DNA of 26,974 nt, taken from a virus. Every line of letters starts with the position of its first letter. The first letter of the stretch is position 1. The notes under the pieces are model-generated. The model was not told the origin of the DNA and did no database searches. It saw only the letters and a list, made by a program, of their open reading frames with translations. Positions 1 through 26,974 of the stretch are shown here, one piece after another. Position numbers and translations under genes: made by a program. Location of the stretch: positions 1 to 26,974 of the IMG/VR virus record IMGVR_UViG_3300024999_000333, one strand, 5' to 3'.

Positions 1-90
1 GGATTTAATGTAGAGATGAGAATGTATCTTGTTTGTATGCTTCAGCACATTGGTTTGTACCCATCCCTAAAAATAAAAGAGGTTTCTTAA
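1..90 (+). CDS. C-terminal end of an unknown protein (partial)
   Basis: An open frame enters from the left edge and ends at TAA 88-90, giving 29 visible residues that finish in KIKEVS. The next gene starts 3 bases later, which fits a tightly packed operon. In-frame ATG codons at 16 and 22 mean it could also be a very short gene. No family is recognisable from so little sequence. Confidence 0.45.
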   Translation, partial: GFNVEMRMYLVCMLQHIGLYPSLKIKEVS

Positions 91-93
91 ATC

Positions 94-261
94 ATGTTTA
101 AATTTAATAAAATTGAAAAAAACAAACAACAACAACATAAACCTAAATTTATTTGTGGTGAGTGTGGTAATTCCAATGGTTTCAGAACTATCCGATATTC
201 TGAGGGTGATTATGATCTGGAATGCAAGTCTTGTGGTAGCACTGATGTTTGTGAACATTAA
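94..261 (+). CDS. Zinc-ribbon microprotein, 55 aa
   Basis: The frame starts at ATG 94, with AGAGG at 78-82 as ribosome binding site, and ends at TAA 259-261. The product has a basic, Gln-rich N-terminus (about residues 1-18). A compact module with two Cys pairs follows, CGEC and CKSC, about 25 residues apart. This spacing is typical of a single zinc ribbon. Small zinc ribbons of this kind often bind nucleic acid or act as protein adaptors, but the specific role cannot be read here. It sits 3 bases after the preceding frame and 3 bases before the helicase, so it is probably co-transcribed with the replication genes. Confidence 0.6.
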   Translation: MFKFNKIEKNKQQQHKPKFICGECGNSNGFRTIRYSEGDYDLECKSCGSTDVCEH

Positions 262-264
262 ATT

Positions 265-1656
265 ATGAATACAATTATCTTAAAACAAATTGATGCTCAT
301 TATGGAAAAGTTATTGGTACAGAAGAACAAATTCTGGATGTATGGGAAATTATTTCATATGAAAAAATAATAAAATTGAGATATAAACCAAGACCGGAAA
401 AAGTTACCTTCTCTTTATTAGATCGTCGTGGTAATAAATTCCCCTTCGGTCTGATTGATTTCATTTCAGAAAAACTAGATAAACTTGGTTATGAATTTGA
501 AACACATGAAATTGATACTAAATTAAAAATTACAAAAGAACCAAAAATTAATGGTATTGTTTTTGAAGATTACCAAAACAAAGTTATCAATGTTGCTGGA
601 AGAAATAAACGTGGTATTTTTATAGCTCCTACAGCTAGTGGAAAATCCGCTATGGCTGCTGGAATAATTGCTAAATTAAATTTTCCTGTGACCCTAGTAA
701 CCACCATCAATAAAACCATCTTCAATCAATTCTACAAAGATTTTTGTGTTTGGTTTCCTGATATTGAAATAGGCAGGGTTGGTGATGGGTATTGTGAAAT
801 TTCACATATCACTATTGGTCTTTATCAAAGTGTAGCCAAATATGATTTACGCAAATACAATAAAATATGTAATGTCTGGATTGCGGATGAAATTCATGCT
901 GCTTCTAATTCATTATCAAAAATATCTAAACAATTAACTAATGTTTATTATCGTTATGGTTTGACCGCAACCATTCAAAAATATGAAAACAATAAACAGG
1001 CTTTTTTAGAAATGACCGGCAACATTGGTTCTTCCCTAAAAGAATTAGAAGATGATGTTGTCAAATCTCGTGTTGTTTCCTGTGATGTTTATATGATTAG
1101 TTATTTGTGTAAAGAACCAACAGGTAAAAAATATCATGCAGTATTTAGAAACGATATTTGTTTAGCAGAAAAAAGAAATATAAAGCTTTTAAAGGCAGCA
1201 AAATTTTTAGCCATTGACAAAGATAAATCTGTTTTATTCTTGGTTGATGAAATTAGCCAAGCTGAACAAGTTAGTTTTTTAGCAACAAAAATGGGAATAA
1301 AAAATAAAGTGGCACACGGTAGAAAAGGATCGGATATAAATGAACAAATTAAAAAATCTCTGGAAGATAAAAAAATAAAGCTTGTTATTGCTACTGGTGT
1401 TTTTAAAACAGGAACAAATATTGTTTCCCTAGATTGTTTGGTATTGGGTTCTGCAAGAAAATCAGAAATATCTATTTTACAATCCATTGGTCGAGCTAGG
1501 CGTGTTTCCGAGGGAAAGGATAAAGCTATTATTATTGACTCTTATGATAATGTTATTGGTAAACAAAAATACCATAAATATTTCCATGAGTATTCTCAAA
1601 AACGCTTGGAATTATATAAAGAAAAAGGATGGTTTAAGAAGAGATTACTACTATGA
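265..1656 (+). CDS. SF2 DNA helicase, UvsW-like
   Basis: This 463-residue protein has the full motif set of a superfamily 2 helicase/ATPase. A Q-motif-like DYQ is near residue 104, Walker A APTASGKS at 121-128, and the DEAH-box variant DEIH at 208-211. GLTAT follows at 232-236, motif V ATGVFKTGTNI around 376-386, and QSIGRARR at 406-413. An N-terminal region of about 100 residues precedes the first RecA-like domain, as in phage UvsW-like helicases, which unwind or remodel branched DNA during recombination-dependent replication. That specific role is inferred from the architecture. No strong Shine-Dalgarno precedes ATG 265, so translation may be coupled to the zinc-ribbon gene ending 3 bases upstream. 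The stop overlaps the primase start by ATGA. Confidence 0.9.
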   Translation: MNTIILKQIDAHYGKVIGTEEQILDVWEIISYEKIIKLRYKPRPEKVTFSLLDRRGNKFPFGLIDFISEKLDKLGYEFETHEIDTKLKITKEPKINGIVFEDYQNKVINVAGRNKRGIFIAPTASGKSAMAAGIIAKLNFPVTLVTTINKTIFNQFYKDFCVWFPDIEIGRVGDGYCEISHITIGLYQSVAKYDLRKYNKICNVWIADEIHAASNSLSKISKQLTNVYYRYGLTATIQKYENNKQAFLEMTGNIGSSLKELEDDVVKSRVVSCDVYMISYLCKEPTGKKYHAVFRNDICLAEKRNIKLLKAAKFLAIDKDKSVLFLVDEISQAEQVSFLATKMGIKNKVAHGRKGSDINEQIKKSLEDKKIKLVIATGVFKTGTNIVSLDCLVLGSARKSEISILQSIGRARRVSEGKDKAIIIDSYDNVIGKQKYHKYFHEYSQKRLELYKEKGWFKKRLLL

Positions 1657-2681
1657 AGAAATATCATAATCAAAAACATGATATTGATTTTAATGATTAT
1701 AGAATACAACAAGGGTTGGAAAAAATAGATATTTTTGAATTGTTGGATAATAGTAATTTAGAGTATTCTTTAGAGGGTAAAAATATCTCCAGTTCTAAAG
1801 GTTTTATTGGTATTTCTCCATGCCCCAATTGTGTAGATTCTCGTTTTCATGCTGCTTTAAATAAAGATTCTCTAAACATCACCTGCTTTATTTGTAAATG
1901 TAATTATGGTCCTTTAAATACCGTTGCTTTATTAAAAAACACCTCTATTATTGGTGCTGCGAAATATTTAATATCCTTATCAGATAATCAAGAAATGGAT
2001 TTAGAAGATAGGGTTAGACAAATACTCTATGGTGGGAAGAAAAAAGAAAAAGAATATAGTTATAGAGGAACGGATGAACTTCCTGAAAATAGACCAATTA
2101 CCCAAGGTATTATCTCAAGAAATACCTTATTAAAAGCCTTTCTCAAGGAAAGGCGGATCAAACCTTGGGATGTAGCTAAATATGACCTCAGAATAGGAAT
2201 AAAACAACATATAAATAAGATTATTTTCCCTGTTTATGTTGGTGGTAAACTTGTCAGTTATCAATGGCGATTTATTACTTTTAAAAAATATCATATTCCA
2301 CCAAACCTAGCACATTATCTTTTATGGGAAGATGATATTATTGAAAGCAAACCTGTTTTAGTAACTGAGGGTTATTTGGATGCTTTACATTTAAAAAGTT
2401 TTGTTGAGCATTACTATCCTGATAAATTTTCTGTTACCACGGGATTTGTTAAATCATTATCCAGAAATCAGATAAAATTATTGATTGAAAAAAACCCTAA
2501 ACAGGTTATATTTATACTAGATTCTAAAGCATGGTTTGACTATAAAAAATATAAAGATGCTTTTCCCATGGATGTTGATTTTATTATTTTGCCAGATGTA
2601 AATGGTAAAGAGGCTGACCCAAATAGCCTTACATTCAAACAGTTAAAACAAATATTTAAAAAACAAATTGATATGAGGTGA
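1653..2681 (+). CDS. DNA primase, CHC2-like zinc finger plus TOPRIM
   Basis: This 342-residue protein starts with an ATGA overlap on the helicase gene. A zinc-binding segment lies at about residues 57-83, with C57, C60, C78 and C81 (plus C83), followed by NYGPLNTVALL as in CHC2-type primase fingers. The TOPRIM core appears as VTEGYLDALH (E239), then FILDSK (D290), then LPDVNGKEADPN (D323). It would synthesise RNA primers for phage DNA replication. It lacks a DnaB-type helicase domain, so it is shorter than T7 gp4-type primase-helicases. The usual TOPRIM DxD reads D-S-K here, so the second metal-binding Asp is not in its normal place. An alternative is a diverged or non-priming TOPRIM protein. 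Confidence 0.85.
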   Translation: MKKYHNQKHDIDFNDYRIQQGLEKIDIFELLDNSNLEYSLEGKNISSSKGFIGISPCPNCVDSRFHAALNKDSLNITCFICKCNYGPLNTVALLKNTSIIGAAKYLISLSDNQEMDLEDRVRQILYGGKKKEKEYSYRGTDELPENRPITQGIISRNTLLKAFLKERRIKPWDVAKYDLRIGIKQHINKIIFPVYVGGKLVSYQWRFITFKKYHIPPNLAHYLLWEDDIIESKPVLVTEGYLDALHLKSFVEHYYPDKFSVTTGFVKSLSRNQIKLLIEKNPKQVIFILDSKAWFDYKKYKDAFPMDVDFIILPDVNGKEADPNSLTFKQLKQIFKKQIDMR

Positions 2682-2686
2682 TAATA

Positions 2687-3289
2687 ATGAGTGATAAAAC
2701 TGGTAGAGGGAAAATATTTAAATGTATTGGTGCTTCCAATCATACTGATGATATACGTGATAAATTGGATTTTTATGCGACCCACCCAATTGCTGCTGAT
2801 TTACTTATGGGTGTTGAGCATTTTAAAGGTTTAATTTGGGAACCAGCAGTAGGAAATGGTCATCTTGCTACACAGTTAAAAAAGAAATATAAGGTGTTTT
2901 GTTCAGATATTATCAAAAGAAAGTATAATTGTTTGGAAATTGATTTTTTAAATTTAAACAAAGGTATTAAAAATTTACCCATAAATATTATTACTAATCC
3001 TCCCTATGAATTTGCTAAAAACTTCATTGAACAAGGATTAAATATAATTGCAGATGATTATAAAATTTGTATGTTTTTAAAATTAACATTTTGTGAAGGT
3101 AAAAAAAGAAAAAATTTATTTTTAAATAATCCCCCACATACTATTTATGTTTCATCAACTAGAATACAAGTAGCTAAAGGTGGTGATTTCAATTACTACA
3201 AAGAAAAAGGTGGTTCCGCTGTTTGTTATGCTTGGTTTGTTTGGGTAAAAGGTTATACTGGTGAAACGATTTTAAAATGGATAAATTAA
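2687..3289 (+). CDS. DNA adenine-type methyltransferase (NPPY class)
   Basis: This 200-residue class I SAM-dependent methyltransferase has LDFYATHP near residues 27-34, the SAM-binding segment EPAVGNGHL at 52-60, and the catalytic NPPY at 104-107. NPPY marks amino-methyltransferases, most often N6-adenine. The frame is open from GTG 2678, but ATG 2687 is preferred because a near-perfect GAGGTGAT (2675-2682) lies a few bases upstream. No restriction endonuclease accompanies it, so it is probably an orphan phage enzyme that protects or marks phage DNA. Its target site is not predictable from the sequence. Confidence 0.85.
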   Translation: MSDKTGRGKIFKCIGASNHTDDIRDKLDFYATHPIAADLLMGVEHFKGLIWEPAVGNGHLATQLKKKYKVFCSDIIKRKYNCLEIDFLNLNKGIKNLPINIITNPPYEFAKNFIEQGLNIIADDYKICMFLKLTFCEGKKRKNLFLNNPPHTIYVSSTRIQVAKGGDFNYYKEKGGSAVCYAWFVWVKGYTGETILKWIN

Positions 3290-3300
3290 GGAGATATAGA

Positions 3301-3444
3301 ATGAGTTATCATCAATGTAAACAATATTTTCCAAAAAATCCAAAAGTGGGTGAAGAACATAAATGTGTATGTTGGGTTATTTATGTTTGTGTTCGTCGTT
3401 GGCCTTGGCCTAAATGGAATAAAGTAAAAGAGTATAAACTATGA
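3301..3444 (+). CDS. 47-aa Cys/Trp-rich microprotein
   Basis: The frame follows a strong AAGGAG (about 3287-3293) and runs from ATG 3301 to TGA 3442-3444. The product carries C6, C22, C24 and C30. A short hydrophobic stretch (CWVIYVCV) is followed by the cationic, Trp/Pro-rich segment RRWPWPKW. The gene lies 11 bases after the methyltransferase and is the last plus-strand gene before the convergent endolysin. No family is recognised. The four cysteines could bind metal. The aromatic-cationic end could instead contact membrane, as in short Trp/Pro-rich antimicrobial peptides. Confidence 0.6.
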   Translation: MSYHQCKQYFPKNPKVGEEHKCVCWVIYVCVRRWPWPKWNKVKEYKL

Positions 3445-3463
3445 ATCCAACTTTAAATAATAT

Positions 3464-4045
3464 TTAATTTTTAACTATATCAATTCTATTTAACCATCCA
3501 CGGATAAATGTTTCTTGGGTTTCATTTCTACGACAAATTTCTATATAACGTTCTCCTTGCAACATGTTTATTAAATTAAACAAGATATGTTCATCACCTA
3601 TATCTAGTAGTTTCTGAGTTTTTAATAAAGTATCTGTACCAATATTGCCATCAACTTCTATATTATTATAATTTTTCTTGTTTCTATTCAGTAAATTTAT
3701 AGACTCCTGTAAAAATTTAACAGCAATACCTAAACCCATATTTACCCCAATTTCAAACAATTCATATTTTATTTTTGGGGAATTTATATTATCCAATTTT
3801 ATTTTATCCCAATAATATTGTTTATAAAACACCATAACCAAATTTTCCAATTCTTGATTACTCCTTAAATTAATTGGAAAATTTGGTTTGTTTTTTGCTT
3901 CATCAATAATTTTCCAACCTTCCCAATCAGGATGGTGTACCCTTGATATACCTTTATACGTTTCTCCACCATTATCATTGGGGTCATGACTATATTCTCC
4001 CTCATGACCAATCAGTTTCTTATAGCTATCTTCAAAATCTGACAT
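3464..4045 (-). CDS. Endolysin, glycoside hydrolase 108 type
   Basis: This 193-residue enzyme would cleave peptidoglycan glycan strands at lysis. The N-terminus has the GH108 signature GHEGEYSHDPNDNGGETYKG, with E15 in the catalytic position. From about residue 100 on it resembles the peptidoglycan-binding domain (PG_binding_3) that normally completes this family. The usual family length is 170-200 residues. There is no signal peptide, so release depends on a holin. AGGAG sits just upstream of ATG 4045. A strong terminator at 4073-4108 separates it from the upstream genes, so it needs readthrough or a promoter not identified here. Its 3' end faces the plus-strand operon with a 19-base gap. 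Confidence 0.9.
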   Translation of the reverse strand: MSDFEDSYKKLIGHEGEYSHDPNDNGGETYKGISRVHHPDWEGWKIIDEAKNKPNFPINLRSNQELENLVMVFYKQYYWDKIKLDNINSPKIKYELFEIGVNMGLGIAVKFLQESINLLNRNKKNYNNIEVDGNIGTDTLLKTQKLLDIGDEHILFNLINMLQGERYIEICRRNETQETFIRGWLNRIDIVKN

Positions 4046-4072
4046 AATTAACTCCTTAAATTGTAGATAAAC

Positions 4073-4108
4073 AAAAGAGCCTATCAGCTAATTCTGATAG
4101 GCTCTTTT
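4073..4108. terminator. Strong bidirectional intrinsic terminator
   Basis: A perfect 15-base inverted repeat (AAAAGAGCCTATCAG and its complement) encloses a 6-base loop, with T-rich tails in both directions. On the minus strand it lies between the 78-residue gene and the endolysin. On the plus strand it is the first strong terminator after the replication operon. It is therefore placed to stop both transcripts. Confidence 0.85.
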
Positions 4109-4116
4109 AGTATGTA

Positions 4117-4353
4117 TTATTTCTGTTCATTTAAAAACACTCTCCATACCATCCCATCTTCTTTTAATACACCCATAGAATTTAGTTTGTCAAATACTTG
4201 TAAATAATAAAATCGTTCCCGACTATTAGCATCCATACGTTCATGAGGATAGTAATACTCAAAGAAAAATCGTGAACAGTTAATAACCTTTATGCCTTTA
4301 CTTTTAGCTAGGGATATAGCTTTATGTAAACGTTCCTCAAGTATTTGTGACAT
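4117..4353 (-). CDS. Hypothetical protein, 78 aa
   Basis: A small soluble protein with a helical N-terminus (SQILEERLHKAISLAKSKG) and aromatic-rich middle (FFFEYYYPHE). It ends in MVWRVFLNEQK, loosely like a small winged-helix fold, though this is only an impression. GGAGGG just before ATG 4353 supports translation. Its 5' end overlaps the 3' end of the upstream membrane-protein gene by 17 bases, so the two are probably translationally coupled. It is the last gene before the terminator at 4073-4108. No family is recognised. Confidence 0.7.
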   Translation of the reverse strand: MSQILEERLHKAISLAKSKGIKVINCSRFFFEYYYPHERMDANSRERFYYLQVFDKLNSMGVLKEDGMVWRVFLNEQK

Positions 4354-4570
4354 TCTCTCCCTCCTGCTTTATTTCCTTTTCTTTTACTACCAATTGTTTT
4401 TTACCAAACAAACCATAAAGGTTTTTTATAATGTTGGATAATGCTTGAAAGACACTATTGGCTTTTATAGATGGAATTTGTGCCAGTCCTTCTGAGATAA
4501 TAAATAAAATAGTAAGGATAACAAAAACATGATTCATGTATTGTTCAATATTGGTAATAATACCCTCCAT
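4337..4570 (-). CDS. Small membrane protein, holin candidate
   Basis: This 77-residue protein has one predicted membrane segment at about residues 12-32 (core VFVILTILFII) and a charged, Lys/Glu-rich tail. Small size, a single hydrophobic helix, a polar C-terminus and a place two genes before the endolysin fit a holin or holin-like lysis protein. A perfect AGGAGG lies upstream of ATG 4570. The segment EGLAQIPSIKANSVFQ resembles what follows the membrane helix in some phage holin-like proteins. The 136-residue membrane protein at 4767-5177 is the other candidate, and the sequence alone cannot decide between them. Confidence 0.55.
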   Translation of the reverse strand: MEGIITNIEQYMNHVFVILTILFIISEGLAQIPSIKANSVFQALSNIIKNLYGLFGKKQLVVKEKEIKQEGENVTNT

Positions 4571-4581
4571 AAATACCTCCT

Positions 4582-4746
4582 TTATTTCTTAATAATCTTC
4601 TGTTCAAAAGGTCTTTCTGGAACAATACAGCCTTGTTGATGGATACATTTATCGAGATGACCTCTGTTGGAACAAAAACCGCTTGGTGAATTTATGCAGT
4701 GTTTCTTAGTATTTTTAAAACAATCATATTCCTTGGTGTCAGACAT
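4582..4746 (-). CDS. Cysteine-rich microprotein, 54 aa
   Basis: The frame runs from ATG 4746 (GGAGA a few bases upstream) to TAA 4582-4584, and its end is followed directly by the AGGAGG of the holin candidate. The product has five cysteines (C9, C17, C25, C34, C40) and two central histidines (H30, H36) in a 32-residue core, with no signal peptide or membrane helix. This suggests metal binding rather than disulfides if it stays in the cytoplasm. No family is recognised. It lies between two membrane proteins in the lysis region and would share their transcript. Confidence 0.65.
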   Translation of the reverse strand: MSDTKEYDCFKNTKKHCINSPSGFCSNRGHLDKCIHQQGCIVPERPFEQKIIKK

Positions 4747-4766
4747 TTATATCTCCATTGATTATA

Positions 4767-5177
4767 TTAAAAATCCTCAGAGTCACCATTTATCAATTTA
4801 GCCAGCACGGATTCATCTACACCTATTTTTGTACCAAACAAGTGCATTATTTTTTTTATCTCCACATTTTGTTTAATCATCTTTTTCATAGTTGGTTCTA
4901 GCCATGCAATTGATTCATGTCGATGAAGAGAACAAGCATCCATATTTTCTTTGCAAGTTTTTTCAAAATCTTTTTTAGATTCTTTGATATAACTTTCAAA
5001 GGCTTCCTTAGTTTTTTCTATATATTTTTCAAAATCTTCAGCGGTTACATATTCTGTTTTGGTTTTCTTTATTAGATAATCAAACATATGGTCAAATAGT
5101 TTCTTACCCATATAAAAAAATAAAGCGGCCAAAGCAAATAGTATTGGATTAGATAACCATTCTTTTACCACGTCCAT
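4767..5177 (-). CDS. Membrane-anchored coiled-coil protein, 136 aa
   Basis: One hydrophobic helix lies near the N-terminus (about residues 9-25, core PILFALAALFFYMG). A long, highly charged helical region follows (about 30-110, rich in EDFEKYIEKTKE-like patterns) and is probably a coiled coil. The open frame extends upstream to a TTG, but ATG 5177 is chosen because GGAGGGA lies about 8 bases before it. A single membrane anchor plus coiled coil next to lysis genes could be an antiholin or holin accessory, an inner-membrane spanin, or a tail-related protein. Positive charges just after the helix argue against a simple N-in/C-out spanin. Confidence 0.7.
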   Translation of the reverse strand: MDVVKEWLSNPILFALAALFFYMGKKLFDHMFDYLIKKTKTEYVTAEDFEKYIEKTKEAFESYIKESKKDFEKTCKENMDACSLHRHESIAWLEPTMKKMIKQNVEIKKIMHLFGTKIGVDESVLAKLINGDSEDF

Positions 5178-5225
5178 GACACAATCCCTCCACCACAATG
5201 AAAATCATGTTTCATTCTAACCTCC

Positions 5226-6032
5226 TTAATATTTTAATAAATTATAAATTGTACCTCGTTTATAACATTTAATATTAACCTTGATAATTTCAATGGGCAA
5301 ATATTTACTGATTTTCTTTTCATTTTCTAAACCAATAACATTCTCCTTTCCTAGCAACATGATAGCTAAATAAAGGATTCCTGAATCAGTGGAAATGACC
5401 TTTCTACTTTTTTTTATTTCATTTATAATCAACCCAAGATCGGGTTTTTGAAAACGCAGAGAGTTGACATTATCAGCAAGTGGGAATTCGTCAGGTACTT
5501 GTAACCCTTCACGATAGTAGTCAGTGATAAAACCAACTCTCTGATACAACTCAAAAGGATTATAACCAGCTTGTTGAATCTCTTCCCAAATACTATATGC
5601 GGTTGTCAAAGAACAAAACTTAGATTCTTTATTACTGCCCGTAATTCCAAAAAAATTAATACCTATCTGTTTACTGTTTTCATTATTTAATTCTGTTTTA
5701 AATTGGTATGGTTCCCATACAAAATCTTTTAAACCAAATTCATTGATTGCACATTCGTAGGGTTTAGATAACTCTCCTTGTGGTTCCCTATAAGCAACTC
5801 GATGAATAAAGGAATAACGTGATTTAACATCATCCCTCATTTTGTCAATTGAAACCACATTAGGAAATAATAGTTGAAATTGCCGTTTATTTTCTACACC
5901 TAAATCAATTCGTTTACCAGTTATTCTGCAAATCTCTTTATATATGGGAAAAAACTGAATTATATCACCTAGACCATGCCTGAAAGATAAAAGACTACGT
6001 TGTTCATTCTTTAACCTGTCTATTAACCTCAT
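5226..6032 (-). CDS. GT9-like glycosyltransferase (heptosyltransferase fold)
   Basis: This 268-residue protein begins with the family's N-terminal signature (SFRHGLGDIIQFFPIYKEI). Near the end, STDSGILYLAIMLLG matches the donor-binding region, usually written DSGxxHLA. The family transfers heptose or related sugars from nucleotide-activated donors, mainly onto lipopolysaccharide. The His of that motif is Tyr here, so the donor or activity may differ. The frame is open to TTG 6053, but ATG 6032 is preferred because it follows GAGGC at good spacing. It sits directly after a second GT9-like gene and downstream of fibre genes, so a virion protein, phage DNA or the host surface are all possible substrates. 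Confidence 0.7.
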   Translation of the reverse strand: MRLIDRLKNEQRSLLSFRHGLGDIIQFFPIYKEICRITGKRIDLGVENKRQFQLLFPNVVSIDKMRDDVKSRYSFIHRVAYREPQGELSKPYECAINEFGLKDFVWEPYQFKTELNNENSKQIGINFFGITGSNKESKFCSLTTAYSIWEEIQQAGYNPFELYQRVGFITDYYREGLQVPDEFPLADNVNSLRFQKPDLGLIINEIKKSRKVISTDSGILYLAIMLLGKENVIGLENEKKISKYLPIEIIKVNIKCYKRGTIYNLLKY

Positions 6033-6094
6033 TTCTGCCTCTATTAAATTCAAGTAATATTATCATGTTATCTTTTCTTTTGCCAACCAAAATA

Positions 6095-7003
6095 TTAGTA
6101 TCTTCCTTCATACTTTAAAACAATATCTACAATTTGTTTTGGGTTAATTAATTGCATACAACCGCTAATACCTTTTTGGTAATCATAATTTTCACAATCT
6201 TGAATGGTTTTTTTCCAACAAGCAGTTTCTTTACAGCATTCAAGGAAACCAATAGAATGAAGATAATGTTGTTTTGGATAACTATATAGGTGATTTCCTT
6301 CTCTGGAACCGGCAACAGTGATACAGGGTTTATTTAAAGCTGCCGCCAAATGAGTTTGTAAAGACACATGCCCAATCATTCCTCTTGATAATAAAGCAAC
6401 AGCAAAATACTCTCTGAGATTTAATTTTCCAACCAGAGAAATTATATTTTTTAAACAAGGATTAAGTGCTGTGCTATCTCCGGTTTGCACAATATTAATA
6501 TTATTTTCTTTAGCCAGATTACAAAATTCCTGCCAACGTTTTGCGGAATAATTTTTTAACGGTATATCTTGTTTAATGGCTGGTGATAATAACCAAAACT
6601 TTTCTGGTATGTTTTGTTTTTCCAATATTTCTTTAGCTTTAGTTATTTCTTCTACAGTAATAGTTAAGTGTGGTCTACAATCGGTTAATTCAATGTTTAA
6701 ATTTAGTTTTTTGTTTACTTCATTGATGTAAAATTCTGCAAAATGTTTTCCCGAAGTTTTTCTATGCTGAAAATTATCTCCGTAATCAATATCAATTATT
6801 GGTATATTTTGGTGTTTATCATATAAATCAAACAAGGTAATAAATTGATTATTATAATAAACTTCGGGGTAATATGTTGCTATTCCTGTTTGATGTTGTT
6901 GTGGATATTGTTTATGTAATTCTCTAATTGTGGTGGTAAATATTAAATTGTCACCTATTGCTCGTTTATTTCTAAATATTAGTTTTTTCATATTGTTTAT
7001 CAT
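6095..7003 (-). CDS. GT9-family glycosyltransferase (ADP-heptose:LPS heptosyltransferase-like)
   Basis: This 302-residue protein has the GT9 layout: the N-terminal FRNKRAIGDNLIFTTTIREL (the GD-x(3)-TT/P type signature) and the C-terminal GHVSLQTHLAAALNKPCITV. A Cys-rich segment ends it (CCKETAC, then C and CM), as in many bacterial family members. The start at ATG 7003 overlaps the stop of the upstream lectin-like gene by ATGA; a second ATG at 6991 is also possible. Together with the next gene it forms a glycosyltransferase pair between the fibre genes and the lysis genes. The sugar and acceptor are not determined. Confidence 0.8.
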   Translation of the reverse strand: MINNMKKLIFRNKRAIGDNLIFTTTIRELHKQYPQQHQTGIATYYPEVYYNNQFITLFDLYDKHQNIPIIDIDYGDNFQHRKTSGKHFAEFYINEVNKKLNLNIELTDCRPHLTITVEEITKAKEILEKQNIPEKFWLLSPAIKQDIPLKNYSAKRWQEFCNLAKENNINIVQTGDSTALNPCLKNIISLVGKLNLREYFAVALLSRGMIGHVSLQTHLAAALNKPCITVAGSREGNHLYSYPKQHYLHSIGFLECCKETACWKKTIQDCENYDYQKGISGCMQLINPKQIVDIVLKYEGRY

Positions 7004-7668
7004 GTATTTACTTGTGTAAGATTAGAAACAGAACCAGTTAACCAATCTGTTTCCCCCGTATTAATTGAACTAATCCCATATAAATATCTAAAATCCAATT
7101 TTGCAGTTAAATCAAGATAGACCTCTGATAACAGTGTAGTGCGTGCTGCATCAGAATAAACCCTAAGATACAATCTTCCATAAGTACCAATACTTTCATC
7201 CCGCTCAACTGTTAAATAGTATTGACTATTCCATGTACCTTGATAATTACCAGACGACCTAACCACTGTGCCAATTATTTCATATACTTCAAAACGAATC
7301 GCACCACTGAATATATAAGCAGAGCATTGCAACAATGATTCACCTGAAGTTCTCAGTGTATAAACATTATTTACCGCATTAGCTAAAGCCCACGGTTCAG
7401 CATGACCAGCAGAACCATATGCTGTAGCTATATAATCAAAGTCAAATTTAAAGTTACCTGAATAATAATTAACACCCATATCTTTGTAAATATAGGAAGA
7501 TTCATTTCTAGGTAATGCTGCAAAAGCTATGCTGGCAACACCAACAGTATATCTACTATTAGGATCAACCTCAGTAAAAGTTGTATAATCAAAAACGACA
7601 TCTTCTGGTGGTGTTGGTGGCGATAATTCTCCACCACCCATCATTCTTCCACGATGACTAAGAGGCAT
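7000..7668 (-). CDS. Lectin-like (concanavalin/LamG-type) tail protein
   Basis: This 222-residue protein starts with a Gly/Pro-rich linker (residues 1-22, including MMGGGELSPPTPP). About 195 residues rich in beta strands follow, with patterns typical of a concanavalin or laminin-G jelly roll (FKFDFDY, YYLTVERDES, GRLYLRVYSD). Such folds bind glycans and are common at phage fibre ends. It overlaps the preceding fibre gene by 11 bases. The Shine-Dalgarno for ATG 7668 is weak (GGCGGTG), so an internal ATG at 7644 or 7641 behind GGAAG is an alternative start. Its place at the end of the tail genes suggests a receptor-binding subunit. Confidence 0.6.
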   Translation of the reverse strand: MPLSHRGRMMGGGELSPPTPPEDVVFDYTTFTEVDPNSRYTVGVASIAFAALPRNESSYIYKDMGVNYYSGNFKFDFDYIATAYGSAGHAEPWALANAVNNVYTLRTSGESLLQCSAYIFSGAIRFEVYEIIGTVVRSSGNYQGTWNSQYYLTVERDESIGTYGRLYLRVYSDAARTTLLSEVYLDLTAKLDFRYLYGISSINTGETDWLTGSVSNLTQVNT

Positions 7669-8431
7669 GATGCACCGCCATATACCAATCCGTACTAATC
7701 CGAATAGCTTCTACGAGAATTTCTCCCGTGGCAGTTACTCCGGTAGTATCAATGGTTGTCCCTTGTAATGTAATGGTTGTTGGCACTGCTCCTGCCATTT
7801 CTAATCGTAGTGTTGCCGAACAACTTTTTCCTGTAGGTAAGTTGGTAAAGGTCAGTGCTGCATCCACACCATCGCCAATAGTGACTCTCTGCACATTTCC
7901 TGCTGCATAATCAATATTAGCCGTTCCGCCAGAGGCATCAACAGGTCCAACCTCTGTTTCAGAATAACCAGTTAATTCCAAACCAACCCCGGTTAAAGCA
8001 GTTTCCAGTTTCTTTTTAATAGCCACCGGATAGAAATTATCACTAGCCGTATTTCGATAACCTAATACTACTCGACCAACCCCAATATATCCTGCTGCGG
8101 CTGCGGTAGTAATCGTGGTTTTGGCAACAGCCAATACCGCATTATTCGTTTCGCTCAGATCCACATAAGCATATTCATTATCTGCTAAGGCAATATTACC
8201 AGCAGCAATTTCATTGGCAATAGCCAACCCTGCATCACTGATAAAGATAATCCGCATTTTATCAGACCATGTGAGTGTTCCTGCTGACCATGTAATTTCA
8301 CCATCACAGTGAAACAGGAAATTGTGTTTATAGGTAATAGCTTTATCCAGTGCCTTTGACTGTGCTTCCATATCCGTTTTATTGTATCGAGTAGTACCTT
8401 CAACTAGTTCAGTAATAAAATTGGTTCCCAT
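7658..8431 (-). CDS. Tail fibre/appendage protein
   Basis: This 257-residue protein has a probable attachment region at residues 1-60 (NFITELVEGTTRYNKTDMEA). An Ala/Thr-rich middle follows. The C-terminal beta-rich domain (about 170-257, with NVQRVTIGDGVDAALTFTNLP) has the repeating polar-hydrophobic pattern of phage fibre and structural domains. No membrane segment or enzyme motif is visible. It starts by a TAATG overlap with the small upstream gene, with GGAGAAG as binding site. The role is inferred from position and composition. Confidence 0.6.
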   Translation of the reverse strand: MGTNFITELVEGTTRYNKTDMEAQSKALDKAITYKHNFLFHCDGEITWSAGTLTWSDKMRIIFISDAGLAIANEIAAGNIALADNEYAYVDLSETNNAVLAVAKTTITTAAAAGYIGVGRVVLGYRNTASDNFYPVAIKKKLETALTGVGLELTGYSETEVGPVDASGGTANIDYAAGNVQRVTIGDGVDAALTFTNLPTGKSCSATLRLEMAGAVPTTITLQGTTIDTTGVTATGEILVEAIRISTDWYMAVHHAS

Positions 8432-8649
8432 TATTCTTCTCCTTCATCTTTCTGTATCATTGGTTCCAATAAACCACGAAATTGTGGTGGTAAGTTTTGC
8501 ATTTGTTTTTCTAAGTTTTCTTTCATTCTCTTATTTATTTCTTTAGCTTTTATTTTTTGTTTTTCATAATTAAAAAACATTTCATTATTCTGTTTTTCAA
8601 TAGTTTCCAATTTTACTAAAATTAATTCCAATAACTCTCTATCAGTCAT
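8431..8649 (-). CDS. Small coiled-coil protein, 72 aa
   Basis: The protein is almost entirely charged helix, with heptad-like spacing of hydrophobic residues over about residues 4-50 (LLELILVKLETIEKQ, then many Lys/Glu), and an acidic end DEGEE. It lies between two tail genes and is coupled to the next by TAATG. It could be a fibre assembly chaperone or a trimerisation helper, since such small coiled-coil genes often sit beside fibres. No family is recognised. Confidence 0.6.
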   Translation of the reverse strand: MTDRELLELILVKLETIEKQNNEMFFNYEKQKIKAKEINKRMKENLEKQMQNLPPQFRGLLEPMIQKDEGEE

Positions 8650-8661
8650 TCTATTTCTCCT

Positions 8662-9726
8662 TTAAATCATTATATCGCCAAACTCATCATAAATGGTAAT
8701 TAGTGAATAACCATAAACAGTTGTTTCATAACCAATTAAACTAAATCTTATTTTTGGAGATATATCAGTTACCAAACCATCTCGATAATAGGTAAATATT
8801 CTTGAAGAACCACCATATATACCTCCAATTAATTCTGTAATAGCCTCAGAACCACTTAAAGAACCATTACCCCCCTCAATAACTGCACGAATACTCCAAT
8901 TTCCTGTTAAACTTAAATTATTTTGATCTTTTACAGTTATTGTTATTTCTTTAGACAATGCTGGAAATTCAAGATCAGCTGCTGTTGGCAAAATATTTAA
9001 AGCATTAGGTATTGGTGTTTCCCATAATTTATTAATATCGGCAGCAGTTATTTCCGTCATTCCACCATATAATAGAATATGCCCTATTTTAACATGTCCA
9101 GCTGTTGTTGTGGGCATTACCGGATTTGTGGTTGCTTGCGTACCATTTACTAAATCCACCACACCATCCACACCAATAACCAATATGGAATAACGATAAT
9201 AACCTGCTGATGGTGCAGTTAAAGAAATAACTGCTACAATTTCCCCAAGAACAGTATTATCACCTAAAACCATATCATTGTAACTGTTACCTAAAATTAA
9301 ACCTGCTGCTGAATAAGTTACTGCATTAATTCTAAAAGTTCCTGAACTAACCTCAACCCGCATAGAACCGTAAATAGGATAAATATCCAATCCAGTTAAA
9401 ACTGCATTAGTAGAACCAACTGTAACTGGAACATCAGTTGAATCTGGAAATGTTGGTACATTCATTCCATGAGATACTATTTCCAAAACATTATGATTTC
9501 CTCCTCGGTGCATTACCCGAACTGCATTTCCAGCTTTTAAAAATGTTGGGGTATTCTGCCAATTTTGCGGATAACGTGCATATAAAAAATTAGTAGAGCC
9601 TTGAATTTTTATTTTGCATAACCGTTGCGTTGGTAATACTTCCCAAATAATAGCATCACGGGTTTCTTGTCGTGATTTAGTAACAGCATTAATGGATTTA
9701 CGTATGAGTTTCTTATTATAAAACAT
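8662..9726 (-). CDS. Tail tip/baseplate protein with OB-like N-terminal domain
   Basis: This 354-residue protein has an N-terminal domain (about residues 20-90, IIWEVLPTQRLCKIKIQG then YARYPQNW and GNAVRVMHRGG). It resembles the small beta-barrel seen in baseplate and tail-tip proteins. About 260 residues of beta-rich sequence and a C-terminal Ig-like segment (KEITITVKDQNNLSLTG onward) follow. An upstream in-frame ATG at 9738 overlaps the GGAGG binding site, so ATG 9726 is taken as the start; it forms a TAATG overlap with the hub-like gene. It probably connects the hub to the fibres. Confidence 0.6.
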   Translation of the reverse strand: MFYNKKLIRKSINAVTKSRQETRDAIIWEVLPTQRLCKIKIQGSTNFLYARYPQNWQNTPTFLKAGNAVRVMHRGGNHNVLEIVSHGMNVPTFPDSTDVPVTVGSTNAVLTGLDIYPIYGSMRVEVSSGTFRINAVTYSAAGLILGNSYNDMVLGDNTVLGEIVAVISLTAPSAGYYRYSILVIGVDGVVDLVNGTQATTNPVMPTTTAGHVKIGHILLYGGMTEITAADINKLWETPIPNALNILPTAADLEFPALSKEITITVKDQNNLSLTGNWSIRAVIEGGNGSLSGSEAITELIGGIYGGSSRIFTYYRDGLVTDISPKIRFSLIGYETTVYGYSLITIYDEFGDIMI

Positions 9727-12700
9727 TACAACCTCCATCCTTCAATTTCATCCAAACAATAACCATTTTCTCCAAGTTTCCATTTACGTTTTAAATCACT
9801 AATAAACAGTTTAACCGGGAAACCTGTGTAAGGATGGGGTATTTGTATTGTATCTCCTTCTTCATCTTGTAAATGAGATATTTTAGAAAAATTAACTCGT
9901 TTACGTTGCATTTTTATAATCATCATTTCAAACTCAGCAACAAACCGACAATCTGCAACAGTATAACAAGCAAACCCCTCAATTTGATTTGGCAAAATTT
10001 TACCAATTTCCTGTTGAAAAGCTGTATCATTTTCCGTGTATTGTACAGACCTTCTTACATAACCTACAGGTTGCCCCCATATGGCGTATTGAAAATTACA
10101 CACGGAACCAAGTATATTCATAGCTAAAAATAAACCAGTTCCTTCAATATATCTACCCCAAGGAATGGTTTGTGATGGTCCTGGCGTTGGATCAATATCT
10201 GGTATCTCTGTTCCAACAATATAAATACCAATAGCTGTTGCTAAATGAGGTATTAAATTAGGAACATCAACTTTTACCACACAATACAGTTCATCATCAT
10301 CAACTTCACTAATATTTTCTTCCACTGATCCTGCTAATTTGAAAGCAATACTAGAAGCTGTTTCTATTTTTTCCAATCGGGGATAACGTACTTTTCTACT
10401 TTGGTCTTCAGAATACCAAATTGTGTATTCCTTCTTCATTCCCCACCAACCAGCCGTACCATTTAAATCCCTGATACGTTCTTCAGCAAACAATATTTCT
10501 ATTTCATCCCGTTCTTCCCCCGTTACAATAATTCGATTTACAAAAGAAGAATATTTATCATCTGGTGTGTAATCTATAATTTTTTCCGTATCAGAATATG
10601 TATGAACAATAGCGTTACTATCTGATAATTTTTCCAGTGTAAAAACATCATCTACCGTTATTTTTGGAAAATAACCAAAACGTTTACATATTTCTGAAAC
10701 AATATCCGCAATATTTCCTTCTGACCATTGTGCATCAATTTGAATACTTCCTTGCATCGGTGAAGGAATACTTATCTGACCTGAAGTTAAACCCTCATAG
10801 GATTGTAAAATATCGTCTAAAATGTTTTCTGGATATTCATTAACATATCCCACGGAAATCTGTTCATCCAATTCCCACAAACAACGTTTATCCTCAGCTT
10901 TAATGTTTATCTCTGGGTATTCATTCAATGAATACCGTAATGCGGTTTCTGTAATAATAAACGTACCTTGATTATGAAAATAATCAGTTCCACTAACATT
11001 TTCTCCTGCTTCAAGGGTTATTCTTCTACCTTTTTTTACATAAGCAGAAAACAAGGATAATTGATTACTTGGATCGAATAAATGACCATGTGACAGAGAA
11101 AAACTTAATTCATTGGCTTTAGCATTAATTGAACGTGACCATACAATATCTTTATCAACTACCACATAATCAGTAATATCAAAAAATGGCTCAATGTTAT
11201 CCCAAACTAAATAATGTTTGGTAAATGCCGTAGTATCACGTTGCCAAAAAGACCAGATTTTACTATCTTCATCAATACCTAACCAAGCATTAAAATCAGT
11301 AATTGGAGTAATTAATTTTGCAGAGGTAGAAAATGCCCATCCAGTTGTTTTTGTGCCAGTCTTATAATAAGTTTGTTTGAACTTACCATCCCTAAGAAAA
11401 GACACAACAGCACGGTAGCCTTGATAAGCAAAGGTTGTATTTGAACAAGTGAAAAACCTATCGTTTGCTTGATCATAAACTGGCCCACCACCCTTACCGT
11501 AAAAATTATCTGCACCTGTTGGGGTAATACCGGGAATTTCATCATTACTTAAACGGGTAAAGGTTTCACTGGCTATATTAAAAATAACCAAACCATCAGA
11601 ATATGTACCAATATATATTTCGCCTAACTCTTCGTTAAGGGTCAGTTTATTAAATCCATAATCATTGGCAGTTTTGTAGCTGGGGATAACAAAACGTGAA
11701 ATTTCAGTAACAGGATCAAATATGCCTATTCCCTTCTGATTTTCGTAACCTGTGTCACCTTTATATTCAAAAGTGAAATAAATCTTATCATTATATTTTA
11801 CAAAATCATTAAAAACATTATATGATATTCCTGTAGGATCACGAGAAAAATCGTAAATAATTGCCCCAGAAGAAGTAGACCAACATAATAATTCATGACT
11901 GTACCAGCCATAAGAACACCACAATTCACTACCATAACGTTTAAATACACCATCAAAAGCTGCGCGCACCAAAACTTGACTAAACAATTGATTAAACGTA
12001 TACATCGGCCCAACATCATTCATATCTATAAAACCAAAGGCTACATTTGATTGAAAGTTACCACTATAGGCTTGGATTAATACCAAATATATTCTTTCCT
12101 CGTCAAAATCCAACATTACATTGATATGATTATCCCCCGGAAAAGGTATATCAGAGACATTAATTACTGTACCGTAAGTGGGGTTGTCTGCAAAATAATA
12201 GGTAGTAAATGTATCCGCATCAGCATCCCATAAACCCACCACACTATCATTAGCTATAACTACTTTACTTCCATATTGTGTTTGAAAATAATGCTGTCCA
12301 CCACTTCCCCAAGAAGATTGAAAATGTAAAGGTAAAGCAGGAACAGTGGTATAATCTATTTTGTTAGTAACAGTCCAAGTTGCAATATCAATTTGTAAAA
12401 TTGCTGCAACCTGCCATTCCGTATCTTGATTAATTACACCTAAAACCACATATAATTTCTGGCCTGTCGTATCCAACATACAATATGTTGGGCCACTAGC
12501 ATTTCCACCATTCCAATCTGCATTTTCATATCCTAATACCAAAGAACCCGCTTCTTCAGTATATGACAAATACATCGCATTTTCGGAACTCTTTACTGTT
12601 GATGGGTATTTTCCGGTTGTGCCAAAACTATTATAAGCTGTTATCTTGGTAGCTGCTCCCCACGTTACCCCATTATCGACAGAAGTTGAATAATAGACAT

Positions 12701-13445
12701 TAAATAGTGGATTGTTATTAGCATCCAATAATTCAGGATACGAGAAAAACAACAATAAATCTGTTCCATCTTGTAACAAACAAAAATCAGAGGGAATATT
12801 GTAAACTGTGTTAATCGGCGTTACAGCTAAAGAAGCCACAATATTACTAGCTGCACTCCATGAAGCAAATGCTGCTGATGTTCTGGTCTGTACACCCCAA
12901 ATTGGTGTTCCTGAAACCCAATTATTATAAACCAGAAAATAGGTTAAATCTGGTAATTGAATAACTGCCACCGACCTTTTTATTTGAGTATCACTGACAA
13001 TCAAATAATCAGTTATTTTAACCGTACCATTAACATCTACAGCAGTGGCTCTTAGTTCATAACTAGAGCCATTTAAACGAATATAAACAATCCCAATATC
13101 ACCATTAGTTAATTCCACCAAGGCAAAATTAATAATATTTCTTCCTAAAACACTAGGCACTAGATTAGTTAATATTGGTGTATCAATAGTAAATTCAATT
13201 CTATCAACATCAGTTTTAAACATATACAAATGAGTATTATTGGCATCAAAATATTTGAGATTAAACCCAATAATCCGACCAGAAGAATGAACAATGTATT
13301 TTGGCTGCATCTCCGTCGTATTGCTAATAAAGACATTTCCCATGAATGGAATATCATCTACCGCTTTCTGAGATAACAAACGAATAATAGGATGGTGTAC
13401 ATCACCATCCTGTGCAGTTTGCAGAGTAGCATTTAATGTCAGCAT
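9726..13445 (-). CDS. Large tail hub-like protein with beta-propeller/sialidase-like region
   Basis: This 1239-residue protein follows the 125-residue tail-tip gene in the order expected for a tail hub/Tal-type protein. After a short N-terminal segment, roughly residues 45-740 look like propeller blades. They include a classic Asp-box (SVDNGVTW, residues 255-262) and Kelch-like stretches such as GEIYIGTYSDGLVIFN. From about residue 750 to the end the sequence changes to hub-like modules (DIVWSRSINAKANELSFSLS, then KKGRRITLEAG). It ends at TAA 9726-9728. The propeller could bind or cleave surface sugars. Enzyme activity is not shown, because a sialidase active site was not traced. Confidence 0.65.
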   Translation of the reverse strand: MLTLNATLQTAQDGDVHHPIIRLLSQKAVDDIPFMGNVFISNTTEMQPKYIVHSSGRIIGFNLKYFDANNTHLYMFKTDVDRIEFTIDTPILTNLVPSVLGRNIINFALVELTNGDIGIVYIRLNGSSYELRATAVDVNGTVKITDYLIVSDTQIKRSVAVIQLPDLTYFLVYNNWVSGTPIWGVQTRTSAAFASWSAASNIVASLAVTPINTVYNIPSDFCLLQDGTDLLLFFSYPELLDANNNPLFNVYYSTSVDNGVTWGAATKITAYNSFGTTGKYPSTVKSSENAMYLSYTEEAGSLVLGYENADWNGGNASGPTYCMLDTTGQKLYVVLGVINQDTEWQVAAILQIDIATWTVTNKIDYTTVPALPLHFQSSWGSGGQHYFQTQYGSKVVIANDSVVGLWDADADTFTTYYFADNPTYGTVINVSDIPFPGDNHINVMLDFDEERIYLVLIQAYSGNFQSNVAFGFIDMNDVGPMYTFNQLFSQVLVRAAFDGVFKRYGSELWCSYGWYSHELLCWSTSSGAIIYDFSRDPTGISYNVFNDFVKYNDKIYFTFEYKGDTGYENQKGIGIFDPVTEISRFVIPSYKTANDYGFNKLTLNEELGEIYIGTYSDGLVIFNIASETFTRLSNDEIPGITPTGADNFYGKGGGPVYDQANDRFFTCSNTTFAYQGYRAVVSFLRDGKFKQTYYKTGTKTTGWAFSTSAKLITPITDFNAWLGIDEDSKIWSFWQRDTTAFTKHYLVWDNIEPFFDITDYVVVDKDIVWSRSINAKANELSFSLSHGHLFDPSNQLSLFSAYVKKGRRITLEAGENVSGTDYFHNQGTFIITETALRYSLNEYPEINIKAEDKRCLWELDEQISVGYVNEYPENILDDILQSYEGLTSGQISIPSPMQGSIQIDAQWSEGNIADIVSEICKRFGYFPKITVDDVFTLEKLSDSNAIVHTYSDTEKIIDYTPDDKYSSFVNRIIVTGEERDEIEILFAEERIRDLNGTAGWWGMKKEYTIWYSEDQSRKVRYPRLEKIETASSIAFKLAGSVEENISEVDDDELYCVVKVDVPNLIPHLATAIGIYIVGTEIPDIDPTPGPSQTIPWGRYIEGTGLFLAMNILGSVCNFQYAIWGQPVGYVRRSVQYTENDTAFQQEIGKILPNQIEGFACYTVADCRFVAEFEMMIIKMQRKRVNFSKISHLQDEEGDTIQIPHPYTGFPVKLFISDLKRKWKLGENGYCLDEIEGWRL

Positions 13446-13460
13446 TATATTATTTTCCTT

Positions 13461-13838
13461 TTAATTTTGACTCATGATAAGTAATTCCATTTTTACTTTT
13501 TCTCGATAGGAATCATTAGTATCCAGATTCAACCAATAAACCCCATCTAATTCCTTAATAATGACATTATACGTGGTTGCTCCAACAGAACCACCTGAAG
13601 GGTCAAACACAATAACATCATCCGCCTGATAAAGCGTATTTAACGAATCAAACATGGCTGCTGGCATCCAATCCCATTCCAAAGGAAGCAACACGCCTTT
13701 AATCGTAGGAGTAAGTGCAAAATATGCTACTCCACCATAAGTATCCACGACAGAATTTCTCTTCCGTGGTTTAATTATTGGAAAACTTATTTTTGAATTG
13801 TAGGTAAAAGTAACTCCCCCCAATATCATTTTGTTCAT
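13461..13838 (-). CDS. Distal tail/tail-tip protein, 125 aa
   Basis: A small beta-rich protein (MILGGVTFTYNSK at the start, KVKMELLIMSQN at the end) located directly after the tape measure, where siphophages encode the distal tail or tail-tip protein. AGGAG precedes ATG 13838, and the start overlaps the tape measure stop as TAATG. The next gene is the hub-like protein. It is shorter than typical Dit proteins, which have 200 or more residues, so it would represent only the ring-forming domain. Assignment is mainly by gene order. Confidence 0.55.
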   Translation of the reverse strand: MNKMILGGVTFTYNSKISFPIIKPRKRNSVVDTYGGVAYFALTPTIKGVLLPLEWDWMPAAMFDSLNTLYQADDVIVFDPSGGSVGATTYNVIIKELDGVYWLNLDTNDSYREKVKMELLIMSQN

Positions 13839-16800
13839 TAGACATGCTCCTTGATAACCCGCAATGTAGTTTCTTCCACTGATCTACGTAATTCATCTTT
13901 TAACCGTGCAACCAGTTTATTATCTGTGCCACCAGAAATGTTAACAGGCACATTAATGGATAAACTATTTAAACCACCTGAATTCATTTTATTCTTGGGA
14001 ATAACATATTCATCCCCTGCTTCTCCTAACTGATAAGAAGCACCTGTTCTTAATCCACGACCAATAATAGGTTCTTCAATCAAACCACCATCAGCCATTG
14101 AAAAATCAAAATTGGAAGAAGTATAAGTTAAACCAGAACCACCTGTTAATGTACTTCCTTCTGCTGTAACACTACCACCATCTGAGGAACCACCCATTCC
14201 CATTAAACCCATTGCAAAACTACCAATGGAACTTAGTGTTCCCATAATACCACCAGTCTCATTGAATGAATAACTGTTTCCTGAGAAAAGCCCTTTAATA
14301 GATTCAAATAAGAAAGACAAACCATTTTTCAATAAATCAAATCCTTCTTTAGTTATTTCTTTAAATTTCTCAAAGCCTTCCTCAAATACATCAGATAATT
14401 TTTCCCAGCCCTTTTCAATCAGGGAAAATATTTCCTGTTGGGGTTTTTTGGTATCTTCTCCATTCTCATCTTTTTGTCCAGTTAAATCAGGTAACAGATT
14501 CATTAACTGGTCAGTAATATTTCGTTTAATCCAAGCTCTTGAAATCTCTCTGGCAATATCTGTAATAAACCCACGGAAACCCTCTTTAAAAGAATCCAGA
14601 TTAAATGCTGCTTCATTCAATACGTCAGCCAGACCATCAGCCCATCCTTGAGACATATCTTTCATGTCTTTCCAGAATGGTTCCATTACGTCATTTTTGG
14701 TGTTTTCAAAAACAATACCTAAATTTTCTAAATCTTGTTTCATCGCATTAATCTGTTCTTTAATTATAGGATGCATTTCTACACCCCTCCATTTTTCCTC
14801 AATTTCATCTATTTTCTTTTGTATATTAGCGGAACTGCTTTTATATTCTGCTTCCAAATCCATAATAGCCGCACGTTGCTGGTCAATCGGGCGGATAGAT
14901 TGTTTTAAAATATCCGCATGAGATTTTTTAGCTTGTGCCAATGCTTCCTGCTTTTCCAATTCAAATGTAAGTTCTGCTAGAGTAATACGTTCCTGTTTCA
15001 TTATTTCTAATTCTGCTAATAAAGCTGCTCTTCGTGTTGGGTCATCCATTAATACTGTTGATTTAGTAATATTGTTAACTATTTTATCAAACTCATTATC
15101 AATTGCTTGTAATGGATTCATTACCCTATGAGATGACATGGAGTCATAAAATGATTGATATACATTTTCAAAATTTTCATTAATATCATCAATAGAATCA
15201 TTAACCCCTTGTTCAAAGGTATCCCATAAAGTTTTAATTTGATTATTGGACAAAGCTTTTTTATTTTTAGCAATAAAATGCTCTAAACTTATTGTTAATT
15301 TATCATATTTTTTTCCAAGCTCTTCAAAAGGTGTTTTTGGTTTTACTTCAAAAGATTCCAGAAGATTTTCATATTCGGCTTTAACTTGTTCAATTTTATT
15401 TCTTTCATCATCATACTCTTTCCGCATAGCTTTTGCTTTTCTATCTCCTAATGCTTTACGGTATTTTTCTGCTTCTCCTAATATTTCCATTGTGCCATTT
15501 AGTTGTTCTTGTAGTGACTTTAATTCCTCTTTATTAGCCAAACCAGAACTAATTGCATTTACTAAAACTTCCTTCTTTTTTAAATAGGCTGCCTCATAAT
15601 CAGCGAGTTCATCCATTTCTGTTTTATATTCATAATTAATTTTAGCTAAACCTTCTAATGATTGTTTGGTTACTTGGTGTATTTTTTTACCTATACCATC
15701 AAAATAATCCGCTGTCTCTGGTTTTGGTATTTTAAACTTATCAAAAATGTTTTGGTTCTCAGAAGAAAGATTTTTTAAATTACGCAAATTTGCTATAGTG
15801 TTTTCAATATCTACTGACAAATCTCCAGAACGATCATAATAAGAATCCCACGCTTCAGCTATCAACTGATTATAATAATCAAATGTTTCTTCAATATAGC
15901 CAAATGGTCCTTTGGCTATTTCCCTTGCTGTATAAAAAGCTTGTGCCATTCTAAGAGTTATGTTTTCAAAAACAACTCCAACAGCATCACCAGCAATAGC
16001 GACAAGACCAAGGGAATGCGCTAAAAAAGCAAAAATATCAATTAGCTTGTCAGCGGTTTCTGACCCCCTTGTAAAGATAGAAGACATTTGTGAAATATAT
16101 ACTATCGTTAAACGCATTGATTCCATTAACACACCTAAAATTTTTGCACCCCCCAAACCAAAATTGGTAAGATTACCATTCGCATCTGCTAATTTATTAT
16201 TTATTTCACTTAAACTATTGGATACTCTCCAATAGGCATTATCAGCTCCAATACGTTTAATTTTATCAAAGATTTTTTCAAGTGCTTCTTTCTGAACCTC
16301 ATAATCATGTGCCATTGCTTTATTGACTTCATTGAATGGAGCAAGGGCTTCTGATAAAACATCTAATAAATCTTTACCCTCTTTTTTCGCTTTTTTCAAA
16401 ACATCATTAATATTAATACCAATCATTTTAAACATCATGGCAACCTGATCGGTTGCCCTCTGCCTACCCTGAATAATGGCATACAACTCCTGTCGCATCT
16501 GTACACCAGCATTAGCCATGCCCTCTGTCAAAATCTTAATAGCTGTACCAATGGTAGAAATCTTTTTAATATCTTCATCTGTATTTGGGATAATACCAGC
16601 CTGAACAAAGGTTTTTGTCAGCATAGTCATATCTTCAAGCGTTAAAATCGTTTTTGCTGCTTCCATCTCCAATTTCATCATCAAGTCTTTGGAATATTCA
16701 AAAGCCTTATTAAAGTTAGTGGAAACATCTCCAATCATGGAATAAGTAATTGATGCTGCAATTGCCATTGCATCAGTACGGAATTTTTGAATATCATTTA

Positions 16801-18214
16801 AAACTTTGAAAAAGGTATTTTTAATAACTGAAGTTGCTTTCGTTGCTAAATATAATAAACCTGCTACTTGCCAGCGGAAATTACGAACCATCTCCCAACT
16901 AAGCGCAAACAAACTCTTAGATTGCCTTCTTGCCAACAACTCAGATTGATTAGTAGCTTTATTACTCATAGCAGTAATTTGTTTTACGTTGGCTTCCAAT
17001 TCTTTTAATTGTTCTTTACGTTCCTTAATCAAAGGTGCAGCATTGGGCGCTAAACCAGCCTTATGCAGTTTTTCCAGTGCGTGTATATTTTCCCTCAGAT
17101 TCTTTAAATTAACATTATATGCGTGAATAGACTCATTCATAGACCTGACATCGGCTTTAAACTGCTCCACCACTTCTTTTTTCAGAAGTTTAGTATTAGC
17201 TAGTTTTTTATATTTTTCAGACAAATCAGTATAAGATTTATCAATATGTTCGAATAATCCTTTAGAATTTTTTACCTGTGTACTGTTAGATATTTGGGTA
17301 ACTACTGCTGATATTTCTTTAGAAATACGTTTTTTAGCTTCTTCAAAAGTATAAGCTAATTTAGAAACTTCTTTTTCCGTATCATGATAAGCTTTTTGTA
17401 CTTTGGTTAAGTTCTGTACTGCTTGTTGAAAAAATCCCTGCTGCTGTTGTTTTAATTTATCATCAGTTTGTTTGCTCATTGCCAAACGTGCATTTTGTAC
17501 TTCTTTTTCCGCAGCAACAACACGTTTAGCTTGGTCTTTAATTGCTTCCTGACCAGATTTAAGTTGTTTTTCAATGCTCTCAATACCAGATTTAGCAGAT
17601 AAGGCACTCTCTAACGTGCCTTTATTATTTACCGCTACTTCCAAATCAACCAGTGTATCTTTAGTTCCAGCAACTAATTGTTTTACCGAATTTAAAGAAT
17701 TCTGCGTGGCTTGCAAAATATTGGTTGAGGCCTTTTGTGATATATTTCCCAATTGCTGATACATATCACTTGCTGCACGTATTGTTTCTTTATCAAACGG
17801 ATTACCAACATTTTGCCAAGCGTTAATTGCTGCCATTTTTCCAGAAGCTTTTGGGATACGGTCAAGGGTATCCAACATGCCTTTTTTAATTACTTCACTT
17901 CGACGCACATAGTTTTCATAGGTCTGACTGAGTTTCACACTATCAGCCATAATTTCCCGCATAGCACCACGGGTCATATTTACCGAAGAAACAACCGTGC
18001 GTTGTACTCCATTCATCATGGAAGACAGGTTGCCAGAAACCTGCCGGAACATGGAATTTACATTCTGTTCCAATGACCGGGAAACATCCCCGGCCTTCTT
18101 CTGGAAAGTTGAATACTGTGCTGCACTACGTTTTAACTCAGCTTCAAAATTAGTTCGTAGTTCAAGAACAATATCTTCACTTATTTCACCACCAGTATCA
18201 CCTTTTTTACCCAT
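13838..18214 (-). CDS. Tail tape measure protein
   Basis: This 1458-residue, mostly helical protein has long charged coiled coils (about residues 180-420 and 860-1180) and hydrophobic segments near residues 445-475 (WQVAGLLYLA). The C-terminus is typical of tape measures: Gly/Ser-rich, then MADGGLIEEPIIGRGL and GEAGDEYVIP. It sets tail length and is ejected with DNA. The frame is open to ATG 18220, but ATG 18214 sits about 8 bases after GAGGG and is preferred. It follows the frameshifting tail chaperone pair by 21 bases, the standard siphophage order. Confidence 0.95.
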   Translation of the reverse strand: MGKKGDTGGEISEDIVLELRTNFEAELKRSAAQYSTFQKKAGDVSRSLEQNVNSMFRQVSGNLSSMMNGVQRTVVSSVNMTRGAMREIMADSVKLSQTYENYVRRSEVIKKGMLDTLDRIPKASGKMAAINAWQNVGNPFDKETIRAASDMYQQLGNISQKASTNILQATQNSLNSVKQLVAGTKDTLVDLEVAVNNKGTLESALSAKSGIESIEKQLKSGQEAIKDQAKRVVAAEKEVQNARLAMSKQTDDKLKQQQQGFFQQAVQNLTKVQKAYHDTEKEVSKLAYTFEEAKKRISKEISAVVTQISNSTQVKNSKGLFEHIDKSYTDLSEKYKKLANTKLLKKEVVEQFKADVRSMNESIHAYNVNLKNLRENIHALEKLHKAGLAPNAAPLIKERKEQLKELEANVKQITAMSNKATNQSELLARRQSKSLFALSWEMVRNFRWQVAGLLYLATKATSVIKNTFFKVLNDIQKFRTDAMAIAASITYSMIGDVSTNFNKAFEYSKDLMMKLEMEAAKTILTLEDMTMLTKTFVQAGIIPNTDEDIKKISTIGTAIKILTEGMANAGVQMRQELYAIIQGRQRATDQVAMMFKMIGININDVLKKAKKEGKDLLDVLSEALAPFNEVNKAMAHDYEVQKEALEKIFDKIKRIGADNAYWRVSNSLSEINNKLADANGNLTNFGLGGAKILGVLMESMRLTIVYISQMSSIFTRGSETADKLIDIFAFLAHSLGLVAIAGDAVGVVFENITLRMAQAFYTAREIAKGPFGYIEETFDYYNQLIAEAWDSYYDRSGDLSVDIENTIANLRNLKNLSSENQNIFDKFKIPKPETADYFDGIGKKIHQVTKQSLEGLAKINYEYKTEMDELADYEAAYLKKKEVLVNAISSGLANKEELKSLQEQLNGTMEILGEAEKYRKALGDRKAKAMRKEYDDERNKIEQVKAEYENLLESFEVKPKTPFEELGKKYDKLTISLEHFIAKNKKALSNNQIKTLWDTFEQGVNDSIDDINENFENVYQSFYDSMSSHRVMNPLQAIDNEFDKIVNNITKSTVLMDDPTRRAALLAELEIMKQERITLAELTFELEKQEALAQAKKSHADILKQSIRPIDQQRAAIMDLEAEYKSSSANIQKKIDEIEEKWRGVEMHPIIKEQINAMKQDLENLGIVFENTKNDVMEPFWKDMKDMSQGWADGLADVLNEAAFNLDSFKEGFRGFITDIAREISRAWIKRNITDQLMNLLPDLTGQKDENGEDTKKPQQEIFSLIEKGWEKLSDVFEEGFEKFKEITKEGFDLLKNGLSFLFESIKGLFSGNSYSFNETGGIMGTLSSIGSFAMGLMGMGGSSDGGSVTAEGSTLTGGSGLTYTSSNFDFSMADGGLIEEPIIGRGLRTGASYQLGEAGDEYVIPKNKMNSGGLNSLSINVPVNISGGTDNKLVARLKDELRRSVEETTLRVIKEHV

Positions 18215-18235
18215 GACCATATCCCTCGCTTTATA

Positions 18236-18903
18236 TCATCGTTTAAAACGTAATAATCGTTCTTTCCAGTCAGGCTCAGGTTTGGTGTTTTCCAATACCG
18301 CCACAACACCATGATTATTCATAATTTCCTGAAAACGTTTTTCCAAAGCATCTATCAGTTTTTTATTACCAGAAAAGGCGGCGTTCATTTCGGCTATCCG
18401 AGAAGTGCGTTCCCTGATTTCCTCCAATTCTGCCGCCTTTCTGACAATCTTGTATTGGGAATAAGGTAAATCCTGTATATCCTTTAAACTTATTCCCCCG
18501 TCAAATGCTTTGATAATTTGAATATATTCCCGAACCTGACTTACTGCTTTTTTTCTTCAGGAGTATCTTCCTTAATTCCAGAAATACATTCATTGATAAG
18601 TTTGACAACCGCCAAACTAACTTTCATCGGCCACTGAGAAACCATTTCTTCCGTCACTGCATTACCCTGTTCATCCACAACAATTGCACAAATAAACTTA
18701 TTCTGTTCATCAACAAAATTAAATTCTTCCTCTTGTTTCAGTTCATCACTAGCAAATTCAGGTTTATCCTTGTTAGTTTTTTTACCCATTTTAAACAGTT
18801 TTTCAGCCTTCTCATTGGAAATTGCCGGGATTACATAGGTATTACCTTTAAAGCTAAACTTGGTGTCCTGCGCCAGATCATCAAAACTTTTAATTTCACT
18901 CAT
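18236..18903 (-). CDS. Tail assembly chaperone gpG-T frameshift fusion, 222 aa
   Basis: A -1 slip at 18547-18553 joins the first 119 residues of the chaperone to a second open frame (18547 to 18236) of 103 codons that has no ATG start of its own. The junction reads EEKK then AVSQVREYIQII, and the product ends in KERLLRFKR. The second frame opens just before the slip site and closes 21 bases before the tape measure start. This is the G/GT arrangement known from lambda and most long-tailed phages, where a minority fusion product guides tape measure and tube assembly. Frameshifting efficiency is not known. Confidence 0.85.
18541..18903 (-). CDS. Tail assembly chaperone (gpG-like), 120 aa
   Basis: This is the zero-frame product of the chaperone pair. 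ATG 18903 is preferred over an upstream in-frame ATG (18954) because GGAGA precedes it, and the longer form would run into the binding site region after the endonuclease gene. The N-terminus (MSEIKSFDDLAQDTKFSFKG) and the regular alpha/beta composition fit the family. The last codons are GAA GAA AAA AAG CAG TAA, which place the slippery heptamer two codons before the stop. It should coat the tape measure during tail assembly. Confidence 0.85.
   Translation of the reverse strand: MSEIKSFDDLAQDTKFSFKGNTYVIPAISNEKAEKLFKMGKKTNKDKPEFASDELKQEEEFNFVDEQNKFICAIVVDEQGNAVTEEMVSQWPMKVSLAVVKLINECISGIKEDTPEEKKQ
18547..18573 (-). promoter_or_regulatory. Programmed -1 frameshift site
   Basis: The heptamer A AAA AAG (18553-18547) is in the correct phase with the zero-frame codons GAA AAA AAG. 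After a one-base slip, translation continues GCA GTA AGT into the long second frame. AAGGAAG (18573-18567), about 13 bases upstream, could act as an internal Shine-Dalgarno-like stimulator, as in dnaX. No clear downstream stem-loop was seen by eye. Confidence 0.85.
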
Positions 18904-18931
18904 TGTTGCCTCTCCTTTTTCTTGTTTTAAA

Positions 18932-20278
18932 TTAGCTACCAATGGTTGTTCCACGCCTTAATGTTACCTTTCTTAATCTTTTAAACGTCCATCCCTTATG
19001 TTGTTTTGCCTTTCCATCCAAACACTCATATACACGTGAAGAATTTAAACTGTACCTCTCCGAAAATTCTGCTACATTCTTTTCTTTTGTTTCAATTCCT
19101 TCTGGTGATATAGCAATAAATTCCCTAACTCTTCTTGTGTTCTTTAATTGTTCTGTAAGTTCTATAAAACAACAATTTTCTTTATAGTAGCTCCCATTTA
19201 CATTAATTCTTTCAATACTTGGCCTTTTTATTTTTAATTGTTTAATTGCATACAAATATTTAAAATACATATCCTTTTTGAAGTTTTCAAAATATTTCCA
19301 ACGTGGATCATAACTTATGCCTCTACCACCGTAGTTCTGATAGGCTTTTAAATTTGAATTGCTGCATCTTGCTTTGATATTTCTCCACATTAAATAAAAT
19401 TTCATTTTTCCTTCAGAATAGTTAGTATTCCAAAACCCATGTTTTTTATTTTTTGTGTATTCAGCATGTAAATCACAATCAGCATTTGAATCATTTATCA
19501 TATCAACATCTTCTAGAAATATATTATTCTTACCACAACAAGAGCAGGAGCATCTCCATCTACCATCACCTTTATACTCCAAAATCGTCAGTTTTCCAAT
19601 GGTACAACCAACAAAATTGTTATGTCTTTCTCTCAAACAACCACAACTTTTAACCCGTCCTGCTTTTAAATTATTAGATTTAGCAATAATGGTATTTCCA
19701 CATTTACACACACACAACCATTTACGTAAACCAAGATATTTTTCAGCAGTTAATTTACCAAATCTTTTTCCACTCAAATCATCATATTTCTTTGCACTCA
19801 AACAACCACAACTACTGACATTACCTTTTTTTAAATGTGACGAATGTGCTTTTTTACTTTTACCGCAATCACATATACATAACCAGTAACGATCACCGAT
19901 ATATTTTTCAGCAGTTAATTTACCAAATCTTTTTCCACTCAAATCATCATATTTGGTAATACAGCCACAACTCTTTGTATCTCCTCTTTTTAAATGTGCC
20001 GCAGATATATTTTTTATATTTCCACAATCACAAATACATTCCCAAAATAATTTACCAACGTATTTTGACACAACCAACTTCCCAAATCTTTTTCCACTCA
20101 AATCATCATATTTGGTAATACAGCCACAACTCTTTGTATCTCCTGTGGTCAAATTTCTTGTATCCGTTGTTTTAACTCCACCACAGTCACACACACATAA
20201 CCACTTACTACTTCCAACATACTCTTTAACGACCAACTTCCCAAATCTTTTGCCTATTAATTGTTTATATTTTCCCAT
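18932..20278 (-). CDS. Homing-endonuclease-like protein with five tandem zinc modules
   Basis: This 448-residue protein has five repeats of about 50 residues (starting near 5, 58, 111, 166 and 219). Each reads GKRFGKL, a CxCxCG cluster, then SCGC, and each probably binds zinc. A nuclease-like domain follows (about 294-382: YLMWRNIKARC, YQNYGGRGI, then RINVNGSYYKENCC). It matches the YGGRGI/RID-G-Y-NC pattern of phage HNH-type homing endonucleases. The C-terminal 386-434 segment, ending HKGWTFKRL, is like NUMOD/IENR DNA-binding motifs. AGAGG precedes ATG 20278. It separates the tail tube from the tail chaperone and probably arrived by horizontal transfer. Cleavage activity is inferred. Confidence 0.75.
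   Translation of the reverse strand: MGKYKQLIGKRFGKLVVKEYVGSSKWLCVCDCGGVKTTDTRNLTTGDTKSCGCITKYDDLSGKRFGKLVVSKYVGKLFWECICDCGNIKNISAAHLKRGDTKSCGCITKYDDLSGKRFGKLTAEKYIGDRYWLCICDCGKSKKAHSSHLKKGNVSSCGCLSAKKYDDLSGKRFGKLTAEKYLGLRKWLCVCKCGNTIIAKSNNLKAGRVKSCGCLRERHNNFVGCTIGKLTILEYKGDGRWRCSCSCCGKNNIFLEDVDMINDSNADCDLHAEYTKNKKHGFWNTNYSEGKMKFYLMWRNIKARCSNSNLKAYQNYGGRGISYDPRWKYFENFKKDMYFKYLYAIKQLKIKRPSIERINVNGSYYKENCCFIELTEQLKNTRRVREFIAISPEGIETKEKNVAEFSERYSLNSSRVYECLDGKAKQHKGWTFKRLRKVTLRRGTTIGS
19735..20144. repeat. Near-identical DNA repeats inside the zinc-module gene
   Basis: A block of 63 bases at 19923-19985 recurs exactly at 20082-20144. A related block of about 50 bases near 19735-19788 recurs near 19900-19953. 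The spacing (about 159-165 bases) equals one zinc module, so whole modules were duplicated, and recently enough that silent positions still match. Confidence 0.85.
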
Positions 20279-20308
20279 TTTGTATTCCTCTTGCCCAGTT
20301 ATTTTTAT

Positions 20309-20337
20309 AAAAGGGTAGATTTAGTTTCTACCCTTTT
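20309..20337. terminator. Hairpin terminator after the tail tube gene
   Basis: A perfect 10-base stem (AAAAGGGTAG and complement) with a 9-base loop; the arms end in A4/T4, so it can work in both directions. It lies between the tail tube stop and the endonuclease start. Transcripts from the tail tube would end or be attenuated here. Confidence 0.75.
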
Positions 20338-20341
20338 AACT

Positions 20342-20370
20342 ACTCTAAAATAACTTTAACAAGAAGTCAA
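20342..20370 (-). promoter_or_regulatory. Possible sigma70-type promoter for the endonuclease gene
   Basis: On the minus strand TTGACT (20370-20365) and TAGAGT (20347-20342) are separated by exactly 17 bases. The -35 matches the consensus in five of six positions and the -10 in four of six. Initiation would fall inside the hairpin at 20309-20337, just ahead of the endonuclease gene. AT-rich sequence makes chance matches likely. Confidence 0.35.
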
Positions 20371-20414
20371 CACTAAACGAACCTAAAAGAGTACAGCTAC
20401 CCCTCTACATTCTG

Positions 20415-20927
20415 TTAAGGGCTACTGAACCCACCAACTCTAAAGAGTTGGTCCCCGCTAGTGCGGGAATCGTCAATCAATCCAACGAACTTACAAGCAA
20501 AGACTCTTTGCGAATCTGTAGTAAACGCAATTTCCACCGCACCACCAATATTCGGAGCAGCTTTATAAATCTGGAAAATATCGGAACCATCAATTGGCTC
20601 AATCACCAATTCACCCGTAATAATCGCCCCACCAACCGGCTTACCAAAGGTCAGGTAAGTAGTTTGATCAGTTGCCGAAGCAAACAACATTTTCAGGTTT
20701 TCAAACGTGGATTCCGTCAAATTAACCGTAACTTCCAGAACCAGACCAGCATCCAGTACCCGAACAGCAGTTTCCCCATACTGGTCAGATTTCAATTCAT
20801 AAACGTTTTGGGTAATGGAAATAGACACACCACCATAGGTGTGTCCAATATGCCTACCAGCAAAATAAATATACGCTGGACCAATGGAAATGTTATCGGA
20901 ATCAAATGCAGTTGCATATACAGTCAT
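20415..20927 (-). CDS. Major tail tube protein
   Basis: This 170-residue, beta-rich protein fits tail tube subunits of siphophages (SIGPAYIYFAGRHIGHTYGG near the start, TDSQRVFACKFVGLIDD near the end). It also fits the gene order: after the tail terminator and before the chaperone and tape measure. The open frame reaches a TTG at 20933, but ATG 20927 lies 7 bases after GGAG and is preferred. GC content is visibly higher than in its neighbours, as expected for a very abundant virion protein. Two hairpins overlap its last codons. Confidence 0.8.
   Translation of the reverse strand: MTVYATAFDSDNISIGPAYIYFAGRHIGHTYGGVSISITQNVYELKSDQYGETAVRVLDAGLVLEVTVNLTESTFENLKMLFASATDQTTYLTFGKPVGGAIITGELVIEPIDGSDIFQIYKAAPNIGGAVEIAFTTDSQRVFACKFVGLIDDSRTSGDQLFRVGGFSSP
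20433..20467. other. Two adjacent hairpins in the 3' end of the tail tube gene
   Basis: ACCAACTCT/AGAGTTGGT (20433-20452, perfect 9-base arms around AA) and CCCGC-TAGT-GCGGG (20454-20467) lie side by side within the final coding part. They are followed by the stop and then the terminator hairpin at 20309-20337. They may stabilise the 3' end of the messenger or slow ribosomes. No function is shown. Confidence 0.6.
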
Positions 20928-21055
20928 GTTCAATCTCCTTTATTAAATTTTTTGTTCCTTGCTATTCCCCTGTAACAACCTTTTGTTTCTCCCCTTTGTT
21001 TGATTTACTTTCTAAATGATGTTTAGCTAAAAAGCATTTATCAACAGAAAATAAA

Positions 21056-21496
21056 TCATGTACGTTTAAAAATATTGGTTAGCATAAAACTGACCATTTT
21101 AACCCACTGTGTATTGCTTGGTGCTCCTTCTGTTTGTGCATCATTTCTACTAACTAATTCACAATGGTTAATACGCCAATTAGTTGTTTCCAGTTTTTGT
21201 ACATCAAATAAATCAGTTAATCTCTCGGCTACTTTGTCTGTGGTTTCCTGATCTATGGAAACAACTTTAAAAAACAAGGAACCGTTGACAAATTGTTTAG
21301 GATAAGACCAGCGATTAGGTCTTTTTCCCATAGCCATTCTATAGAAAATAGCTGCTTTTTTACTACTTGAGTATATAACATCCTCTGAAGGGTTCCAAGC
21401 ATAAATTCGTTCATCGGTAAGGGTATATCCAGTTAAACCCTGAATAATAGAATCATTCAATACTATATCCACAATTTCTGCTTGGATTTCCAACAT
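21056..21496 (-). CDS. Tail terminator/tail completion protein
   Basis: This 146-residue protein starts at ATG 21496 behind GGAGG. The sequence (ILQ-type N-terminal helix, then TDERIYAWNPSEDVIYSSSKKAAIFYR and SYPKQFVNGSLFFKVVS) fits the tail terminator family (lambda gpU/SPP1 gp17-like), which caps the tail tube. Gene order supports it: neck protein upstream, tail tube downstream. The stop TGA is followed by a 31-codon open stretch in the +1 frame without a usable start. Confidence 0.65.
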   Translation of the reverse strand: MLEIQAEIVDIVLNDSIIQGLTGYTLTDERIYAWNPSEDVIYSSSKKAAIFYRMAMGKRPNRWSYPKQFVNGSLFFKVVSIDQETTDKVAERLTDLFDVQKLETTNWRINHCELVSRNDAQTEGAPSNTQWVKMVSFMLTNIFKRT

Positions 21497-21511
21497 AACT
21501 CAATCCTCCTA

Positions 21512-22276
21512 TTAATCTATATCACCAATAATTCTCTCAATACCGCTGCTTATTCTTGGAGAATTATCCAGTGCTTTCTTATTGTCAAAGTAAACTCGGA
21601 AATACATAATTTTATCTTTGGCTGCTATTTTACTTCTGCTCTGTAAAGACTTATGTAAATTTTCTCTTATTTTTTGTCGTATTTGTGGGCGTATTTCATT
21701 TAACACTTTTCTAAACCAAGGGCGTTCTTCCACGGAAACACCACCACCATAATCAGCACCAACATCAAGAGCATTAGCATATACTTCTACTGGGGTTTTC
21801 TTTCCCTTGTTTTTGGTTATAAATATTTTTCCACCAGCAAAAAATAATGATTGATATTCTGTGCCTACTGAGTCAAAAACACCCACTCTAACTTTACCTT
21901 TTTCATCAATTTCAAAAGATATGGAATCAAATAAAGTACCTGTAGGTACGCCTAAACCACTATCAAATGAAGCAGGAGGTTGACCGGCAGCAGACGCCAC
22001 ATAAGTTCCCATTTCTGTGTATTTGTTTTTATCCCCATTATTCTCAACCAATACTACAGTATATTCGCTACCGGATGGAGTACTTTGCAATATATTTTCT
22101 CGTAAAGCCATAACCACAAAAGCACCTATCCAATTGGCTGTATCCAATATATCTTTATCAACAGCATTTAAAATTGGATTAATTACCGTATCAACAATAT
22201 GTTGTCCAAATTTACTTTTCTGCACGGCTTTACCAATACGAATTCTTTCTTCCGCTATGTCATGTTTAATCGTCAT
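21512..22276 (-). CDS. Neck/tail completion protein, HK97 gp10-like
   Basis: This 254-residue protein has the family's layout. Helical N-terminal half with ALRENILQSTPSG, then the central GTYVASAAGQPPA segment, a beta-rich part (GKVRVGVFDSVGTEYQ), and a C-terminal helix (PWFRKVLNEIRPQIRQKIRE). HK97 gp10-like proteins are usually 110-200 residues, so this one carries extra N-terminal sequence. It begins by TGATG overlap with the head closure gene and probably joins the head connector to the tail. Confidence 0.7.
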   Translation of the reverse strand: MTIKHDIAEERIRIGKAVQKSKFGQHIVDTVINPILNAVDKDILDTANWIGAFVVMALRENILQSTPSGSEYTVVLVENNGDKNKYTEMGTYVASAAGQPPASFDSGLGVPTGTLFDSISFEIDEKGKVRVGVFDSVGTEYQSLFFAGGKIFITKNKGKKTPVEVYANALDVGADYGGGVSVEERPWFRKVLNEIRPQIRQKIRENLHKSLQSRSKIAAKDKIMYFRVYFDNKKALDNSPRISSGIERIIGDID

Positions 22277-22614
22277 CAGGTTTCCTCAACCGATAAAGCC
22301 ACCTCTAAATGATGGGAAGAACTGCCTGAAGCAAAAATTGGTGCTGGAATACCATCAACAAATAAAACAATCCCTGACCAAGTAATTTTATCTCCCTTCT
22401 TTATATCCTGTGTAGTTTCAAAAAAACCAATAAATCGTCCAGTGGTAACTTGACCGGAGTTTTCCTGATTGAAATTACTGACCACGGAACGATCTTGCTG
22501 AATATTACATTTTACCGTTGCACCTATCGTAGACCATGCCTTGACCGATTGTTTATACTGATTTTTAGTCACAGTTGCCCGTTCAATCTTACAAGTTTGA
22601 TTTAAGAGATTCAT
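22276..22614 (-). CDS. Head closure/head-tail adaptor protein (SPP1 gp16-like)
   Basis: This 112-residue protein begins MNLLNQTCKIERATV, the common start of head closure proteins. It has the beta-barrel-like pattern CNIQQDRSVV, GRFIGFFETTQDIKKGDKITWSG and HHLEVALSVEE. The conserved DI-x-x-GD-x-I-x-W core matches this family, which stops DNA leaking after packaging and receives the tail. It starts 2 bases after the upstream stop behind GAGGTT. Confidence 0.8.
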   Translation of the reverse strand: MNLLNQTCKIERATVTKNQYKQSVKAWSTIGATVKCNIQQDRSVVSNFNQENSGQVTTGRFIGFFETTQDIKKGDKITWSGIVLFVDGIPAPIFASGSSSHHLEVALSVEET

Positions 22615-22615
22615 A

Positions 22616-23269
22616 TCAAATAACCTCTTTCCGATAACGTCTTAAATCAGAAAATACTTGAGCATTTAGACCCTTCATTTCTTTCAACATCATTGGTGAA
22701 TAATTAGTATATGAATAATTACCTATTTTCTCTGATTGTAGATTAGGATTATTGGGAGCATTATTCAACGTTCTCACCATATCAAAACATAAGTATTTTA
22801 ATTCTTCCAGTTCAGCGTGATTAGCAGTATAACCTCCATTCCATTTGGCTTTTATATTTTTCACATAACCATAATAAAAGCTTCCATAATAAACCAATTT
22901 ACCAACAGCATTTTTTAAATGGTATCCGGTTAAATCACTGTAATCTGTAGCAGCAATGATTTCAACATCATTAATATAAAACTTAGTCACAGAATTTACC
23001 GGGTAAGTGGGAAAATAAAACTCAACCCCACTGATACCATCAAAAAAAGCATAACGCTCACTGTAATTTGCATTAGCTTGCCCATCAACCAAAGGCTCGT
23101 AATCAAAGGTTCTGGCTTTTAATGGGCGATTACAAAAGTCTTCAAAGGCAACCGTGGCTTTATTTATCAAGTTAGTTATTTTATCCGTGGTTATCTGATC
23201 AAGGCTAGTTAACCCCATCATGGTTTTATAATAATCAATATCTATTAAAGCAAAGGAAAGTAAAGCCAT
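22616..23269 (-). CDS. Head-tail connector protein (HK97 gp6-like)
   Basis: This 217-residue protein has a helical start (ITTDKITNLINKATVAFEDFCNR) and a beta insertion (FYFPTYPVNSVTKFYINDVEI). It ends in helical sequence (ELEELKYLCFDMVRTLN). This is the layout of gp6-like connectors, which form a ring under the portal. AAGGA precedes ATG 23269. It is followed immediately by the head closure gene, the standard order. Confidence 0.75.
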   Translation of the reverse strand: MALLSFALIDIDYYKTMMGLTSLDQITTDKITNLINKATVAFEDFCNRPLKARTFDYEPLVDGQANANYSERYAFFDGISGVEFYFPTYPVNSVTKFYINDVEIIAATDYSDLTGYHLKNAVGKLVYYGSFYYGYVKNIKAKWNGGYTANHAELEELKYLCFDMVRTLNNAPNNPNLQSEKIGNYSYTNYSPMMLKEMKGLNAQVFSDLRRYRKEVI

Positions 23270-23281
23270 TGGTTTAATCCT

Positions 23282-23533
23282 TTACATTTTTATTTGTGGA
23301 AATAATGGTTCATCAACATCGGGAATTCTTTTATTTTTTTCTATTTCTTTATCTTTATTGCTGTTGGCAAAAATCAATACTGTACCACTATCAGGTAATT
23401 CTTTTTCTGGTAATGGTTCAATGATTTTCACTTTACCTTGTTTTTGCAAACTAAATGCTAAACTATCACCTACATCCACAATACTACTGCCATACCGTCT
23501 AATTAAATCAACATCTAGGATTTTTACTTTCAT
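23282..23533 (-). CDS. Hypothetical small protein in the head-tail region, 83 aa
   Basis: The protein has a short beta-rich start (MKVKILDVDLIRRYGSSIVDVGDS) resembling small head proteins that lie between capsid and connector genes. Its charged, Pro-rich tail looks disordered. AGAGGC lies before ATG 23533. The gene starts shortly after the terminator at 23560-23591, so its transcription depends on readthrough or an unseen promoter. No function can be assigned. Confidence 0.65.
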   Translation of the reverse strand: MKVKILDVDLIRRYGSSIVDVGDSLAFSLQKQGKVKIIEPLPEKELPDSGTVLIFANSNKDKEIEKNKRIPDVDEPLFPQIKM

Positions 23534-23559
23534 ATCTGCCTCTCAATTTAATTATGTTT

Positions 23560-23591
23560 AAAAAAGGGGTGCAGGAAAATCCCACACCCCT
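23560..23591 (-). terminator. Intrinsic terminator after the decoration candidate gene
   Basis: Minus-strand AGGGGTG and CACCCCT arms (7 base pairs) close a 13-base loop in which a further GG/CC pair is possible. A run of six T residues follows on the minus strand. It lies just after the stop of the 147-residue gene. Confidence 0.85.
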
Positions 23592-23618
23592 GCATATTGC
23601 ATTACAACCTTTGTTACG

Positions 23619-24062
23619 TTAAGCAGTGGCGACTTTCGGACTGCGACCAGAACCATAAGTACCAGTCAAAACCGTACCCGTTTGCGTCACAGGGCCGCGT
23701 TGCTCTTCAAACGTCACCAGATAAGCACCCCATGTCACCGCTGCGGTATCTACGTCATGCAGCAAACGCAAATAACGATTAGGGTCATCTACAACGGCCA
23801 GATAAAGACCAGTTTCAGTGATTTGAGGCAGAGTAATAAAATCTGCATCATACGTGGTATCATCCGAAGAATCCTGAACAACAATATCCAGAGTTCCCCC
23901 TTCAGCAACCGTAGTAACATCAATAATCAGCAATGCACGATTAGCCAGACCGTTTGTAAACAAATCAATTTCAGTTGCCGGGGAATTGGCGGCAGCGCCA
24001 GCATTTTCAATAGCTACCGACCGAAGAATTTCAACTCGGTGATTCGACAGAATATCTTTCAT
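23619..24062 (-). CDS. Abundant virion protein, head decoration candidate, 147 aa
   Basis: A soluble, Ala/Thr-rich, beta-rich protein (TVAEGGTLDIVVQDSSDD, then ETGLYLAVVDDPNRYLRL). It sits directly downstream of the capsid gene, in the position of decoration or auxiliary head proteins. GGAGG precedes ATG 24062. GC content is close to that of the capsid gene and clearly above that of most neighbours, which suggests strong expression. It is flanked by terminators on both sides. No certain family match can be given from sequence alone. Confidence 0.65.
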   Translation of the reverse strand: MKDILSNHRVEILRSVAIENAGAAANSPATEIDLFTNGLANRALLIIDVTTVAEGGTLDIVVQDSSDDTTYDADFITLPQITETGLYLAVVDDPNRYLRLLHDVDTAAVTWGAYLVTFEEQRGPVTQTGTVLTGTYGSGRSPKVATA

Positions 24063-24093
24063 CTTCTTATATCCTCCATCAGTTTATTTTTTT

Positions 24094-24123
24094 AAAAGTG
24101 GGGATTATTTTTCAAATCCCCAC
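24094..24123 (-). terminator. Intrinsic terminator after the major capsid gene
   Basis: The plus-strand arms GTGGGGATT (24098-24106) and AATCCCCAC (24115-24123) form a perfect 9-base stem with an 8-base loop. On the minus strand TTTT follows. It lies between the capsid stop and the decoration candidate start. Confidence 0.8.
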
Positions 24124-24146
24124 ACTATGAAAAAGTTAATGTTTCA

Positions 24147-25385
24147 TTAAGATGGGTCACTTAAAAGAACAAACGCCTGTGCCTGTGCAGCCACACCATC
24201 CACCCGACCAGCACAACGCAACGAGGTACGGTTTTTACGGAACTGGAAATGCTTGCTGGAATCCATTGCAAACTCTTGCGGGAAACCAATATAATAATGC
24301 GACCAGTTACCAAGAATAACGTCACCCGTGGAACCAAGAGCCGGAATCTTACCATCCGCCAAAACAGCCGGACGACCGAGAATGGTCATATTGTAACCCT
24401 CAGAAATATTCCCAAAGGTTTCCTGAAGAACCAATTCTTTGCTATTAGCCGAAACTCTTTGACCACGCAGATTAGCCCGAGCTTTTTTGGAAATAAACCA
24501 AACCGAACCTTCATCAAACACGGCGGGAAGTTTGGCTTCCATATTCAGTACGTCCTGAACTTCCACGTTGGTGGCCGTTTGACGGGCAACCGTGAACACC
24601 GAAGGGTCATTGATAATCCCCAAGGGTTGTTTTCCACCAGTACCTTGAATAAACGCTTTATCGGTAATCCAATACCAAGCGGCACGGAAAATCCGAGTCA
24701 GGAAGTTCACCAGATTCACCGCCGAAGATTCAAGCAGAGTATTGGTGACTTCGGTATAACCCGAAAGTTCATGAGCCACCATTTCCACCAGACCGAAATT
24801 AGGTTGCGTCGAACCTTTTTCACCACCCTCTTCCGTCCACGAAAACGACACACCAGCAAACGGATCAAAACTAGCGGCATCGACATCGGCATCCTGCTGC
24901 AATTTCGGAAAACCAAGTTTTTCACCGTTCATTGGCCAAACCGTTGCCCGTTGCCAAATCAACGTGGGCAGAGCATCCCACATAATCATCACGGCACGGA
25001 ACTCAGCCGGAACCAAATAACCACCGGCACTATCCACACCTTCCGACAACAGTTTAGACACACTACCCGTTTTCAGGTAGTTGGCAAAGTCCTTCGCCCA
25101 TGCGCCCATTTCCTCAGAAACTTGTACCCACGGATTTTGTTTGTTTTTCATGTTGATGATACTGCCTTGTTTGGTGGAAATAAAATCACCATCCATCTTC
25201 ACAAAGGGCAGACCAGAAATCATCGCTTTAGCCGACGTGCCAAACGGCTGCACAACATCAGACTGCAAAGAAGCAATATGCTTCCCAATAACATCCTGTA
25301 CCATTTTACCGAAATCATCACCCGATACATGGGACTTCAGTTGTTCATCCAGCATCTTAATAAGGTCTTCTTTAGTCAATTTCAT
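24147..25385 (-). CDS. Major capsid protein, HK97 fold
   Basis: This 412-residue protein has a charged helical N-terminal region (about residues 1-55) that is probably removed by the prohead protease. The HK97-type core follows, with SAGGYLVPAEFRAVMI, then IQGTGGKQPLGIIN and LGNWSHYYIGF. GGAGG lies before ATG 25385. The gene directly follows the protease/scaffold gene. GC content is about one half, much higher than the replication genes, as expected for a very highly translated protein. The N-terminal delta region is shorter than in HK97, in line with a scaffold carried on the protease. Confidence 0.95.
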   Translation of the reverse strand: MKLTKEDLIKMLDEQLKSHVSGDDFGKMVQDVIGKHIASLQSDVVQPFGTSAKAMISGLPFVKMDGDFISTKQGSIINMKNKQNPWVQVSEEMGAWAKDFANYLKTGSVSKLLSEGVDSAGGYLVPAEFRAVMIMWDALPTLIWQRATVWPMNGEKLGFPKLQQDADVDAASFDPFAGVSFSWTEEGGEKGSTQPNFGLVEMVAHELSGYTEVTNTLLESSAVNLVNFLTRIFRAAWYWITDKAFIQGTGGKQPLGIINDPSVFTVARQTATNVEVQDVLNMEAKLPAVFDEGSVWFISKKARANLRGQRVSANSKELVLQETFGNISEGYNMTILGRPAVLADGKIPALGSTGDVILGNWSHYYIGFPQEFAMDSSKHFQFRKNRTSLRCAGRVDGVAAQAQAFVLLSDPS

Positions 25386-25412
25386 TTGTCATTTCCTCCA
25401 TGTATTTATTTT

Positions 25413-26900
25413 TTAGTCTTCCAATTTTCCAGAAAAATCCTGCAAAACATTCTTAATGGACTGTTCCAGTACATCTTTCAAACCAACACTACCGAGACTG
25501 CCTTTTTTCATCTGTGACTTCACTTCCGAAAAATCTTTATCGTCAATTTCGATGAACTCTTCCAAGTTATTCTCTTCACTGACAGGGGAGAACAGTGAAT
25601 CATCAAACTCTAGGTGTTCACCATTTTTTGACTCATCATTTTCTTCGGAAAGAGCAATCTCAGCATTATTATCATCATTATTATCTACTTCGTTTTCTTT
25701 TACAACAGATTTTTTTACTCGTTCTACCAATTCATCCATTTGTTCATCAGATAATTTAATTTCCGTGTTTTCTTCTTTTTTCTCAGAAAGAATATCTACA
25801 AACAATTTATCAATATCTTCTTCAGTAATATCCTCCTTTTGTATTTTTTCCTTGCGTGATTTGATTTTTTTACCATCACTATCAACAATAGAAACTGTCA
25901 CTTCAATGAAGGCTTCCTTCTGTTCCTCTTCAACAACTTCTTCTTTGACCTCTTCAGTTTCTTCTTTTTTATCTTCTTCAATTTTTTCCGGTAACTCTTC
26001 CTTCTCAATACTTCCATCAGAAACCTCTTTTTCTTCCTCTACTACCTCCAACTCAAAATCCTCTTCACCAATTTGTTTTTCACCCATATCAAAGTATTTA
26101 ACTTTTGCTTTGCCTTCATTATGGGTTTTTACATATTCATTGGCAGTGTTTTCATCCATATCTTCGGGGAAAACATAACCAACCAATTCTTTATTGGTAT
26201 CTTCAGGATTGTCAATCATTGAAGCATAAATACCTTTGATACCTTTTCCCAAGGGAATAATAAATGGAGCCGTGTAGATCTCCGTATCATTAACCGGAAT
26301 GAACAAACCAGACTCAGTTTTACACATGAATTGCTTGTAACCCAACATGGTTAAATTCGGGGGTAGATCATCCGTCAAACTCCGAACATCCATATTAGCA
26401 TTGGGATTACACGGAACCGTTACCGGAGAAATTTCCAAAAGTTCCTGTTTAGTGAATTCACGACCACCCCAATAATTTCCCTCTTCCCGCAAGCAACACT
26501 CAACCCCAATAAACCCCACGGAAAAAGTATTAAGAAAACCATTTTTATACTTATTAAAAATCAGTCGAGCTTTATCGTCATCTTTATCAAATTGGGGTTT
26601 AAAAATCAGTTGTTTCTTTTCTACATCTTTTTTCACCATTAGAGCTTTGCCGACAGGAGGCTCCCAATAATTGTGGCTCCACGGCAAAACCGGATTCTTT
26701 TTAAAATTACTCAACTGCCATCCAGCAATACGGATAATATCTTTATCCCGGTCTTCATCTTCTGTTGAACCAATGGCAAGAAAAGACATATTTTCTTCAT
26801 CCATCTGTTCAATCTTTACTACTGGAATATCAGAACCTAAAAGGAACTGACCATCTTTTTTAATAGGCAAACCATTTTTACCTTTAATTCTATAAGCCAT
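25413..26900 (-). CDS. Prohead protease fused to an acidic scaffold-like domain
   Basis: This 495-residue protein has an HK97-type prohead protease domain at about residues 25-190. Likely catalytic residues are His76 (PWSHNY) and Ser127 (NTFSVGF), with LLEISPVTVPCNPNA near 155-169. After a short middle domain (about 190-280), the last 210 residues are very acidic, Glu/Lys-rich and probably coiled or disordered, as in scaffolding proteins. GTG 26909 overlaps the upstream stop as GTGA, but ATG 26900 is preferred because AAAGGG lies 8 bases before it. The protease would mature the capsid and degrade the scaffold, including its own tail. Confidence 0.85.
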   Translation of the reverse strand: MAYRIKGKNGLPIKKDGQFLLGSDIPVVKIEQMDEENMSFLAIGSTEDEDRDKDIIRIAGWQLSNFKKNPVLPWSHNYWEPPVGKALMVKKDVEKKQLIFKPQFDKDDDKARLIFNKYKNGFLNTFSVGFIGVECCLREEGNYWGGREFTKQELLEISPVTVPCNPNANMDVRSLTDDLPPNLTMLGYKQFMCKTESGLFIPVNDTEIYTAPFIIPLGKGIKGIYASMIDNPEDTNKELVGYVFPEDMDENTANEYVKTHNEGKAKVKYFDMGEKQIGEEDFELEVVEEEKEVSDGSIEKEELPEKIEEDKKEETEEVKEEVVEEEQKEAFIEVTVSIVDSDGKKIKSRKEKIQKEDITEEDIDKLFVDILSEKKEENTEIKLSDEQMDELVERVKKSVVKENEVDNNDDNNAEIALSEENDESKNGEHLEFDDSLFSPVSEENNLEEFIEIDDKDFSEVKSQMKKGSLGSVGLKDVLEQSIKNVLQDFSGKLED

Positions 26901-26905
26901 TGTCT

Positions 26906-26974
26906 TCACCCTTTCCTGTTTTTATTAAATGCAAACCAACCAATAATATAACCGATAATACTTACTATAACCAA
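26906..26974 (-). CDS. C-terminal end of a small membrane protein (partial)
   Basis: An open frame enters from the right edge and ends at TGA 26908-26906. The 22 visible residues form a hydrophobic helix (VIVSIIGYIIGWFAF) followed by the basic end NKNRKG, typical of a membrane protein with cytoplasmic C-terminus. It overlaps a possible GTG start of the protease gene by GTGA. Between the portal and protease genes, phages often encode small extra proteins, but its role is unknown. Confidence 0.55.
   Translation of the reverse strand: MVIVSIIGYIIGWFAFNKNRKG

Follow-up and report, generated by a model that had tools for sequence, protein, structure and literature searches.

The stretch of DNA analysed here, which we call the window, is a 26,974-base metagenome record of an uncultured phage in which the late genes lie on the minus strand and comprise a prohead protease, a major head protein (PHROG E 6e-41), head and tail joining genes, a tail-tube-like gene, a nuclease open reading frame (ORF), a chaperone and a tape measure of 1460 aa. 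The start, stop, strand and 448-aa length of ORF 18932–20278 are exactly those given in the first-pass annotation, which placed it between the tail tube and tail chaperone genes. That placement is borne out by the PHROG matches of the tube gene and by the slip site and -1 extension of the chaperone gene. The junction is composed as follows.

20415–20927, minus strand: tail-tube-like gene, the upstream flank, with a PHROG match to "protein with Ig domain" and a weak one to "major tail protein".
18932–20278, minus strand: probable homing endonuclease gene of the PHROG 374 family, 448 aa, from the ORF call and the PHROG match.
18541–18903, minus strand: putative tail assembly chaperone (gpG-like), the downstream flank.
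18547–18553, minus strand: terminal A AAA AAG slip site of the chaperone gene, for a gpGT-like -1 extension that reaches 18236; conserved in five phages.

A slip site with a -1 extension is a trait of tail assembly chaperones. PHROG profiles gave no match for 18541–18903, and its probable identity as the chaperone rests on its position and on the A AAA AAG slip, which together with a -1 extension some 100 codons long is kept in all five phages compared. The nuclease gene is intergenic, with its own start and stop, and an intron or intein reading was rejected, as an Rfam search found no group I or group II intron at the gene. A DNA-level comparison with isolated phages yielded no near relatives of the window. 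Elsewhere in the window, the tail region and the endolysin flank a glycosyltransferase family 9 gene (6095–7003, minus strand), and the adjoining gene at 5226–6053 has no Pfam match.

The N-terminal part of the nuclease protein is an array of zinc modules.

20114–20269, minus strand: zinc module 1, residues 4–55, canonical by strict motif.
19955–20110, minus strand: zinc module 2, residues 57–108, canonical by strict motif; DNA 68% identical to module 1.
19796–19951, minus strand: zinc module 3, residues 110–161, canonical by strict motif; DNA 70% identical to module 2.
19631–19786, minus strand: zinc module 4, residues 165–216, canonical; DNA 75% identical to module 3; pLDDT about 93–97.
19463–19624, minus strand: degenerate fifth module, residues 219–272, with low model confidence.

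Modules 1–4 each follow the pattern WxCxCxCG...SCGC at a spacing of 53–55 residues, and Tandem Repeats Finder reports a 159-base period in the array. The fifth reads RWRCSCSCCG...DCDLH and is 18–29% identical in protein, and 43–47% in DNA, to the other modules. Of the five zinc modules claimed in the first-pass annotation, four are thus canonical by the strict motif and carry complete Cys sets, and the fifth is degenerate, with CxCxCC followed by DCDLH instead of SCGC. The partial likeness of modules 1–4 at the DNA level would fit tandem duplication in place. Because the module adjoining the KHG motif is canonical in sister proteins, the degenerate module 5 of the window may be the original proximal module. 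Since the structure models represent the protein alone, without metal, we infer zinc binding by the modules from the Cys pattern. The Pfam CapR profile does not match the window protein at E 10 and matches 2 of 72 relatives, weakly.

Counted by motif, the 148 module-bearing ORFs in the fetched loci comprise 101 with one module, 30 with two, 14 with three and 3 with four; all 65 ORFs from bacterial genomes have a single module, and the viral part of the count, ranked by similarity to the window, is biased upward. The earlier statement that one or two modules are the rule therefore holds among these relatives (101 + 30 of 148). Long zinc arrays are not unique to the window protein: four modules are found on the same nuclease type in L069, and inspection by eye gives five in L078, whose nuclease is Vsr-like. 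Homing nucleases of phages were already known to carry such tandem modules: Barth et al. 2023 (PMC10448857) described the zinc fingers of T5orf172 homing nucleases as repeated like "beads on a string", with six repeat regions across the T5orf172-type genes of one phage, and deletion between repeats. Because of L069, L078 and the repeats of Barth et al., the window array sits at the long end of a range already known. The same zinc modules also occur on their own or fused to Vsr-like, DUF2726-like, other HNH or AP2 domains (L078, L093, L099, L087, L100, L232, L231, L233), with no nuclease in L231 and L233 and an AP2 domain in L232; they appear to be a shared phage DNA-binding cassette.

The C-terminal part of the protein contains two further domains.

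19118–19441, minus strand: HNH-type (beta-beta-alpha metal) nuclease domain, residues 280–387, with Arg357 at the catalytic His position; from profile alignment, the AF2 model and Foldseek.
18980–19117, minus strand: I-HmuI-like NUMOD DNA-binding domain, residues 388–433; from Pfam.

Both had been anticipated as an HNH-like domain and a NUMOD/IENR-like end, and both were recovered by profile and structure searches. PHROG 374, "HNH endonuclease", matches the protein in five stretches (E 5e-90), and Pfam I-HmuI_NUMOD-like (PF22083) matches over its full length at residues 388–433 with E 9e-6 and 25.6 bits, just under the cut-off of 27; the sister allele L024 reaches 27 bits. An AF2 model of residues 164–448, built from 72 sequences, has a mean pLDDT of 82, with about 94–98 in the nuclease domain and 92–95 in the NUMOD, module 4 being well modelled and module 5 and the linker poorly defined; a full-length model built from eight sequences is too weak for domain packing. 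Structure prediction thus confirms the nuclease fold of a homing family: in Foldseek the sole PDB match below 1e-3 is I-HmuI (1u3e; E 3e-5, probability 1.00), and hhalign relates the nuclease family to the I-HmuI group at 94.5% (E 8e-8). In two structure models Foldseek also returned the anti-CRISPR AcrVA3 (9kja) with probability 1.00 and a TM score of 0.58–0.60 of target, but with an E of about 0.05.

The active site departs from that of I-HmuI in one respect. Profile alignments set the D/E-R-I-D/N of the family against D74-H75 of I-HmuI, so that, at the position of the HNH general-base His, 71 of 72 family members have Arg (Arg357 in the window), whereas 8 of 8 members of the I-HmuI group have His (His75). 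The central asparagine, Asn368, is present in 72 of 72 members, and Asn380, Arg304 and the YGGRG motif are likewise invariant in these 72 sequences, which come from many phyla; Gln377 is found in 71 of 72 and the upstream His280 in 69 of 72. As the catalytic His is Arg family-wide, catalysis must differ from that of I-HmuI or be absent, and the label HNH describes fold and descent for this family, not proven chemistry.

Haplotypes collected from tail-tube relatives in IMG/VR comprise five tube/chaperone junctions, one empty and four occupied. In L026 the junction is empty, with 79 bp and a small hairpin between the genes; L027 has a 231-aa nuclease with one module, L029 a 285-aa nuclease with two, L024/L025 a 352-aa nuclease with three, and the window the 448-aa nuclease with 4+1. 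The earlier proposal that the gene interrupts the tail genes is supported by this one uninvaded relative, which also shows that the gene is not carried at the junction by all relatives. The nuclease gene is inserted after the post-tube hairpin and ahead of the ribosome site of the chaperone gene; L026, the sole empty junction found, is at 65–86% protein identity, which blurs the exact insertion boundaries. Further scans for chaperone junctions gave no new ones, and the other tube relatives (L028, L030–L047), in which the chaperone does not adjoin the tube as far as the sequence reaches, are uninformative on the junction. In a second phage group (L028, L034, L039, L040, L042, L046), a CxxCxxCC gene, YkgJ-like by eye, replaces the chaperone and comes directly after the tube or after one or two genes.

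In a tree of 60 nuclease domains the four junction alleles form one clade (98/91), whose sister is L048 (100/95), a one-module protein inserted after the major capsid gene of a related phage. In each of the four, the reading frame is open, and neither the canonical modules nor the invariant nuclease residues are damaged. Because the four nuclease domains form a single clade, the simplest reading would be that one homing lineage settled at the junction, or keeps re-homing there, while its module number changed, probably in part through tandem duplication in place. As one junction houses homologues that have 1, 2, 3 and 4+1 modules, the number of modules does not decide where the gene inserts. 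The shared insertion site therefore argues against the simple form of the idea that five modules lengthen the recognised site, although module number may still tune affinity, specificity or spacing. We also considered whether the 3' end of the tube gene is a homing site that has been recoded. Its last 26 codons (20415–20510, minus strand) show an excess of silent changes between the window and L025 (15/23 vs 37/140, p 4e-4), and the same trend is seen against the empty allele too, so that this candidate was set aside as only suggestive. The phages of L025 (G001) and L048 (G005) carry several genes of the nuclease family, at about four and six places respectively, some of which look shortened (L251, L252).

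Between the tube gene and the nuclease gene, the leader has the following predicted elements.

20283–20378, minus strand (approximate ends): leader hairpin from RNA folding, its 3' arm holding the ribosome-binding site.
20287–20294, minus strand: Shine-Dalgarno sequence GCAAGAGG of the nuclease gene; probability of being unpaired 0.007 in read-through RNA vs 0.885 in the putative own-promoter RNA.
20342–20370, minus strand: promoter-like TTGACT-17-TAGAGT within the hairpin's 5' arm; in this region, matches of this kind occur no more often than expected by chance.

The leaders of the four occupied alleles are predicted to fold much more stably than their shuffled versions (z -6.7, -7.6, -9.3 and -7.2), compared with z -2.5 for the empty allele L026. 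In the predicted outer stem the ribosome-site region pairs with a segment immediately 5' of the inner hairpin, and the stem sequences differ among alleles. Promoter-like hexamers, TTGACT/TAGAGT in the window, TTGACT/TATAAA in L025, TTGACT/TACAAA in L027 and TTTACA/TAGACT in L029, are so positioned in all four alleles that a transcript begun at them would be without the hairpin's 5' arm. The probability that the ribosome site is unpaired would accordingly rise from read-through RNA to RNA with its own start, from 0.007 to 0.89 in the window, 0.14 to 0.28 in L025, 0.04 to 0.97 in L027 and 0.28 to 0.70 in L029. When only the 5' flank is shuffled, hiding of the ribosome site has a combined p of 6e-4 and energy one of 2e-6, with no significance for the empty allele; the effect is strong in the window and L027 and weaker in L025 and L029, the start codon of L025 being uncertain. 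When 30 intergenic leaders from the phage group are ranked, the clade's five, L048 included, all fall within the top six (4e-5 by simple counting, with relatedness ignored). The most extreme fold of the 30 (z -9.2) is at L028 10503–10580, before a gene of unknown function. The hairpin was rejected as a trait of all family members, several of which lack it in the same phages, and those located away from structural genes are mostly without it. Since consensus promoters are not enriched over shuffled sequence in any allele, the dedicated promoter stays a hypothesis, suggested by position only.

Taken together, these observations make it very probable that the window gene encodes a free-standing homing endonuclease that belongs to a known family and carries a long array of zinc modules, as the match to the nuclease family, the uninvaded allele and the homologues at the same junction of related phages all indicate. 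In a mixed infection, the zinc modules and the NUMOD would bind the DNA of an uninvaded phage near the junction, the HNH-type domain would cut it there, and repair off the invaded genome would copy the nuclease gene across. According to RNA folding, the ribosome site would be hidden in the hairpin on late read-through mRNA from the tube gene and exposed on RNA begun at a promoter inside the 5' arm; the nuclease would therefore be made on its own schedule, with the essential tail genes disturbed little. We advance a further claim more tentatively, that a single lineage may be holding one junction with 1, 2, 3 and 4+1 modules in sister phages (one relative being empty), its array growing and shrinking while its home stays constant, and that it may be an HNH-fold enzyme with Arg for the catalytic His throughout a family of many phyla.

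Alternatively, the array could bind phage DNA, for example at the gene's own promoter or in the tube/chaperone region, and act as a repressor with a catalytically dead HNH-type domain. The Arg in place of the catalytic His across the family, the occurrence of the modules without a nuclease or with AP2, and the precedent of I-TevI, which doubles as an autorepressor (PMC2988022), are all compatible with such a regulator; we nevertheless regard it as unlikely, as the invariance of Asn368, Asn380, Arg304 and YGGRG suggests a kept function, and the coexistence of occupied and empty alleles fits mobility. Very unlikely is a stably inherited, moron-like accessory gene that has lost homing and whose module number drifts by repeat recombination without function: the junction clade does look like one settlement, module 5 is decayed and internal repeats recombine readily, as in ICP1 gp174 (PMC10448857), but all four alleles are intact and the close sister L048 lies at a different place, so that the lineage has moved.

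The alleles with 1, 2, 3 and 4+1 modules, together with the empty site, constitute a ready-made set for assessing the share of each module in target choice, a question usually approached by engineering only. The predicted hairpin with its internal promoter suggests that phages not of the T4 kind reached the same way of silencing a selfish gene in a late operon, and the missing catalytic His in a large family labelled "HNH endonuclease" poses a concrete biochemical question.

Several known systems share parts of this arrangement. A hairpin combined with a promoter has been reviewed for I-TevI, I-TevII, I-TevIII, segB and Aeh1 mobE (PMC2988022); in T4 segB, I-TevI and Aeh1 mobE, read-through RNA has its ribosome site masked by the hairpin and the promoter RNA lacks the hiding arm. 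The same is predicted for the window leader, where the arrangement is known from folding only and the phages are not T4-like. The T5orf172 (GIY-YIG) nucleases with CapR/DUF723 fingers resemble the window protein in their repeated modules, free-standing position in phages and recombination-variable repeat number (PMC10448857), but belong to another nuclease class and have a zinc motif of different sequence. I-HmuI of Bacillus phage SPO1 shares the HNH-type fold and the C-terminal NUMOD; it is intron-encoded, lacks zinc modules and has His75, whereas the window gene is free-standing, with modules, and its family has Arg at that position. Also similar are the PHROG 374 proteins gp35 of Pseudomonas phage 201phi2-1 and gp61 of Enterococcus phage EFP01, which are like the window protein in their modules and in the YGGRG/DRID/NC nuclease domain, with one or two modules compared with four plus one in the window, and within this family the C-terminal part varies, being AP2-like by eye in gp35 and NUMOD-like in the window protein.
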